Source: Streptomyces sp. SLBN-31
GTDB taxonomy: Bacteria > Actinomycetota > Actinomycetes > Streptomycetales > Streptomycetaceae
Direction of reading: 5' to 3'
DNA: 64,000 bases
Assembly (NCBI RefSeq): GCF_006715395.1
Contig: NZ_VFNC01000001.1
Location: 248,001-312,000 of the forward strand
In this document: positions 1-64,000 of the stretch, in pieces
Numbering within the stretch: the first letter of the stretch is position 1
Layout of the letters: the number at the start of each line of letters is the position of its first letter
Notes under the pieces: generated by a model
What the model saw: the letters and a program-made list of their open reading frames with translations, nothing else
The model's database searches: none
Told to the model about the DNA's origin: nothing
Made by a program: the position numbers and the translations under genes

Positions 1-614
1 ACGCCGAGATCCCGCTCGCGGTCGTCATCACCGAGGGCATCGCCGTGCACGACTCGGCCGCGTTCTACGCGTACGCCGGGTCCAAGGGCAACAAGACCCG
101 GATCATCGGCCCCAACTGCCCGGGTCTGATCACCCCCGGTCAGTCGAACGCCGGCATCATCCCGGGCGACATCACCAAGCCGGGCCGCATCGGCCTGGTC
201 TCGAAGTCCGGCACGCTGACGTACCAGATGATGTACGAGCTGCGTGACATCGGCTTCTCCTCCGCCGTCGGCATCGGTGGCGACCCGGTCATCGGCACCA
301 CGCACATCGACGCGCTCGCCGCGTTCGAGGCCGACCCCGACACCGACCTGATCGTGATGATCGGTGAGATCGGCGGCGACGCCGAGGAGCGGGCCGCGGC
401 CTTCATCAAGGAGAACGTGACCAAGCCGGTCGTCGGCTACGTCGCGGGCTTCACCGCGCCCGAGGGCAAGACCATGGGCCACGCGGGCGCCATCGTCTCC
501 GGCTCCTCCGGCACGGCCGCCGCGAAGAAGGAGGCCCTCGAGGCCGCCGGTGTCAAGGTCGGCAAGACCCCGACCGAGACCGCCAAGCTGGCGCGCGAGA
601 TCCTCGCCGGCTGA
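1..614 (+). CDS. sucD: Succinyl-CoA synthetase alpha subunit (3' part)
   Basis: Alpha chain of succinate-CoA ligase, the cytoplasmic TCA-cycle enzyme that interconverts succinyl-CoA and succinate with NTP formation. The alpha chain binds CoA and carries the histidine that is transiently phosphorylated. The gene enters the window already open (frame begins at base 3), and about 203 C-terminal residues are visible. [10 protein letters not shown] and the phosphohistidine motif [11 protein letters not shown], about 45 residues before the end, identify it. The beta-subunit gene sucC would be expected just upstream, outside the window. A strong hairpin follows the stop. Family assignment is firm; only the 5' end is missing. 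Confidence 0.97.
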
Positions 615-628
615 GGCACCCGACCGCA

Positions 629-674
629 CGCCCGTGGGCCCGCTCCCCTGGTCGGGGGGGCGGGCCCACGGGCG
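629..674 (+). terminator. Intrinsic terminator-like hairpin after sucD
   Basis: A perfect 15-bp GC-rich stem (629-643 with 660-674) and a 16-nt loop begin 15 bases after the sucD stop. It lies between convergent genes, so it may stop transcription from both sides. There is no U-tract, as is usual in Streptomyces. Confidence 0.75.
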
Positions 675-704
675 TGTACGGGGGTCATGGGGGCGCGGGC
701 GGGG

Positions 705-1535
705 TCAGCGTCCGAGCGGCACCAGCCTCTCCGGGCCGTGTGCCGTCCGACTGCGCAGCCAGGCCCGGAGTTCCGCCTCCTTGTGGGACAGCGCGCCCTG
801 CGACACCCGCGGCGGCAGCCCCTCGATCGCCCGCCCCACGGCCACCGGCGGCTCGTAGTGCGTGGGAGCCGTGCTCAGCACGAACGAGGTCGTCCCGATC
901 AGGGTGACGGTGCAGGCGATGGCGGCATGCGTCCAGAACCGGGTCCGCCGTTCGCTGCCCGTCCGCACCTGCGGCGGCTTCGCCGCGCGCAGCCGCTCCG
1001 TGGCGGCCAGCGCGGCGAGGCGGCGCCGCAGCTCCGGCGGGTCGGCCAGGTCCGGAAGGCGCGCGGCGACGACCTCGCGGGCGTGCAGCAGGCGGCCCGC
1101 CGCGGCCGGGGTGCTGGCCTCCGTCTCCGCCGCCGTCTCCGGCAGGTCCAGGCCCACACCGTCGTACAGCAGGAGCGTGCGGCGGTAGGGCGGCGGGAGT
1201 TCGAGGAGCGCGGCGAGCAGGGTGCGGTCGGACGGGTCGGCCGGTGGCGCCTCCGGGTGGCGGTAGCGGGGGTGGAAACGGTGCCAGGGGGAGAGGGCGC
1301 AGTCGTACGCAGCCGCTCGCACCCACCCGCCCGGATCCCGGTCCCGGGCCACCTCGGGCCAGCGCTGCCAGGCGAGTTGGAAGGCCCGCTCGACCGACTC
1401 GCGGGCGAGCTCGCGGCGGCCGGTGAGCAGATAGGTCTGCCGTACGAGGGCGGGGGCGCAGAACGCGTACAGCGCGTCGAAGGCCTGAGCGGGCGTCAGC
1501 GGCGCGGACGGTTCCGGTTCCTGAGGCGGCGTCAC
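705..1535 (-). CDS. Sigma-70-like protein with a C-terminal membrane anchor
   Basis: Predicted 276-residue protein. Residues ~15-85 resemble sigma region 2 (FDALYAFCAPALVRQTYLLT, then AFQLAWQRWPEVA), and ~103-160 resemble region 4 (LLELPPPYRRTLLLYDGVGL). Residues ~201-223 (ACTVTLIGTTSFVLS) form one hydrophobic segment followed by a short external tail. The ECF-like fold is therefore tethered to the membrane. The region 4 helix-turn-helix is weakly conserved, so it may not direct RNA polymerase and could be a degenerate sigma or a regulator. The GTG at 1535 was chosen because similarity begins right after it; no strong ribosome site is visible. It converges on sucD and diverges from the PerM-like gene. 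Role unknown. Confidence 0.72.
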   Translation of the reverse strand: MTPPQEPEPSAPLTPAQAFDALYAFCAPALVRQTYLLTGRRELARESVERAFQLAWQRWPEVARDRDPGGWVRAAAYDCALSPWHRFHPRYRHPEAPPADPSDRTLLAALLELPPPYRRTLLLYDGVGLDLPETAAETEASTPAAAGRLLHAREVVAARLPDLADPPELRRRLAALAATERLRAAKPPQVRTGSERRTRFWTHAAIACTVTLIGTTSFVLSTAPTHYEPPVAVGRAIEGLPPRVSQGALSHKEAELRAWLRSRTAHGPERLVPLGR

Positions 1536-1613
1536 GGAGGGCCCTTTCGCACGGAAAAGTACATAAACATATATTGAGCGACACTTCGGTGGTTCGCCTG
1601 TTACAACGGGAAA

Positions 1614-3272
1614 GTGCGTGTCATTGGGAGCATGACGGTCGTGATCCAGATGACCGCTCGCCGACCGTCCCTGTCGTCCCTTCTCGTCCGTCTGCGCGAC
1701 CGCTCGCCCGGACTGGCCGCCGGCCTGCTGGGTGGCGCCGTGGCCGCCGGGCTGGGGCTCGGATCGCTCGCCATGCTCGTGACCCTGCTGTGGATCAGCT
1801 CGCCCTATCCCGACAGCGGACCGGGTGGCGCGCTGCATGTCGCGTCGGCGCTGTGGCTGCTGGCGCACGGCGCCGAGCTGGTGCGCGCCGACACGCTCTC
1901 CGGGGCCCCCGCGCCCGTGGGCGTGACGCCGCTGCTACTGCTCGTCGTGCCCGTGTGGCTGGTGCACCGGGCGGCGCGGGACGCGGTGGAGGGCGGTGAG
2001 GAGGAGGTGCCGGAGGTGTCGGGCGGGACGGCGTGGGCGGGCGTCGTACTCGGCTATCTCGGCGTCGGCGCGGCCGTCGCGTTGTACGCGTCCGGGGGCG
2101 AGCTCCGGCCCGACTGGGTGTGGACGGCGGTGTGTCCGCCGCTGCTCGTCATGGGGGCGGCGGGACTGGGGGTGTGGACGGCGTACGGGCGTCCGCGCGA
2201 GGCCCTGGACGGGGCGCTGGTGCTGCTGCCCGCGGGGCCGCGGCGACTGCTCCTGGGGGGCGGGGGACGTGCCCGGCTGGTCGTCGCCGCGCGGGCCGCG
2301 GGGGCCGGGGCGACGGTGCTGGCCGGCGGCGGTGCGCTACTGGTGGGGGTGTCGCTGGTGTGGCACGGCGGAGCGATGCGGGCGTCGTTGCTGCACCTCA
2401 CGGAGGGGTGGTCGGGGCGGTTCGCGGTGCTGCTGCTGTGCGCGACGCTGGTACCGAACGCGGCGGTGTGGGGGGCGTCGTACGCGCTGGGCCCCGGATT
2501 CGCGCTCGGCGCCGGTCACATGGTGAACCCCGTGTCCTCGGCACCGGCGTCGATCCTGCCGCCGTTCCCGCTCCTGGCGGCCGTGCCGGAGGCGGGCGCC
2601 GGGGGATGGGCGAACTGGGCCGCTGGGGCGGTGCCGGTGGCGGCCGGGGTGACGGTCGGGTGGCTGGTGGGACGGGCGGAGCCGGCGGGGACGCAAGGGT
2701 GGTCGCGGGGCAGGACCGCCGGTGTCGCCGGGCTGGCGTCCGTGTTCTGCGCGGCCGGGGTCGCCGTGCTCAGCGCCCTCGCCGGAGGCCGGCTCGGGGT
2801 CGCGACGCTCGCCCGGTTCGGCCCGGTGTGGTGGCAGGTGGCCGGTGCGGCGCTGCTGTGGATCGCGGGGCTGTCGGTGCCGACGGCGCTGGTACTGCGG
2901 GCCTGGGGGCGCCGGGAGAGGAGAGCGCGGAGCGAGCGGGCCGTGGAACCGGCGACGCGGGCGGCGGAAGGCGGGCGCCGGTTCTCCAGTCCCTGGTGCG
3001 CCGTGGGGGCGTGGCTCGGTTTCCAGAAGGTGGGCGAAGCCGGGGGAGGCGGGACCGGGACGGCCACCGGCACCCCGCTCATGCCGTACGGCGGGGCCTA
3101 CGACCAGGACGACGACGTCTACCGCCCGCTGCTCGCGCAGCGCGACACGCCCTTCGAGCCGTACGACCCGCTGCCCGCCGAACCGCCACGACCGCAGCAG
3201 CCGCCGTCGCGGCCGCCGCACTCACCGTGGTGGCCCGACGACGCCGACGGGGAGGATCCCCCGGGGCCCTGA
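1614..3272 (+). CDS. PerM-like multi-pass membrane protein (DUF6350 type)
   Basis: A 552-residue polytopic membrane protein with about nine or ten hydrophobic helices over residues ~30-440. The ~110-residue tail is cytoplasmic, proline/acid-rich and probably disordered. I match it to the DUF6350/PerM family; in mycobacteria PerM is a cell-division and persistence factor whose gene also sits between sucD and purN, and that synteny supports the call. Start uncertain: GTG 1614, ATG 1632 (preceded by GGGAG but very close) and ATG 1650 are all in frame. It is divergent from the sigma-like gene across a short AT-rich patch (~1556-1580) that probably holds both promoters. Biochemical role unknown. 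Confidence 0.78.
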
Positions 3273-3283
3273 ACCCGGCCGGT

Positions 3284-4069
3284 TCAGCCGTTCGTCCCCA
3301 GCAGCCCCCGCAGCTCCGTCGGCAGAAGGTGGCTGCAGGACTGCTTGGCCTCGTTGGTGAGGGCGTCGTTCGTGCAGGTGTAATAGTCGCGGTAGACCAG
3401 CTGGGCCGTGAACGTCGCGGCCACCAGGGCGAGCGCCAGCGAGGCCGTGACCAGGCCGCTCACCGCCGCCGTCGTCTGCGGACGGTAGCCGGCGTCGGCG
3501 GTCGGGGCGTTGTTGTTGTCGCCGGGACGGGTCTTGGCGCGCAGGGCGCTGCCACCCCAGTACAGGGCGAGCGCGCCGAGCAGCAGGGACACGTACGGCC
3601 AGCTGAAGAGGGCGAAGAAGAAGGCCCACATGCCGCACAGGAGGGAGTAGCGGGCACGGCGCTGCACCGGGTCGGTCGGGTCCCAGCGCATGCCCGCGCC
3701 GCCGGGCGCGGGACCTCCACCGGGACCCTCGGGGCCGGAGGCCGGGCCGCCGGGGCGCTCGCCGAAACCGCCGGAGGAGCGGCCCGGCTGGCGGTCGCTC
3801 CACTGGCTGCCCCAGGAGGAGTGGTCCCCGGAGCCCTCGCCGTCCTCGCCGCCCGCCGGGCGGCGCGGCTGCCACGGCCGGTCGGGCGTGCCCTCCGGCG
3901 GAGGGGCGAAGGGGTTGTCGTCCTGGGTGCCGCCCGACTCGTCGTCCTTGCGGTCCGAGGCCGCGTCGGGCGGTGAGGCCGGGCGCTCACGCAGCAACGC
4001 GGCGCCGCGCTCCCCTCCCTGGGCCGGGAGCGGGGGGAGCGTGAGGAGTCGCAGACTGCGGTCCGACAT
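3284..4069 (-). CDS. Proline/glycine-rich membrane protein, unknown function
   Basis: A 261-residue protein. The N-terminal ~125 residues are low-complexity (Pro, Gly, Ser, Asp) and probably disordered. A compact C-terminal domain follows with two or three hydrophobic helices ([20 protein letters not shown], then [18 protein letters not shown]) and a short external tail holding two cysteines (YYTCTNDAL and KQSCSHLL) that could form a disulfide. The ATG at 4069 was chosen over a TTG one codon upstream; a later start near RWDPTDPVQ is possible because the disordered region is poorly constrained. It converges on the PerM-like gene. In position and layout it recalls mycobacterial Rv0954 (a division-associated membrane protein), but I cannot show homology. 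Confidence 0.7.
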
Positions 4070-4072
4070 CAA

Positions 4073-4395
4073 GAGAGCGTCTTCCCCTTGGTGAACGTGT
4101 TCGTGAACCTGGCGAACTTGCTGGGTACGGCTGGTCCTGCGGGAGCCTTCACACGGTCAACGCACCGCACGACAGGCGCGTTCCCGAACCGGCTCCTCCC
4201 AGACGCTACCTTCCGGCCACGCCCCCGTCCCGTGGGGGCCGCCCCGTGTGCCGGTATCGTTGCTGACGGTCGGCCGCTTCGTAGACTTCCCCGTATCCCG
4301 GGGCGCGAAGCATTCGTACGAATGTACAAAGCGCCATGTCACCGCGTACGGCGGTCCGGCCACCGAAGAACGCTCCCCCGAGAAAGGGCCCCACC
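4073..4395. other. 323-base leader/intergenic region upstream of purN
   Basis: No convincing gene. It should hold the purN-purH promoter and, on the other strand, that of the 3284-4069 gene. It contains a perfect 14-bp palindrome at 4311-4324 and a GTGAAC-rich stretch near 4092-4110. I looked for the ZTP riboswitch signatures (GTGACTGGC, GGGGAGCG, CGCCTGGGC), which often precede purine genes, and found none. Confidence 0.6.
4311..4324. promoter_or_regulatory. Palindromic candidate operator upstream of purN
   Basis: CATTCGTACGAATG is a perfect 14-bp palindrome, 71 bases before the chosen purN start and in the most AT-rich part of the leader. The binding protein is unknown. Confidence 0.4.
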
Positions 4396-5025
4396 GTGGC
4401 CGCCAAGCCCGTGGTCAAGCGCCTCGTCGTGCTGGTCTCCGGATCCGGCACCAACCTGCAGGCACTCCTCGACGAGATCGCGGCCACCGGCACCGAGGCC
4501 TACGGGGCGGCGGTCGTGGCCGTCGGCGCGGACCGCGACGGCATCGAGGGGCTCGCCCGCGCCGAGCGGGCCGGGCTGCCCACCTTCGTGTGCAGGGTCA
4601 AGGACTACGAGACGCGGGACGAGTGGGACGCCGCCCTCGCCGAGGCCGTGTCCGCGCACGAGCCGGACCTCGTCGTCTCCGCCGGGTTCATGAAGATCGT
4701 GGGCAAGGAGTTCCTGGCCCGTTTCGGCGGCCGGTTCGTGAACACGCACCCCGCCCTGCTGCCCAGTTTTCCCGGAGCCCACGGTGTGCGGGACGCGCTC
4801 GCGTACGGCGCCAAGGTCACCGGCTGCACCGTCCACTTCGTCGACGACGGCGTCGACACCGGACCGATCATCGCCCAGGGCGTGGTGGAGGTCCGGGACG
4901 AGGACGACGAGAGCGCTCTGCACGAGCGCATCAAGGAAGTCGAGCGAAGGCTGCTCGTCGAGGTCGTGGGGCGGCTCGCCCGCAACGGCCACCGCATTGA
5001 GGGACGAAAGGTAGTTATCCAGTGA
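4396..5025 (+). CDS. purN: Phosphoribosylglycinamide formyltransferase
   Basis: Third step of de novo purine synthesis: transfers the formyl group of 10-formyl-THF to GAR, giving FGAR. 209 residues. The N-terminal nucleotide-binding loop [15 protein letters not shown] and the catalytic block [16 protein letters not shown]...[17 protein letters not shown] contain the conserved [10 protein letters not shown] and HFVDDGVD elements with the His/Asp active-site pair. GTG 4396 was chosen because GAAAGG lies 7 bases upstream and similarity starts here; an in-frame ATG at 4336 would add 20 basic residues without an obvious ribosome site. The stop overlaps the purH start, so the two are translationally coupled. 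Confidence 0.95.
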
Positions 5026-6593
5026 CCGCCACCGCCGGGACCAGTAAGCGGCCGATCCGCCGGGCGCTCGTCAGCGTCTACGACAAGACGGGCCTCGAAG
5101 ACCTCGCGCGCGGCCTGCACGAGGCGGGCGTCGAACTCGTCTCCACCGGGTCCACGGCCGGCCGTATCGCCGCCGCCGGTGTCCCCGTCACCAAGGTCGA
5201 GGAGCTGACCGGCTTCCCCGAGTGCCTGGACGGCCGGGTCAAGACGCTGCACCCCAGGGTGCACGCCGGCATCCTCGCTGACCTGCGCCTGGAGAGCCAC
5301 CGCGAGCAGCTCGCCGAGCTGGGCGTGGAGCCGTTCGACCTGGTCGTCGTCAACCTCTACCCCTTCCGTGAGACCGTCGCCTCCGGCGCCACCCCGGACG
5401 AGTGCGTCGAGCAGATCGACATCGGCGGCCCCTCGATGGTCCGCGCCGCCGCCAAGAACCACCCGTCCGTCGCGGTCGTCACCAGCCCCGACCGGTACGC
5501 CGACGTCCTGGGGGCCGTCGCCGACGGCGGCTTCGACCTCGCGACCCGCAAGCGCCTGGCGGCGGAGGCCTTCCGGCACACGGCCGAGTACGACATCGCC
5601 GTCTCCTCCTGGTTCGCGTCCGCCTACGCGCCCGCCGAGGACGGCTCGCAGTTCCCCGAGTTCATCGCCAGCAGCCTTGAGCGTGCCCACACCCTGCGCT
5701 ACGGCGAGAACCCGCACCAGCCGGCGGCGCTCTACACCTCCGGCACCGGCGGTCTGGCCGAGGCCGAGCAGCTGCACGGCAAGGAGATGTCGTACAACAA
5801 CTACACGGACACGGACGCCGCCCGCCGTGCCGCGTACGACCACGACGAGCCGTGCGTCGCGATCATCAAGCACGCCAACCCCTGTGGCATCGCGATCGGT
5901 TCGGACGTCGCCGAGGCGCACCGCAAGGCGCACGCCTGCGACCCGCTGTCCGCGTTCGGCGGCGTGATCGCCGTCAACCGGCCGGTGAGCCGGGAGATGG
6001 CCGAGCAGGTCGCCGAGATCTTCACCGAGGTCATCGTCGCGCCCGACTACGAGGACGGCGCGCTGGAGGCCCTCGCCAAGAAGAAGAACATCCGCGTCCT
6101 GAAGGCCCCGGGCCGTCCCGAGTACCCCGTCGAGGTCAAGCCGATCGACGGCGGCGCCCTCCTGCAGGTCACCGACCGCCTCCAGGCCGACGGCGACGAC
6201 CCGGCCAACTGGACGCTGGCGACGGGCGAGGCGCTGTCCGCGGACGAGCTCTCCGAGCTCGCCTTCGCCTGGAAGGCCTGCCGCGCCGTCAAGTCCAACG
6301 CGATCCTGCTCGCCAAGGACGGCGCCTCGGTCGGCGTCGGCATGGGCCAGGTCAACCGCGTCGACTCCGCGAAGCTGGCCGTCGAGCGGGCCGGCGAGGA
6401 GCGCGCCCGCGGCTCCTACGCCGCCTCGGACGCGTTCTTCCCCTTCCCCGACGGCCTGGAGATCCTCACCGCCGCCGGCGTCAAGGCCGTCGTCCAGCCG
6501 GGCGGTTCGGTCCGCGACGAACTGGTCGTGGAGGCCGCGAAGAAGGCGGGCGTGACGATGTACTTCACCGGGACGCGGCACTTCTTCCACTGA
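5022..6593 (+). CDS. purH: Bifunctional AICAR transformylase / IMP cyclohydrolase
   Basis: Last two steps of IMP synthesis. The N-terminal ~200 residues are the cyclohydrolase ([47 protein letters not shown]). The rest is the formyltransferase, with [26 protein letters not shown], the catalytic Lys-His in [30 protein letters not shown] and the C-terminal [11 protein letters not shown]. 523 residues is normal length. It starts at a GTG inside the last codons of purN (GTGA overlap at 5022-5025), the usual sign of coupling. No departure from consensus noted. Confidence 0.98.
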
Positions 6594-6597
6594 CCCG

Positions 6598-6654
6598 GAA
6601 ACGCGAACGCGGCCTCCGGCCCTCCCCGAGGAGGCCGGAGGCCGCGTCCGTTTC
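6598..6654. terminator. Bidirectional terminator between purH and the RDD gene
   Basis: A 15-bp perfect stem (6607-6621 with 6633-6647) is extended by GAAACG/CGTTTC at its base (6598-6603 with 6649-6654) around an 11-nt loop. It starts 5 bases after the purH stop and ends just before the stop of the opposing gene. Confidence 0.85.
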
Positions 6655-6667
6655 GCGGGCGGTCGTC

Positions 6668-7396
6668 TCAGTTCTGGATGACCATCGTGCTCGCGGCCTT
6701 GTCGTGCCAGCCCTGCTGGCGGCCCGACTTGTCCCAGAACGGGGACAGGTAGACCAGCAACTGGCCGATACCGCACAGGAAACCGCCGACGAGCGGGATG
6801 ATCCAGCGGATGAACGCCGAGCCCAGGCCGGGCTTCTGGCCGGTGTCGGCCTTCACCACGCGGATGCCGACGGCCATCTTGCCCAGGGTCGCGCCGACCA
6901 GGCCGGTCATCAGCCACTCGTAGAGCAGGCCGAAGAGGGCGAGGATGCCGATGACGGCGAAGACCTTGGCGCCCATCGACGAGCCGGCGTCGTTGATGCA
7001 GGTGTCGTAGTCGGTGGAGTTCGGGTCGCAGTTCTGGGCGGAGCTGATGGAGCCCGCGACACCGGCGAACAGCAGGACGACGTAGACGACCGTGTAGATG
7101 ATGCCGTCGATCAGGCGGGCGCCGAAGCGGCGGCCCATCGAGGCGAGGTTCGGCACGGGGCCGCCGGGGTAACCGGGCTGCTGCGGGTAGCCGTAGCCCT
7201 GCTGGGGGTAGCCCGGCTGCTGCGGGTAGCCGTACCCCTGCTGTGGCGGCACGCCCGGCGGGGGCTGCTGCGGGTAGCCGTATCCGGGCTGTCCCGGCTG
7301 ACCGGCCGGGGGCTGCTGCGGGTAGCCGTAACCCTGCTGCGGGTTCTGCGGGTTCTGCGGCTGACCGTAGGGATTGTTGGGCGAGCCGAAACTCAT
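6668..7396 (-). CDS. RDD-family membrane protein with GYGYPQQP repeats
   Basis: A 242-residue protein. The first ~85 residues are a cytoplasmic low-complexity tail built from repeats of GYGYPQQP. An RDD domain with three or four hydrophobic helices follows, with [20 protein letters not shown] carrying the Arg and Asp that name the family and [14 protein letters not shown] typical of its second half. RDD proteins are integral membrane proteins of poorly known function; some have been linked to ion transport. ATG 7396 was chosen because GGAGGAAAA precedes it. The tail could drive self-association or bind partners, which is inference. It converges on purH and is divergent from folD. Confidence 0.88.
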
Positions 7397-7641
7397 GGCC
7401 GGTTTTCCTCCGTTGCACAAGCGGGGACGATGCGGATTGCGCGGAGGAATAACACGATGTGAGCGGTTTGCCCCCCGAACACGAACCGCGATACTGCGCC
7501 GTTCATCGTTCTTCACCCCCGACTGGCTTGTCCAGTGGCATTTCGCATGTGTTGTGCAAGTGCAATGTGGCTGATCATGGCCGTTCGCCGAGACGGCACC
7601 CGGATTGGAACCGGGGGGCGGTCATCCGCGAGGATGGGACC

Positions 7642-8496
7642 ATGACCGCCCAGATTCTCGATGGCAAGGCCACCGCAGCCGCGATCAAGTCCGACCTGAC
7701 CGCCCGCGTGGCGGCGCTGAGGGAGAGGGGCGTCACGCCCGGCCTCGGCACGATCCTGGTCGGGGACGACCCCGGCTCCCAGAAGTACGTCGCGGGCAAG
7801 CACCGCGACTGCGCCGAGGTGGGCATCGCCTCCATCCAGCGCGAACTGCCCGCCACGGCCACGCAGGAGGAGATCGAGGCGGTCGTCCGGGAGCTCAACG
7901 AGGACCCGGCGTGCACCGGTTACATCGTCCAGCTGCCGCTGCCCAAGGGCATCGACGAGAACCGCATCCTGGAACTGATGGACCCGGACAAGGACGCCGA
8001 CGGCCTGCACCCGATGAACCTCGGCCGGCTGGTGCTCAACGAGCCTGCGCCGCTGCCCTGCACCCCCAACGGTGTCCTGACCCTCCTCCGTCGGTACGGC
8101 GTGGAGATCAAGGGCGCCGAGGTCGTGGTCGTCGGCCGCGGTGTCACCATCGGCCGCCCGATGCCGCTGCTGCTGACCCGGCGCAGCGAGAACGCGACCG
8201 TGACCCAGTGCCACACCGGCACCCGCGACCTCTCGGCGCACCTGAAGAACGCCGACATCATCATCGCCGCCGCCGGTTCCGCCCACCTGATCCGGCCCGA
8301 GGACGTCAAGCCGGGCGCGGCCGTCCTCGACGTCGGCGTCTCGCGCAGCGCCGAGGGCAAGATCGTCGGCGATGTCCACCCCGGGGTCGCCGAGGTGGCC
8401 GGCTGGATCTCGCCGAACCCCGGCGGCGTCGGCCCGATGACCCGCGCCCAGCTGCTCGTCAACGTGGTCGAGGCGGCGGAGCGCAGTGTCGGCTGA
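7642..8496 (+). CDS. folD: Methylenetetrahydrofolate dehydrogenase / cyclohydrolase
   Basis: Oxidises 5,10-methylene-THF with NADP and hydrolyses methenyl-THF to 10-formyl-THF, feeding purN and purH. 284 residues. The catalytic-domain signature [17 protein letters not shown] holds the conserved Tyr and Lys; [26 protein letters not shown], the cofactor loop [14 protein letters not shown] and PGGVGPMT are all present. The start has GAGGATGGGACC just before the ATG; 61 further in-frame residues upstream have no support. The downstream DUF3017 gene overlaps by 11 bases, a pairing I also recall in mycobacteria. Confidence 0.97.
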
Positions 8497-9103
8497 GGCG
8501 AAGCGCCCCGAGGGCGACACGGGTACCGGGGCGGGCGACACCGGTACCGGCGTGGCGGGCGCCGAGCGCCCGGCGGTGGACCTGCGCCGCCCGGCACCTC
8601 GGGGCCGTGCGACGACGGGCCCGGAGCACGAGGTCAAGCACCCCGAGGAGCAGGCCGAGGAGACCGTCCGGGACGCGATCAGCGCGCCCGACGCGCAGGG
8701 CGTGCCGCGCCGGGTGACGCGCCGCTTCCCGCTGTTCACGCGGGACACCGCGCGCCCCGAGGGCGGCGGCCGGGCCGCTCCCGGCGACGCCCCGGCGCCC
8801 GCCCGGCAGTGGCCGATCCTCGCCGTCCTCGGCCTGGTCGCCGTCGGCCTGCTGCTGACCGCGCTGGACGTCTTCCGGGTCGGCACCCTGCTGATCGGGG
8901 TCGCCCTGGTGGCCGGCGCCCTGCTGCGCTGGATCCTGCCCGACGTCGGCATGCTCGCCGTGCGCTCCCGCTTCACCGACATCGTCACCTACGGCGTGCT
9001 CGGTCTCGCGATCGTCCTGCTGGCGATGATGGTGCAGCCCCACCCCTGGCTGCAGATCCCGTTCCTGAAGGACACGCTGCACCTCACGGTGAGCAGCGGC
9101 TAG
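8486..9103 (+). CDS. DUF3017-type small membrane protein
   Basis: A 205-residue protein with a long hydrophilic N-terminal half (residues 1-108, rich in Gly, Thr, Glu, Arg) and a C-terminal membrane domain of three helices ([54 protein letters not shown]). This matches the DUF3017 family, regularly found immediately after folD in actinobacteria. Translation begins at a GTG inside folD (11-base overlap), so it is probably coupled to it. No catalytic motif is visible and the role is unknown. A hairpin follows at 9125-9165. Confidence 0.85.
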
Positions 9104-9124
9104 CCGCGGCCGAACGCGGCGCGA

Positions 9125-9165
9125 CGACGGCCCGTCCCCTCCCCCGGGAAAAGGACGGGCCGCCG
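9125..9165 (+). terminator. Terminator-like hairpin after the folD operon
   Basis: A 13-bp stem with one mismatch (9125-9137 with 9153-9165) and a 15-nt loop, 22 bases past the stop of the DUF3017 gene. Confidence 0.7.
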
Positions 9166-9319
9166 CCGGGACCACCCTGCTGCACGCCGAAGCCGCTGTT
9201 CAACGGCTGTCCGCGCGCTGTGGCACGGAGGTGACCGTTCCGCAACGCGGGAACCATCGGCGGGCCCGGCTTCGTCACCTGCTCAGACGAGCAGGACGAG
9301 GACGCCGTGGAGGTGGGCG

Positions 9320-9781
9320 ATGGGCGGCTGGCAGCCGCTGCCGGACGATCTGCCGCCGGAGGTGCGGCACTTCGTGGAGCAGTTGCGGCTCCTGAAGGAC
9401 GCGACGGGGCTCAGCCTCGTCGCGCTCGGCGCCCGCACCGCGTACAGCAAGTCCTCCTGGCACCGCTACCTCAACGCCACCCAGCCGCCGCCCCGGCAGG
9501 CCGTCACGGCCCTGTGCCGGATCGCCGGCCTCGACGGCACGGAGGCCGAGCGGTTCGGGGTGCGCTGGGAACTCGCCGTCCAGGCCTGGCCCCGGCCGGC
9601 GAAGCCCGCCGGGAGCGAGGAGACCGACGGCTACCAGGACGACCCGACGCTGCCCTGGTGGGACACACCGGAGGAGGGGAAGCGGGGGCGCGGACCGGGC
9701 GGGCGGCTGCTGCTGTACGCCGTCGTGCTGCTGCTCCTGACGCTGCTGACGGCGGTCGTCGGCGCCGTGGCGCTCGGGTGA
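9320..9781 (+). CDS. XRE-type regulator with a C-terminal membrane helix
   Basis: A 153-residue protein. Residues ~10-85 form a helix-turn-helix of the Cro/XRE kind (LSLVALGARTAYSKSSWHRY), then an acidic Pro/Trp-containing linker. The C-terminus is one hydrophobic helix (LLLYAVVLLLLTLLTAVVGA) with almost nothing beyond it, so the DNA-binding domain is anchored on the inner face of the membrane without an external sensor. ATG 9320 is preceded by GGAGG at good distance. It is the short paralogue of the next gene (10065-11270), with the same LPD-L-P-VR opening and YSK-SW-RYLN core. Target genes unknown. Confidence 0.85.
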   Translation: MGGWQPLPDDLPPEVRHFVEQLRLLKDATGLSLVALGARTAYSKSSWHRYLNATQPPPRQAVTALCRIAGLDGTEAERFGVRWELAVQAWPRPAKPAGSEETDGYQDDPTLPWWDTPEEGKRGRGPGGRLLLYAVVLLLLTLLTAVVGAVALG

Positions 9782-9844
9782 GCCACCCATGGGACGTGGT
9801 GGATACGTCCGTGACGGGTGGGGTTGTCCGTGTGTGGCTGCGGT

Positions 9845-9940
9845 GTCGATGTATCGACGAGTTCGCGGATTTGACACAGAGTTGTTCGACGGGGGAGCTA
9901 GCGTGACGAGTCCCACCGGGGGCGCACCCGTGCGCCCCCG
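9845..9940 (+). promoter_or_regulatory. Promoter/leader signals upstream of the long XRE gene
   Basis: Three elements in the 283-base gap: an inverted repeat GTCGATGTATCGAC (9845-9858), a consensus-like -35 box TTGACA (9871-9876) without a clear -10 at the right distance (GAGCTA at 18 bases is the nearest), and a 10-bp hairpin with a 4-base loop (9917-9926 with 9931-9940). Together they suggest a regulated promoter with a structured leader. Confidence 0.4.
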
Positions 9941-10064
9941 CCCTGGGAACTGAGACCCTGATGGGGCGCACTCCGGTGGGTAGCCAGGGACGGGGACCCG
10001 GCCCGCGCCGGGCACGCGCGAGCCAGGGAAGAAAAGCACCAAGCGGGGGAAGAGGGGGGAAGCA

Positions 10065-11270
10065 ATGCCTCGTTGGAGGGCCTTGCCGGACGAACTCGAT
10101 CCGCAGGTCAGGGAGTTCGCGAGCCAGCTGCGGCGGCTCGTGGACCGCAGTGGCCTGAGCATCGCGTCGGTGGCCGACCGTACGGGCTACAGCAAGACGT
10201 CCTGGGAGCGGTACCTGAACGGCCGGCTGCTCGCGCCCAAGGGCGCGATCGTGGCGCTGGCGGAGGTCACGGGCACCAACCCGGTCCATCTGACGACCAT
10301 GTGGGAGCTCGCCGAACGCGCCTGGAGCAAGTCGGAGATGCGCCACGACATGACCATGGAGGCCATTCGCATATCCCAGGCGCGTGCCGCGCTCAGTGAG
10401 TTCGGGGCGCCCCCGGCGAACGTCAAGGGCGGCAGGACGGCCCGCAGGTCCGGCAGCGCGACGGCGACGCCGGGGATCGCGGGACCGGCGGGCGTGGCGC
10501 CGACGGTGCCGCCGCAGCCGACGACGTCGCCGGACACCCGGGAGCCGGAAGGCGCCCCGGGCGGATCGTCCGGCGCCAACTCCTGGAAGCTGGCCGGATA
10601 CCAGGGGCCGTCGCCGGCGGGCGGACGCCCGCAGCAGGCGGCCTCGCCCGCACCGGCCACCGCGCCCGACGCGGCCGCGCCCGGCACCTCCGCCGCCACG
10701 CCGCAGCCGCCGGGTGTCTTCGGCGACGCCCCGCAGGGTCCGCCGCCGGGGGGCCCGGACACCTCCTCCGGGGGTGCCGCCAGGCGGCGGCTGACGATGT
10801 TCCTCGCGGGCGTCGTGGGCGTCCTGGTCGTGATGGCGGCCGTGTTCTACCTGACCGACGGCGGCGGCAAGAAGAACGAGGGCGGGCACGCCTCGCCGTC
10901 GCCCTCGGCCAGCTCCGTCGACCTCCCGGCCGGCGTGAAGTGCGCCGGCGCCTCCTGCACCGGCAAGGACGCGGAGGCCATGGGCTGCACCAAGGACGCC
11001 GCCGCGGTGACCACCGCCAAGACCGTCACGGTCGGCACGACCACCGTCGAGGTGCGCTACAGCAAGACCTGCGCCGCCGCGTGGGGCCGTGTCACCGCCG
11101 CCGCGCCGGGGGACGCCGTCCAGGTGACCGCGGGCAAGGCCAAGGAGAGCGACACCATCACACAGGCGGGGGACACCATCGCGTACACGCCGATGGTCGC
11201 CGTGAAGGACGCGGGTGAGGCGAAGGCCTGCGCGACGCTGGCGTCCGGCCTCAAGGGGTGCACGCCCTAG
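10065..11270 (+). CDS. Membrane-anchored XRE regulator with external DUF2690-like domain
   Basis: A 401-residue bitopic protein. Residues ~8-85 are an XRE helix-turn-helix (LSIASVADRTGYSKTSWERY). Residues ~125-240 are a long Pro/Ala/Gly/Thr linker, ~243-265 one membrane helix (MFLAGVVGVLVVMAAVFYL), and ~285-401 an extracytoplasmic domain with six cysteines (KCAGASCTGKDAEAMGC and others). I recognise the external domain as DUF2690-like. Cytoplasmic DNA binding plus membrane span plus external domain resembles RodZ and one-component membrane sensors; which it is cannot be told from sequence. ATG 10065 follows AGAGGGGGGAAGC. Its shorter paralogue lies directly upstream. Confidence 0.87.
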   Translation: MPRWRALPDELDPQVREFASQLRRLVDRSGLSIASVADRTGYSKTSWERYLNGRLLAPKGAIVALAEVTGTNPVHLTTMWELAERAWSKSEMRHDMTMEAIRISQARAALSEFGAPPANVKGGRTARRSGSATATPGIAGPAGVAPTVPPQPTTSPDTREPEGAPGGSSGANSWKLAGYQGPSPAGGRPQQAASPAPATAPDAAAPGTSAATPQPPGVFGDAPQGPPPGGPDTSSGGAARRRLTMFLAGVVGVLVVMAAVFYLTDGGGKKNEGGHASPSPSASSVDLPAGVKCAGASCTGKDAEAMGCTKDAAAVTTAKTVTVGTTTVEVRYSKTCAAAWGRVTAAAPGDAVQVTAGKAKESDTITQAGDTIAYTPMVAVKDAGEAKACATLASGLKGCTP

Positions 11271-11290
11271 GGGCGCCGACGCACAAAGGG

Positions 11291-11332
11291 GGCGGCCGCC
11301 CGTCCGGGAGAGGTGAGACGAAGGCGGCCGCC
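11291..11332 (+). terminator. Possible terminator after the XRE gene
   Basis: Two copies of the self-complementary GGCGGCCGCC (11291-11300 and 11323-11332) can pair across a 22-base spacer, 20 bases after the preceding stop. Each copy can also fold alone, so the structure is uncertain. Confidence 0.5.
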
Positions 11333-11490
11333 GTTGGGGGGTACCGACAGTGCCGGACTCCCGTGGGGGTACGGTTCGCGTGCCCGAGATGGGGACGGCT
11401 ATGCATGCCGTCCCGCATTTCTTTCCCCCGGTTCACTCTGTGGGCTGGGCCACACGGACCCGGCCGTCCGGGATCCCGGATGCGCGATAG

Positions 11491-12573
<1,083 letters not shown>

Positions 12574-12627
12574 GACCGCCGAGGACGCCGGGCCCGCCCG
12601 GCTTCACGGTTTCGTCACGACCCTGCG

Positions 12628-12663
12628 CGGGCCCCGTTCCGGTTCCTTCCGGAACGGGGCCCG
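12628..12663 (+). terminator. Strong hairpin terminator after mdh
   Basis: A 15-bp perfect stem (12628-12642 with 12649-12663) and a 6-base loop, TTCCTT, begin about 55 bases past the mdh stop. Confidence 0.85.
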
Positions 12664-12725
12664 TGGCCGTTTTCGCCGCTACCGTCTAAAGCGTTGCTCA
12701 ATGGGGTGATTCGGGGGGCGTCGGC

Positions 12726-13676
12726 ATGAACGGATGGGACGGACACAGCTCCGGTTCCGGGGCGGAGCACGAGCCGAGCGAGGAGAGAGGCCGGGCGGCC
12801 TGGTCCGACGGCGGGACGGGACAGGCGCCCCCGTGGGCCTCGGCCCAGACCCAGACGGGCGGGACGCTCCCGCCGCCCTGGGCGCCGCCTCCGCCGGACC
12901 CGGTGTACCCCGCGCCCCCCGCACCGCCGTACGGCGGTCACCCCACTCCGCCGTACACGCTGCCCCCCGCCCCGCCCCCGGCCCCCCGGTACCGGGTCGG
13001 CCGGATCGTCGGGGTCATCGCCCTGATCGTCGCGGTCGGCGCGGGGACCGGTGCCGGGACCTGGTACCTCGTGCGCGAGCACCGCACGGACACCGGAGCG
13101 CGCCCCGCGAGCGTCGGCTCCGCCGCCGCCACCTCCTCCGCCCCGACGCCTTCCGGCTCGCCCCCGCCGAGCACCCCGCCGCAGACACCGGCCGCGTCGG
13201 CCTCGCCGCTGGACTCGCCCTCCGCCGGCTACCGCCGCGCCGAGGACCCGGTCGGCTACTCGATCGACGTCCCCCAGGGCTGGGCCCGCCGCGAGAAGCA
13301 GGGCAAGCTCTCGCCGATCGTCTACTACGACGCCCCCGGCGATGGCCGCCAGCTGCAGATCTTCGAGGTCACCGAGTCCACGCCGTACGAGTCCCTCACC
13401 CTCGCCGAGTCCGACCCCGGCTACGGCTTCGCCGCGCAGCCCGGCTACCGGGTCGTCGAGCGCGACCACGGCGACACCTGGGCCGAGCTGTCGTACCGCT
13501 ACACCGACGCGGACAAGGGCGCCCGCCAGGTCATCGACCACCGCTTCGAGGCCCACGACGGCACCCTGTACGCGATCCGCGCCAGCGGCCCCGCAAGCCT
13601 GGACCCCGAGCGGGTGCGGGAACCCCTGAGGATGGCGGTGCGCTACTTCTGCCCGACGGGCACCGAGTGCACCTAG
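12726..13676 (+). CDS. Membrane-anchored protein with secreted C-terminal domain
   Basis: A 316-residue bitopic protein: a cytoplasmic Pro-rich N-terminus (1-90), one membrane helix (~92-112, IVGVIALIVAVGAGTGAG), an external Ser/Pro/Thr linker (~118-165), and a folded domain of ~145 residues beginning YSIDVPQGWARRE and ending YFCPTGTECT, whose two cysteines could pair. The external domain is clearly paralogous to that of the 19296-20570 protein (IAVPKGWTR..., WFCPPYTTC). ATG 12726 lies 5 bases after GGGGGGCG. No enzyme motif is visible. It ends one base from the stop of the converging MFS gene. Confidence 0.8.
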   Translation: MNGWDGHSSGSGAEHEPSEERGRAAWSDGGTGQAPPWASAQTQTGGTLPPPWAPPPPDPVYPAPPAPPYGGHPTPPYTLPPAPPPAPRYRVGRIVGVIALIVAVGAGTGAGTWYLVREHRTDTGARPASVGSAAATSSAPTPSGSPPPSTPPQTPAASASPLDSPSAGYRRAEDPVGYSIDVPQGWARREKQGKLSPIVYYDAPGDGRQLQIFEVTESTPYESLTLAESDPGYGFAAQPGYRVVERDHGDTWAELSYRYTDADKGARQVIDHRFEAHDGTLYAIRASGPASLDPERVREPLRMAVRYFCPTGTECT

Positions 13677-13677
13677 G

Positions 13678-15075
13678 TCAGCCCACGCGCTCCTTGGTGG
13701 GTGCCGGGGAGGCGGCCGTGCGGGCCGGGCCCTTGTCCTTGCGGTAGCCGGCGAGGACCGCCGCCGTCGCCGCGAGGACCAGGAGGGCGACCGTGCGCAG
13801 CGCCGGGCCCATGCCCTCGGCGAAGCCGGGGTGGGAGGCCAGGACGGTGCCGGTGACGGCGACCCCCAGGGCCGCGCCGACCTCGCGGGCCGAGGTGCCG
13901 AGGCCCGAGCCGAGGCCCGCCCGGTCCGCGGGCAGCGCGGTGACGACGCCGAGGGTGAGCGCAGGCATGGACAGGCCGGTGCCCGCCGAGATGACCAGCA
14001 GCCAGCAGGCGTACAGCGGGTAGGGCGTGCCCGCGTCGACGGTGGACGCGCCGAGCAGGCCGAGGCCGATCAGGGCGAGACCGGCGCCGACGACCGGGCG
14101 TGGGCGCGAGGCCCAGCGGGCCGCCAGCTTCGGGACGAGCGCCATGCCGACGATCAGCGGCAGGATCGCCACGCCGGTACGGGCGGGGCCGTAACCCTTC
14201 ACGCCTTGCAGGTACTGGGAGTTGACGAAGAAGAGGGCGAACAGGCCGAAGAAACCGGTCGCCATGCCCAGGGTCGTCGCGCGCAGTCGGGCGGAGGCGA
14301 AGACGCGCGGGTCGAACAGGGGCGTGCGGGAGCGCAGGGCGTGGCGGGCGAAGGCGGCCACGAGCAGGGCGCCCGCGGCGAAGACGCCGAGGATGCGCGC
14401 CGACGTCCAGCCGTAGGCCGGCCCCTCGATGATCCCGAACAGCACGGCGACCAGGGCCGCGGTGAGCAGGATGGTGCCGACCGGGTCCGGGTGGTTGTCC
14501 GGGGCGCGGTCGGTGCGCGGCGTGGTGAGCGCGACGGCGAGGGCGAGCAGCGCGGCCAGCGGCACCATCGCCCCGAACAGGGCCCGCCAGGTCAGGAACT
14601 GCCCGACCAGGCCGCCGCCGAGGTTGCCGAGCATGCCGCCCAGGCCGAGCGCGAGCGTCCAGGACGCCATGGCCTGCGCCTGGCGCTCGGGGCCGGCGAG
14701 GCGCATCAGGATCGACATCGTGGCCGGGGTGATCAGGGCGGCGCCCGCGCCGGAGACGCCCCGGCCGGTGACGAGCACGGCCGGGGACGCGGCGAGCGCG
14801 CTGGTGGCGGCGCCCGCGGCGAACAGGGCGAGGCCGGTCAGGAGCGCGCCCTTGCGGCCCCAGCGGTCACCGAGGGCGCCGGCCGGGACCAGGAGCGAGG
14901 CGAAGACGATCACATAGGCGTCGACCGTCCACAGGATCTCGGTGTGCGAGGGGTGCAGCGATGACGAACTCAGCTGCGGGATCAGTAGGTTGATGGCGGC
15001 GACCATGCTCTGGGCGACCAGGACGCAGGCGCACAGGGCGAGCAGGGTGGACCGTTTCAGGGCGTGCGGAGGCAT
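13678..15075 (-). CDS. MFS drug-efflux transporter (DHA2/EmrB-like)
   Basis: A 465-residue polytopic protein with about 14 membrane helices. The cytoplasmic loop signature ALGDRWGRKGALLTGLAL follows helix 2 and the antiporter motif GRGVSGAGAALITPATMSIL is in helix 5, both typical of proton-driven drug:H+ antiporters. ATG 15075 was chosen because GGGGAGGAG precedes it; 38 further in-frame residues upstream overlap the LysR gene and are unlikely to be translated. It diverges from a LysR-family gene with 95 bases between the starts, the classic layout of a pump and its regulator. Substrate unknown. Confidence 0.92.
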   Translation of the reverse strand: MPPHALKRSTLLALCACVLVAQSMVAAINLLIPQLSSSSLHPSHTEILWTVDAYVIVFASLLVPAGALGDRWGRKGALLTGLALFAAGAATSALAASPAVLVTGRGVSGAGAALITPATMSILMRLAGPERQAQAMASWTLALGLGGMLGNLGGGLVGQFLTWRALFGAMVPLAALLALAVALTTPRTDRAPDNHPDPVGTILLTAALVAVLFGIIEGPAYGWTSARILGVFAAGALLVAAFARHALRSRTPLFDPRVFASARLRATTLGMATGFFGLFALFFVNSQYLQGVKGYGPARTGVAILPLIVGMALVPKLAARWASRPRPVVGAGLALIGLGLLGASTVDAGTPYPLYACWLLVISAGTGLSMPALTLGVVTALPADRAGLGSGLGTSAREVGAALGVAVTGTVLASHPGFAEGMGPALRTVALLVLAATAAVLAGYRKDKGPARTAASPAPTKERVG

Positions 15076-15139
15076 GGCTCCTCCCCGGGAGCTCGGTGGT
15101 GGTGTGGGATGCCCTGTCACCGTAGGCTCGGACCCGTCC

Positions 15140-15161
15140 TGCACTCCAGTGCAAGCTTTGC
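15140..15161. promoter_or_regulatory. LysR-type candidate operator between MFS and LysR genes
   Basis: TGCACTCCAGTGCA (15140-15153) is an inverted repeat with 6-bp arms, followed at once by a second imperfect repeat GCAAGCTTTGC (15151-15161). It lies in the 95-base divergent gap, close to the LysR start, as expected for an autoregulating LysR protein. Confidence 0.5.
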
Positions 15162-15170
15162 AAGGGATCG

Positions 15171-16124
15171 ATGCGTGTGACGCAATCAAGTGGTCTGGAT
15201 CTGAATCTGCTGGTCGCCCTGGAGGTTCTGCTGGAGGAGCAGAGCGTCGGCGGTGCCGCCCGGCGGCTGCATCTCTCGGAACCGGCGATGAGCCGCACCC
15301 TGGGCCGGATCCGCAAGGCGCTCGGCGATCCCGTGCTGGTGCGGGCCGGGCGCCAGATGGTGCCGACGCCGCGCGCGCTGGCCGTAAGGGCCGAGGTGAG
15401 CGCGGTGGTGGAGCGGGCGAGGGCGCTGTTCGCCCCGGACCGGGACGCGGACCTGCGGACCGTGCGCCGGACCCTGACGATCATCGGCCACGACTTCATC
15501 GCCGCGGCCTGCGGTCCGGCCCTCTTCGAACGCGCCGCGAGGGAAGCGCCCGGAGTCCGCGTCCGCTTCCTGGCCGAGAGCCATGTGGACATGCCGTTCC
15601 TGCGTGAGGGCACGGCCGACCTGGAGGTCGGGGTGCTGGACACGACCGCGCCCGAGGTGCACGTGGAGATGCTCCACGAGGACCGGATGGCGGGCGTCGT
15701 GCGGGCCGGACACCCGCTGCTGGAAGGGGAGTTGACGGCCGAGCGGTTCGCGACCGAGGCTGATCACCTCATCGTCTCGCGGCGCGGCAGGCTGCACGGG
15801 CCCGTCGACACCGCGCTCGCCGAACTCGGCCTGCGACGGCGGGTGGTGGGCGCCGTGGGGACGTTTCCCGCCTCGCTCTTCGTGCTGCGCGACACCGATC
15901 TGGTCGGGCTGATCAGCGGGTGGGGGTTCCCGCTTGCGGCGGCGCTCGATCTGGTGACCTTCGAGGTGCCGCTCCCGCTGCCGCCGCTGCCCCTGGGCAT
16001 GGCCTGGCATCCGCGGCACGACGCCGACCCCGCGCACGCGTGGCTGCGGCGGACACTGCGGGAGGTGCTGGTCGGGTGGTCGTCCGATGGGGCGGCGGGG
16101 CAGGGCCCGTCAGACGGGCCGTAG
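15171..16124 (+). CDS. LysR-family transcriptional regulator
   Basis: A 317-residue protein. The N-terminal winged helix-turn-helix is in residues ~8-70 (LLVALEVLLEEQSVGGAARR, then SEPAMSRTLGRIRKAL), followed by the linker and a periplasmic-binding-like effector domain (~95-300). It probably controls the divergent MFS pump and itself through the palindrome in the shared gap; the inducer is unknown. ATG 15171 has a plausible AAGGGA; a GTG at 15177 is the alternative. Its 3' end overlaps the 3' end of the convergent MarR-GNAT gene by 15 bases. Confidence 0.93.
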   Translation: MRVTQSSGLDLNLLVALEVLLEEQSVGGAARRLHLSEPAMSRTLGRIRKALGDPVLVRAGRQMVPTPRALAVRAEVSAVVERARALFAPDRDADLRTVRRTLTIIGHDFIAAACGPALFERAAREAPGVRVRFLAESHVDMPFLREGTADLEVGVLDTTAPEVHVEMLHEDRMAGVVRAGHPLLEGELTAERFATEADHLIVSRRGRLHGPVDTALAELGLRRRVVGAVGTFPASLFVLRDTDLVGLISGWGFPLAAALDLVTFEVPLPLPPLPLGMAWHPRHDADPAHAWLRRTLREVLVGWSSDGAAGQGPSDGP

Positions 16125-17024
16125 CCGCTTCTCGAACCAGTGGCTGGCGTAGACGTGGTCGAGGTACGCCGGGATCTCGCGGTAGCCCGCAGCCCGGTAC
16201 ATCGCCTGCGCCTCGGTGAGGCTCGCGTGCGTGTCGAGGCGTACGACGGTGTGGCCGCGGGCCGCCGCCTCGCCCTCCAGCGCCTCCAGGATCCGGCCGG
16301 CGAGGCCGAGGCGCCGGGCATCGGGGTGCACCCACACGTGCTTGATCTCGCCCACGCCCGACTCCAGGGTGCGCAGCGCCCCGCAGCCCACCGCCCGCCC
16401 CTCCTCGTATGCCACGAAGAACGCGCCGGCTGCCCCGGACACCTGCTCCGGCCGCACCAGGTCGGACTTGTCGAAGCCCTCCGGGAAGCGCGCGTCGATG
16501 TCGGCCGCGTAGGCGTCGAGGCAGGCGCGGGCGTCCGGGGAGGCGCCGTCGACGAGTTCGACGGTGATCGCGGCCAGCCGCAGCAGGCGCTGCGCGGTGG
16601 TCATGGCGTCGACCAGCCGGTCGCGCTGGGCGGGGGTGAGACGGTCCAGCAGGCCGGCCGCGAGGGCGTTGGCCCGGCGGTTCTGCTCCTTGACCTCCAG
16701 CCGCCCCGCGTCCGTCGGCTCGATCGTGCGCAGCCGGTTGTCCCGCGGGTCCACGCTGATCCGGACCATGCCCTCGGCCTGGAGCGCCTTGGTCATCCGG
16801 CTCAGGTACCCCGCGTCCAGACCGAGCCGGCTCCTGAGCTCGCGCAGGGACACTCCGCCCGGTGTCCCGGCGATCTCGAACAGCAGCCGGGCCTCGCCGA
16901 GCGGGCGGTCCTGGCCGAGGTAGTGGTCGTCCAGCGCGCCGATCCGGCGGGTGAAGTACCGGTTGAACCGGCGCAGAGCGGCGACCTGCTCCGACGGCAC
17001 CGGCTCCGTACGTCCTGGCTCCAT
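16110..17024 (-). CDS. MarR-type regulator fused to a GNAT acetyltransferase
   Basis: A 304-residue two-domain protein. Residues ~10-145 are a MarR winged helix (VSLRELRSRLGLDAGYLSRM, wing SVDPRDNRLRTIEPT). Residues ~150-302 are a GNAT fold with the acetyl-CoA loop region HPDARRLGLAGRILEALE and the late GNAT motif LYRAAGY-like MYRAAGYREI. Such fusions are common in actinobacteria; acetyltransferase activity could itself be the output, or acetyl-CoA could act as signal. ATG 17024 is preceded by AAAGG. A perfect inverted repeat abuts the start (17028-17045), strongly suggesting autoregulation. It is divergent from the 17163 locus. Confidence 0.92.
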   Translation of the reverse strand: MEPGRTEPVPSEQVAALRRFNRYFTRRIGALDDHYLGQDRPLGEARLLFEIAGTPGGVSLRELRSRLGLDAGYLSRMTKALQAEGMVRISVDPRDNRLRTIEPTDAGRLEVKEQNRRANALAAGLLDRLTPAQRDRLVDAMTTAQRLLRLAAITVELVDGASPDARACLDAYAADIDARFPEGFDKSDLVRPEQVSGAAGAFFVAYEEGRAVGCGALRTLESGVGEIKHVWVHPDARRLGLAGRILEALEGEAAARGHTVVRLDTHASLTEAQAMYRAAGYREIPAYLDHVYASHWFEKRLRPV

Positions 17025-17027
17025 AAC

Positions 17028-17045
17028 CTTTGACCTTAGTCAAAG
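17028..17045. promoter_or_regulatory. MarR-type autoregulatory operator
   Basis: CTTTGACCTTAGTCAAAG: perfect 7-bp arms around CTTA, only 3 bases from the start codon of the MarR-GNAT gene. A bound dimer would cover its ribosome site and any near-leaderless promoter. It also lies in the divergent gap shared with the 17163 locus. Confidence 0.7.
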
Positions 17046-17112
17046 AACTCCGGCGCGTCCATCCCTCGGCATTCCGGTTTCGTCGCCCCAACGGCCCCTC
17101 TATGCTGATGGT

Positions 17113-17134
17113 TTGTCAACTGAACGTCTGACAA
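17113..17134 (+). promoter_or_regulatory. Inverted repeat upstream of the 17163 gene
   Basis: TTGTCA (17113-17118) and TGACAA (17129-17134) form a perfect inverted repeat with a 10-base spacer, 28 bases before the GTG start. It may be an operator; TTGTCA could also serve as a -35 box. Confidence 0.4.
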
Positions 17135-17162
17135 CGGTCACTCCACGCATCGGGGGAGCAGC

Positions 17163-18923
17163 GTGAGCACCGCGTACGTGCCGCAGCAACCACAGCCGAC
17201 GACGCCCACGGCGGTCCCGCCGGCACCACCCACTCCACCGCACGCCAGCGAGGCCACCCGGCTGCTGTGCGCGGGCACCTACCTCGATTCCGGTTACCGC
17301 GACCGCGTCATCGAGGAACTGCACCTCAACGAGCAGCGGATCGCGGCGCCCTCACTGGGCTTCGACGCCGCCCGCGTCCTCGCCCACGCGCTGCGCGCCC
17401 GGCGCCACGAACTGCTGTGGGCCGGGGCGATCGCCGGTCTGTGGCTGATCGGCACGGCCGTCGGCGGCATGCTGCTGTTCTTCTTCTGGCCGAGCGTCCT
17501 GCTCGCCCTCGCGCCGTGGATCAGGGGGCGCAGCGAACGCCCGTCGCGCTACCGCCGCGTCGCCGCCTTCCTGCTGCGCTGGTGGGGCCGGCTCTTCCTC
17601 ACGGGCCTGCTGGCCCTCACGGTCGTCGCCGCGTTCGGCGGCGGCTCCGACGACCGCCCCTCCTACGGCTCGTACGGCTCCGACTACGGCTACGGCTCCT
17701 CGGACTCGCCGAGCCTCACCGACGCCTTCTCGCCGAGCGACATCGCCGACGCGGTCGAGCCCTGGCAGGCCTGGCTCACGCTCGCCTTCCTCGCGCTCAT
17801 CGGCTGGTGCGTGTACGCCCAGCGCAACCAGTTCAGCCGCGCGCTGGCCGCCGAGCTGTCCCCGCAACGCTTCCCGGACGCCGCCGGCGATCCCGCCGAG
17901 CAGGCCGACAACCCGCGCTTCCAGCGGCTGAAGCAGCGCATCCGGCTGGAGCAGCACGCGCCGCTGGTCATGTACCACGAGGCGCGCCCGTTCTGCGGTG
18001 CGGGAGCGGCGTACGACACCTGGGTGCTGGCCGTGGAACTGCGGGCGGACGAGGAGCGCGAGGAGCAGCTGCCGCTGAGCAACCGCACGATCCTGGAGCG
18101 CATCCGCCCCCTGCTCGAACAGCTGCGGGTCCCGTCCGAGTACGCGGGCCCCGGCGTCCGCGACCGGCTGCGCTGGCTGGAGATCGACGAGTGCGTGTTC
18201 CTGCCCGTCGAGGGACTGCTCACCCGGGACCAGGCGCCGTACACCCCGCAGGCCTTCGAGGAGCACCGGGCCCGGGCCGTGGAGGAGGGCGCCGAGAAGC
18301 GGCGGCACTTCCTGCGCATCCGGGTCGGCGGCTGGGAGGAGGAGCTGGTCGTCACGGTGTTCGTGCGCATCCACACGCAGGGCCGGATGCTCATGCTGGA
18401 GATCGCGCCGCACGTGCTGACGCCGGTGCGCGCCGACTTCAAGGACGCCGACCGTACGGCGCACCGGTTCCGGAACAACAGCGCGCTGGGCAAGGCGGCC
18501 GGGGCGCTCGTGCTGGTGCCGGGGTCGGCGGGCCGCTCGCTGGGCCAGCTCGGCCGGGGCGCGGTCTACCTCTGGCGGCTGCTGACCGGCGGATACGCGG
18601 GCGCGCTGCCGGACGGACCTGCGGTGTCGGTGCGCGAGCTGGGCTCGACGCCGGCCGGATCGCTCTTCCAGGAGATGGACGTGGCCCGCTACCTGAGGAG
18701 CGTGCAGGACCGGGTGGCGAACGGGGTACGGGCCGCGCTCGCCGAATCCGGCTACGAGACCGGCGAGTTCGTCCAGAAGATCGTCAACATCAGCAACGGC
18801 GACGTGAACATCGGCCGCGTCGAGGGTTCCACCTTCGCGGTCGGCAGTCACGCGTCCGCCTCCTCCACCGTCACGGGCGGCGCGGCGCCGCAGCAGAAGG
18901 GAGCCGACAGCAATGGCCGGTAA
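17163..18923 (+). CDS. Four-TM protein with C-terminal amyloid-like signalling motif
   Basis: A 586-residue protein I cannot assign to a named family. A Pro-rich N-terminus (1-28) leads to a conserved-looking helical stretch (~30-80) and four hydrophobic helices (~85-119 as a hairpin, ~143-158, ~201-218) with a Gly/Tyr/Ser loop at ~165-182. A large cytoplasmic region (~220-540) contains a charged helical segment (~245-330) and a beta-rich part (RIRVGGWEEELVVTVFVRI). The last ~45 residues hold VNISNGDVNIGRVEGS then TFAVGSHASASS, nearly repeated at the N-terminus of the next protein. GTG 17163 follows GGGGGAG. It overlaps the next gene by 11 bases. Reading it as the sensor or platform of a two-protein signalling pair is inference. 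Confidence 0.75.
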   Translation: MSTAYVPQQPQPTTPTAVPPAPPTPPHASEATRLLCAGTYLDSGYRDRVIEELHLNEQRIAAPSLGFDAARVLAHALRARRHELLWAGAIAGLWLIGTAVGGMLLFFFWPSVLLALAPWIRGRSERPSRYRRVAAFLLRWWGRLFLTGLLALTVVAAFGGGSDDRPSYGSYGSDYGYGSSDSPSLTDAFSPSDIADAVEPWQAWLTLAFLALIGWCVYAQRNQFSRALAAELSPQRFPDAAGDPAEQADNPRFQRLKQRIRLEQHAPLVMYHEARPFCGAGAAYDTWVLAVELRADEEREEQLPLSNRTILERIRPLLEQLRVPSEYAGPGVRDRLRWLEIDECVFLPVEGLLTRDQAPYTPQAFEEHRARAVEEGAEKRRHFLRIRVGGWEEELVVTVFVRIHTQGRMLMLEIAPHVLTPVRADFKDADRTAHRFRNNSALGKAAGALVLVPGSAGRSLGQLGRGAVYLWRLLTGGYAGALPDGPAVSVRELGSTPAGSLFQEMDVARYLRSVQDRVANGVRAALAESGYETGEFVQKIVNISNGDVNIGRVEGSTFAVGSHASASSTVTGGAAPQQKGADSNGR

Positions 18924-19284
18924 CGAGCCGAGCGTCAACTTCGGCAACATCTCGGGCAACAACACCTTCGCCGTCGGCAGCCACGCGCACGCCGAGAGCC
19001 ACCATCACCACGGTGCCGACGCGGCTCCGCAGCTCGACAAGTCGACGCGACAACTCCTCGCGGCCGTACGGGAGTTGCGGGCCGACCTCGCCGAACGGGT
19101 GCGCGGCACCGACCAGACGGCCACCCTCGACGAGGCCCTCGCCGAGACGGAGTCGGAGATCACCAGCACCGGCCAGGCGGGCCGGACCCGCCGCGAACGC
19201 CTGCGCGAGCTGCTGTCCGACTCGCAGGCTCTGGTCACGTTCCTCGCCTCGGCCGGCGCCCTGGCCGGGCTGCTGGGGATGTGA
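18913..19284 (+). CDS. Small partner protein with N-terminal amyloid-like motif
   Basis: A 123-residue protein. Residues 8-28 carry VNFGNISGNNTFAVGSHAHA, matching the C-terminal motif of the upstream protein at V, N, G, G, T, F, A, V, G, S, H, A positions. A His cluster follows, then two predicted helices with coiled-coil character (~40-65 and ~70-100), and a final hydrophobic segment LVTFLASAGALAGLLGM reaching the C-terminus. It resembles small effector proteins that join a receptor through a short Gly/Asn motif and then act at the membrane. This is family-level analogy (bacterial amyloid signalling sequences), not proof. ATG 18913 lies inside the preceding gene; AAGGGAG is ~10 bases upstream. 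Confidence 0.75.
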   Translation: MAGNEPSVNFGNISGNNTFAVGSHAHAESHHHHGADAAPQLDKSTRQLLAAVRELRADLAERVRGTDQTATLDEALAETESEITSTGQAGRTRRERLRELLSDSQALVTFLASAGALAGLLGM

Positions 19285-19295
19285 GGAGTAAAGCC

Positions 19296-20570
19296 ATGAG
19301 CGGGGGACCGAGGTACTGGAACGAGGACACCCAGCGCTGGGAGGACGGCGGCCAGGAGAGCCCCTCGACGACCCGGTCGACTTCGCCGCCACCGGCGCGG
19401 CCACCGATCGCGCCGACGGCGCCCGGCACGGAGACGGCCGCGGAGGCGACGCCACCGGCACCCGCGTCCGGGGCGGACGAGGCCGGTGTGACCGGAGAGG
19501 CGGCCGCCGCCGAGTCCTCCGCCGGTGGCCGTGACGACGGAACCGAACCGGCGCCGCCCGTCGCGGGGCCGGGTGGCTGGCCCGTCGCCGGCGGAGAGAG
19601 CGTCTGGCACGGTCCGGCGGGCGCCGGCCACACCGTCGTGGACGGCGGGGGAGCCTCCCCTCCCGCGCAGTCCCGGCCGGCCGTTCCGGAGGGTGCGGCC
19701 TGGCCCCCGGTCCGGTCGACCGGCGCCGCCGGGTGGCCGCCCGCCGGCGACGACCTCTCCGCGCCGCCCGGCGCCCCCACCCCCTGGCCCGCGCCCGAGT
19801 GGTCCAGCGGCGCCTCCTGGCCTCCCGTCGAGCCGGTGACCGCTCCCGCCCCCTCCGGTGGGCTCAACCGGCGGCTCGTCTGGTCCGTCGTCGTGGGGGC
19901 CGCCGTCGTCGGTGTGGCCGTGAGTCTCGTGCTGACGCTGGTCGTCGGCAAGGGTGGCGACGACGGGAAGCAACCGGTCGCGGCCGGGTCGTCGTCGGCG
20001 CCGGTCTCCTCGCCGGAGCAGTCCCCGTCGCCGTACGCCGAAAGCAGCGCCTCGCCCTCGCCCTCCGTCTCCACGCCGCCCGACGGCTACGAACTCCGCG
20101 ACGACACCGAGGGCTTCCGGATCGCCGTGCCCAAGGGGTGGACGCGCAGCACCGTCCCCTCGCAGTACGGCATAGCCGTCGTCAACTACCGCAGCGCCGA
20201 CAAGGAACACCGCCTGCAGGTCTACCAGGTCCAGGAGGAGTCCCCGGACGCCTCCTTCAAGCTGTACCTGTCCGCTCAGACCCGTAAGCCGGCCGGCTTC
20301 GAGAAGCTCGACCTGCAGCGCCTCGACGACGGCGAGTTCACCGGCTCCCGCCTGGAGTACCTGGCGGGTTCGATCTCCGGCGAGCCCGACGTCGGCACCT
20401 GGCACGTCTACGACGAGCGCTTCGTCGCCGCCGACGGCAACATCTACGCCATCGCCTCCTACGGCCCCGACTCCGACGGCCACGACGACGAACTCGGCTA
20501 CCTCGCCACGGCGTTGGACTGGTTCTGTCCGCCGTACACCACCTGCGACGCCGACCCCGGCATCGACTAG
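19296..20570 (+). CDS. Membrane-anchored protein with secreted C-terminal domain (paralogue)
   Basis: A 424-residue bitopic protein. The opening MSGGPRYWNEDTQRWEDGG is a Trp-rich motif I associate with Streptomyces membrane proteins. A disordered Pro/Ala/Gly/Trp region (~25-190) with repeated W-P-P elements follows, then a membrane helix (~195-217, VVVGAAVVGVAVSLVLTLVV), a Ser/Pro linker, and an external domain of ~155 residues (FRIAVPKGWTR... to WFCPPYTTC) paralogous to the 12726-13676 protein. ATG 19296 was chosen because GAGGAG lies 7 bases upstream; an in-frame GTG at 19281 overlaps the previous gene. It is third in the 17163 locus and probably co-transcribed. Role unknown. Confidence 0.8.
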   Translation: MSGGPRYWNEDTQRWEDGGQESPSTTRSTSPPPARPPIAPTAPGTETAAEATPPAPASGADEAGVTGEAAAAESSAGGRDDGTEPAPPVAGPGGWPVAGGESVWHGPAGAGHTVVDGGGASPPAQSRPAVPEGAAWPPVRSTGAAGWPPAGDDLSAPPGAPTPWPAPEWSSGASWPPVEPVTAPAPSGGLNRRLVWSVVVGAAVVGVAVSLVLTLVVGKGGDDGKQPVAAGSSSAPVSSPEQSPSPYAESSASPSPSVSTPPDGYELRDDTEGFRIAVPKGWTRSTVPSQYGIAVVNYRSADKEHRLQVYQVQEESPDASFKLYLSAQTRKPAGFEKLDLQRLDDGEFTGSRLEYLAGSISGEPDVGTWHVYDERFVAADGNIYAIASYGPDSDGHDDELGYLATALDWFCPPYTTCDADPGID

Positions 20571-20592
20571 CCCGGGGCATCGACTAGCCCGG
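20559..20592 (+). repeat. 17-bp perfect tandem duplication across a stop codon
   Basis: GGCATCGACTAGCCCGG occurs twice head to tail (20559-20575, 20576-20592). The first copy contains the TAG stop of the preceding gene. Probably replication slippage. Confidence 0.85.
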
Positions 20593-20617
20593 CCCTCCCC
20601 CGACCCGGGAGGGCCGG
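20589..20617 (+). terminator. Hairpin terminator after the 17163 locus
   Basis: An 11-bp perfect stem (20589-20599 with 20607-20617) and a 7-base loop, partly formed by the second copy of the 17-bp repeat. Confidence 0.75.
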
Positions 20618-20816
20618 TGACACCGGTCGGCTCCGTGGTTCAGATCACCTTCCGGTGGGCGTTTCGTCCCATTCGCCCGCATCTTCAGTGACACAGCGCA
20701 CTTTCGGCCATGGATTGCGCATGCAACGACGGCCGATGGGCATGTGCTCACGGTCCCGAGGGGTGACATCCGTGTGACTCACGGGATCTGAACAGCAACG
20801 GAAGGCAATACCGATC

Positions 20817-22346
20817 ATGTCGGACCGAGCAGAAGCCCTGGAGCTCGACGCGCAGGCGACCATCCACGTGGCAGGGGAGTGGCGGGAAGCCGTCTCCGGC
20901 GCCACGCGCGAGATCCTCGACCCCGCCGACGGCCAGGCCTTCGCTCTGGTCGCGGAGGGCGACGAGAAGGACACGGACCTGGCGGTCGCGGCCGCCCGCC
21001 GGGCCTTCGACGAAGGAGACTGGCCGCGCACCCCCGCCGCCGACCGCGCCGCTGTGCTGCGTCGCGTCGCGGACCTGCTGATACGCGACCGCGAACGTCT
21101 CGGCCGGCTGGAGAGCCGTGACGCCGGCAAGACCGTGGAGGAGGGTCGCATCGACATCGACTGTGTCGCCGACGCCTTCCGCTACTTCGCCGACCTGGTC
21201 GCGGCCGAGGCACCCGGACGCGTCGTCGACGCGGGCTCGGCCGACGTCCACAGCGTCGTCGTCCACGAGCCCGTGGGGGTCTGTGCGCTGATCACCCCCT
21301 GGAACTACCCGCTCCTTCAGGCGAGTTGGAAGATCGCCCCGGCGCTCGCGGCCGGCAACACCTTCGTCGTGAAGCCGAGCGAGATCACCCCCCTCACCAC
21401 GATCGCCCTCATCGACCTGCTCGCCGAGGCCGGGCTGCCCGCCGGTGTCGCCGGCATCGTCACCGGTCCCGGCCACTCGGTCGGCGCCCGGCTCGCCGAG
21501 CACCCCGACGTCGACCTGGTGTCCTTCACCGGCGGACTGGTCAGCGGCACCAAGGTCGCCCAGGCCGCCGCGCCCACCGTCAAGAAGGTCGCCCTCGAAC
21601 TCGGCGGCAAGAACCCCAACGTCGTCTTCGCCGACGCCTGCGCGAGCGAGGAGGGTTTCGACACCGCCGTCGACCAGGCCCTCAACGCGGCGTTCATCCA
21701 CAGCGGCCAGGTCTGCTCGGCGGGCGGCCGGCTGATCGTCGAGGAGTCCCTGCGCGAGCGCTTCGTCGCCGAACTCGCCCGCCGCGCCGCGAAGATCCGC
21801 CTCGGCCGCGGCACCGAGGACGGCGTCGAGTGCGGACCGCTCGTCTCCGAGCAGCAGCGCGCCAAGGTCGAGGACTACGTCGCCTCCGCGCTCGCGGAGG
21901 GCGCCGTGCTGCGGACCGGCGGCAAGCGCCCCGAGCCGACCCCGGCCCGCCCCGCCGGCGGCTACTTCTACGAGCCGACCGTCCTCGACCAGTGCCACCG
22001 CGAGATGCGGGTCGTACGCGAGGAGGTCTTCGGGCCGGTGCTGACGGTGGAGACCTTCCGCACCGAGGACGAGGCCGTCGCCCTCGCCAACGACACCGAG
22101 TACGGACTCGCCGGCGCCGTCTGGACCGCCGACGCAGGACGCGCCCGCCGCGTCGCCGGCCGGCTGCGCCACGGCACCGTCTGGATCAACGACTTCCACC
22201 CCTACCTCCCCCAGGCGGAGTGGGGCGGCTTCGGCAAGAGCGGAGTGGGCCGCGAACTCGGCCCCGCCGGCCTTGCCGAGTACCGCGAGACCAAGCACGT
22301 CTACCAGAACCTGGCGCCGAAGCCGGTGCGCTGGTTCGCGGGCTGA
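20817..22346 (+). CDS. betB: Betaine-aldehyde dehydrogenase
   Basis: NAD(P)-dependent aldehyde dehydrogenase, most likely oxidising betaine aldehyde to glycine betaine. 509 residues. TPWNYPLLQASWKIAPALAA and NTFVVKPSEITP line the cofactor site, ELGGKNPNVVF holds the general-base Glu, and HSGQVCSAGGRL the catalytic Cys. The usual FTGS is FTGG here. Substrate is inferred from context: the next genes are a choline-dehydrogenase-like oxidase and a complete glycine betaine/choline ABC importer. ATG 20817 has GGAAGG about 11 bases upstream, rather long. First gene of a five-gene operon; the ~245-base upstream gap holds its promoter but I see no clear boxes. Confidence 0.92.
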   Translation: MSDRAEALELDAQATIHVAGEWREAVSGATREILDPADGQAFALVAEGDEKDTDLAVAAARRAFDEGDWPRTPAADRAAVLRRVADLLIRDRERLGRLESRDAGKTVEEGRIDIDCVADAFRYFADLVAAEAPGRVVDAGSADVHSVVVHEPVGVCALITPWNYPLLQASWKIAPALAAGNTFVVKPSEITPLTTIALIDLLAEAGLPAGVAGIVTGPGHSVGARLAEHPDVDLVSFTGGLVSGTKVAQAAAPTVKKVALELGGKNPNVVFADACASEEGFDTAVDQALNAAFIHSGQVCSAGGRLIVEESLRERFVAELARRAAKIRLGRGTEDGVECGPLVSEQQRAKVEDYVASALAEGAVLRTGGKRPEPTPARPAGGYFYEPTVLDQCHREMRVVREEVFGPVLTVETFRTEDEAVALANDTEYGLAGAVWTADAGRARRVAGRLRHGTVWINDFHPYLPQAEWGGFGKSGVGRELGPAGLAEYRETKHVYQNLAPKPVRWFAG

Positions 22347-22401
22347 CACCGGCCCGCGATCCCGCCCCCGACCGACCACTGGCCCCCCTGGAGCAACCCC
22401 C

Positions 22402-23930
22402 ATGCCCGAGAACCACCACACCTACGACTACGTCGTCATCGGCGGCGGTACGGCGGGCTCCGTCATCGCCTCCCGCCTCACCGAGAACCCCGACATCACC
22501 GTCGCCGTCATCGAGGGCGGCCCCAACGACGTCGGCCGCGAGGACGTGCTGACGCTGCGCCGCTGGATGGGCCTGCTCGGCGGCGAACTCGACTACGACT
22601 ACCCGACCACCGAGCAGCCCCGCGGCAACTCGCACATCCGGCACAGCCGCGCCCGCGTCCTGGGCGGCTGCTCGTCCCACAACACGCTCATCGCCTTCAA
22701 GCCGCTGCCCTCCGACTGGGAGGAGTGGGAGCAGGCGGGCGCCAAGGGCTGGGGCCCGGTGCAGATGGAGGCGTACTACGCGCGGCTGAAGAACAACATC
22801 GTCCCGGTCGACGAGAAGGACCGCAACGCCATCGCCCGCGACTTCGTCGACGCGGCGCAGAAGGCGCTCGGCGTCCCCCGCGTCGAGGGCTTCAACACCA
22901 AGCCCTTCGACGACGGCGCCGGCTTCTTCGACCTCGCCTACCACCCCGAGAACAACAAGCGGTCGTCCGCGTCGGTGGCGTATCTGCACCCGGTGATGGA
23001 CGAGCGCCCCAACCTGACGCTTTTGCTGGAGACCTGGGCCCACCGGCTGAAGCTGGACGGCACCCGCGCCGAGGGCGTGCACGTGCGCACCAAGGACGGC
23101 GAGGACCTGCTCATACGTGCCCGCCGCGAGGTCGTCCTGTGCGCCGGCGCCGTGGACTCCCCGCGGCTGCTGCTGCACTCCGGCATCGGCCCCCGCGCCG
23201 ACCTGGAGGCGCTCGGCATCCCCGTCGCGCACGACCTGCCGGGCGTCGGCGAGAACCTGCTCGACCACCCGGAGTCGGTGATCGTCTGGGAGACCGACGG
23301 CCCGATCCCGGAGAACTCCGCGATGGACAGCGACGCCGGACTGTTCGTGCGCCGCGACCCCGACCACGCGGGCCCGGACCTGATGTTCCACTTCTACCAG
23401 GTCCCCTTCACCGACAACCCGGAGCGACTGGGCTACGAGAAGCCTGACTTCGGCGTCTCGATGACCCCGAACATCCCCAAGCCCAAGAGCCGCGGCCGGC
23501 TGTACCTGACCAGCGCGGACCCGTCGGTCAAGCCGGCCCTGGACTTCCGCTACTTCACGGACGAGGACGACTACGACGCCCGGACGCTGGTCGACGGCAT
23601 CCGCATCGCCCGTGAGATCGCGCGCACCGAGCCGCTGGCCGGCTGGCTCAGGCGCGAGGTCTGCCCGGGCCCGGAGGTGACCGGCGACGAGGAGCTCAGC
23701 GAGTACGCCCGCAAGGTCGCGCACACCGTGTACCACCCCGCGGGCACCTGCAAGATGGGCGCGGCCGACGACGAAATGACCGTTGTAGACCCGGAGTTGA
23801 GGATTCGAGGCCTGGACGGCATCCGTATCGCGGACGCCTCGGTCTTCCCGACGATGACCGCGGTGAACCCGATGATCGGGGTCCTCATGGTCGGGGAGAG
23901 GGCCGTCGATTTGATCGGAGGCGGTGCGTG

Positions 23931-23931
<1 letters not shown>
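22402..23931 (+). CDS. betA: GMC-family choline dehydrogenase
   Basis: FAD flavoprotein of the glucose-methanol-choline family, probably oxidising choline to betaine aldehyde. 509 residues. The N-terminal FAD loop is [22 protein letters not shown] signature 1 is seen as [17 protein letters not shown] and signature 2 as [16 protein letters not shown]. The C-terminal His-Asn catalytic pair fits [11 protein letters not shown] and [19 protein letters not shown] 22402 is preceded by GGAG; a longer in-frame start overlaps betB and is not needed. It overlaps the ABC ATPase gene by one base (TGATG), so it is translationally coupled. Choline specificity rests on operon context. Confidence 0.9.
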
Positions 23932-25015
<1,084 letters not shown>

Positions 25016-25016
<1 letters not shown>

Positions 25017-26962
25017 TGGCGACCCTCACCACGTCCGCCCCCCGGGTTGCCGTGCCCGCCGTCCTGAAACACCGGGCCGTGCACAAACTCCTGCTCCTCG
25101 CGCTGGCCGCGGCGGTCCTCGTGCCGCTCGCCGACGCCCGCTGGGCCAGCGGCAGTTGGCCCGCCGCCCTCACCGTCGACCTCTCCACGCCGCTGACCCA
25201 CGTCAGCGACTGGATCATCGACAACCGCGACAGCCACCCGCTGTTCCTGTACGGCTTCGGCTACGTCAGCAACGCGGTCGTCATCTGCGTACGCGCCGTC
25301 TACCTGGTCCTGCTGGCCGCGGGCTGGGCCGGCGTCACCGCGGTCGGCGCCCTCGTGGCCTGGCGGGTCGCCGGCGTGAAACTGGCCCTCGGCACCGCGG
25401 CGGCGTTCCTCGCCTGCGGCCTGCTCGGCATGTGGATCCCGACGATGCAGACGCTCGCCCTGATGGTCGTGGCCGTCCTGGCGTCGGTGCTGGTCGGCGT
25501 GCTGCTGGGCCTGGGCGCCGGCCTCTCCGACCGCCTCGAACGCGCCCTGCGCCCGGTCCTGGACACCATGCAGGTCCTGCCCGCCTTCGCCTACCTGCTG
25601 CCCGTCGTGCTGGTCTTCGGCATCGGCGTGCCCGCGGCCGTCCTCGCCACCGTCGTCTACGCCGCCCCGCCGATGGCCCGCCTCACCTCGCTCGGTCTGC
25701 GCGGCGCCGACAAGGAGGTCCTCGAAGCCGTCGACTCGCTCGGCGCCACCGCCCGCCAGCGCCTGCTGACCGCCCGTCTGCCGCTGGCCCGCAAGGAACT
25801 CCTCCTCGGCCTCAACCAGACGATCATGATGGCCCTGTCCATGGCGGTCATCGCGTCCGTCATCGGCGCCGCCGGCCTCGGTGACCGCGTCTACCAGGCG
25901 CTGGCCTCGGTCGACGTCGGCGCGGCCCTCGCCGCCGGCATCCCGATCGTGCTGCTGGCCGTCGTCCTGGACCGCGTTACCTGCGCGGCCGGCGAACACG
26001 CCGGCGAGGAGCGCGAGAACACCCGGCGCGGCTGGCTCTACGCGGCCGTCGCCGCCGTCGCCGTGGCGCTCGCCGGACGTCTGGCGGGCCGTCTCGACTG
26101 GCCCGGCTCCTGGACGCTGAACATCGCCGACCCGGTGAACCGGGCCGTCGACTGGATGACCGCGCACCTCTATTCGGGCGTGCCCGTCGTGGGCGGCACC
26201 GCCGACTGGGCCGGCCACTTCACCACCTGGGTCCTCGACCCGGTCCGCGGCGGCCTGCAGTGGCTGCCCTGGTGGTCGGTGCTGCTCGTGGTCGCCGCCC
26301 TGGCCTGGCTGATCGGCACCTGGCGCACCGCCCTGACCGCCGTCCTCGCCATGGCCGCCATCGGTGTCCTGGGCGTGTGGAAGCCGTCCCTCGACACCCT
26401 CTCCCAGGTGCTGGCGGCCGTCGCCGTCACCCTCGTGCTCGGCTTCGCCACCGGTATCGCGGCGGCCCGCAGCGACCGCTTCGAGCGGCTGCTCAGGCCG
26501 GTCCTGGACGTCTTCCAGACGATGCCGCAGTTCGTGTACCTCATCCCGGTCGTGGCCCTGTTCGGCGTGGGCCGCGCGCCCGCCGTGGCGGCGGCCGTCG
26601 TCTACGCGCTGCCGGCCGTCGTCCGCATCACCACGCAGGGGCTGCGGCAGGTCGACCCGGCCGCCCTGGAGTCGGCCCGCTCACTCGGCGCGACCCCCGC
26701 CCAGCAACTGCGCCAGGTCCAGCTCCCGCTCGCCCGGCCCGCGTTGCTGCTCGCCGTCAACCAGGGCGTGGTCCTCGTCCTCGCCGTCGTCATCATCGGC
26801 GGCCTGGTCGGCGGAGGCGCGCTCGGCTACGACGTCGTGTTCGGCCTCGCGCAGGGCGACCTGGCGACCGGACTGGTGGCGGGAGCGGCGATCGTCTGCC
26901 TGGGGCTGATGCTCGACCGGGTGACCCAGCCGACCGAACGCCGCGCGACGAAGGGAGCGTGA
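25016..26962 (+). CDS. Tandem-duplicated glycine betaine/choline ABC permease
   Basis: A 648-residue inner-membrane subunit made of two ProW-like permease modules in one chain. Module 1 spans ~20-330 and module 2 ~345-640. Each has the EAA-type cytoplasmic loop that contacts the ATPase (DSLGATARQRLLTARLPLAR, and SARSLGATPAQQLRQVQLPL) and the matching stretch VLDTMQVLPAFAYLLPVVLV versus VLDVFQTMPQFVYLIPVVAL. Most homologues are single modules that dimerise, so this is a fused heterodimer. ATG 25016 overlaps the ATPase stop; GGAGGCGG precedes. The binding-protein gene starts 2 bases after the stop. Confidence 0.93.
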
Positions 26963-26963
26963 C

Positions 26964-27917
26964 ATGCGACTGCGCATCACCACGACCGCCGCGGTCGCCT
27001 CGCTGGCGCTGCTCACCGGCTGCGGCGCCGCCGACATGACCAAGCAGGCGTCCCCCTTCGCCAACGCCGGGGGCACCAAGAGCGTGACCCTGTCCGTGCA
27101 GTCCTGGGTCGGCGCGCAGGCCAACGTCGCCGTCGCCCAGTACCTGCTGGAGCACAAGCTGGGCTACCGCGTCGACACCGTCCAGGTCGACGAGGTCCCC
27201 GCCTGGGACGCGCTCAGCCAGGGCCGGGTCGACGCGATCCTGGAGGACTGGGGCCACCCCGACCAGGAGAAGCGGTACGTCACCGACAAGAAGACCATCG
27301 CCCGCGCCGGCGGCCTCGGCGTGACCGGCCACATCGGCTGGTACGTGCCGACCTACCTGGTCAAGCAGCACCCCGACATCACGAACTGGAAGAACCTCAA
27401 CAAGTACGCCTCGCTCTTCCGCACCGCGGAGAGCGGCGGCAAGGGCCAGCTGATGGACGGCTCCCCGTCCTACGTCACCAACGACAAGGCGCTGGTGAAG
27501 AACCTGAAGCTGAACTACCAGGTGGTGTTCGCCGGGTCCGAGGCGGCGCAGATCACGCAGATGAAGCAGTTCGCCAAGGAGAAGAAGCCCTTCCTGTCGT
27601 ACTGGTACGCACCCCAGTGGCTGTTCGAGAAGGTCCCCATGACCGAGGTGAAGCTGCCGCCGTACAAGGAGGGCTGCGACGCGGACCCGGCGAAGGTCGC
27701 CTGCGCCTACCCGCACACCCCGCTGCAGAAGTACCTCAACGCCGGCTTCGCGGAGAACGGCGGGAGGGCGGCGGCCTTCCTGAAGAAGTTCAAGTGGACG
27801 ACCGAGGACCAGAACGAGGTCTCCCTGATGATCGCCGACCAGAAGCTGTCGCCGGAGCAGGCCGCGAAGAAGTGGGTGGACGGCCACGCCTCCACCTGGA
27901 AGGCATGGTTGTCCTGA
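26964..27917 (+). CDS. Glycine betaine/choline substrate-binding lipoprotein
   Basis: A 317-residue OpuAC/ProX-like solute-binding protein. The signal peptide ends in a lipobox (SLALLTGCGA), so it is lipid-anchored outside the membrane. The mature part shows SVQSWVGAQANVAVAQYLLE, ILEDWGHPDQ, HIGWYVPTYL and YWYAPQWLFE, with the tryptophan/tyrosine residues expected to form the aromatic cage for a quaternary amine. ATG 26964 has AAGGGAG at good spacing. Last gene of the betaine operon (20817-27917); import followed by oxidation to glycine betaine makes this an osmoprotection unit. Choline versus betaine specificity cannot be settled by eye. Confidence 0.93.
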   Translation: MRLRITTTAAVASLALLTGCGAADMTKQASPFANAGGTKSVTLSVQSWVGAQANVAVAQYLLEHKLGYRVDTVQVDEVPAWDALSQGRVDAILEDWGHPDQEKRYVTDKKTIARAGGLGVTGHIGWYVPTYLVKQHPDITNWKNLNKYASLFRTAESGGKGQLMDGSPSYVTNDKALVKNLKLNYQVVFAGSEAAQITQMKQFAKEKKPFLSYWYAPQWLFEKVPMTEVKLPPYKEGCDADPAKVACAYPHTPLQKYLNAGFAENGGRAAAFLKKFKWTTEDQNEVSLMIADQKLSPEQAAKKWVDGHASTWKAWLS

Positions 27918-27941
27918 TCCGGGAAGCACGGCTGTCCCCGA

Positions 27942-28667
27942 TCACATCCGCTTCTTCAGCTCGCCGGCCATCCCCTGCAGCGCCAGCGCCGTCCAGCGCT
28001 GCAGCGCCGGCCCGAACGTGACGCGGGTGGCCCCGAGTTCACCGAGCTCGGTGGGCGTGGGGCCGCCCTCCGGCTTGCCGTACACGTTGATCGGCCCCTG
28101 GATGCCGGACCGCAGCAGGGGCAGTACGTCCGTCGGGGCGCCGATCGGATAGACGCAGTCGGCGCCCGCGGCGACGTACAACGCGGCCCGCTCGATGGCC
28201 CGTTCGGGATCGCCGTCGCCGTGGACGAAGATGTCCACCCGGGCGTTGACGAACAACCGGTCACCGGCCGCGTACCGCACCTCGGCCAGCCGCTCGGCGT
28301 GCGCGTGCGGGTTCTTGAGGGCGCCCCCGGCGGAGTCCTCCAGATTGCAGCCCACGGCACCGGCCTCCAGCAGCCGCTCCACCAGCTCCTTCGGCGCCAG
28401 CCCGTACCCGTCCTCGACGTCGGCCGACACGGGCACGTCCACGGCCCGGCAGACGCGCGCCACCGCGGCGAACATCTCGTCGGCCGGCGTGGCCCCGTCC
28501 GCGTACCCGAGGGACGCGGCGATCCCCGCGCTGGGCGTGGCGAGCGCCGGGAACCCGGCCTCCACGAAGGCCCGCGCGCTGACCGCGTCCCAGGGCCCGG
28601 GCAGGACCAGCGGGTCACCCGGCAGACGGCCCCTGTGCAGGGCTCGGAACGCTTCCACTTTGCTCAC
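27942..28667 (-). CDS. Isocitrate lyase / PEP mutase superfamily protein
   Basis: A 241-residue TIM-barrel protein of the ICL/PEPM superfamily (C-C bond lyases or phosphonomutases acting on 2- or 3-carbon acids). DVEDGYG, CNLEDSAGG and FVNARVDIFV supply the Asp/Glu residues that bind Mg2+. The KKCGH-type catalytic loop of true isocitrate lyase is absent, so it is a short carboxyvinyl/oxaloacetate-type member of unknown substrate. GTG 28667 overlaps the stop of the upstream AhpD-like gene (GTGA), so the two are coupled; the operon is divergent from a MocR regulator. Confidence 0.87.
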   Translation of the reverse strand: MSKVEAFRALHRGRLPGDPLVLPGPWDAVSARAFVEAGFPALATPSAGIAASLGYADGATPADEMFAAVARVCRAVDVPVSADVEDGYGLAPKELVERLLEAGAVGCNLEDSAGGALKNPHAHAERLAEVRYAAGDRLFVNARVDIFVHGDGDPERAIERAALYVAAGADCVYPIGAPTDVLPLLRSGIQGPINVYGKPEGGPTPTELGELGATRVTFGPALQRWTALALQGMAGELKKRM

Positions 28668-29113
28668 GGCGTGTATCCCCCCGGCAGGATCCGGCGCGCG
28701 ACCATCACCCGGTTCCAGTTGTTGATGGCGACGACCAGGGCGACGAGATGCGCGAGCCCGGCCTCGTCGAAGTGCCGGGCCGCCCTCTCGTACACCGCGT
28801 CCGGCACGAAGCCCTCCGTCAGGACGGTCACCGCCTCCGTCAGGGCGAGCGCGGCTCGCTCCCGCTCGTCGAAGACATCGTCCCCGGCCTCCTCCCAGGC
28901 GGCCAGCAGGTCCAGCTGCTTCTCCGCCACGCCGTGCCTGCGGGCGAGGGCGAGGTGCATGTCCAGGCAGAAGGCGCAGTGGTTGAGCTGCGAGGCCCGG
29001 ATGACGACCAGTTCGGCCAGGGCGGGGTCGCCGAGGCCCTTCTTCGCGGCGGCACTCAGCGCCGACATGGCCTTGCCCACCGCCGGGTCCAACAGCTGTG
29101 TCCGGGCGGTCAC
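28664..29113 (-). CDS. AhpD/carboxymuconolactone decarboxylase-like protein
   Basis: A 149-residue all-helical protein with the AhpD signature RASQLNHCAFCLDMH, whose CxxC and following His form the redox centre in alkylhydroperoxidase D. Likely a small peroxidase or thiol-disulfide protein. GTG 29113 overlaps the stop of the upstream paralogue (GTGA). It is a tandem duplicate of that gene: TEAVTVLTEGFVPDAVYERAA here, TEAVTVLTDGFVPDAVYERAA there. It lies between the broken paralogue and the PEP-mutase-like gene in one operon. Confidence 0.9.
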   Translation of the reverse strand: MTARTQLLDPAVGKAMSALSAAAKKGLGDPALAELVVIRASQLNHCAFCLDMHLALARRHGVAEKQLDLLAAWEEAGDDVFDERERAALALTEAVTVLTEGFVPDAVYERAARHFDEAGLAHLVALVVAINNWNRVMVARRILPGGYTP

Positions 29114-29608
29114 TTGTACTGCCCCGGCTGGTAGTGGCCGACCTCGCCCCGGCAGGCGACGCCGAACCGGTTCCAGGCGTTGATCACCGCGATCGCGGCG
29201 ATCAGCCGGGCCAGTTCCGCCTCCTCGAAGTGCTTGGCCGCCCTCTCGTACACCGCGTCGGGCACGAAGCCGTCCGTGAGGACGGTCACCGCCTCGGTCA
29301 GCTCCAGGGCCGCGAGCTCCCTCTCGGTGTAGAAGTGGGCGGACTCCTCCCACGCGCTGAGCTGGATGATCCGCTCGACGCTCCCCGGCGGCCAGCGCGT
29401 CCTTGGTGTGCATGTCGAGGCAGCGGGCGCAGTGGTTGATCTGTGAGGCGCGGATCTTCACCAGCTCCAGCAGCCGCGTGTCGAGACCCTCCCGGGCCGC
29501 CGCGTCCAGCCGGAGCATGGCCTTGAAGACGTCCGGGGCGAGTGCGGTCCAGTTCAGACGCGGGGTGTGCTCGGGCGCGTAGGTCGCGGTGTCCTCGTGT
29601 GTGGTCAT
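29110..29608 (-). pseudogene. AhpD-like gene interrupted by a frameshift
   Basis: The 5' part from ATG 29608 reads MTTHEDTATYAPEHTPRLNW... to NHCARCLDMHTKDALAAGE, then runs into nonsense. The rest of the family domain (VERIIQLSAWEESAHFYTER... to GHYQPGQYK, stop at 29110-29112) is in another frame. The break lies near 29376-29388. Total length is 3n+1; restoring two bases (GAGCGTC to GAGAGCGTC) gives a 166-residue protein that aligns without gaps to the downstream paralogue. Cause: loss of one AG from an AGAG run, or a sequencing error. If real, the N-terminal fragment keeps CxxC but lacks half the fold. Confidence 0.8.
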
Positions 29609-29655
29609 GCCATCGACCCTAGGAGCGAGGCAGCCCAGGAGTATGGTCCATTTCC

Positions 29656-31071
29656 ATGCCGAAACCTTGGGCCACTCTGGGCGTGGACCTCCACCTGGAA
29701 CCGGCCGGACCGGGGCTGCGCCGGGGCCTGACCGACGCCCTGCGCGAGGCCGTACGCACCGGCCGGCTGGCCCCCGGCACCCGGCTGCCCTCCTCCCGCG
29801 CCCTCGCCGCCGACCTGGGCATCGCCCGCAACACGGTCGCCGAGGCCTACACCGACCTGGTCGCGGAGGGCTGGCTGACCGCACGGCAGGGCTCGGGCAC
29901 CCGCGTCGCCGAGCGAACCGTCGTACCCCCCACCGATGCCACGCCCCGGCACCGCCCGCGCTCCGGCCCCGCCCACAGCCTCGTCCCCGGCACCCCCGAC
30001 CTCGGCTCCTTCCCCCGCGCCCAGTGGCTCAGGGCGGCCCGCCGGGCCCTGGCCACGGCACCGAACAAGGCACTCGACTACGGCGACCCCCGCGGCCGCG
30101 TCGAACTGCGCACCGCCCTCGCCGGCTACCTGGCCCGCGCCCGCGGCGTACGCGCCGACCCCGAACGCATCCTGGTCTGCGCCGGCATCTCGCACGGCCT
30201 GCGCGTCCTGGCCGCGGTGCTGCGGGCGCGCAGCGGCGCGGGCACGATCGCCGTGGAGTCGTACGGCCTCTTCGCGTACTGGGACCTGCTCGCGGACGCC
30301 GGACTGCGGACCGTGCCCCTGCCGTTCGACGAACGCGGCACCGATCCGCGGGAGTTGACCGACGAGTCCGCCGTGCTGCTCACCCCCGCCCACCAGTTCC
30401 CGATGGGCGGCACCCTGCACCGCGACCGGCGGGCGGCCGTCGTCGACTGGGCGCGCCGCACCGGCGGCGTGGTCGTCGAGGACGACTACGACGGCGAGTT
30501 CCGCTACGACCGCCAGCCCGTCGGCGCCCTGCAGGGCCTCGACCCCGACCACGTCGTCTACGCGGGCACCGCCAGCAAGTCCCTCGCCCCCGGCCTGCGA
30601 CTGGCCTGGCTGGTGCTGCCACCGGGCCTCGCCCGGGAGGCGGCGCGGGCGAAGGGACACATCGACACCTGCGGGGCCCTGGACCAGCTCACCCTCGCCG
30701 AGTTCATCGACTCCGGCGCCTACGACCGTCACGTACGCGCCGCCCGGCAGCGCTACCGGCGCCGCCGTGACGCCCTCGTGGCGGAAGTCGCGCGCCGCGC
30801 CCCGCACGTCCACGCCACCGGCATCGCGGCCGGCCTGCACGTGGTGCTCCGCCTCCCGCACGGCACCGAGGGGGCGACGCTGCGCGCGGCGGACTGGCGG
30901 GGCCTCGCCCTGCACGGGCTGCGGCGCTACCGGCACCCGGCGGCGACCGACGCACAGCCCGACGCCCTCGTCGTGGGCTACGGAACCCCGCCCGACCACG
31001 CCTGGTCGGGAGCCCTGGACGCCCTGTGCTCCGCACTTCCGGACCACCCGGCCGATGAATGCCCGAGGTAA
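29656..31071 (+). CDS. MocR-type regulator (GntR HTH + aminotransferase-like domain)
   Basis: A 471-residue regulator. Residues ~15-82 are a GntR winged helix (LAPGTRLPSSRALAADLGIA, NTVAEAYTDLVAEGWL). Residues ~100-460 have the fold of type I PLP aminotransferases, with EDDYDGEFRYD for the pyridine ring and the PLP lysine in AGTASKSLAPGLRLAW. MocR proteins use bound PLP to sense amines or amino acids. It is divergent from the AhpD/PEP-mutase operon with 47 bases between starts, so it likely controls it. The gap contains ATGGTCCAT close to the ATG, the kind of repeat MocR proteins bind. The ATG is poorly supported by a ribosome site and the transcript may be nearly leaderless. Confidence 0.92.
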   Translation: MPKPWATLGVDLHLEPAGPGLRRGLTDALREAVRTGRLAPGTRLPSSRALAADLGIARNTVAEAYTDLVAEGWLTARQGSGTRVAERTVVPPTDATPRHRPRSGPAHSLVPGTPDLGSFPRAQWLRAARRALATAPNKALDYGDPRGRVELRTALAGYLARARGVRADPERILVCAGISHGLRVLAAVLRARSGAGTIAVESYGLFAYWDLLADAGLRTVPLPFDERGTDPRELTDESAVLLTPAHQFPMGGTLHRDRRAAVVDWARRTGGVVVEDDYDGEFRYDRQPVGALQGLDPDHVVYAGTASKSLAPGLRLAWLVLPPGLAREAARAKGHIDTCGALDQLTLAEFIDSGAYDRHVRAARQRYRRRRDALVAEVARRAPHVHATGIAAGLHVVLRLPHGTEGATLRAADWRGLALHGLRRYRHPAATDAQPDALVVGYGTPPDHAWSGALDALCSALPDHPADECPR

Positions 31072-31099
31072 CGGGGGCGCGGCCGCGTTCTCCGTTTCC

Positions 31100-31945
31100 T
31101 CACGCCGTCTCCGTCTCCGTCTCCGCCGGCGCCTCGCCGAACCGGGCGAGCGCCAGTGCCGCCGCCACCGCCACGGTGAACCCGAGGACCGCCAGCCAGG
31201 TCAGCCCCTCCCGGGTGCGGTCGCCGAGCCACACCACGCCCACCGTCGCCGGCCAGAGGGTCTCGCCGATGACCATGCCGGCGGTGGTCGTGGTCACCGA
31301 GCCGCGCTGCAACGCGGAGGTGAGCAGCAGGAAGGCGGCGCCCCCACCGATCAGCAGGGCGTACGTCGCCGGATTGGCGAGGAGGTCCAGCGGCGCGAGC
31401 GAGTCGATCAGCCGCACCGACACCTCGACCACCCCGAACCCGAACCCGGCTCCCAGTCCCAGCACCAGATCCCGCCCGCGCCCCGACCACCGTCCGCCGA
31501 CCAGCCCGAGGGCCAGCACCGCCACCGCGATCACGAGCATCGCCCACTTCAGGGCCATGGAGCCCTGGCGGTCGCCCTCCGTGCCCGACGCCAGGCCCAG
31601 CATCGCCAGCCCGGCGCACACCGTGCCGACCGCACCCCACTCCAGCCTGCTCAGCCGCACGTGCAGCAGCCTGGCGGCGACCACACCCGTCACCGCCAGG
31701 CTCGACGCGAGGGCCGCCGCCACCGCGTAGATGGGGATCGACCGCAGGGCCGCGATCTGCAGCACGAAGCCCAGCCCGTCCAGCGCCAGCCCGGCCAGAT
31801 ACCGCCACTGCCGCAACGCCCGCAGCAGCAGCGCCGCCTCCCCGCCGCCGCCCCCGGTCGCCTCCCGCGCGGCGACCGCCTGCAATACCGTGGCCGTACC
31901 GAAGCAGACCGCCGCCCCCAGGGCGCACACCATCCCAAAGATCAC
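31100..31945 (-). CDS. DMT/EamA-type membrane permease
   Basis: A 281-residue protein with about nine or ten hydrophobic helices in two halves (GAAVCFGTATVLQAVAAREA, SLAVTGVVAARLL, then VGVVWLGDRTREGLTWLAVL and AVLGFTVAVAAALALARFG), as in the drug/metabolite transporter superfamily. Substrate unknown. GTG 31945 is the most upstream credible start; ATG 31933 is the alternative, and neither has a strong ribosome site. The tail ends in a Thr/Glu repeat (PAETETETA). It is convergent with the MocR gene and divergent from the lipoprotein gene at 32063. Confidence 0.82.
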   Translation of the reverse strand: MIFGMVCALGAAVCFGTATVLQAVAAREATGGGGGEAALLLRALRQWRYLAGLALDGLGFVLQIAALRSIPIYAVAAALASSLAVTGVVAARLLHVRLSRLEWGAVGTVCAGLAMLGLASGTEGDRQGSMALKWAMLVIAVAVLALGLVGGRWSGRGRDLVLGLGAGFGFGVVEVSVRLIDSLAPLDLLANPATYALLIGGGAAFLLLTSALQRGSVTTTTAGMVIGETLWPATVGVVWLGDRTREGLTWLAVLGFTVAVAAALALARFGEAPAETETETA

Positions 31946-32062
31946 AAAGTGACTGTAGGGGAGGGCCACCACAGTGGGGAGGGCTCGTCGACCGCTCTTA
32001 CCTGTCTCTAGGCTGTCCGCCGAACCGACATCGCACGGCCACATCGACGGGGAGAGACGAAC

Positions 32063-32398
32063 ATGGCGGACGCACGCCGGACACTGCGCTCGGGCACGGT
32101 CGTACTCGGCGGCATGGGCCTGCTCGCCGCCGCGCTCACCGCGTGTTCCTCCGATCCGGACAAGCGCTGCGTCGACCGCGACAGCTACAACCTGGCCAAG
32201 GGCTACAAAGTCGTCGCCGACAAGAACTGCACCTCCGGCAAGTCCTCCGTCAACGGCGCCTGGTACTACGAGGGCAGCAAGAAGGGCGGCTGGGTCGACG
32301 GCGGTTCCTTCACCAAACCCCGCACGTCCTCCGGCGGTTCGGGCCACGGCGTCTCCCGCGGCGGCTTCGGCGGCGGCAAGGGAAGCTCCGGCGGCTGA
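32063..32398 (+). CDS. Small lipoprotein, glycine/serine-rich C-terminus
   Basis: A 111-residue precursor with a signal peptide and lipobox (LLAAALTACSS). The mature part has two further cysteines (KRCVDRDSY, DKNCTSGKSS), a GAWYYEGSKKGGWVDGG stretch, and a tail GVSRGGFGGGKGSSGG. It resembles E. coli YgiB, whose gene is next to the ATP-grasp gene ygiC; here too an ATP-grasp gene follows after 7 bases. The similarity is in layout and in the RGGFG tail, which I judge by eye. A possible -10 (TAGGCT) is at 32009-32014. Confidence 0.78.
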   Translation: MADARRTLRSGTVVLGGMGLLAAALTACSSDPDKRCVDRDSYNLAKGYKVVADKNCTSGKSSVNGAWYYEGSKKGGWVDGGSFTKPRTSSGGSGHGVSRGGFGGGKGSSGG

Positions 32399-32405
32399 GA
32401 CCCCC

Positions 32406-33587
32406 ATGCGCCGACACACCATCACCCCCCGCCCGGACTGGCAACTAACCGTCGAGGAACAGGGTCTGATCTACCCCCTCACCCGCCACCCCGACGGCTC
32501 CCTGCGCCCGTACTGGGACGAGAGCGCCTACTACTCCTTCACCCTCGACGAGGTCGAGGCCCTGGAGGAGGTCGTCGAGGAACTCCACCGGATGTGCCTC
32601 GCCGCGGCGGACCACATCGTCGCCGAGGGGCGCCTGCCGGACCTCGGCATCAACGACCCAAGCGTCGCCGAGGCGGTCACCGAGGCCTGGCGGCGCCGCG
32701 CCGAACTCCCTTCCGTCTACGGCCGTTTCGACCTCCGCTACGACGGCACGGGCCCGGCGAAGCTCCTGGAGTACAACGCCGACACCCCCACCTCCCTGGT
32801 GGAGGCCGCCTCCCCCCAGTGGTTCTGGATGAAGGAGCGCTTCCCGGGCGCCGACCAGTGGAACTCCCTCCACGAACGCCTCGTCGCCGCCTGGAAGAGG
32901 CAGGCCGCGCTCCTGCCGCCCGGCAGCCCCCTGCACTTCGCGCACTCCTCGGACGACGAGCTCGGCGAGGACCTGATGACGGTCGCCTACCTCAAGGAGA
33001 CCGCCGAGCAGGCGGGCCTGGACACCGACTGGATCTCGATGGAGGAGATCGGCTGGGACCCCCTCTCCGGCCGCTTCGTCGACAACCGGCTCCGCTTCAT
33101 CCGCAGCTGCTTCAAGCTGTACCCGTGGGAGTGGCTGACCACCGACGCCTTCGCCGGCCACGTCCTCGACACCCTCGACAACGGCGGCGGCACGGGCTCG
33201 ACGATGTGGATCGAGCCCGCCTGGAAGATGCTGCTGAGCAACAAGGCGCTGCTGGCGGTCCTCTGGGAGCTGTACCCGGATCACCCCACCCTCCTCGCCG
33301 CCCACCTGGACGGCCCGCGCGGGCTGACGACGACCGGCTGGGTCGCCAAGCCGCTGCTGGGCCGCGAGGGCGCCGGCATCACGATCCACGAACCCGGCAG
33401 CGAGCCCGTGCCCCGCGAGGAACCCTGCTGCTACCAGGAGCTGGCCCCGCTGCCCGCCTTCGACGGCCACCACGTCGTCCTCGGCGCCTGGGTCGTCGGG
33501 GACGAGTCGGCGGGCCTCGGCCTCCGCGAGTCCTCCGGCCTGGTCACCGACGAGTACGCCCGCTTCCTGCCGCACGTGATCCTGTGA
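32406..33587 (+). CDS. Glutathionylspermidine synthase-like ATP-grasp protein
   Basis: A 393-residue protein matching the synthetase half of glutathionylspermidine synthase (YgiC/YjfC group), an ATP-grasp ligase. Typical blocks are YGRFDLRYDG, KLLEYNADTPTSLVEAA, the WFWMKERFPGADQWNS segment, IEPAWKMLLSNKALLAVLWE and KPLLGREGAGI, the last two supplying ATP and Mg2+ ligands. Members without the amidase half probably make other peptide-amine amides; the substrate here is unknown. ATG 32406 was chosen because similarity begins there. It is co-transcribed with the lipoprotein gene. Confidence 0.87.
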   Translation: MRRHTITPRPDWQLTVEEQGLIYPLTRHPDGSLRPYWDESAYYSFTLDEVEALEEVVEELHRMCLAAADHIVAEGRLPDLGINDPSVAEAVTEAWRRRAELPSVYGRFDLRYDGTGPAKLLEYNADTPTSLVEAASPQWFWMKERFPGADQWNSLHERLVAAWKRQAALLPPGSPLHFAHSSDDELGEDLMTVAYLKETAEQAGLDTDWISMEEIGWDPLSGRFVDNRLRFIRSCFKLYPWEWLTTDAFAGHVLDTLDNGGGTGSTMWIEPAWKMLLSNKALLAVLWELYPDHPTLLAAHLDGPRGLTTTGWVAKPLLGREGAGITIHEPGSEPVPREEPCCYQELAPLPAFDGHHVVLGAWVVGDESAGLGLRESSGLVTDEYARFLPHVIL

Positions 33588-33651
33588 CGCCGCCGCTCGC
33601 ATGATGGACGGCACCCCTGCGCCGTACGGCATCCCCGGTAGGGTGATCGGT

Positions 33652-33763
33652 GGGCCGTGACTGGCGCGCTGGTCCCTGGCGACGGGAATGTGACGCCAGG
33701 GACCGAGGATGGGACCGACCATCGGGGAGCGGCCCGAGTCAGTGAGTGCCGTGCGCCTGGGCC
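33652..33763 (+). ncRNA. ZTP (pfl) riboswitch upstream of glyA
   Basis: All conserved blocks of the pfl/ZTP motif are present in order: GGGCCGTGACTGGCG (33652-33666), a P2 extension with a perfect 11-bp stem (33671-33681 with 33694-33704), CATCGGGGAGCGGCCC (33720-33735) whose CGGCCC closes P1 with GGGCCG, and the P3 pseudoknot block CGCCTGGGC (33754-33762). ZTP/ZMP accumulates when 10-formyl-THF is short and turns on one-carbon genes; glyA is a known target class. The aptamer ends ~40 bases before the start codon. Confidence 0.93.
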
Positions 33764-33802
33764 GTACCGTGAACGCTGAAAGCCGACGTCCGGAGGTCCC
33801 TC

Positions 33803-35251
33803 ATGTCAGCCGACTCCCTCTCCACCGAGTCCACCGCCTTCCGCGCCGCCCTCGACGTGATCCGAGCCGTCGAGCCGCGCGTGGCCGACGCCATCGGCCA
33901 GGAGGTCCACGACCAGCGCGAGATGCTCAAGCTGATCGCCTCCGAGAACTACGCCTCCCCGGCCACCCTGCTGGCGATGGGCAACTGGTTCAGCGACAAG
34001 TACGCCGAGGGCACCGTCGGCCGCCGCTTCTACGCCGGCTGCCGCAACGTCGACACCGTCGAGTCGCTGGCCGCCGAGCACGCCCGCGAGCTGTTCGGCG
34101 CCCGCCACGCCTACGTACAGCCGCACTCCGGCATCGACGCCAACCTCGTCGCCTTCTGGGCCGTCCTCGCCGACCGCGTCGAGGCGCCCTTCCTGGAGAA
34201 GACCGGCGTCCGCCAGGTCAACGACCTCTCCGAGGCCGACTGGGCCGAGCTGCGCCGGGCCTTCGGCAACCAGCGCATGCTCGGCATGTCCCTGGACGCC
34301 GGCGGCCACCTCACCCACGGCTTCCGCCCGAACATCTCCGGCAAGATGTTCGACCAGCGCTCCTACGGCACCGACCCGGCCACCGGCCTGATCGACTACG
34401 AGGCGCTGCGCACGTCCGCCCGCGAGTTCAAGCCGCTGATCATCGTCGCGGGCTACTCGGCCTACCCCCGGCTGGTGAACTTCCGGATCATGCGGGAGAT
34501 CGCCGACGAGGTCGGCGCGACGCTCATGGTCGACATGGCGCACTTCGCGGGCCTCGTCGCCGGCAAGGTCCTCACCGGCGACTTCGACCCGGTCCCGCAC
34601 GCCCAGATCGTCACCACGACCACCCACAAGTCGCTGCGCGGCCCGCGCGGCGGCATGGTCCTGTGCGACGACTCCCTCAAGGACCAGGTCGACCGCGGCT
34701 GCCCGATGGTCCTCGGCGGCCCGCTCCCGCACGTCATGGCCGCCAAGGCCGTCGCCCTCGCCGAGGCCCGGCAGCCCGCCTTCCAGGACTACGCCCAGCG
34801 CATCGTCGACAACTCCCGCGCCCTGGCCGAGGGTCTGATGCGCCGGGGCGCGACCCTGGTGACCGGCGGCACCGACAACCACCTCAACCTGATCGACGTT
34901 GCCACCTCCTACGGCCTCACCGGCCGCCAGGCCGAGGCCGCGCTCCTCGACTCCGGCATCGTCACCAACCGCAACGCCATCCCGGCCGACCCGAACGGCG
35001 CCTGGTACACCTCCGGCATCCGCGTCGGCACCCCCGCCCTGACCACCCGCGGTCTGGGCACGGCCGAGATGGACGAGGTCGCCGGCCTGATCGACCGTGT
35101 CCTGACCACCGCCGAGCCGGGCACCACCAAGTCGGGCGCCCCCTCCAAGGCGTCCCACGTCCTCGACGAGAAGGTGTCCGAGGAGATCGCCCAGCGCGCC
35201 ACGGACCTGGTGGCCGGCTTCCCGCTGTACCCGGAGATCGACCTCGGCTGA
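33803..35251 (+). CDS. glyA: Serine hydroxymethyltransferase
   Basis: PLP enzyme converting serine and THF to glycine and 5,10-methylene-THF, the main entry of one-carbon units. 482 residues, about 60 longer than the usual ~420, the extra length falling mainly near ~100-150 ([20 protein letters not shown]). [13 protein letters not shown] opens the fold, [13 protein letters not shown] and [11 protein letters not shown] follow, and the PLP lysine is in [20 protein letters not shown] 33803 has GGAGG 6 bases upstream. A ZTP riboswitch precedes it, tying its expression to folate-dependent purine synthesis. Confidence 0.97.
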
Positions 35252-35266
35252 CGCCCCCGGCGGCCG

Positions 35267-37142
<1,876 letters not shown>

Positions 37143-37283
37143 CGTACACCGGCGAACATCACGTACCACCGGGCAGAGCGCTGTACATCACTACGGTTGC
37201 GCCTGCCCGCGGCACAGCCGTGGCCGTACAGTCGATAGCCGACGGCCGACAGACCGACCCGTCACACGACGACAGGAGACGAC

Positions 37284-37862
37284 GTGGGGACCGTAACGAT
37301 CGGAGTGTCGATCGCGGTCCCGGAGCCACACGGCAGCAAGCTCCAGCAGCTGCGCGCGGGCTTCGGCGACGCCGCTGCTCACGGCATCCCCACGCATGTC
37401 ACCCTGCTGCCGCCGACGGAGGTCGACGGCGGTGACCTGGCGGCCGTGGAGGCGCATCTGGGCGAGGTCGCCGCGAGCGGCCGCCCGTTCCCGATGCGCC
37501 TGTGCGGCACCGGCACTTTCCGGCCCCTGTCCCCGGTCGTCTACGTCCGGGTCGTCGAGGGCGCCGAGGCGTGCACCTGGCTGCAGAAGCAGGTCCGGGA
37601 CGCCTCCGGCCCCGTACCGCGCGAACTGCAGTTCCCGTACCACCCGCATGTCACGGTCGCCCACGGCATCGACGACGAGGCGATGGACCGCGCCTTCGAG
37701 GAACTCGCCGACTACGAGGCCGACTGGTCGTGCACCGGGTTCGCCCTGTACGAGCAGGGCGCGGACGGCGTGTGGCGCAAGCTGCGGGAGTTCGCCTTCG
37801 GCGGCACGGTCGTACCGCCGCAGGCCGGCCACGTCGAACGCGGCACCATCGGCAGCCGTTAG
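37284..37862 (+). CDS. 2'-5' RNA ligase / cyclic phosphodiesterase-like (2H family)
   Basis: A 192-residue protein of the 2H phosphoesterase superfamily. The two catalytic HxT motifs are clear: PTHVTLLPP (~37-45) and YHPHVTVAHG (~118-127). Such proteins (LigT/ThpR) hydrolyse 2',3'-cyclic phosphates or cyclic nucleotides and can join 2'-5' RNA ends in vitro; the physiological substrate here is unknown. GTG 37284 has AGGAG 6 bases upstream. It follows trpS after 141 bases, suggesting its own promoter. Convergent with dprE2. Confidence 0.9.
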   Translation: MGTVTIGVSIAVPEPHGSKLQQLRAGFGDAAAHGIPTHVTLLPPTEVDGGDLAAVEAHLGEVAASGRPFPMRLCGTGTFRPLSPVVYVRVVEGAEACTWLQKQVRDASGPVPRELQFPYHPHVTVAHGIDDEAMDRAFEELADYEADWSCTGFALYEQGADGVWRKLREFAFGGTVVPPQAGHVERGTIGSR

Positions 37863-37876
37863 CGGCCGGCCGCCGG

Positions 37877-38632
37877 TCAGAGCGTCAGCCGTCGGAACAG
37901 CCCGCGCGGGACGTGCCGGAGGGCCGCCATCACCACGCGCAGCATGCCGGGTACCCACACCGTCTCCGAGCGCCGCCGCAGGCCGAGTTCGACGGCCGTC
38001 GCCACGTTCTCCGGCGTCGTCGCGAGCGGCGTCTCGGGCAGTCCCGCGGTCATCTTCGAACGCACGAACCCGGGGCGTACGACCATGACGTGCACGCCGG
38101 TGCCGTGCAGCGCGTCGCCCAGGCCCTGCGCGAAGGCGTCCAGACCGGCCTTGCTGGAGCCGTAGATGAAGTTGCTGCGGCGGGCCCGCTCGCCGGCCAC
38201 GGAGGACAGCACCACCAGGGAGCCGTGCCCCTGGGCCTGCAGCGCGCGGGCGCTCACCAGTCCCGCCGAGACCGCGCCCGTGTAGTTGGTCTGCGCGACC
38301 CGCACCGCCGCGGCCGGTTCGCGCTCGTCGTTGGCCTGGTCGCCGAGGACGCCGAAGGCGAGCAGCACCATGTCGACGTCGCCTTCCGCGAAGACCTTGC
38401 CGAGCACCGTCTCGTGCGAGCCGGGATCGAGGGCGTCGAAGGCGAGGGTGTGCACCTCGGGCCCCAGCGCGCGCAGTTCGGCGGCGGCCGCGTCCAGGGC
38501 GGGGGAGGGGCGTGCGGCGAGCCACACCACGCGCGTGCGGCGCGCGATCAGCCGGCGCGCCGTGGCGAGCGCGATCTCGGACGTACCGCCGAGCACGAGC
38601 AGGGACTGGGGCAGACCGAAGGCGTCCTTCAC
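37877..38632 (-). CDS. dprE2: Decaprenylphosphoryl-2-keto-ribose reductase (DprE2-like)
   Basis: A 251-residue short-chain dehydrogenase. NADH-binding loop LLVLGGTSEIALATARRL is at ~13-30; the catalytic residues are Ser in VLSSVAGERAR and Tyr/Lys in FIYGSSKAGLDAFAQGL. GGTSEI and FIYGSSK are characteristic of DprE2, which reduces the keto intermediate made by DprE1 to decaprenylphosphoryl-D-arabinose. GTG 38632 was chosen: AGGAG lies 8 bases upstream and the dprE1 stop only 11 bases before. Context (dprE1 upstream; prenyltransferase and phosphatase divergent) supports the assignment. Confidence 0.9.
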   Translation of the reverse strand: MKDAFGLPQSLLVLGGTSEIALATARRLIARRTRVVWLAARPSPALDAAAAELRALGPEVHTLAFDALDPGSHETVLGKVFAEGDVDMVLLAFGVLGDQANDEREPAAAVRVAQTNYTGAVSAGLVSARALQAQGHGSLVVLSSVAGERARRSNFIYGSSKAGLDAFAQGLGDALHGTGVHVMVVRPGFVRSKMTAGLPETPLATTPENVATAVELGLRRRSETVWVPGMLRVVMAALRHVPRGLFRRLTL

Positions 38633-38643
38633 GACAGCAGCTC

Positions 38644-40005
38644 CTAGAGGGCGAGACGGCGGGACAGGTCCGACACGAACACTCCGCGCGGGTCGAGCTG
38701 AGCGCGCAGGGCCCGGAAGTCGTCGAGGCGCGGGTACATCGCGGCGAGGAGTTCGGGGCGCAGACGGGAGTCCTTGGCGAGGTAGACGCGTCCGCCGGCC
38801 GCGGCGACCTCCTCGTCGAGCCCGTCCAGGAAGGGGCCGAGACCTGGCAGGGCGGCCGGGATGTCGAGGGCCAGGGTCCAGCCGGGCAGCGGGAAGGACA
38901 GCCAGCCCGGGTCGGCCGGGCCGAACCGCTTGAGGACGGCCAGGAAGGACGGGCAGCGCCGTTCGGCGATCCGGCGCACGATCCGGCGCAGGGTGTCCTC
39001 CTGGCCGTGTCCGACGACGAACTGGTACTGCACGAAGCCGCCGCGGCCGTAGACGCGGTTCCAGTGGGGGACGCCGTCCAGGGGGTGGAAGAACGTGGAG
39101 ATCCGCTGCAGCTCGCCGGTACGCGCCCGGGGCGCCTTCCGGTACCAGAGCTCGTTGAACAGGCCCACGGTGGTGCGGCTGAGCAGCCCCTCGGGGAGGA
39201 AGGCCGGCGCGGACGGGAACCGCGGGGTGCGGAACTGAAGTGCCCTCGCACGCGCGCGTGCCGGCAGTGCGTCGAACGGGGCGTGGTCGCCGCGGGTCAG
39301 GACCGCGCGGCCCGTCGCGGCGCCGCGGGCCAGCAGGTCGATCCAGGCGACCGAGTAGCGGTAGTGGTGGTCGGTGTCCGTCAGACGTGCCATCAGGTCG
39401 TCCAGGTCGCCGGCCCGCTCGGTGTCGACCGACATCAGGGAGGTCTCGACGGGCAGCAGACCGAGGGTGGCGGTCAGGATCACGCCGGTCAGTCCCATGC
39501 CGCCCGCGGTCGCGTCGAACAGCGGGGTGCCGCGGCCCACCGTGCGGATCTCGCCGTCGGCGGTGAGGAGTTCGAACGACAGGACGTGCCGGGAGAAGCT
39601 GCCGGACACGTGGTGGTTCTTGCCGTGGATGTCCGCCCCGATCGCGCCGCCGACCGTCACCTGCCGGGTGCCGGGCGTCACCGGGACGAACCAGCCCAGC
39701 GGCAGCAGCACTTCCATCAGGCGGTGCAGGGACACGCCCGCGCCGCACAGCACGGTGCCGTCGTCGGCGTCGATCGCGTGGATCCGGTCCAGGCCCGTCA
39801 TGTCGAACACCGCCCCGCCGGCGTTCTGCGCCGCGTCGCCGTACGCGCGTCCCAGGCCCCGGGGGATGCCCCCGCGGACCCCGCACTCCCGGACGGCGGC
39901 CGCGGCCTCCTCGTAGGTCCGTGGACGGATCAGACGGGCCGCGGTGGGAGCGGTCCGCCCCCATCCGGTGACGGTGGTGGTGACCGGTGCGGTGCTGGCA
40001 GACAT
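38644..40005 (-). CDS. dprE1: Decaprenylphosphoryl-ribose oxidase (DprE1-like)
   Basis: A 453-residue FAD oxidoreductase of the vanillyl-alcohol oxidase fold. The FAD-binding part has GIPRGLGRAYGDAAQNAGG, TPGTRQVTVGGAIGADIHGK and HHVSGSFSRHV; the substrate part has YGRGGFVQYQFVV, FLAVLKRFGPADPGWLSFP and VYLAKDSRLRPE. It epimerises (with DprE2) decaprenylphosphoryl-ribose to the arabinose donor. In M. tuberculosis DprE1 the motif NICVDFP contains Cys387, the target of benzothiazinones; here the aligned segment is TLALDIP, with Ala at the cysteine. ATG 40005 has no clear ribosome site. First gene of the dprE1-dprE2 operon. Confidence 0.93.
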   Translation of the reverse strand: MSASTAPVTTTVTGWGRTAPTAARLIRPRTYEEAAAAVRECGVRGGIPRGLGRAYGDAAQNAGGAVFDMTGLDRIHAIDADDGTVLCGAGVSLHRLMEVLLPLGWFVPVTPGTRQVTVGGAIGADIHGKNHHVSGSFSRHVLSFELLTADGEIRTVGRGTPLFDATAGGMGLTGVILTATLGLLPVETSLMSVDTERAGDLDDLMARLTDTDHHYRYSVAWIDLLARGAATGRAVLTRGDHAPFDALPARARARALQFRTPRFPSAPAFLPEGLLSRTTVGLFNELWYRKAPRARTGELQRISTFFHPLDGVPHWNRVYGRGGFVQYQFVVGHGQEDTLRRIVRRIAERRCPSFLAVLKRFGPADPGWLSFPLPGWTLALDIPAALPGLGPFLDGLDEEVAAAGGRVYLAKDSRLRPELLAAMYPRLDDFRALRAQLDPRGVFVSDLSRRLAL

Positions 40006-40038
40006 GTCGGTGACCGTATCGCCCTGATATGCGGCGTC

Positions 40039-40050
40039 TGTTACGTAACA
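40039..40050. promoter_or_regulatory. Palindrome in the divergent dprE1 / phosphatase promoter region
   Basis: TGTTACGTAACA is a perfect 12-bp palindrome in the 133-base gap between dprE1 and the PAP2 gene, next to an AT-rich run (40070-40100). It could be a shared operator for both halves of the pathway. Confidence 0.5.
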
Positions 40051-40138
40051 TCAACCGCCTCCCCGAAATGGGTGATTAATGGGATTTCATCCAATATTTC
40101 CGTAGTTCCGGAGGTGTTGGCGTGAACAGTGAGTCCAC

Positions 40139-40639
40139 ATGGACCTCCTGGACCACCGAATCCTCTCCGCCTGCCGCGCGTACGGCGCCGACCCGCGCGT
40201 CGCCGGTGTCGCGCGCGCCCTTTCCCGGGCCGGCGAGCACGGTGCGCTGTGGCTCGTGACGGGCCTCGTCGGGGCCGCCGTGGACGGCGCGCGGCGCGGC
40301 GCCTGGTTGCGCGGTGCGGCGCTCACCGGGGGAGCGCACCTCGTCAGCATGGGTGTGAAGAGGGTGGTGCGGCGCCCGCGCCCGGCACACGTCGAACACC
40401 TCGCGCCCACGTTCGGCCCGCACTCCTTCCCCAGCTCGCACGCGACCTCCGCCGCGGCCGCCGCCCTCGTCTACGGGGCCCTCGGCGCGTACGCCGTTCC
40501 GCCACTCGCCGCCGCGATGTGCCTGTCCCGGCTGGTCGTCGGCGTCCACCACCCCTCGGACGTGGTGGCGGGCGCGGCCCTCGGGGCGCTCACGGCCCGC
40601 CTGGGCTCGCGCTGGGTGGGAGGGGGCGCGCATGACTGA
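40139..40639 (+). CDS. PAP2-family polyprenyl phosphoribose phosphatase-like
   Basis: A 166-residue membrane phosphatase of the PAP2 family with the three motifs in order: KRVVRRPRP (~76-84), PSSHATSA (~101-108) and SRLVVGVHHPSDVVAG (~134-149), whose His residues form the phospho-enzyme site. In mycobacteria a PAP2 protein next to the UbiA gene is proposed to remove the 5-phosphate of decaprenylphosphoryl-5-phosphoribose; the same pairing here suggests that role. The start lacks a good ribosome site: GGAGG at ~40110 is too far from ATG 40139. It overlaps the next gene by 8 bases. Confidence 0.88.
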   Translation: MDLLDHRILSACRAYGADPRVAGVARALSRAGEHGALWLVTGLVGAAVDGARRGAWLRGAALTGGAHLVSMGVKRVVRRPRPAHVEHLAPTFGPHSFPSSHATSAAAAALVYGALGAYAVPPLAAAMCLSRLVVGVHHPSDVVAGAALGALTARLGSRWVGGGAHD

Positions 40640-41621
40640 GGCAGCGCCCCTCACGGACGGCGCACGCTCCCGAGAGGCGGCGCTTGTGGAACAGCGCACG
40701 CCCGAACGCACCCCCGCGCCACCCCCGAAGCGCACCCCCGCCACGCTCCTCACGGGTCTGCTGAGAACCGCACGCCCCAAGCAGTGGGTCAAGAACCTCC
40801 TGGTCGTCGCCGCCCCCGCGGCCGCCGGCGAGCTCTTCACCCGCTCCGCGATCCCCCGCCTCACCGCGGTCTTCGTCCTGTTCACGGCCTGCGCCGCCGC
40901 CGTCTACCTCGTCAACGACGCCCGGGACGCCGACGCCGACCGCGCCCACCCCGCCAAGCGCCACCGCCCGGTCGCGGCCGGCCAGGTCCCCGTACCGCTC
41001 GCCTACGCCGTCGCGGGCGTCCTCGGCGTGCTCGCGCCGGCCGCCGCGGCCTGGCTGGTCTCACCGGCCGTCGCGGCACTGCTCACGGCCTACCTCGGCA
41101 TGCAACTGGCGTACTGCGTCAGCCTCAAGCGCGTCCTGGTCGTGGACCTCGTGGTCGTCACGACCGGCTTCCTGATGCGGGCCGTGTCCGGCGGGCTCGC
41201 GCTGGGCATCCCGCTGTCCCGCTGGTTCCTGATCACGACCGGCTTCGGCGCCCTGTTCATGGTGTCGGCCAAGCGCTACTCCGAAGCCGTCCAGATGGCC
41301 GGAAAGGCGGGCGCCACGCGCGCGCTGCTCACCGAGTACACCACCGGATACCTGCGCTTCGTCTGGCAGCTGGCCGCGGGCGTCGCCGTCCTCGGCTACT
41401 GCATGTGGGCCCTGGAGGAGGGCGGACTCCCGCACACCGGCGTGCTGCCCTGGCGCCAGCTCTCCATGGTCGCCTTCGTCCTCGCGGTCCTGCGGTACGC
41501 CGTCTTCGCCGACCGGGGCACCGCCGGCGAACCGGAGGACGTCGTCCTGCGCGACCGTGCCCTCGCCGTCATCGGGCTGGTCTGGCTGGCGATGTACGGG
41601 CTGGCGGTGGCGAACTGGTAG
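40632..41621 (+). CDS. Decaprenyl-phosphate phosphoribosyltransferase-like (UbiA family)
   Basis: A 329-residue UbiA-superfamily prenyltransferase with about nine membrane helices after a ~45-residue polar N-terminus. The Mg2+/diphosphate motif is VNDARDADADRAHPAKRHRP (~97-116); a second conserved loop is AYCVSLKRVLVVDLVVV. It matches the enzyme (Rv3806c in mycobacteria) that joins PRPP to decaprenyl phosphate, the first step towards decaprenylphosphoryl-arabinose. ATG 40632 overlaps the phosphatase gene, so they are coupled. With dprE1/dprE2 across the gap this makes a four-gene pathway. Confidence 0.92.
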   Translation: MTEAAPLTDGARSREAALVEQRTPERTPAPPPKRTPATLLTGLLRTARPKQWVKNLLVVAAPAAAGELFTRSAIPRLTAVFVLFTACAAAVYLVNDARDADADRAHPAKRHRPVAAGQVPVPLAYAVAGVLGVLAPAAAAWLVSPAVAALLTAYLGMQLAYCVSLKRVLVVDLVVVTTGFLMRAVSGGLALGIPLSRWFLITTGFGALFMVSAKRYSEAVQMAGKAGATRALLTEYTTGYLRFVWQLAAGVAVLGYCMWALEEGGLPHTGVLPWRQLSMVAFVLAVLRYAVFADRGTAGEPEDVVLRDRALAVIGLVWLAMYGLAVANW

Positions 41622-41712
41622 ACGCCCGCCGCGAGGTCACCGGCACCGTCGCGCCGGGGCTTTTCGGGGGTACTCGCACATTGGTCTCCCGAACGGAGGG
41701 CAGAGTCGGACC

Positions 41713-42666
41713 ATGGACTGGCTGAAGAAGCTCCCCGTCGTCGGGCCGCTGGTGGCGAGCCTGATGGCCACGCACGCGTGGCGGTCGTTCGAGCGTCTGG
41801 ACCGGGTGAAGTGGACCCGTCTGGCCGCCGCGATGACGTTCACGAGTTTCGTCGCGCTGTTCCCGCTGCTCACCGTGGCCGCCACGGTCGCCGCGGCCAC
41901 GCTCAGCGAGAAGCAGCAGACGGATCTGCAGAACAAGATCGCCGAGCAGGTGCCCGGCATCTCCGACCAGCTCGACATCAACGGCCTCGTCCAGAACGCC
42001 GGCACCATCGGACTCATCGCCGGCGCCGCCCTGCTGTTCACCGGCATCGGCTGGGCCGGCTCGACGCGCGAGTGCCTGCGCGCGGTGTGGGAGATGCCCG
42101 ACCAGGAGGAGAACTACCTCCTGCGCAAAGCCAAGGACCTCGGCATCCTCGTGGGCCTCGGCGGCGCCGTCCTGGTCACCCTCGCCGCCTCCACCGTCGC
42201 CTCGGCGATGGTCGGCTGGATCACCCGGCAGACAGGGCTGGAGAAGGGCGGCTGGGGCGGGATCCTGCTGTACGTCGCCGCGTTCGCGGTCGCCGTGTTC
42301 GCCGACTTCCTGCTGCTCCTGTACGTCCTGACGATGCTGCCCGGCGTCGAACCGCCGCGCCGCCGCCTGACCGTCGCGGCACTGACCGGCGCGATCGGCT
42401 TCGAGCTGCTGAAGGCGCTGCTGAGCGGCTACATGCAGGGTGTGGCCGCGAAGAGCATGTACGGCGCCTTCGGGGTCCCCGTAGCCCTCCTGCTGTGGAT
42501 CAACTTCACCTCGAAGCTGGTCCTGTTCTGCGCCGCGTGGACGGCGACGCAGAGCGAGGAGCAGGAGGTGCGCGAGGAGGAACGGGAGGAGCGGGCGGAG
42601 ACCGTGCGCAAGGTCAGGGACGAGACCGGCGACGTACCAGATCGGGCAGCGGCCAGCGGCGGTTGA
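41713..42666 (+). CDS. YihY/BrkB-family inner-membrane protein
   Basis: A 317-residue protein with six or so membrane helices. AAAMTFTSFVALFPLLTVAA, GAALLFTGIGWAGSTRECLR, VALTGAIGFE-like AALTGAIGFELLKALLSGY and FGVPVALLLWINFTSKLVLF are the blocks that define YihY/BrkB (once called ribonuclease BN). The tail is a charged Glu/Arg segment (EEEREERAETVRK). Function uncertain: proposed transporters or envelope-stress proteins. ATG 41713 was chosen. The last 53 bases overlap the 3' end of the convergent carboxypeptidase gene. In mycobacteria a YihY gene also neighbours trpS and dacB1. Confidence 0.9.
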   Translation: MDWLKKLPVVGPLVASLMATHAWRSFERLDRVKWTRLAAAMTFTSFVALFPLLTVAATVAAATLSEKQQTDLQNKIAEQVPGISDQLDINGLVQNAGTIGLIAGAALLFTGIGWAGSTRECLRAVWEMPDQEENYLLRKAKDLGILVGLGGAVLVTLAASTVASAMVGWITRQTGLEKGGWGGILLYVAAFAVAVFADFLLLLYVLTMLPGVEPPRRRLTVAALTGAIGFELLKALLSGYMQGVAAKSMYGAFGVPVALLLWINFTSKLVLFCAAWTATQSEEQEVREEEREERAETVRKVRDETGDVPDRAAASGG

Positions 42667-43891
42667 CCAGGAACGCGGCCCCCGCGAGCAGCGCCAGCGC
42701 CCCTGCGGAGATCGCGAACGCGGTCCCCATGCCGCCGCCGGTGTGCCCGGCGGCCTTCGCCGCCGGGGCGGCCGACGCGTTGCTCCCGGCGCCGCCCGCC
42801 TGCCCGTCCGAGGCGTTGGCGCCCGGCTGGGCGCTCGCCCGGACGGTGCTCCTCGGCGGCACCAGCTCACCCACCGCGCGGGCCTTCCCGGCCGCCGCGA
42901 AACCCCAGTCGAAGAGCTTGGCGGTCTCCTTGTAGACCTCGTTGTGCTCTTCCTTCTCGGGGTGCATGACCGTCACCAGCAGCACCCTGCCGTCGCGCTC
43001 GGCGACCCCTGTGAAGGTCGCGCCCGCGTTGGTGGTGTTGCCGTTCTTGACGCCCGCGATGCCCTGGTAGACGGAGATGTCGGTGTCGCCGGCCAGCAGC
43101 CGGTTGGTGTTCTGGATCTCGAAGGGCTCCCGGACCGTCTTGCCCTTCTTGTTCTTCTTCGTCTCGCCCGGGAACTCCGCCCGCACGGTCGAGCAGTACT
43201 CGCGGAAGTCCTTCTTCTGCAAGCCGGAGCGGGCGAACAGCGTCAGGTCGTACGCGGAGGAGACCTGCCTGGGGGCGTCGTAGCCGTCGGGTGTGACCAC
43301 GTTCGTGTCGAGGGCCTGGAGCTCCTGGGCGTGCGCGTTCATCTCCTTGACGGTGTTGCCGACACCGTCGTTCATCGCCGACAGCACGTGCACGGCGTCG
43401 TTGCCGGAGCGCAGGAAGACGCCGAGCCACAGGTCGTGGACCGTGTAGGTCTCGCCCTCCTTTATCCCGACCAGGCTGGAGCCGGCGCCCATGCCCGCCA
43501 GGTCCGCGGGCACCACCTTGTGCTTCTCGCCGCGCGGGAACTTCGGCAGCAGCGTGTCCGCGAACAGCATCTTCATCGTGGACGCCGGAGGCAGCCGCCA
43601 GTGCGCGTTGTGCGCGGCGAGGACCTCGCCTGACTCGGCGTCCGCGACGATCCACGAGCGCGCGGTGACGTCCTTGGGCAGTACCGGAGCGCCGCTGCCC
43701 AGATCGACCTGTGTGCCGGGCCGGCCGAGCCGGGCGCCGCCCACGGACGACATGCCCGCCGGCGGAGTGGCCGAGGGGCTCGTGGAGGGGCTGGGGGCCG
43801 CGAGGGCGACGGGCGCGGTCAACGCGAGCGACGACAGGGCGGCGGAGGTGATCAGAAGGGATCGCCTGACGGTCTTCTTGGGTGCGGGCAC
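42614..43891 (-). CDS. D-alanyl-D-alanine carboxypeptidase (PBP5-like)
   Basis: A 425-residue low-molecular-weight penicillin-binding protein that trims the last D-Ala of peptidoglycan side chains. Signal peptide (SSLALTAPVALAA), Ser/Pro linker, then the serine transferase domain: SxxK in PPASTMKML and SxN in FLRSGNDAVH. The third motif is KNG in GVKNGNTTNAG instead of the usual KTG. A second linker and a C-terminal helix (AFAISAGALALLAGAAFLV) with a basic end anchor it in the membrane. GTG 43891 was chosen as the start just before the basic part of the signal. It converges on yihY with a 53-base 3' overlap. Confidence 0.92.
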   Translation of the reverse strand: MPAPKKTVRRSLLITSAALSSLALTAPVALAAPSPSTSPSATPPAGMSSVGGARLGRPGTQVDLGSGAPVLPKDVTARSWIVADAESGEVLAAHNAHWRLPPASTMKMLFADTLLPKFPRGEKHKVVPADLAGMGAGSSLVGIKEGETYTVHDLWLGVFLRSGNDAVHVLSAMNDGVGNTVKEMNAHAQELQALDTNVVTPDGYDAPRQVSSAYDLTLFARSGLQKKDFREYCSTVRAEFPGETKKNKKGKTVREPFEIQNTNRLLAGDTDISVYQGIAGVKNGNTTNAGATFTGVAERDGRVLLVTVMHPEKEEHNEVYKETAKLFDWGFAAAGKARAVGELVPPRSTVRASAQPGANASDGQAGGAGSNASAAPAAKAAGHTGGGMGTAFAISAGALALLAGAAFLVNRRWPLPDLVRRRSRP

Positions 43892-43982
43892 GGACGGAAA
43901 CGTACAGGGCACCGGTCGTGAAGTCCCGCCGCCCTCCCCACCCCGGGCGCGGGGCACAAGTGGCGGCGGCGATACTGAACGC

Positions 43983-44222
43983 ATGAAGCTCAGCCGCCCT
44001 GTCTCCTGGTTCCTGCTCGCCTTCGGGGTGTGGAGCTGGGTCATCTGGGTCACTTTCGTGAAAAATCTCATCAAGGACGGCAGCGGGCTCGCGTTCGACG
44101 ACGGCCACCCGACGGCGTACTTCTGGGTCCATCTGACGCTGGCGGTCGTCTCCTTCGTATTGGGGACGGTCATCGGCGGCATCGGGTTGCGTGGGCTGCG
44201 CGCATTGCGCCGCACTTCATAA
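43983..44222 (+). CDS. SCO4848-type small membrane protein
   Basis: A 79-residue protein with two hydrophobic helices (WFLLAFGVWSWVIWVTFV and LTLAVVSFVLGTVIGGIG) joined by a polar loop containing FDDGHPTAYFWVH, and a basic C-terminus. I recognise it as the conserved actinobacterial family named after S. coelicolor SCO4848, of unknown function. ATG 43983 is divergent from the carboxypeptidase start (92 bases apart). The conserved position next to a penicillin-binding protein hints at an envelope role, which is only inference. Confidence 0.85.
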   Translation: MKLSRPVSWFLLAFGVWSWVIWVTFVKNLIKDGSGLAFDDGHPTAYFWVHLTLAVVSFVLGTVIGGIGLRGLRALRRTS

Positions 44223-44283
44223 CCGGACGGACGCCGAAGAACCGGCAGGAACCGACACAACAGACTGCGGGGTACACGGCACA

Positions 44284-45579
44284 GTGGTCATCGTCTTCGC
44301 TCTGCTCGCGCTCGGCGTCCTGGTGGGGGCCAACTGGTACCTGTGGCGCCGCCTGTTCCGCGACACGACGCGGGGCGCGGGCTTCGCACGCCGGGCGGGC
44401 GCGGCGCTGATCGCGGGCGGCTGGGCGCTGGCGGTCGGCGCGATCGTGGCCGAGCGGGCCGGGGCGCCCTTCTGGCTCCAGCAGGTGCTGGCCTGGCCGG
44501 GCTTCCTGTGGCTGGCGCTCTCCGTCTACCTGCTGCTCGCGGTCGTCGCGGGCGAGGTCGTACGGCCGCTGCTGCGGCGGCTCCTGGAGTGGCGGGCGCA
44601 CGCGTCGGCCGCCGCGCCCGCGGACGCCGAGCCGGTGCCGGCGGGCGCCGTCGTGTCACGGGCGCCGGCGGCCGAAGGGGCGCGCGCATCGGATCCCGCG
44701 CCGGAGCGCGAGCCCGCACAGCCCGGGGCGGAACCCGGGAGCGCTCTTGCGGTTGCCGACCCCTCCCGCCGCCTGTTCGTCTCCCGTGTCGTGGCCGGTG
44801 CCGCCGCCGCGGCGGCCGTGGGGACCGTCGGCTACGGCACCTACGGTGTGCTGCGCGGGCCGCGCGTCAAGCGGGTCACGGTGCCGCTGGCCAAGCTGCC
44901 GCGCGCGGCGCACGGATACCGCATCGCGGTGGTCAGCGACATCCACCTGGGGCCGATCCTGGGCCGGGGCTTCGCGCAGCAGGTCGTCGACACGATCAAC
45001 TCCACGCAGCCCGACATCGTCGCGGTCGTCGGCGACCTGGTCGACGGCAGCGTCAAGAACCTGGGACCGGCGGCCGCCCCGTTGCGGCAGCTGCGCGCGC
45101 CCTCCTACTTCGTCACCGGCAACCACGAGTACTACTCCGGCGCCGAGCAGTGGGTCGAGGAGGTGCGCCGGCTCGGACTGCGCCCGCTGGAGAACGCCCG
45201 CACCGAACTGCCGTACTTCGACCTGGCCGGCGTCAACGACATCGCGGGCGAGAGCGAGGGACAGGGCCCCGACTTCGGCAGGGCGCTCGGCGACCGGGAC
45301 ACGGCACGCGCGTGCGTGCTCCTCGCCCACCAGCCCGTCCAGATCCACGAGGCCGTCAGGCACCACGTCGACCTCCAGCTCTCCGGCCACACCCACGGCG
45401 GCCAGCTCTGGCCCGGCAACTTCCTGGCGGCGGCCGCGAACCCCACCGTCGCGGGCCTGGAGCGCTACGGCGACACCCAGCTCTACGTCAGCCGGGGCGC
45501 CGGTGCCTGGGGCCCGCCCACGCGCGTGGGCGCCCCGTCGGACATCACCGTGATCGAGCTGGCCTCCACGCGCGCGTGA
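44284..45579 (+). CDS. Membrane-anchored metallophosphoesterase
   Basis: A 431-residue protein. The N-terminal half has about four hydrophobic helices (VFALLALGVLVGANWYL, GWALAVGAIV, FLWLALSVYLLLAVVAG, VVAGAAAAAAVGTVGYGTYG) with a disordered Ala/Pro/Glu insert (~105-160). The C-terminal ~230 residues are a calcineurin-like phosphoesterase: AVVSDIHLGPI, VGDLVDGS, FVTGNHEYY, LLAHQP and LSGHTHGGQLWPGN supply the two-metal site. Members of this group (YkuE-like) act outside the membrane or on lipids. GTG 44284 is the best start; the upstream stretch has only a loose GGGG. It follows the small membrane gene by 61 bases. Confidence 0.9.
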   Translation: MVIVFALLALGVLVGANWYLWRRLFRDTTRGAGFARRAGAALIAGGWALAVGAIVAERAGAPFWLQQVLAWPGFLWLALSVYLLLAVVAGEVVRPLLRRLLEWRAHASAAAPADAEPVPAGAVVSRAPAAEGARASDPAPEREPAQPGAEPGSALAVADPSRRLFVSRVVAGAAAAAAVGTVGYGTYGVLRGPRVKRVTVPLAKLPRAAHGYRIAVVSDIHLGPILGRGFAQQVVDTINSTQPDIVAVVGDLVDGSVKNLGPAAAPLRQLRAPSYFVTGNHEYYSGAEQWVEEVRRLGLRPLENARTELPYFDLAGVNDIAGESEGQGPDFGRALGDRDTARACVLLAHQPVQIHEAVRHHVDLQLSGHTHGGQLWPGNFLAAAANPTVAGLERYGDTQLYVSRGAGAWGPPTRVGAPSDITVIELASTRA

Positions 45580-45580
45580 G

Positions 45581-45694
45581 GGGGCGGCCCGCCGCGAAGA
45601 ACCCGCTCTCACGCCGTACGCCGACGTCGGCGGCAGCCAGTACCTGGACGACGGCACGGGCGTCTACCGGCTGTGGAGCCTGAACTGGATCTGA
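45581..45694 (+). pseudogene. Possible remnant of a gene's 3' end
   Basis: A frame open over 45581-45694 without a usable start reads ...YADVGGSQYLDDGTGVYRLW then SLNWI and stop. The composition looks like the folded C-terminal end of a real protein, unlike the Arg/Pro-rich translations of the other frames. No match to the neighbouring metallophosphoesterase. It may be the leftover of a deleted gene; evidence is weak. Confidence 0.3.
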
Positions 45695-45707
45695 CGCCGT
45701 ACGGGGA

Positions 45708-47165
45708 CTACGGCGTCGCGGAGGCCGTCCGCGTCGGCAGCGTGACCGTGACCGCGAGACCCTCCCCGGGCGCCGTGCGCACCGCCACCTCACCGCCGTG
45801 GGCGTGCACGACCCCCTGCACGATGGCCAGTCCGAGACCGCTGCCCGCGCCTCCACCGGCCCGGAAGAACCGGTCGAAGACCCGCGCCGCGTCGTCCTCG
45901 CACAGCCCCGGACCGTCGTCCGCGACACTCAGCCGCACCACGCCGTCCTCCCGCCGCACGCCCAACCGCACCGGCACCTCGGCCGGTGTGTGCGTGCGGA
46001 CGTTGCCCACGAGATTGCCGAGCACCTGCCTGAGCCCCGACTCGTCCGCACGCACCAGCACGGAGCCGTCGGCGGCGACCTCGACGGGCCGGTCCGGCTG
46101 CTGCGCCCGCAGGTCCTGGGCGGCGTCCCGCACCAGACGGCTGATGTCGACGTTGCGAAAGCGCAGTTCGGGCTGCTGGTCCAGACGGGCCAGCGTCAAC
46201 AGCTCGTCCACCAGCCGCCCCATGCGGTCGGTCTCGGCGAGCACCCGCTCCCAGGCCCGCTTCCGCTCGTCCGGATCGCTGAGCATCCCCTTGTCGTACA
46301 GCTGCAGATAGCCGCGTATCGCCGACAGCGGGGTGCGCAGCTCGTGCGAGGCGTCGGCGACGAAACGGCGCAGCTGGGCCGCGCTGTCCTCACGGGTCCG
46401 GTACGCCGACTCCACCTGGTGCAGCATGGAGTTGAGGGCCAGGCGCAGCTGCTCGACCTCCTGAGTGGGGTGGTGGCTGGAGGGCACCCGCCGGGTCAGG
46501 TCGCCCTCGGCTATGGCCGACGACGTCTCCACCATGTCCTCCAGCGGCCGCATCCGCCGCCGCACACTGAACAGCGTCAGACAGGCCAGCAGGGCGAGCA
46601 GCAGGGTGCCGATGGTCAGGTCGAGTTTGAGGGCCTTCAGCATGCCCCGGTGCAGGGCGTCGGTGGAGCTGGCCAGCAGGATGTAGGTGCCGTCGGACAG
46701 TTGTGTCGCCGTGACCCGGTACGGCGCGCCGTGCACGCTGACGTCCTGCGGCCGGGTGTGCCCCATCAGGGTGTGCGGGTCGCCGACCGCCCGGCTCAGA
46801 CTGCGCTGCGCCTCGGTGGGCTTGAAGCCGAGAATGCTGGCTACGTGGCCGTCGGCGCCGACGGCGGCGTAGATCGTGTCCGGGGCCGCGCGCTCGTCGG
46901 TCTGCTGGGGGGCGAGCCGGTCGTGGACGAAGCCCAGCACGCTGAGCGAGTCGATCTGCCGCAGCGTCAGCTGCGAACCGCCCAGCGACTCCCGGGTCTT
47001 GGTCAGCTCGGTGTCGACCTGGTCGAGCAGGTAGTACCGCATGCCCATCAGGCTGACGGCGGTCGCCGCGACGATGCCGAGCGCGAGCAGCGCGACATTG
47101 GTCAGCGTGAGCTTGGCGCGCAGCGAGTGGATGCCCCGTTCGCAGTTCAGCCAGCGGGCCTTCAT
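45708..47165 (-). CDS. Sensor histidine kinase
   Basis: A 485-residue membrane kinase. First helix ~22-42, external sensor ~43-180 (includes LRQIDSLSVLGFVHDRL), second helix ~183-203, HAMP ~205-258, dimerisation helix with H-box DASHELRTPLSAIRGYLQL (~268-286), and the ATPase domain with N-box VLGNLVGNVRTHTP, G1 SVADDGPGLCEDD and G2 GSGLGLAIVQGVV. It is translationally coupled (ATGA) to the response regulator gene just upstream in the operon. The divergent MMPL transporter is the likely target. The signal is unknown; the sensor has no recognisable fold. Confidence 0.94.
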   Translation of the reverse strand: MKARWLNCERGIHSLRAKLTLTNVALLALGIVAATAVSLMGMRYYLLDQVDTELTKTRESLGGSQLTLRQIDSLSVLGFVHDRLAPQQTDERAAPDTIYAAVGADGHVASILGFKPTEAQRSLSRAVGDPHTLMGHTRPQDVSVHGAPYRVTATQLSDGTYILLASSTDALHRGMLKALKLDLTIGTLLLALLACLTLFSVRRRMRPLEDMVETSSAIAEGDLTRRVPSSHHPTQEVEQLRLALNSMLHQVESAYRTREDSAAQLRRFVADASHELRTPLSAIRGYLQLYDKGMLSDPDERKRAWERVLAETDRMGRLVDELLTLARLDQQPELRFRNVDISRLVRDAAQDLRAQQPDRPVEVAADGSVLVRADESGLRQVLGNLVGNVRTHTPAEVPVRLGVRREDGVVRLSVADDGPGLCEDDAARVFDRFFRAGGGAGSGLGLAIVQGVVHAHGGEVAVRTAPGEGLAVTVTLPTRTASATP

Positions 47166-47851
47166 GCCAGCCCGTATCCCACACCACGCCGCGTGGTGAT
47201 CACCGGTGGCCCCAGGGCGTCCAGTTTGCGGCGCAGATAGCTGATGTAGGTCTCCACCACGGTCGACTCGGGCGGGGTGTGCTCGTACTGCCAGACGTGC
47301 CGCAGCAGTTGCTCCTTGGGCACGATCCGGCCGCCGTTGCGCACCAGGAACCGCAGCAGCGCGTACTCGGTGGGGGTGAGTTCGACGCTGCGGCCCGCGC
47401 GGTGGACGCTATACGTCGTCTCGTCCAGCTCCAGGTCGCCGTAGCGCAGCGGCGGCCGCTGCGGCAGGACGTCGGCCGGCCGGGTGCGCCGCAGCACCGC
47501 CGTGATCCGGGCGACGACCTCGTCGATGTTGAACGGCTTGGTGATGTAGTCGTCGCCGAAGCCGAGGGCGCCGACGACCTCGGCGGGCGAGTCCCGCGCG
47601 GTGAGGAAGACCAGGGCCAGGTCCGGCCTGCGGTCGCGCAGTTCGCGGCCCAGCGCGCGCCCGTCCCCGTCCGGGAGCATGACGTCGAGCAGCGCCGCGT
47701 CCGGCCGGGTGCGCTCGGCGAGCGCGAGGGCCTCGCGGACGGTGCCCGCGACCATCACCTCGAAGCGGTGGTAGCGAAGGGCGATGGCGAGAACGTCCGC
47801 GATGCTCGGTTCGTCCTCCACCACCAGCACGGTGCCTGGAGCCGTCGTCAT
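47162..47851 (-). CDS. OmpR-family response regulator
   Basis: A 229-residue regulator. Receiver domain (1-120): acidic pocket VVEDEPS, phospho-acceptor Asp in LLDVMLPDGDG (~53), Thr in LVFLTARDSP and Lys in DDYITKPFN. The C-terminal winged helix (~135-229) has ELTPTEYALLRFLVRNGG and VETYISYLRRKLDALG. ATG 47851 is the natural start of the receiver domain; its stop overlaps the kinase start by 4 bases. Divergent from the MMPL gene, with a 20-bp palindrome in the shared ~165-base gap. Confidence 0.95.
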   Translation of the reverse strand: MTTAPGTVLVVEDEPSIADVLAIALRYHRFEVMVAGTVREALALAERTRPDAALLDVMLPDGDGRALGRELRDRRPDLALVFLTARDSPAEVVGALGFGDDYITKPFNIDEVVARITAVLRRTRPADVLPQRPPLRYGDLELDETTYSVHRAGRSVELTPTEYALLRFLVRNGGRIVPKEQLLRHVWQYEHTPPESTVVETYISYLRRKLDALGPPVITTRRGVGYGLA

Positions 47852-47928
47852 GCCCCCAGTATCGGGCGGGCCACTGACAGTCGGGGCCCGAACCGTCTTT
47901 GGAATTCCTTGAGAGTCATGGCCGAATC

Positions 47929-47948
47929 CCTCCACGCGCGCGTGGAGG
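47929..47948. promoter_or_regulatory. 20-bp palindrome upstream of the MMPL gene
   Basis: CCTCCACGCGCGCGTGGAGG is a perfect 20-bp palindrome ~70 bases before the MMPL start. As DNA it could bind a regulator; as RNA it folds into a hairpin in the leader. OmpR-type sites are normally direct repeats, so it need not be the response regulator's site. Confidence 0.45.
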
Positions 47949-48016
47949 TCCCGATGCTGTTGCGCAGGACCTGGGGGACCGACCGACGACCGGATGACGA
48001 CGAAGGAGCTTTGATC

Positions 48017-50428
48017 GTGGCGGCATTGGCACGGTGGTGCTACCGGCACCGGCTGGTGGTCCTGTTGCTGTGGGTGGGGGCGCTGTTCGGCCTGGGATTC
48101 TCGGCCTCGACGGCGGGAACGAACTACGCGAACGTCTTCTCCCTCCCCGACACGGACTCCAAGAGCGCGTACGACCTGATGCAGAAGGCCTTCCCGAACA
48201 CCTCGGGCGACACCGACACCGTGGTGTGGAAGGTCGACAAGGGGTCCGTGAGGGACAAGGCGGTCCAGGACCGCATCCGGCCGGCCCTCGACAAGGTCGC
48301 GGGGATGACCGGCGTCGGCGCGGTCACCAGCCCCTACGCCGGCCCCCGGGGCGCGGCACAGATCAGCCGCGACGGCACCATCGCCTACGCCCAGCTGACC
48401 TTCGCCAAGCGCGCCAACGAGGTGCCCAAGGACCTCGTCCAGAACGTCCTCGACACCGCGCAGGCGGCGCGGACGAGCGGTCTGCACGTGGAGCTGGGCG
48501 GCCAGGCCATCCAGCGTGTCCAGGAGCCGCCCCAGGGCCTGTCGGAGATGGTCGGCATCGTCGCGGCGGCGGTCGTGCTGTTCCTGGCCTTCGGCTCGCT
48601 GTTCGCGATGCTGCTGCCGATCGCCATCGCCGTCTTCGGCGTCGGCATGGGCCTGTTCTCCACCCAACTGCTCAGCCACAGCACGGACATCCCCGACATC
48701 GCCCCGCTGCTCGCCTCCCTGATCGGCCTCGGCGTCGGCATCGACTACGCGCTCTTCATCGTCACCCGGCACCGGCGCGGCATCCTGCGCGGCATGGACC
48801 CCGAGGAGTCGGCCGTCACCGCCCTCAACACCTCCGGCCGCGCGGTGCTGTTCGCGGGCGGCACGGTCTGCATCGCGCTCGCCGGCATGCTCGTCACCCG
48901 GCTGCGCTTCCTCGACGGCGTGGTCATCGGCACCTCGCTGACGGTCGTACTGAGCGTGCTGGCCGCCACGACCCTGCTGCCGGCCCTGCTCGGCTTCCTG
49001 GGCCCGCGTGTCCTCAGCCGCCGCCAGCGCCGCCGCCTCGCCGCCGACGGCCCCGAGAAGGAGCACGCGAGCGGGCTCTCCGCCCGCTGGTCGGCGAATG
49101 TCCAAAAGCGGCCCCGCAGGATCGCCGCGCTCGCCCTGATCGTCATGGCCGTCCTCGCCGTTCCCGTCCTCTCGCTCCGCCTGGGCGCCACCGACCAGGG
49201 CAACGACCAGGCGTCGACGACCACCAGGAAGGCGTACGACCTGCTGGCCGAGGGCTTCGGGCCCGGCTTCAACGGGCCGCTTCAGGTGGTCACCGTGGGC
49301 GGCGACGCGACCGCGCTGGTCAAGGACATCCGGGCGACCCCCGGCGTGGCGCAGGCGGCCGCGCTGCCGCCCGCGAAGGGCGTGACCGTGATCCAGGTCG
49401 TGCCGACGACGTCCCCGCAGTCCAAGCAGACCGACGACCTCATCGACACCCTGCGCGACCGGGTGATCCCGCGGGCCGGGGCCCAGGCGCACGTGGGCGG
49501 TGTGACGGCCGTGTCGAAGGACTTCGCGTCCGTGACGGGCGACCGACTGCCGCTGTTCATCGCGACCATCATCGGCCTGGGCTTCCTGCTCCTGCTGGTC
49601 GCCTTCCGCTCCCTGGTCGTGCCGCTGACGGCGGCCCTGATGAACCTCATCGCGGCGGCGGCCTCCTTCGGCGTCCTGGTCGCGATCTTCCAGTGGGGCT
49701 GGGGCCTGGACCTGCTGAACCTCGGCAAGGAGGGCCCGATCAACGCGTTCCTGCCGGTGATCATGCTGTCCCTGCTCTTCGGCCTCTCCATGGACTACCA
49801 GGTGTTCCTGGTGAGCCGCATGCACGAGGAGTGGGTGCACACGAGGGACAACGCGCGCGCGGTGCGCGTGGGCCTCGCGGAGACCAGCCGCGTCATCAAC
49901 TCCGCCGCCCTGATCATGGTCTGCGTGTTCCTCGCCTTCGTCCTGAGCGGTGACTCGGGCGCGGCGATGGCGGGCGTGGGCCTCGCGGCGGCGGTCGCCC
50001 TCGACGCCTTCGTCCTGCGTACGGCGCTGGTGCCGGCCGCGATGCATCTGCTGGGCGACTCCAACTGGTGGCTGCCGGCGTGGCTGGACAAGCGGCTGCC
50101 GCACCTGGCGGTGGAGCCGAAGGACGAGTCGGAAACGATGGCCGGGGACGGGCCGGCGTCGGCGGTCCACGGCTTTGTCCGCGGCGCCGACGGCGAGCCG
50201 GTGGACGGCGCCTCGGTGACGCTGCTGTCGAAGGGCGGACGTCAGCTGGACCGCGTGCGGTCACTGGCGGACGGCTCCTACATCCTGTCCGTACCGGGGT
50301 CGGGCACCTACCTGCTGACGGTCACGGCACCGTCGTACGGGACGCGGGCGCAGCAGGTCGTGGTCGGGGCCGGGCCCCTGGTGTACGACGTCGAGCTCGC
50401 CGAGGGCGAGGTGGACGCGGTCAACTGA
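48017..50428 (+). CDS. MMPL-family transporter with C-terminal carboxypeptidase-regulatory-like domain
   Basis: An 803-residue RND-superfamily exporter: 12 membrane helices as 1+5 twice, with two large external loops (~35-170 and ~390-515). Helix 4 and 10 motifs are GLGVGIDYALFIVTRHRRG and LFGLSMDYQVFLVSRMHEEW, carrying the Asp-Tyr proton-relay residues. The last ~85 residues (SAVHGFVRGADGEPVDGASV... YILSVPGSGTYLLTV) form a beta-sandwich of the CarboxypepD_reg type, an unusual addition. GTG 48017 was chosen for its AAGGAG 8 bases upstream; longer in-frame starts cross the palindrome. It is divergent from a two-component system, the likely regulator. MMPL proteins export lipids or glycolipids; substrate unknown. 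Confidence 0.93.
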   Translation: MAALARWCYRHRLVVLLLWVGALFGLGFSASTAGTNYANVFSLPDTDSKSAYDLMQKAFPNTSGDTDTVVWKVDKGSVRDKAVQDRIRPALDKVAGMTGVGAVTSPYAGPRGAAQISRDGTIAYAQLTFAKRANEVPKDLVQNVLDTAQAARTSGLHVELGGQAIQRVQEPPQGLSEMVGIVAAAVVLFLAFGSLFAMLLPIAIAVFGVGMGLFSTQLLSHSTDIPDIAPLLASLIGLGVGIDYALFIVTRHRRGILRGMDPEESAVTALNTSGRAVLFAGGTVCIALAGMLVTRLRFLDGVVIGTSLTVVLSVLAATTLLPALLGFLGPRVLSRRQRRRLAADGPEKEHASGLSARWSANVQKRPRRIAALALIVMAVLAVPVLSLRLGATDQGNDQASTTTRKAYDLLAEGFGPGFNGPLQVVTVGGDATALVKDIRATPGVAQAAALPPAKGVTVIQVVPTTSPQSKQTDDLIDTLRDRVIPRAGAQAHVGGVTAVSKDFASVTGDRLPLFIATIIGLGFLLLLVAFRSLVVPLTAALMNLIAAAASFGVLVAIFQWGWGLDLLNLGKEGPINAFLPVIMLSLLFGLSMDYQVFLVSRMHEEWVHTRDNARAVRVGLAETSRVINSAALIMVCVFLAFVLSGDSGAAMAGVGLAAAVALDAFVLRTALVPAAMHLLGDSNWWLPAWLDKRLPHLAVEPKDESETMAGDGPASAVHGFVRGADGEPVDGASVTLLSKGGRQLDRVRSLADGSYILSVPGSGTYLLTVTAPSYGTRAQQVVVGAGPLVYDVELAEGEVDAVN

Positions 50429-50433
50429 CCGCG

Positions 50434-51168
50434 TTAGGACTTGCCGGGAGTGGGCAGCACCCTGGTCATCCCCGGCAGGAAGTCCGTGAACAGCTCGTGC
50501 ACCTCCCGCACCAGCGGGCGCAGCACCCGGAAGCGGGCCAGCGACACGCCCCGGGCGGTCAGCCGCGCCCCCCGTTCGGCCAGCCGGTAGCTGCGCTGCC
50601 GGCCGTCCGTCCGGTCGAAGATCCAGTACAGCACGAGGCCCATCTGGGAGAGCCACATCAACTCGGGCAGCACGTCCCGCAGTTCCTCCGGGACCTTCGT
50701 CTTCGTCGCCCCCGCGAGCACCTCCCGGTGGACGGAGATCGCCTCCTCGCGCGCGTGCTCCGACTCCGGGGAGAAGGGGCTGAGCGGGCTGTCCGGGTCG
50801 GCGGCGTTCTTGAAGAACTGGACGGCGAACTCGTGGTACGGCGTCGCGATGTCCAGCCACAGCTTCAGCACGCCCGCCAGCCGCGCCTCCAGTTCCGTCT
50901 CCCGGTCCAGGACCTCCCGGATCGCCGTCCGGTGCTCGGCGGCGAGACGGTCGTAGAAGCCCTGGATCAGGTGTTCCTTGCCGGCGAAGTAGTAGTACGC
51001 GTTGCCCACGGAGACGCCGGCCTCCTGGGCGATCGCCCGCATCGTCGTCTTGTCGTAGCCGCGCTCCTGGAAGAGCCGCATGGCGGTTTCCAGGATCAGG
51101 GCGCGGGTCTGCTCGGACTTGGTGGTCGGCGCGGTGCCCTCGTAGGGGCTGTCGTTCTTCGCAGGCAC
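50434..51168 (-). CDS. TetR-family transcriptional repressor
   Basis: A 244-residue regulator with helix-turn-helix at ~20-65 (RALILETAMRLFQERGYDKT, AGVSVGNAYYYFAGKEHLIQ) and a ligand-binding C-terminal domain. GTG 51168 lies 10 bases after the stop of the DUF393 gene, so it is the last gene of a three-gene operon. The operon promoter region carries two near-identical palindromes (52094-52107 and 52140-52153) that fit a TetR dimer, so autoregulation is likely. Ligand unknown. It converges on the MMPL gene, 5 bases between stops. Confidence 0.93.
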   Translation of the reverse strand: MPAKNDSPYEGTAPTTKSEQTRALILETAMRLFQERGYDKTTMRAIAQEAGVSVGNAYYYFAGKEHLIQGFYDRLAAEHRTAIREVLDRETELEARLAGVLKLWLDIATPYHEFAVQFFKNAADPDSPLSPFSPESEHAREEAISVHREVLAGATKTKVPEELRDVLPELMWLSQMGLVLYWIFDRTDGRQRSYRLAERGARLTARGVSLARFRVLRPLVREVHELFTDFLPGMTRVLPTPGKS

Positions 51169-51178
51169 GGACGAGAGC

Positions 51179-51676
51179 CTACGGGGTGGGGCAGGTGCCG
51201 TCGCCGCAGCCCGGGGCGGCGTGGGTCCAGCCGTGCGCCGGGTCGTAGGACCAGCCGTCCGTCCGCCCGTACACCTGACCGCCCCACTGCTTGCGGCCCT
51301 GCCCCCACTGCGAGCCCCGCCACTTCGCCGCGGCCAGCGCCGCCCCCTTGGCGAACGGCGCGCCTGCCGGGGTGCTGAGCCGGTGCGCGAGCGGCCGGTG
51401 CTCGCGCAGGGCCCACAGGGTGACGATCCAGGCGGCGGCGCCCCGGTAGACCTGACCCGCGTCGCCCACGACGGTGATGTCGTCGAGGGTGGCCCGGTGG
51501 TCGAGGTCCGGATAGCGCCGCCGGGCCCTTTCCGAGTTCGCGGGCACGAGCTCCAGCGGCACCAGTTGCGGCTGCCGGCTCAGCCAGTCCCGAAGGTACG
51601 CGCACAGCGAGCAGTCGGAGTCGTACAGGACGGTCAGCCGGCGGACCGGGACTCGGCCCGCCGAGGTGCCGCTCAT
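51179..51676 (-). CDS. DUF393 (DCC-type) thiol-disulfide-like protein
   Basis: A 165-residue protein opening with LTVLYDSDCSLCAYLRDWLS, the Asp-x-Cys-x-x-Cys signature of the DUF393/DCC family, predicted to be thioredoxin-like. VGDAGQVYRGAAAWIVTLWA is the second family block. The C-terminal ~45 residues add a Trp/Gly-rich tail with two more cysteines (PGCGDGTCPTP). Probable redox role, not demonstrated. ATG 51676 overlaps the stop of the upstream membrane-protein gene by 4 bases. Confidence 0.87.
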   Translation of the reverse strand: MSGTSAGRVPVRRLTVLYDSDCSLCAYLRDWLSRQPQLVPLELVPANSERARRRYPDLDHRATLDDITVVGDAGQVYRGAAAWIVTLWALREHRPLAHRLSTPAGAPFAKGAALAAAKWRGSQWGQGRKQWGGQVYGRTDGWSYDPAHGWTHAAPGCGDGTCPTP

Positions 51677-52080
51677 GCCCCGGCCTGAGGGGCGACCCAG
51701 TCCTGCGGGCGGACCGGCGGAACCTGCTCGCGCTCCAGCACCCCGCGCCGCCGGATCTTGTTGAGGACGTACACGTTGCCCAGGTGCATCACGCCGAGCA
51801 CCAGCAGCACCACGCCCAGCTTGGTCGACAGGGCCTCGAAGATCCCCCGGGTGTCCTCGATGGTCTGGTCGCCGCTCAGGTAGAGGGCGACGAAGCCGAG
51901 GTTGACGAGGTAGAAGCCGACCACCAGGAGGTGGTTCACGGCGTCGGCGAGCTGTTCGTTGCCGTGCAGCACGTCGGCGAGGAAGATCCGCCCGTTGCGG
52001 CTGAGCGTGCGGGCCACCCAGATGGTGAGCGCGACGCTGACCAGCAGGTAGATGACGTAGGCGATGACCGTACGGTCCAT
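51673..52080 (-). CDS. Small four-helix membrane protein
   Basis: A 135-residue protein with hydrophobic helices at about 5-25 (VIAYVIYLLVSVALTIWVA), 48-70 (LLVVGFYLVNLGFVALYL) and 85-105 (LGVVLLVLGVMHLGNVYVL). Family not recognised. ATG 52080 has GGTGGAG a few bases upstream. First gene of the TetR operon (membrane protein, DUF393 protein, TetR), with two TetR-type operators between 14 and 73 bases upstream. A membrane protein plus a thiol-disulfide protein under TetR control suggests a small stress- or lipid-responsive unit; inference only. Confidence 0.82.
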   Translation of the reverse strand: MDRTVIAYVIYLLVSVALTIWVARTLSRNGRIFLADVLHGNEQLADAVNHLLVVGFYLVNLGFVALYLSGDQTIEDTRGIFEALSTKLGVVLLVLGVMHLGNVYVLNKIRRRGVLEREQVPPVRPQDWVAPQAGA

Positions 52081-52093
52081 GCTCCACCCCTTC

Positions 52094-52107
52094 TTGAACG
52101 CGTTCAA
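52094..52107. promoter_or_regulatory. TetR-type operator 1
   Basis: TTGAACGCGTTCAA, a perfect 14-bp palindrome 14 bases upstream of the 52080 start; a bound dimer would block translation-proximal transcription. Confidence 0.75.
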
Positions 52108-52139
52108 AACGCTGACAAGGGTGAACTGTAGACCTCTTT

Positions 52140-52153
52140 TTGAACGTGTTCAA
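52140..52153. promoter_or_regulatory. TetR-type operator 2
   Basis: TTGAACGTGTTCAA differs from operator 1 by one base. Centre-to-centre distance from operator 1 is 46 bases. It follows a TTTTT run and probably overlaps the promoter. Confidence 0.72.
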
Positions 52154-52177
52154 CAGGGGTGGGAGGTGAAGTGCGGA

Positions 52178-52588
52178 TCACGGCCTGCGGCCCAGCTCCG
52201 GCCGCTTGGTGTAATCCGTGAAACCGATGACGTTCCCCCACGGATCGGCGATCTCCACGGTCCAGCCGGTGACCGCGGAGAACGGCTCGTCCAGCGGTGC
52301 GATGCCGGCCCCGGCGAGGGCGCGCGCCGCCGCCCGCGCGTCCGGCACCTCCACCCACAGCCGCGGGGACGGCCACGGCGGCGGTCGGTGCCCGAGCCCC
52401 TCCTCCTGGCGCAGCAGGATCCCGGGCGTCTCGCCCCCGACCTTCAGCAGCGCGATCCCGGCCTCGTCGAACCGGAACCCCAGCGCGAACCCGGCACGTT
52501 CGTAGAAGTCGACCGCCCCGCCGAGGTCGCCGACGGGCAGCAGGACGTTGTCGAACCCGAGCAGTTCGTACGACTCGTCATCTGACAT
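52178..52588 (-). CDS. VOC/glyoxalase-fold protein
   Basis: A 136-residue protein with two beta-alpha-beta-beta-beta modules of the vicinal-oxygen-chelate fold: GFDNVLLPVGDLGGAVDFYE at the start and VEIADPWGNVIGFTDYTK near the end. Metal-ligand positions are partly preserved (Glu in VEIADPWGN), so it could be a glyoxalase/dioxygenase-type enzyme or a metal-free binding (resistance) protein. ATG 52588 was chosen. Upstream in the same direction as the TetR operon but separated from it by the operators. Confidence 0.87.
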   Translation of the reverse strand: MSDDESYELLGFDNVLLPVGDLGGAVDFYERAGFALGFRFDEAGIALLKVGGETPGILLRQEEGLGHRPPPWPSPRLWVEVPDARAAARALAGAGIAPLDEPFSAVTGWTVEIADPWGNVIGFTDYTKRPELGRRP

Positions 52589-52684
52589 AACGTCACGATA
52601 GGTGCCGATCCGCCCGGAACCCGTGATTGTCAGTGGCGGCCCGTACCGGATCCGAGGATCCTGAGCCCGTTGTGGCCGTCCCGA

Positions 52685-53971
52685 CTACGCGTCCTTGACG
52701 ATCTTCAGTGCCAGGGCCGACCGCGCCTCGGCCAGTTCGGCGGTGATGCGTTCGGAACGGGCGGCGTCGGTCGTCACCACAGGGGGCACGGGCGTGACCC
52801 GGAGCAGGAGGCCGCGGCGCAGGTGGGTCGGTGGGTGCTCCGCGTCGACGCTGTGGCCGTGCCGCTCGCCGACCCGGCGGATGCGCTCGTACTCGGACTC
52901 CGGGATCGAATCCATGTGGTCGGTCAGTGCCTCCCACAGCCCCTGGGCGTCCTCCGCGGTGATCCGCCCCGGCCTGCGCATCCGACGGCCGTTGACCTCG
53001 CGGGACAGGGTGGTGCCGATCGAGTCGGTGACGAGGAGGCGGTCCATCAGTCCCACCGCGGCCTCGGTGGACGCCGCACGGGCGGCCGCCGCGTCGGCGA
53101 GGTACTCGCTGCGCTGGGAGTCGCGCGCGGTCAGCAGTTCCAGCAGCGCCAGCAGGCCCATGACCAACCGGCGGGGCACCAGGTACACGAGGTTGACGAG
53201 CGCCTCGGTGAAGGTCGGCCGCGGGGTCGGGGCGAGGTAGTAGTGCCATGTCCCCAGGGACCTGTAGGCGGTCCCCACGACCGTGCCGTGACGGGTGTCC
53301 CCGTTGGTGAAGTGGCCGAGTTCATGCCCCAGGAGGGCGATCCGCTGCTGCCACGTCAGGACCTCCCACAGCGGCAGGCCCAGCGTCAGCAGCCGGCGGC
53401 GCAGGCCGAGCTGGGTCACGCTCGCGTTGGCCTGCGTGTCGACGACCACCGTGTCCACGCCCCGGGTGCCCACGGCGGCGGCGACCTCGTCGATCAGGGC
53501 GTACAGCTCGGGCGCGTCCCTCCGTGACAGGACCCGCGCGTCGGAGTGCAGCCGGTTCAGCCTCGGCCGGAGCGGCCACGCCAGCGCCAGCAGGAACAGG
53601 CCGCCCACGACACCCAGGCCGCCCCAGCCCGCGACCAGCAGCCAGAGCCCGCCCACGACCAGGGTGGCGGTCACCGCGTGCACCACGAGGGCGATCGCGT
53701 AGGCGACGACGCCCGCCTTCGTACGACGTCCCGGGCGCTGCTGTGCCTCGGCGGCGCCGAGGTCGGCGAAGAGCTGCTCCCCGTACTGCTGAGCCAGCCG
53801 CCTGCGCAGCCGCCGCAGCCGGCCCTTGTCCTCGGACGCGCCGTCCGGCCGCCCGCCCGGCTCCAGGTTCCAGTCACAGGCCGTGCACCACACGGTGAAC
53901 CTGCGATCCGCCCGGATCTCCGTCCCGCACTGCGGGCATGGCCGCACCGTCAGTTCCTCGGCAGCACGCAT
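52685..53971 (-). CDS. M48-family zinc metalloprotease with N-terminal zinc ribbon
   Basis: A 428-residue membrane protease. Residues ~10-33 hold a CxxC...CxxC zinc ribbon (RPCPQCGTEIRA, VWCTACDWNLEP). Two hydrophobic helices are at ~95-140. The HtpX/M48 core has HExxH in ALLGHELGHFTNGD (~240) and the third zinc ligand in SQRSEYLADAAAARAA; a further membrane-associated stretch is VYLVPRRLVMGLLALLELL. Relatives degrade misfolded membrane proteins. ATG 53971 was chosen for GGGAGGGGGAGAG upstream; 61 in-frame codons further upstream lack support. Its role in envelope quality control is inferred from family. Confidence 0.88.
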   Translation of the reverse strand: MRAAEELTVRPCPQCGTEIRADRRFTVWCTACDWNLEPGGRPDGASEDKGRLRRLRRRLAQQYGEQLFADLGAAEAQQRPGRRTKAGVVAYAIALVVHAVTATLVVGGLWLLVAGWGGLGVVGGLFLLALAWPLRPRLNRLHSDARVLSRRDAPELYALIDEVAAAVGTRGVDTVVVDTQANASVTQLGLRRRLLTLGLPLWEVLTWQQRIALLGHELGHFTNGDTRHGTVVGTAYRSLGTWHYYLAPTPRPTFTEALVNLVYLVPRRLVMGLLALLELLTARDSQRSEYLADAAAARAASTEAAVGLMDRLLVTDSIGTTLSREVNGRRMRRPGRITAEDAQGLWEALTDHMDSIPESEYERIRRVGERHGHSVDAEHPPTHLRRGLLLRVTPVPPVVTTDAARSERITAELAEARSALALKIVKDA

Positions 53972-54112
53972 CGACGCGCTCTCCCCCTCCCGGCAGCCGC
54001 TCCCCAGAGGCTGCTGTGTACATGTCCGGAGAAGCTGATCACGTCGGCGAGCAGCAGTAAAGCGCTGCGCGGAGGCTGCTTCAGGGCCGTACGAGACCGC
54101 GCATACGACGAA

Positions 54113-54146
54113 GGCCCCGTCCCGGCGCGAAGCCGGGAACGGGGCC
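54113..54146 (-). terminator. Terminator of the sdh operon
   Basis: A stem of about 14 bp with one bulge (54113-54126 with 54132-54146) and a 5-base loop, 24 bases past the sdhB stop. Confidence 0.75.
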
Positions 54147-54170
54147 CACGTCACCGCGGGAGTGCGGAGG

Positions 54171-54950
54171 TCAGAAGCGGCGCGTGATCAGCGCTCGCTT
54201 CACCTCCTGGATCGCCTTGGTGACCTCGATACCGCGCGGGCAGGCGTCCGTGCAGTTGAAGGTCGTGCGGCAGCGCCAGACGCCGTCGCGGTCATTGAGG
54301 ATCTCCAGGCGCTGCTCGCCCGCCTCGTCACGCGAGTCGAAGATGAAGCGGTGCGCGTTGACGATGGCGGCCGGGCCGAAGTACTGGCCGTCGTTCCAGA
54401 AGACCGGGCAGGACGACGTGCACGCGGCGCACAGGATGCACTTCGTGGTGTCGTCGAAGCGCTCGCGGTCCTCGGCCGTCTGCAGCCGCTCCCGCGTGGG
54501 CTCGTTCGTGTCCTTCGTGATGAGGAAGGGCATGACGTCCCGGTACGCCTGGAAGAACGGCTCCATGTCGACCACGAGGTCCTTCAGGACCGTGAGGCCC
54601 TTGATGGGCTCGACCGTGATCGGCTTCTCGGGGTTGATGTCCTTGATGAGGGTCTTGCAGGCAAGACGGTTCTTGCCGTTGATCCTCATCGCGTCCGAGC
54701 CGCAGATGCCGTGGGCGCAGGAGCGGCGGAAGGTCAGCGTGCCGTCCAGGTCCCACTTGATCTTGTGGAGGCCGTCGAGGACGCGCTCCTTGGGGTCGAT
54801 CTCCAGCTGGAAGTCTTCCCAGACCGCTTCCGCCGAGACCTCGGAGTTGAAGCGGCGGATGCGGAAGGTGACCGTGATGTACGGAGAGTCGGCGAAACCG
54901 GGCTCGGGCCGGCCGGCCGCGTCCGCCTTCTCCAGGGTCGGGGTTGCCAT
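54171..54950 (-). CDS. sdhB: Succinate dehydrogenase iron-sulfur subunit
   Basis: Electron-transfer subunit of respiratory complex II, passing electrons from the flavoprotein to quinone. 259 residues. The plant-type [2Fe-2S] site is RSCAHGICGSDAMRINGKN (with Asp as one ligand, as in E. coli). The [4Fe-4S] and [3Fe-4S] sites are CILCAACTSSCPVFW and FNCTDACPRGIEVTKAIQEV. The N-terminus has ~25 extra residues (ATPTLEKADAAGRPEPG). ATG 54950 overlaps the sdhA stop by one base. Last gene of sdhCDAB. Confidence 0.97.
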   Translation of the reverse strand: MATPTLEKADAAGRPEPGFADSPYITVTFRIRRFNSEVSAEAVWEDFQLEIDPKERVLDGLHKIKWDLDGTLTFRRSCAHGICGSDAMRINGKNRLACKTLIKDINPEKPITVEPIKGLTVLKDLVVDMEPFFQAYRDVMPFLITKDTNEPTRERLQTAEDRERFDDTTKCILCAACTSSCPVFWNDGQYFGPAAIVNAHRFIFDSRDEAGEQRLEILNDRDGVWRCRTTFNCTDACPRGIEVTKAIQEVKRALITRRF

Positions 54951-56704
54951 CAGTACTTACGCTCCATCGGCTGGTAGCGGGTCTGGACGACCGGCTTGTA
55001 GTCGAGACGGATGGACTCGGTGCCGTCGTCGCCCACCTCGCGGTACGCCATGGTGTGGCGCATGAAGTTGACGTCGTCGCGGTTGGGGTAGTCCTCGCGG
55101 TAGTGACCGCCGCGGGACTCCTTGCGGGCCAGCGCGGAGACGGCCATGACCTCGGCCAGGTCGAGCAGGTTGCCCAGCTCGATGGCCTCCAGCAGGTCGG
55201 TGTTGAACCGCTTGCCCTTGTCCTGGATCGAGACGTTCTTGTAGCGCTCGCGCAGCTCGGCGATCTTCTCGACGGCCGTCTTGATCGTCTGCTCGGTGCG
55301 GAACACCATGACGTTGGCGTCCATGGTCTCCTGCAGCTCCCTGCGGAGCACGGACACCCGCTCGGTGCCGGTGGACGAGCGCAGCGCCTCGACCTGCCCG
55401 ATCACCAGCTCCGCCGGGTTCTCCGGCAGCTCCACGTAGTCGGCCTTCTGGCTGTACTCCGCCGCGGCGATGCCGGCCCGGCGGCCGAAGACGTTGATGT
55501 CCAGCAGCGAGTTCGTGCCCAGACGGTTGGCGCCGTGCACGGACACGCAGGCGACCTCACCGGCGGCGTACAGACCGGGGACGACGGTGGTGTTGTCGGC
55601 CAGGACCTCACCCTCGACGTTCGTCGGGATGCCGCCCATGGCGTAGTGCGCGGTGGGCTGGATCGGGATCGGGTCCGTGTACGGCTCGATGCCCAGGTAC
55701 GTCCGTGCGAACTCCGTGATGTCGGGCAGCTTGGCGTCCAGCTGCTCCGGCGGGAGGTGCGTGAGGTCGAGGTAGACGTGGTCGCCCTCGGGACCGCAGC
55801 CGCGGCCCTCACGGATCTCCGTGTAGATGGAGCGCGAGACGACGTCACGGGACGCGAGGTCCTTCATGACCGGCGCGTACTTCTCCATGAAGCGCTCGCC
55901 GTCCTTGTTGCGCAGGATGCCGCCCTCACCGCGGGCGCCCTCCGTCAGCAGGATGCCCATGCGCCAGATGCCGGTCGGGTGGAACTGGAAGAACTCCATG
56001 TCCTCCAGCGGGATGCCCCGCCGGTAGACGGCCGCCTGGCCGTCACCCGTCAGCGTGTGCGCGTTCGACGTCACCTTGAAGAACTTGCCGCAGCCGCCGG
56101 ACGCGTAGATCACGGCCTTCGCCTGGAAGACGTGGATCTCGCCGGTCGCCAGCTCGTACGCCACGACACCGGCCGAACGCTTGACGCCGTCGACCTCGGT
56201 GATCAACTGGTCCAGGACGTAGAACTCGTTGAAGAACTCCACGCCCTCCTTGACGCAGTTCTGGTACAGCGTCTGGAGGATCATGTGGCCGGTGCGGTCG
56301 GCCGCGTAGCAGGAGCGGCGGACGGGCGCCTCACCGTGGTTGCGGGAGTGACCACCGAAGCGCCGCTGGTCGATCGTGCCGTTCGGGGTGCGGTTGAACG
56401 GCAGGCCCATCTTCTCCAGGTCGAGGACGGAGTCGATGGCCTCCTTCGCCAGGATCTCGGCGGCGTCCTGGTCGACCAGGTAGTCACCGCCCTTGACCGT
56501 GTCGAAGGTGTGCCACTCCCAGTTGTCCTCCTCCACGTTCGCCAGCGCGGCGGCCATGCCGCCCTGCGCGGCTCCCGTGTGGGAGCGGGTGGGGTAGAGC
56601 TTGGTCAGCACGGCGGTGCGGCTGCGCTTCGTCGACTCGATGGCGGCGCGCATACCGGCGCCACCGGCGCCGACGATGACGGTGTCGTACTTGTGGATCT
56701 TCAT
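54950..56704 (-). CDS. sdhA: Succinate dehydrogenase flavoprotein subunit
   Basis: Catalytic subunit oxidising succinate to fumarate. 584 residues. The FAD loop is [18 protein letters not shown]. The FAD-linking His is in [16 protein letters not shown], and [17 protein letters not shown] follows. Active-site blocks are [23 protein letters not shown] and the Arg in RDVVSRSI, with the C-terminal [15 protein letters not shown]. All expected residues are present. ATG 56704 lies 19 bases after the sdhD stop. Confidence 0.98.
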
Positions 56705-56723
56705 GATTCTCGCAGCCCCGTGC

Positions 56724-57206
56724 CTAGCGGATGTTCGGGTCGAAGGTGAAGATCACCAGCGTGCCCAGCAGGATGGTGAACACCGTGGCGGTGTAGAGCA
56801 GGCCCTTGAGCCACAGCCGGGTGTTCGCGCGCTCCGCGTAGTCGTTGATGACCGTACGCAGGCCGTTGGCGCCGTGCAGCATCGCGAGCCAGAGCATCAG
56901 CAGGTCCCAGACCTGCCAGAACGGCGAGGCCCAGCGGCCGGCCACGAAGGCGAAGCCGATCTTCGACACGCCGCCGTCCAGGACGAGCTGGATCAGCAGG
57001 TGGCCCAGGACCAAAACGACCAGCACGATGCCGGACAGCCGCATGAACAGCCAGCCGTACATCTCGAAGTTGCCCCGGGTGGACTTCGGGGACTTCTTGG
57101 TGCGCTTGCGCGGGGCCTCGATGAGGGGTGCCGGGTTGTCGACGTTGTAGAGGGACTCGCCCTCGACCGGGCCGACGCCGGAAGCGGTGGATTCGGTGGT
57201 GGCCAT
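56724..57206 (-). CDS. sdhD: Succinate dehydrogenase membrane anchor subunit
   Basis: A 160-residue hydrophobic subunit of complex II with a polar N-terminus of ~45 residues and three helices: [40 protein letters not shown] and [19 protein letters not shown]. The His in VLGHLL and LHGANG are candidate haem ligands and quinone-site residues. ATG 57206 starts 5 bases after the sdhC stop, with GGGAG overlapping the end of sdhC. Confidence 0.93.
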
Positions 57207-57211
57207 GGGTG

Positions 57212-57592
57212 TCAGCTCCCGAAGAGTTCACGAGCGGCGTGGCCGAGGACGGGGTAGATCGCCCCGACCATCAGCACGACCCAGACGCCCACGACGGACC
57301 AGAGCATCTGCTTCTGGTAGCGCGGCCCCTTCGACCAGAAGTCGACGGCGATGACGCGCAGGCCGTTGAGCGCGTGGAAGAGGATGGCGGCGACGAGGCC
57401 GTACTCCAGCACAGCCACGATCGGGGTCTTGTACGTGGCCACGACCTTGTCGTAGGCCTCGGGAGACACACGGACGAGAGCGGTGTCCAGCACGTGAACG
57501 AACAGGAAGAAGAAGATGAGGACGCCGGTGACTCGGTGAGCCACCCAGGACCACATTCCTTCCCGGCCGCGGTACAGCGTTCCAGCCGGCAC
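57212..57592 (-). CDS. sdhC: Succinate dehydrogenase cytochrome b556 subunit
   Basis: A 126-residue three-helix anchor: AHRVTGVLIFFFLFVHVLDT, LEYGLVAAILFHALNGLRVI and MLWSVVGVWVVLMVGAIYPV. HRVTG and FHALNGLR are the SdhC signatures and supply haem-binding histidines. GTG 57592 has GGAGGG 6 bases upstream. First gene of sdhCDAB; the promoter should be in the following ~250 bases, where TAGGAT (57680-57685, reverse strand) could be the -10. Confidence 0.94.
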   Translation of the reverse strand: MPAGTLYRGREGMWSWVAHRVTGVLIFFFLFVHVLDTALVRVSPEAYDKVVATYKTPIVAVLEYGLVAAILFHALNGLRVIAVDFWSKGPRYQKQMLWSVVGVWVVLMVGAIYPVLGHAARELFGS

Positions 57593-57844
57593 GGAAGTCC
57601 CTCCGGGAGCGGGGATTGGGGCCGCGCCGGCTTTGCCTGTCGGTCGGGCCCGGCCGGGTACGGTCCACCGGCCCCCAGCATCCTAACGACGGTTGTCTGC
57701 GGCGCTTACGCCGGGCCTACCGGTGTGATCAATGTGGCACGCGGATGGGGTAGCGCCGCGGCTTGTGGGGTGGGGTGTCCCGTTATCGGCCGGGTGCGGG
57801 TGCGTGGTGGCCGGTCGCGCCCGCGAGGCGGTAGCCGCACATGG

Positions 57845-58357
57845 TCACAGCCCCGCGCCCCTGAGCAGGGCGCCGAGTCGTTCCCTTGCGAGGCGGCGGA
57901 GTTCTTCTGCCGCGACGACCCGTTCGTCCTCCGGATCGTTCGTCAAACGTGACCGGATTCCTTCCAGGACGTGGTCCAGGGCCTCGGTCGGGGGGATGCC
58001 GTCCAGGCAGATCACGAACGCGTGTCCGAATTTCGACTCGTACGCGGCGTGGGCGGCGCTCATCGCCATGTGGGCGGCCGAATACGCGCCGTCGGGCAGC
58101 GTCGGCAGCGCCTCGGCCGCCAGCGCCTCCGTCAGATCGCCCGGGGACAGGTCGTACGCGGCCTCGTCCGACGCGGCCAGCAGGGATGCGACGTCGGGGT
58201 AGGGGCGATGGGCCGAGACACGGTCCGCCCAGCGGTGGCTGCGCATGCAGTCCAGGAGGAGTTTGTGGACCTCGTCGACGGGGGCCGAGTTGAAGGCGTC
58301 GAGGACAGCGGGCAGTGTCGGTATGGCCGGTCGGCCTGGAAGGTGTGTGGGCGTCAC
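57845..58357 (-). CDS. OHCU decarboxylase-like protein
   Basis: A 170-residue all-helical protein. Its second half fits the OHCU (2-oxo-4-hydroxy-4-carboxy-5-ureidoimidazoline) decarboxylase family of urate degradation: YESKFGHAFVICLDG is the core signature, followed by the typical helical tail (EELRRLARERLGALL). The catalytic region diverges. Active members have an HP-x-hG...EQ stretch with the essential His and Glu, but here it reads SAHRPYPDVASLLAASDEAA. It may act on something else or be inactive. GTG 58357 was chosen; ribosome site weak. No other ureide-pathway gene is nearby. Confidence 0.78.
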   Translation of the reverse strand: MTPTHLPGRPAIPTLPAVLDAFNSAPVDEVHKLLLDCMRSHRWADRVSAHRPYPDVASLLAASDEAAYDLSPGDLTEALAAEALPTLPDGAYSAAHMAMSAAHAAYESKFGHAFVICLDGIPPTEALDHVLEGIRSRLTNDPEDERVVAAEELRRLARERLGALLRGAGL

Positions 58358-58474
58358 GTGTGTTTCGACAGAGGAAGCTGTGAGGGATGTTGCGTCACGG
58401 TATCGAGGACGCTCCTGATGTGTCCGACGGATGCGCGAATTTCACCCGCAGGGGAGAGGTTCGGAACGCACGGT

Positions 58475-58488
58475 GGACGCATGCGTCC
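58475..58488. promoter_or_regulatory. Palindrome upstream of the hexosaminidase gene
   Basis: GGACGCATGCGTCC, a perfect 14-bp palindrome 25 bases before the GTG start. It does not match the DasR consensus expected for chitin/GlcNAc genes. Confidence 0.45.
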
Positions 58489-58512
58489 GTCCGAGGGACT
58501 TAGGTTGGCGCT

Positions 58513-60165
58513 GTGAGTCAGCACAGGCGCCGGCGTCCGGCGAGGAATGTGAAGACGGGGATCGTGGTCGGTGCGGCCGTGGCCGTGACGGTCGGCGCCG
58601 GTGTGAGCCTGGGGCTGTGGGCCTCCGGGGACGACGGCGGGTCGGCGCAGGAGCGGGCGAGTTCCTCCAGCGGGACGTCGGAGGGCACGGCGAGCGCCGG
58701 GCGGGGGGCCGGCCCGACGCCGAGTCCGACCCGGTCGTATCCCCTCTCGCAGGCGCCGCGCACCATTCCCGCCGTCCGCTCCCACACGGCCGCCCACGGG
58801 CCGGGCTGGCGGCCGGCGCGTGGTGAGCGGGTGGTGGTCGCCGACGCCAGGCTCGCCGACGAGGGCCGGCTGATCGCCTCGGAGCTGGGGCTGACGTACG
58901 CCGGTGAGCGCAAGGACGTGCGGGCCGGGGACCTGCGGCTGGCGGTGAACGGTGGCGCGGGCGCGAACCCGGAGTCGTACACCATGACCGTGCGCGGCGG
59001 AACGGTGAGCATCAGCGGGCCCACGGACGCCGGGGTCTTCTACGGCACCCGGACGCTGAAGCAGGAGGTGCACGGCGGGGGGACGGCGCCCGAGGGGGTC
59101 GTGAAGGACCAGCCGGCCAAGGCCGTGCGCGGGTTCATGCTCGACATCGCGCGCAAGAACTTCACCGCCAAGTGGATCGAGGACCGGGTCCGCGAGCTGG
59201 GGGATCTGAAGTTCAACGAGCTCGGGCTGCACTTCTCCGACGACCAGGGCTTCCGCATCGAGTCCGACACCCACCCCGAGATCGTCTCGCAGCAGCACCT
59301 GACCAAGGCCGAGGTGAAGCGGATCGTCGCGCTCGCTCAGGCCCGGCACATCACCGTCGTCCCCGAGATCGACTCGCCCGGGCATCTGGGTGCCGTCATC
59401 GCCGCCCACCCCGATCTGCAGCTGCGCAACACGAGTGGGGTGGCGGCGCGCGGTGCCGTCGACATCTCGAAGCCGGCCGCGGCCAAGATCGTCGACGACC
59501 TGCTGAACGAGTACGCCGGTCTCTTCCCGGGCGGGCAGTGGAACCTGGGCGGCGACGAGTACCAGGCGCTGATGGTGTCGAACCCGCAGGCCTCCTATCC
59601 GCAGCTGGCCGCGGCGGCGCGGCGGAAGTACGGCTCCGGCGGGACGGTCTCCGACCTGACCACCGGGTGGCTCAATGACCGCGCCGCCACCGTGCGGGCC
59701 CACGGCAGGACCATGCGGGCCTGGAACGACGGGTTCCTCGCCGCGAGCTCGGTGCAGCCCGCCAAGGACCTGCGGGTCGGGTACTGGACCGGCAAGGAGT
59801 ACGGGGCCCGGCAGCCGGTGGCCTATCTGGCCGCGGGGCGCAAGCTCGTCAACTACAACGACGAGTTCCTCTACTACGTCCTCGGGCAGCCGAACAACTT
59901 CGTCTACCCGACCGGGCAGCGGATCTACGAGCAGTGGACTCCGCGGGTCGTCCGGGGCACGGTCTCTGTGCCGGCCCGCTACGACGGGCAGATCCTCGGC
60001 GGCACCTTCGCCGTGTGGTGCGATCTTTCGGGCTCGCAGACGCAGGCCCAGGTCGCGGCCGGGATCCGGATGCCGCTGCGGGCCACCGTCCAGAAACTGT
60101 GGGACCCGGGGCGGCCCGCGCTGTCCTGGGCCCAGTTCAAGGCGCTCGCCGGCCGACTGGGCTGA
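58513..60165 (+). CDS. Beta-N-acetylhexosaminidase (GH20), exported or membrane-anchored
   Basis: A 550-residue glycoside hydrolase family 20 enzyme releasing terminal GlcNAc/GalNAc from chitin or peptidoglycan fragments. N-terminal membrane signal (VKTGIVVGAAVAVTVGAGVS) with a twin-arginine-like run RRRRPARN before it, then a Ser/Gly/Pro linker. The small GH20b domain is at ~85-190, and the TIM barrel starts at RGFMLDIARKNF. The catalytic Asp-Glu pair is in NLGGDEYQ (~355); VVPEIDSPGHLGAVI and VWCDLSGSQT line the sugar site. GTG 58513 is very close to a possible -10 (TAGGTT, 58501), so the transcript may be leaderless. Confidence 0.94.
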   Translation: MSQHRRRRPARNVKTGIVVGAAVAVTVGAGVSLGLWASGDDGGSAQERASSSSGTSEGTASAGRGAGPTPSPTRSYPLSQAPRTIPAVRSHTAAHGPGWRPARGERVVVADARLADEGRLIASELGLTYAGERKDVRAGDLRLAVNGGAGANPESYTMTVRGGTVSISGPTDAGVFYGTRTLKQEVHGGGTAPEGVVKDQPAKAVRGFMLDIARKNFTAKWIEDRVRELGDLKFNELGLHFSDDQGFRIESDTHPEIVSQQHLTKAEVKRIVALAQARHITVVPEIDSPGHLGAVIAAHPDLQLRNTSGVAARGAVDISKPAAAKIVDDLLNEYAGLFPGGQWNLGGDEYQALMVSNPQASYPQLAAAARRKYGSGGTVSDLTTGWLNDRAATVRAHGRTMRAWNDGFLAASSVQPAKDLRVGYWTGKEYGARQPVAYLAAGRKLVNYNDEFLYYVLGQPNNFVYPTGQRIYEQWTPRVVRGTVSVPARYDGQILGGTFAVWCDLSGSQTQAQVAAGIRMPLRATVQKLWDPGRPALSWAQFKALAGRLG

Positions 60166-60257
60166 TCGGCGGCCTTTTGTCCCATACGGCTGCGAACGGC
60201 CGTACGACTGTGGTGTATTCGGCGCGAGCCGAAGCCGAGATGTCGTGGGGACGGGAC

Positions 60258-60758
60258 ATGGGCTACTGGGGGTACTTCGTCGTGGGATGCGGCGAGCGGC
60301 CGCTCGCCGAGTTCGACGCGCTGGCCGGTGTCGAGGAGGGCATGGAGCTGCGGGCCGAGGCGCCCGGCGGCTGGCAGGTCTGGGAGTTCCCGAGCGGGGA
60401 CGGCGAGGTGGGGAGCATGAACGTCCTCGCCGCACAGACCGGCGCCCCCGCCCTGTTCGGATACGTGATGAACAGCGACTGCGTGGTCGTCGAGGCGGCG
60501 GCGCCGGAGAGCGGGGCGTGGACCACGTGTCTGGCCCGGTCCGCGATGGCCGGACACCTCGGCGGGGAGGGGCTGACGTTGGAGGACTACTTCCTGGACC
60601 CCCGCGACGCCGCCGAGCGGGCCGTCGCCTGGGCCGCGGAGGCGGGCCGCGAGGCCGACGCCGAAGCACTGGCCGAGGTGCTGAGCGCCGATCCCGACCC
60701 GTTGGCCGAAAACCTCTTCTTCCGGTTGCTCGACCGCCTCGGCGTGGTGCCGCTGTGA
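60258..60758 (+). CDS. Hypothetical cytoplasmic protein
   Basis: A 166-residue acidic protein (MGYWGYFVVGCGERPLAEF... to LFFRLLDRLGVVPL). No motif I recognise. Composition suggests an alpha/beta N-terminal ~110 residues (GWQVWEFPSGDGE, GAPALFGYVMNSDCVVVEA) and a helical acidic C-terminus (AERAVAWAAEAGREADAEAL). ATG 60258 is preferred over ATG 60240 because GGGGACGGGAC precedes it. The protein has no signal or membrane helix. Likely its own transcription unit, 92 bases after the hexosaminidase stop. Confidence 0.72.
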   Translation: MGYWGYFVVGCGERPLAEFDALAGVEEGMELRAEAPGGWQVWEFPSGDGEVGSMNVLAAQTGAPALFGYVMNSDCVVVEAAAPESGAWTTCLARSAMAGHLGGEGLTLEDYFLDPRDAAERAVAWAAEAGREADAEALAEVLSADPDPLAENLFFRLLDRLGVVPL

Positions 60759-60864
60759 CACTCCCGAGCCGTCGCACGCAGTAAGGGGAAGTGTGGGCTC
60801 CGTTAAGGATGGTGCCCGGTGAAGCCGTGCGAGACCTGCACGGGGCCCGCAGAGGGAGGCGTGG

Positions 60865-61431
60865 ATGAGCCTGGTGGAGTTGATCGCTCAGGCCGACGAG
60901 CGCGGACTGGCCGCCAGTGGGCTGGCTTGTTTGGACCGGTGCGTGCCGCTCCTGGGCGGCGACGACGAGGTGCTGCGCCCCCTGTGGGCGAGCCTCTCCG
61001 ACGCCGGTGACGCCGCCGACTGGGGTGAACTGCTGGAACAGGTGCGCGGCAAGCTCGGCGGGGCCGAGGAGTACGCCGGGTCCACGGAGGACGAGGCGGC
61101 GCTGCTGGCCCGCCGGATGCTGGCGGCCGCGCCGGTCGACCCGTCGGCGGCCGAGGTGCGGGTATGGGCCGACGCGTGTTCCGTCGCCGCGCTGCAGATA
61201 CACCGGCTGCTCGATCCCCTGGAGGACGAGCAGGCTTCCGTCGACGCCCGTCGGGAAGGGCGTACCGAGGGCATGTCACCGCTGGTCGCCGCCGAGCTGC
61301 GGCGGCAGGTGACCGTGCTCGAGGTGCTCGCGGGGCACGGCGCGGCGGGGCTGCGGCGGGCGCTGGAGGTGTCCGTCGAGGGGCGGCGGGTGCTGCGTGC
61401 GGTCGTGTCGCGCAGGGCGCGCCAGAGGTAG
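60865..61431 (+). CDS. Hypothetical helical cytoplasmic protein
   Basis: A 188-residue acidic, almost entirely helical protein (LVELIAQADERGLAASGLAC, then DDEVLRPLWASLSDAGDA, ending in a basic VLRAVVSRRARQR). No family recognised. ATG 60865 has AGAGGGAGG about 6 bases upstream, a strong ribosome site. Converges on the DUF1877 gene with 7 bases between stops. Confidence 0.75.
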   Translation: MSLVELIAQADERGLAASGLACLDRCVPLLGGDDEVLRPLWASLSDAGDAADWGELLEQVRGKLGGAEEYAGSTEDEAALLARRMLAAAPVDPSAAEVRVWADACSVAALQIHRLLDPLEDEQASVDARREGRTEGMSPLVAAELRRQVTVLEVLAGHGAAGLRRALEVSVEGRRVLRAVVSRRARQR

Positions 61432-61438
61432 TGCCGGG

Positions 61439-61900
61439 TCAGCGCAGCAGGCACTTCACCACCGCATCGCCGTACTGGGCGGTCCGGCTGTAGAACGCCG
61501 TCAGGTCGCGGTGCGTCGCCGCGAAGACGGTGTGGAGTTCTTCCTCCAGGTCGCCGTCGACGTGGTCCGGCAGGAGTTCTTCGCGGGCCGGCCGCCACAG
61601 CTCCTCGAAGTCCGCCGACGTCAGGAACGTGGCCACCCGGCCGACCTGGGCCGCCGTCAGCATCAGGAACGGGGGGTTGTCGGGGACGGGATGGTTCACC
61701 GGTCTGCCTCCCAGGACCACCGGAGCGCCGGCGTAGAGGAGGTCGTGGTCCAGGTAGCCGTTGTCCAGCACCTCCTCGCGGTGCCGGCCGATGCGTTCGC
61801 GTACGGCGTTCCAGTCGTCCTCGAACAGCCGTCGCATCCAGTTCGCGCTGTTGCGCAGTGCCGGGGGCGGCACCGCGCGCAGATGGAAGTACATGCTCAT
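61439..61900 (-). CDS. DUF1877 (YfbM-like) protein
   Basis: A 153-residue cytoplasmic protein. The opening MSMYFHLRAVPP, the middle LDKGW-like segment LDNGYLDHDLLYAG and HPVPDNPPFLMLTAAQV followed by the helical tail are typical of DUF1877 (E. coli YfbM), a family without known activity. ATG 61900 was chosen; the second Met two codons on is an alternative. Neighbouring hypotheticals give no hint of function. Confidence 0.8.
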   Translation of the reverse strand: MSMYFHLRAVPPPALRNSANWMRRLFEDDWNAVRERIGRHREEVLDNGYLDHDLLYAGAPVVLGGRPVNHPVPDNPPFLMLTAAQVGRVATFLTSADFEELWRPAREELLPDHVDGDLEEELHTVFAATHRDLTAFYSRTAQYGDAVVKCLLR

Positions 61901-62067
61901 CAGTCAGTTGAGCGCATACGGGTGCCCGGACGTCACTCCGGGGCAAACCTCCCAGGTGAGGGAGGTCTGTGACCGTCGTGCGGCGGAGCTGGGGCGGTCC
62001 TGCGCCGGTCTCGCGGGATCCCCCGATCCGGCGTGACACAGCACACGCTGCACCCGCTCATGTCTGT

Positions 62068-62463
62068 GTGACTACCTTCCAGGAGACCAGGCCGAACGCG
62101 GCGACGAAGCCCGTCCGGTGGGCGGCGGACACGGTGGCGGCGATGCGCGAGGGGGCGCGGCTGCGCCTCGACTACTCGGCGCAGAGCCTGTGGCGCGTCG
62201 ACCGGATGATCGAGGACATACGCCGGGAGGACGCGCCGTACGAGGCCGTGGACAAGACGCTGCGCGGCTTCGGCGCCTACGCCGGTGAGGTCGTCGTCCG
62301 GGAGACCGGCGCCGAGTGGTGGGCGAGCGGGGGCGAGCACTGGATCAGGACCCCGGACGGCCGGCTGTGGGATCCCATCGACGAGGCACGGCGCTGCTTC
62401 CACGGCGACGGGTCGCTGCGTCTGCTGTGCCGGGAGGCGACGGCGGCGAGAACCCCGCAGTAG
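62068..62463 (+). CDS. Hypothetical protein, paralogue of the 62757 gene
   Basis: A 131-residue protein. Core: RLDYSAQSLWRVDRMIEDIR, then FGAYAGEVVVRETGAEWW and a C-terminal RTPDGRLWDPIDEARRCF. The same order (LDYS-SL-VD, GAYAGEV, W, PDGR-W-P) occurs in the 62757-63188 protein, so the two are paralogues. Function unknown; GAYAGEVhhR recalls domains that assess whether a region is accessible, but I cannot name the family. GTG 62068 was chosen without a ribosome site, so the start is uncertain. A 7-bp hairpin (61947-61966) lies upstream. Confidence 0.68.
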   Translation: MTTFQETRPNAATKPVRWAADTVAAMREGARLRLDYSAQSLWRVDRMIEDIRREDAPYEAVDKTLRGFGAYAGEVVVRETGAEWWASGGEHWIRTPDGRLWDPIDEARRCFHGDGSLRLLCREATAARTPQ

Positions 62464-62678
62464 GAGACGCGACCGTTTCCACGTGGGCGGGAACGCGGAC
62501 CGGGCGCCCACTCAGCAGGTGCGCGGGAGCGGACGCCCGAACCGGTGGACACGGCTCCTTGAGGCAGACCAGGCCGTCCGTCGTGACCGCCGGGCGGCCG
62601 CTGGTGCCGGGCTCCGGCCGAACATCACCGGCCGAAAAGGTTGTACGCGCCCGCGATTTTCTTTTGTGGCGATCGACA

Positions 62679-62705
62679 CCCCCGAACCCCGTGATGTTCC
62701 GGGGG
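62679..62705 (+). promoter_or_regulatory. Hairpin in the 293-base gap before the 62757 gene
   Basis: CCCCCGAAC (62679-62687) pairs with GTTCCGGGGG (62696-62705) with one bulged base and an 8-base loop. An AT-rich patch just upstream (TTTTCTTTTG, ~62657-62666) is the most promoter-like part of the gap; otherwise nothing gene-like is seen between 62464 and 62756. Confidence 0.4.
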
Positions 62706-62756
62706 CGCCGGCCGCTGGGTCAGCCGGGAGCGTCGATCTGGAGGGGGAACCGGCTC

Positions 62757-63188
62757 ATGGCAGAGGACCACGCGCGCGAACCGCGCGCCGAGGAGATGCG
62801 GGCCCGTGCGGCCGCCTTCGTCGCCCACGTGACCGCGCGCAACCGGCTGCCGCTGGACTATTCCGAGCGCAGCCTGCGGGTCGTCGACTTCATGGTCGAC
62901 GGCCTGCGCAAGGGCGGCGCCGATCCCGACCGGGCCCGGGGCACACTGACCGCCCTCGGCGCCTACGCAGGCGAGGTGCTCGTCCGGCGCGCCGGCGCGG
63001 TCTGGGTGGACTGCGACGCGTCCCAGCGGGCGTGCTTCGGCCAGCCGGTGGCCGTCCGCATGCCGGACGGACGGGTCTGGAACCCCCTCGGCAAGGTCCG
63101 CAACCGCTTCGAGACGGGCGCCCCCGAGGAATCGCTCCAGCTCTTCTACCTCAGACTGCACGGGAGGGCGCGCCGGGTCGCCGCCTGA
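62757..63188 (+). CDS. Hypothetical protein, paralogue of the 62068 gene
   Basis: A 143-residue protein with the core PLDYSERSLRVVDFMVDGLR, LTALGAYAGEVLVRRAGAVW, QPVAVRMPDGRVWNPLGKV and a helical tail. Paralogous to the 62068-62463 product; the shared blocks are in the same order and spacing, and this copy keeps an extra C-terminal stretch (LQLFYLRLHGRARRV). No signal or membrane helix, no catalytic motif I recognise. ATG 62757 is supported by GGGGG about 9 bases upstream. Confidence 0.75.
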   Translation: MAEDHAREPRAEEMRARAAAFVAHVTARNRLPLDYSERSLRVVDFMVDGLRKGGADPDRARGTLTALGAYAGEVLVRRAGAVWVDCDASQRACFGQPVAVRMPDGRVWNPLGKVRNRFETGAPEESLQLFYLRLHGRARRVAA

Positions 63189-63350
63189 GCGCACGACCTC
63201 AGCCGGGCCCGACACGCCCGGGAACCGATGTGCTGTGACACTTCTGTGACGCGTGGCGCTGTTGACCGTGAAGGCGTGCGCACGGACGGAGGTGGCGCAC
63301 GGCCGGGCCCGGCAGGGCCCGCTTCGCACTCGTACGAACGAGGACAGTTG

Positions 63351-63968
63351 TTGGGCCAGGGACGGGAACCCCGCCGCGTACAGGCGTACGACGCGGAGCT
63401 GGGCGCGGCCGTCGCGCGGGCCCAGGAAGGCGACGAGGCCGCGTTCGCGGTCGCGTACCGGATCGTGCAGCCCGGACTGCTCGGCTACCTCCGCGGGATC
63501 GTCGGCGACGACGCCGAGGACGTGGCCTCCGACGCCTGGCTGGAGATCGCCCGGGACCTCGGCAGGTTCCAGGGCGACGGCCAGGGCTTCCGCGGCTGGA
63601 CGGCGACCATCGCCCGGCACCGCGCACTGGACCACCTGCGACGGCAGAAGGTACGGCCCCGGTCCTCGGCGCTGGAACAGGACGTACTGGAGCTGCCCGG
63701 CCGGCACACCACCCATGAGCAGGCCCTGGAGGCGCTCTCCACCGCGCGCGCCCTGGACCTCGTCCGCAGCCTGCCCCGGGACCAGGCGGAGGCCGTGCTG
63801 TTGCGGGTCGTCGTCGGCCTCGACGGGCCCGCCGCGGCCCGCGTCCTCGGCAAGCGCCCCGGGGCCGTGCGCACCGCCGCGCACCGGGGCCTGAAGCGCC
63901 TGGCCGCCCGGCTGGGCGACACGGGTGTGACGAATGACGACCCCCGGACGCTGGGTGAGTCGAAATGA
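63351..63968 (+). CDS. ECF-type RNA polymerase sigma factor
   Basis: A 205-residue sigma-70 family protein. Region 2 is EAAFAVAYRIVQPGLLGYLR, DAEDVASDAWLEIARDLG and GFRGWTATIARHRALDHLRR (with the -10-recognising part). Region 4 is ALDLVRSLPRDQAEAVLLRV and AAARVLGKRPGAVRTAAHRG (helix-turn-helix). TTG 63351 was chosen for GAGGA 6 bases upstream; TTG 63348 and a GTG at 63276 are alternatives, the last giving a longer disordered N-terminus. The stop overlaps the start of the next gene (ATGA), which is where an anti-sigma factor would be expected. Confidence 0.88.
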   Translation: MGQGREPRRVQAYDAELGAAVARAQEGDEAAFAVAYRIVQPGLLGYLRGIVGDDAEDVASDAWLEIARDLGRFQGDGQGFRGWTATIARHRALDHLRRQKVRPRSSALEQDVLELPGRHTTHEQALEALSTARALDLVRSLPRDQAEAVLLRVVVGLDGPAAARVLGKRPGAVRTAAHRGLKRLAARLGDTGVTNDDPRTLGESK

Positions 63969-64000
63969 ACGGCAGCCGAGGCGGACACGTCAACAACGGC
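63965..64000 (+). CDS. 5' end of the gene after the sigma factor (partial)
   Basis: ATG 63965 overlaps the sigma stop by 4 bases and opens a frame reading MNGSRGGHVNNG to the window edge. The coupling suggests a co-expressed partner, perhaps an anti-sigma factor, but 12 residues cannot show it. Confidence 0.5.
   Translation, partial: MNGSRGGHVNNG

Follow-up and report, generated by a model that had tools for sequence, protein, structure and literature searches.

Why should a membrane protein end in the same short motif with which the small protein encoded directly behind it begins, and does this motif join the two proteins? The question was raised by two adjacent genes in the window (the whole stretch of 64,000 nucleotides from Streptomyces sp. 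SLBN-31 that was analysed). Alignment of VNIGRVEGS-TFAVGSHASASS at the end of the receptor with VNFGNISGNNTFAVGSHAHAES at the start of the small protein gave 14 identical positions, as reported in the preliminary description of this DNA, and the two open reading frames overlapped by 11 bases. There is good support for a homotypic coupling between a membrane receptor and a partner that can be exchanged; in the loci compared, the tags were paired, conserved and diverged together, the partners were exchanged and the gene order was maintained. The features of the pair were as follows.

17163..18923, + strand: receptor gene, 586 aa, GTG start, three clear and probably a fourth membrane segment, no Pfam domain
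17244..17408, + strand: receptor N-terminal conserved region, residues 28-82, in which the share of the commonest residue averages 0.96
17412..17819, + strand: receptor membrane region, residues 84-219, from hydropathy
17820..18767, + strand: receptor C-terminal soluble domain, residues 220-535, conserved, predicted to be cytoplasmic, no solved relative by sequence
18804..18866, + strand: receptor C-terminal motif VNIGRVEGSTFAVGSHASASS, residues 548-568, from motif alignments, shuffles and conservation
18913..19284, + strand: small partner gene, 123 aa, ATG start, 11-base overlap with the end of the receptor gene
18934..18999, + strand: small-protein N-terminal motif VNFGNISGNNTFAVGSHAHAES, residues 8-29, from alignment, homologues and conservation
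19045..19224, + strand: small-protein charged core, residues 45-104, putatively helical from its pattern, distantly like DUF5955-type partners
19225..19281, + strand: small-protein C-terminal hydrophobic segment, residues 105-123, from hydropathy and conservation

Hydropathy analysis of the receptor revealed three clear membrane windows, the first at residues 90-108 and the others at the segments 144-162 and 201-219. The first window lay within a hydrophobic stretch of about 35 residues (about 86-120). Four segments are likely because this stretch is long enough for a hairpin and can plausibly be read as two segments; of the four-TM receptor proposed earlier, three segments were therefore clear and the fourth was plausible, although not proven. 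The loop at residues 121-143 was basic and the loop at residues 163-200 was acidic and rich in Ser, Tyr and Gly, a charge pattern that predicts the former inside and the latter outside. From these charges and the segment that follows, the C-terminal domain and the tag would lie on the cytoplasmic side whatever the number of segments. Neither the receptor nor the small protein of the window had a credible match to a Pfam, NCBIfam or PADLOC family. An NTPase domain was not recognised by Pfam in the window receptor, nor in 22 diverse family members at E 0.01, in agreement with the earlier account of the receptor. Searches by sequence for solved relatives of the receptor, the small protein, the TIR partner and the third gene (the last two are described below) gave none that was credible, and 2lf0 (E 0.013) and similar weak structure matches were taken as coil matches.

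The hydrophobic end that had been noted in the small protein was located by hydropathy at residues 105-123, and its core at residues 45-104 is read as helical from the residue pattern. Homologues of the small protein at E 0.001 or better numbered 199 among 527 candidates. In a Pfam scan, the small protein of the window had no match to DUF5955 (PF19380), which 2 of 48 close homologues matched at a best E of 0.0077, whereas distant small partners belonged to this family (locus L070, E 4.3e-15; L072, E 4.2e-8). A profile made from nine distant partners, with the motif columns kept in, aligned with the small-protein family of the window. A literature search for the word DUF5955 found no paper.

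The tail of the receptor was aligned with the head of the partner in 73 of the 90 loci L031-L120. Six duplicates and the five loci without a receptor match (L061, L063, L064, L065 and L079) were left out, and six more were removed by hand: L066 and L067, which had no partner, L080 at a contig end, L107 with its tail in the wrong frame, and the distant receptors L119 and L120; in 13 of the 73 the partner was named after inspection of the gene behind the receptor. This set overlaps with the 80 named loci and the 48 wider loci used below. Own pairs scored 72.1 on average, against 27.9 with shuffled heads, and were above all 200 shuffles in 67 of the 73 loci; the local alignment score of the window pair was 68. 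A profile of the small proteins matched the receptor ORF of the window at E 2.1e-5, and the aligned part was the receptor tail. Chance or low-complexity similarity of the tags was ruled out by the shuffles and by the permutations given next.

When the receptors were grouped into 25 clades (receptor bodies less than 60% identical), own pairs scored 69.4 and unmatched pairs 33.9, and none of 20000 permutations was as high. The own partner ranked first for 14 of the 25 receptors and for 13 of the 25 partners; among six very distant representatives it was first in 6/6 and 5/6, and the observed mean was reached by 41 of 20000 permutations. Because the tails resembled their own partner above others, the tags are not mere old duplicates that diverged separately. 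The own combination outscored the swapped one in 1179/1181, 850/874, 424/454 and 90/106 locus pairs with rising likeness of the receptor bodies, and in only 3 of the 12 pairs of the closest loci (body identity 0.80-0.98), which is as expected if the tags there are the same and gives no support either. The similarity of receptor tags was correlated with that of partner tags (r 0.81), and a correlation of r 0.63 was left when receptor-body identity was removed, with 0 of 2000 permutations as high. Co-variation of the motifs had been suggested as a check in the preliminary description, and both the clades and the corrected correlation showed that they change together. Small length differences were common to both tags of a pair, for example, by eye, in the TIR-type loci L073 and L078.

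The wider search of the class found a receptor match in 70 of 394 genomes, 40 of them Streptomyces. The class and order searches together gave 48 loci, some of them seen before, many from Streptomyces and 18 from other families, and the partner was taken as the best-scoring of several downstream frames. This frame matched the tail above all 100 shuffles in 45 of the 48 loci, including 16 of the 18 from other families; the misses were L238, L241 and L249, the last with what looks by eye like a match. Distant receptors from Streptomyces and other actinobacterial families carried quite different tags, and the gene behind them still began with a matching one; its product was a small protein of helical appearance, a TIR protein or an EAD1 adaptor. 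Nine distant receptors (L073, L075, L077, L078 and L111-L115) had Asn-rich tails, and behind each was a protein that started with the same Asn-rich tag and continued with TIR-type sequence. PF10137 was present in all four of the nine that were scanned (L113, L078, L077 and L115, E 1e-25 to 7.5e-28), and the partners of L265 and L266, in other families, were further TIR proteins with PF10137, all six scanned partners being above the gathering score. Eight further TIR partners (L073, L075, L111, L112, L114, L260, L262 and L263) were recognised by the VFVVHGRD signature only. The partners of L253 and L232, likewise outside the family of Streptomyces, were EAD1 proteins (PF19955, above the gathering score, E 4.6e-12 and 1e-13), and those of L239 and L240 were DUF5955-like, below the gathering score. 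A tag that remains matched while the partner is exchanged is as expected of a homotypic signalling motif. As separate observations, the TIR partner at 956-1693 of L113 matched the PADLOC phage-defence candidate model PDC-S35 (E 5e-15), and the partner at 906-1538 of L247 apparently had two copies of the tag before its helical core, as judged by eye.

Bacterial amyloid signalling has been described for NLR-type sensors, and the source study of the BASS and NLR-Bell signalosomes is reportedly that of Dyrka et al. 2020 in J Mol Biol. Pfam includes a RHIM-type profile, and neither this nor any other signalling-motif profile was among the Pfam matches of the receptor or the small protein up to E 1, in scans of a kind that can overlook short motifs. 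According to PMC7889193, bacterial amyloid signalosomes are two-gene pairs with the motif at the N-terminus of the NLR and at the C-terminus of the Bell protein, with TIR and CHAT as rarer effectors; BASS and NLR-Bell signalosomes are also described in PMC8086366. The pairs studied here share with them the adjacent or overlapping genes with a common short motif, the small partner with a hydrophobic segment (C-terminal here, from hydropathy), TIR as an alternative effector and the occurrence in filamentous actinobacteria. They differ in the receptor, which is a membrane protein and has no recognised NTPase domain, and in the place of the motif, which is at the C-terminus of the receptor and the N-terminus of the partner. 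The layout ascribed to known BASS systems in the preliminary description, with the matching motif at the start of the effector, was thus mistaken, since the published motif (PMC7889193) occupies the effector C-terminus and the NLR N-terminus and is reversed here. The motif was also not significantly BASS3-like: against one printed peptide, the verified Frankia BASS3 peptide, 2 of 242 ends, overlapping loci included, had a shuffle fraction of 0.01 or less and 24 of 242 had 0.05 or less. Because most ends aligned no better than shuffles, membership in BASS3 by sequence was not supported and is not claimed. The system is not a BASS system by definition, since the receptor has no recognised NTPase domain and the layout is reversed; by analogy, receptor and partner appear to work like one.

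In the motif cores Gly, Asn and Ser were abundant and Leu and Arg scarce (G 0.19 versus 0.09 in the comparison composition, N 0.069 versus 0.011 and L 0.008 versus 0.126), a composition that fits amyloid signalling motifs. RHIM and fungal amyloid signalling motifs, the GDQN pattern included, are described in PMC12261475 and PMC7885112. In some clades the tags had a similar hydrophobic-x-hydrophobic-G-D-x-N core, as seen by eye in AVGIGDHNTI with AFAIGDHNTV, but the central Gln of the RHIM/PP core was replaced by small residues and no profile match was reported. EAD1 is a homotypic adaptor that brings effectors to conflict systems of multicellular bacteria, as stated in PMC7159879. The homotypic coupling to exchangeable effectors is the same here, and EAD1 itself was the partner in two loci, whereas coupling is through a short tag instead of a folded domain, and the receptor lies in the membrane. 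The six scanned TIR partners matched the CAP12/PCTIR TIR effectors (PF10137) but differed from them in carrying an N-terminal tag matched to the receptor. In the literature searched, which lacked most subscription papers and all bioRxiv preprints and included PMC8195603, PMC9815663, PMC12881547 and PMC10907252, a membrane receptor that bears a C-terminal motif of this kind was not found described; the absence is therefore weak.

The explanation that we favour as a whole, and consider probable, is the coupling of receptor and partner by a homotypic motif, probably of the amyloid type, with exchangeable partners. From the tag sequences we infer that the assembly is likely to be amyloid (cross-beta). 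The main competitor keeps the homotypic contact and makes it permanent: a beta-type contact would hold a stable membrane complex, with no nucleated polymer. The genetics demand specific matching and not amyloid, and the similarity to the BASS3 peptide was not significant, as this competitor would have it; however, the composition resembles that of amyloid signalling motifs, and the exchange to TIR and EAD1 copies the logic of amyloid signalosomes, which leaves it a minority prospect of some weight.

Conservation of the motifs among orthologues, on which the preliminary description had made its reading depend, was observed for both, each being above the neighbouring linker or tail. In close homologues, the share of the commonest residue was 0.76 in the small-protein motif versus 0.51 in the linker behind it, and 0.80 in the receptor motif versus 0.62 in the tail behind it; the folded regions of the receptor were more conserved than its motif (0.96 and 0.87 versus 0.80). 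Among 147 genomes of the order, 60 had a small-protein match and 145 a receptor-like match, the latter count including a weak paralogue without a tag or matching partner. Such a tagless Streptomyces paralogue with no matching partner was seen in nine loci (L122, L132, L133, L138 and L140-L144). When all 63 small-protein matches were compared with 77 of the receptor matches listed, 57 of the 63 followed a receptor match on their own strand at a distance of no more than 309 bp. In genome G047, where the small-protein match was not adjacent, both genes were at contig ends; in G104 (L062), where the receptor was a second one, about 1.4 kb separated the open frames; and G048 and G073 (L061 and L065) and, by similarity, G069 (L064) had relatives of the helical core without motif or receptor. 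The adjoining downstream gene, which is uncharacterised, was the same in L061 and L065. The contrary case named in advance, a small protein that has the motif but no receptor, was seen once, in G080 (L063), as an apparent remnant behind mdh in what looks like a decayed locus.

The named loci were the best 80 of 352 confirmed loci, 79 titled Streptomyces and one Actinobacteria bacterium. The small gene followed the receptor in 79 of these best 80, and the tags were above all 200 shuffles in all 79 named pairs; with the 57 of 63 adjacent matches above, adjacency of the two genes, whose co-occurrence had been named as a check, was near-constant. The sole exception among the named loci was L224 (S. 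griseus NCTC13033), which kept the receptor tag and had no detected partner, as did L241 by eye. Two main-family receptors in the 147 genomes had no small partner (L066 and L067); the tag was absent from L066, and L067 had at most a remnant of it. These loci bear on an antitoxin-like reading, in which the receptor is an inhibitor whose tail would keep the partner inactive at the membrane and release would be the signal. The tight adjacency and overlap of the genes and the loss or near loss of the tag in the partnerless L066 and L067 agree with it, but in L224 and L241 the receptor is retained with no partner detected, L063 may be a remnant of the partner that survives with no receptor, and like-with-like tags suggest co-assembly over inhibitor docking. 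We regard this reading as improbable.

A third gene lay behind the pair.

19296..20570, + strand: third gene, 424 aa, Pro-rich N-terminus, one membrane segment at residues 198-216, C-terminal T7SS_Rv3446c-like domain

The match of its C-terminal domain to T7SS_Rv3446c was below threshold, and its N-terminus contained a Trp motif. The third gene was directly behind the pair in 74 of the 79 named pairs (from the best 80 of 352 loci), and its family had no member within the 4 to 5 kb retrieved at each of the nine TIR-type loci. A protein of similar layout was encoded at 12726-13676 of the window, adjoining mdh; since one ORF was matched by both queries in L196 and L209, the two proteins may be paralogues. 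The cluster was often framed by mdh (window 11584-12573) and betaine genes (20817-23931). Among the 63 named loci with both flanks, mdh was matched in 53 and BADH in 43, and in the 20 loci listed mdh was before and BADH behind wherever found, with L196, where the mdh match was odd, as the exception. Also near mdh were receptors from several clades with very different tags. The main family occupies a recurrent chromosomal neighbourhood and not an obvious defence island. A MarR-type regulator fused to a GNAT acetyltransferase was encoded at 16110-17024 of the window, divergent from the receptor gene.

The presence of the third gene directly behind 74 of 79 pairs would suit the idea that a common third protein, such as a protease or chaperone, recognises both tags and that each tag follows that protein. 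However, the tags still match in the nine TIR-type loci that had no member of the third family in the 4 to 5 kb. When the own genome was scanned with a single degenerate coding pattern of the motif core, six matches appeared, the same count as the reversed control; two of the six were the two tag sites and the other four were in unrelated contexts, and a third motif-bearing protein was not seen with this pattern. The idea is accordingly very improbable.

Of 1149 identical aligned tag residues, 749 (65%) shared their codon, versus 57% expected from codon usage and 61% within receptor bodies as a control, and most loci shared codons at about the expected rate. Because the excess was only modest, pure DNA copying was rejected as a general cause of the matching, and selection on the protein would explain most of it, the tags probably being coupled mainly at the protein level. 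In L034 (receptor ORF ending at 3276), 16 of 16 shared motif residues were in identical codons, which suggests recent local DNA copying of the tag. Most tag codons were also common to both genes in a few TIR-type loci, and local copying is likely in a few loci. That the matching is nothing but a functionless by-product of repeated short copying from the 3' end of one gene to the 5' end of the next is scarcely credible, since the modest excess and the few loci that share nearly all codons, such as L034, stand against the roughly expected sharing in most loci and against motifs more conserved than the adjoining linker or tail.

The favoured coupling by a homotypic, probably amyloid-type motif would proceed as follows. 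A membrane-anchored receptor and a dedicated partner would be joined via a homotypic motif of about 20 residues. The receptor would be triggered, possibly at the envelope and possibly with the help of the third, single-pass membrane protein. Its cytoplasmic C-terminal motifs would then cluster, and on them the partner would assemble by its matching N-terminal motifs through nucleation, the product probably being a small cross-beta stack of the amyloid type. Stacking would gather the helical domain of the partner at the membrane. Receptors of this kind in relatives would gather a TIR-domain protein or an EAD1 adaptor instead, and the likely output would therefore be a death or dormancy response. 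We likewise infer that the clustering of the receptor motifs may be induced and that the output is likely to be lethal or growth-arresting.

Motif-coupled pairs with Bell, TIR or CHAT effectors have already been published (PMC7889193). What is new is a genuine and widespread motif-coupled receptor/effector signalling with a membrane receptor and a reversed layout. Our judgement is evenly balanced on the broader proposal that Actinobacteria may possess NTPase-free membrane receptors as a large class, whose members would reach their effectors through amyloid tags that are short, hyper-diverse and insulated from one another, in the manner of a bar code. Receptor and effector would change the tag jointly, and pore-like helical proteins, TIR enzymes and EAD adaptors would join as new effectors by taking it on. 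If the favoured explanation is true, the amyloid principle would extend to membrane receptors without a recognised NTPase domain, both in Streptomyces, where the gene cluster is common, and in further families of actinobacteria. Natural motif pairs are numerous and range from close to very distant, a ready set for studying the specificity of 20-residue tags, and the TIR and EAD1 versions tie unannotated genes to known cell-death modules.
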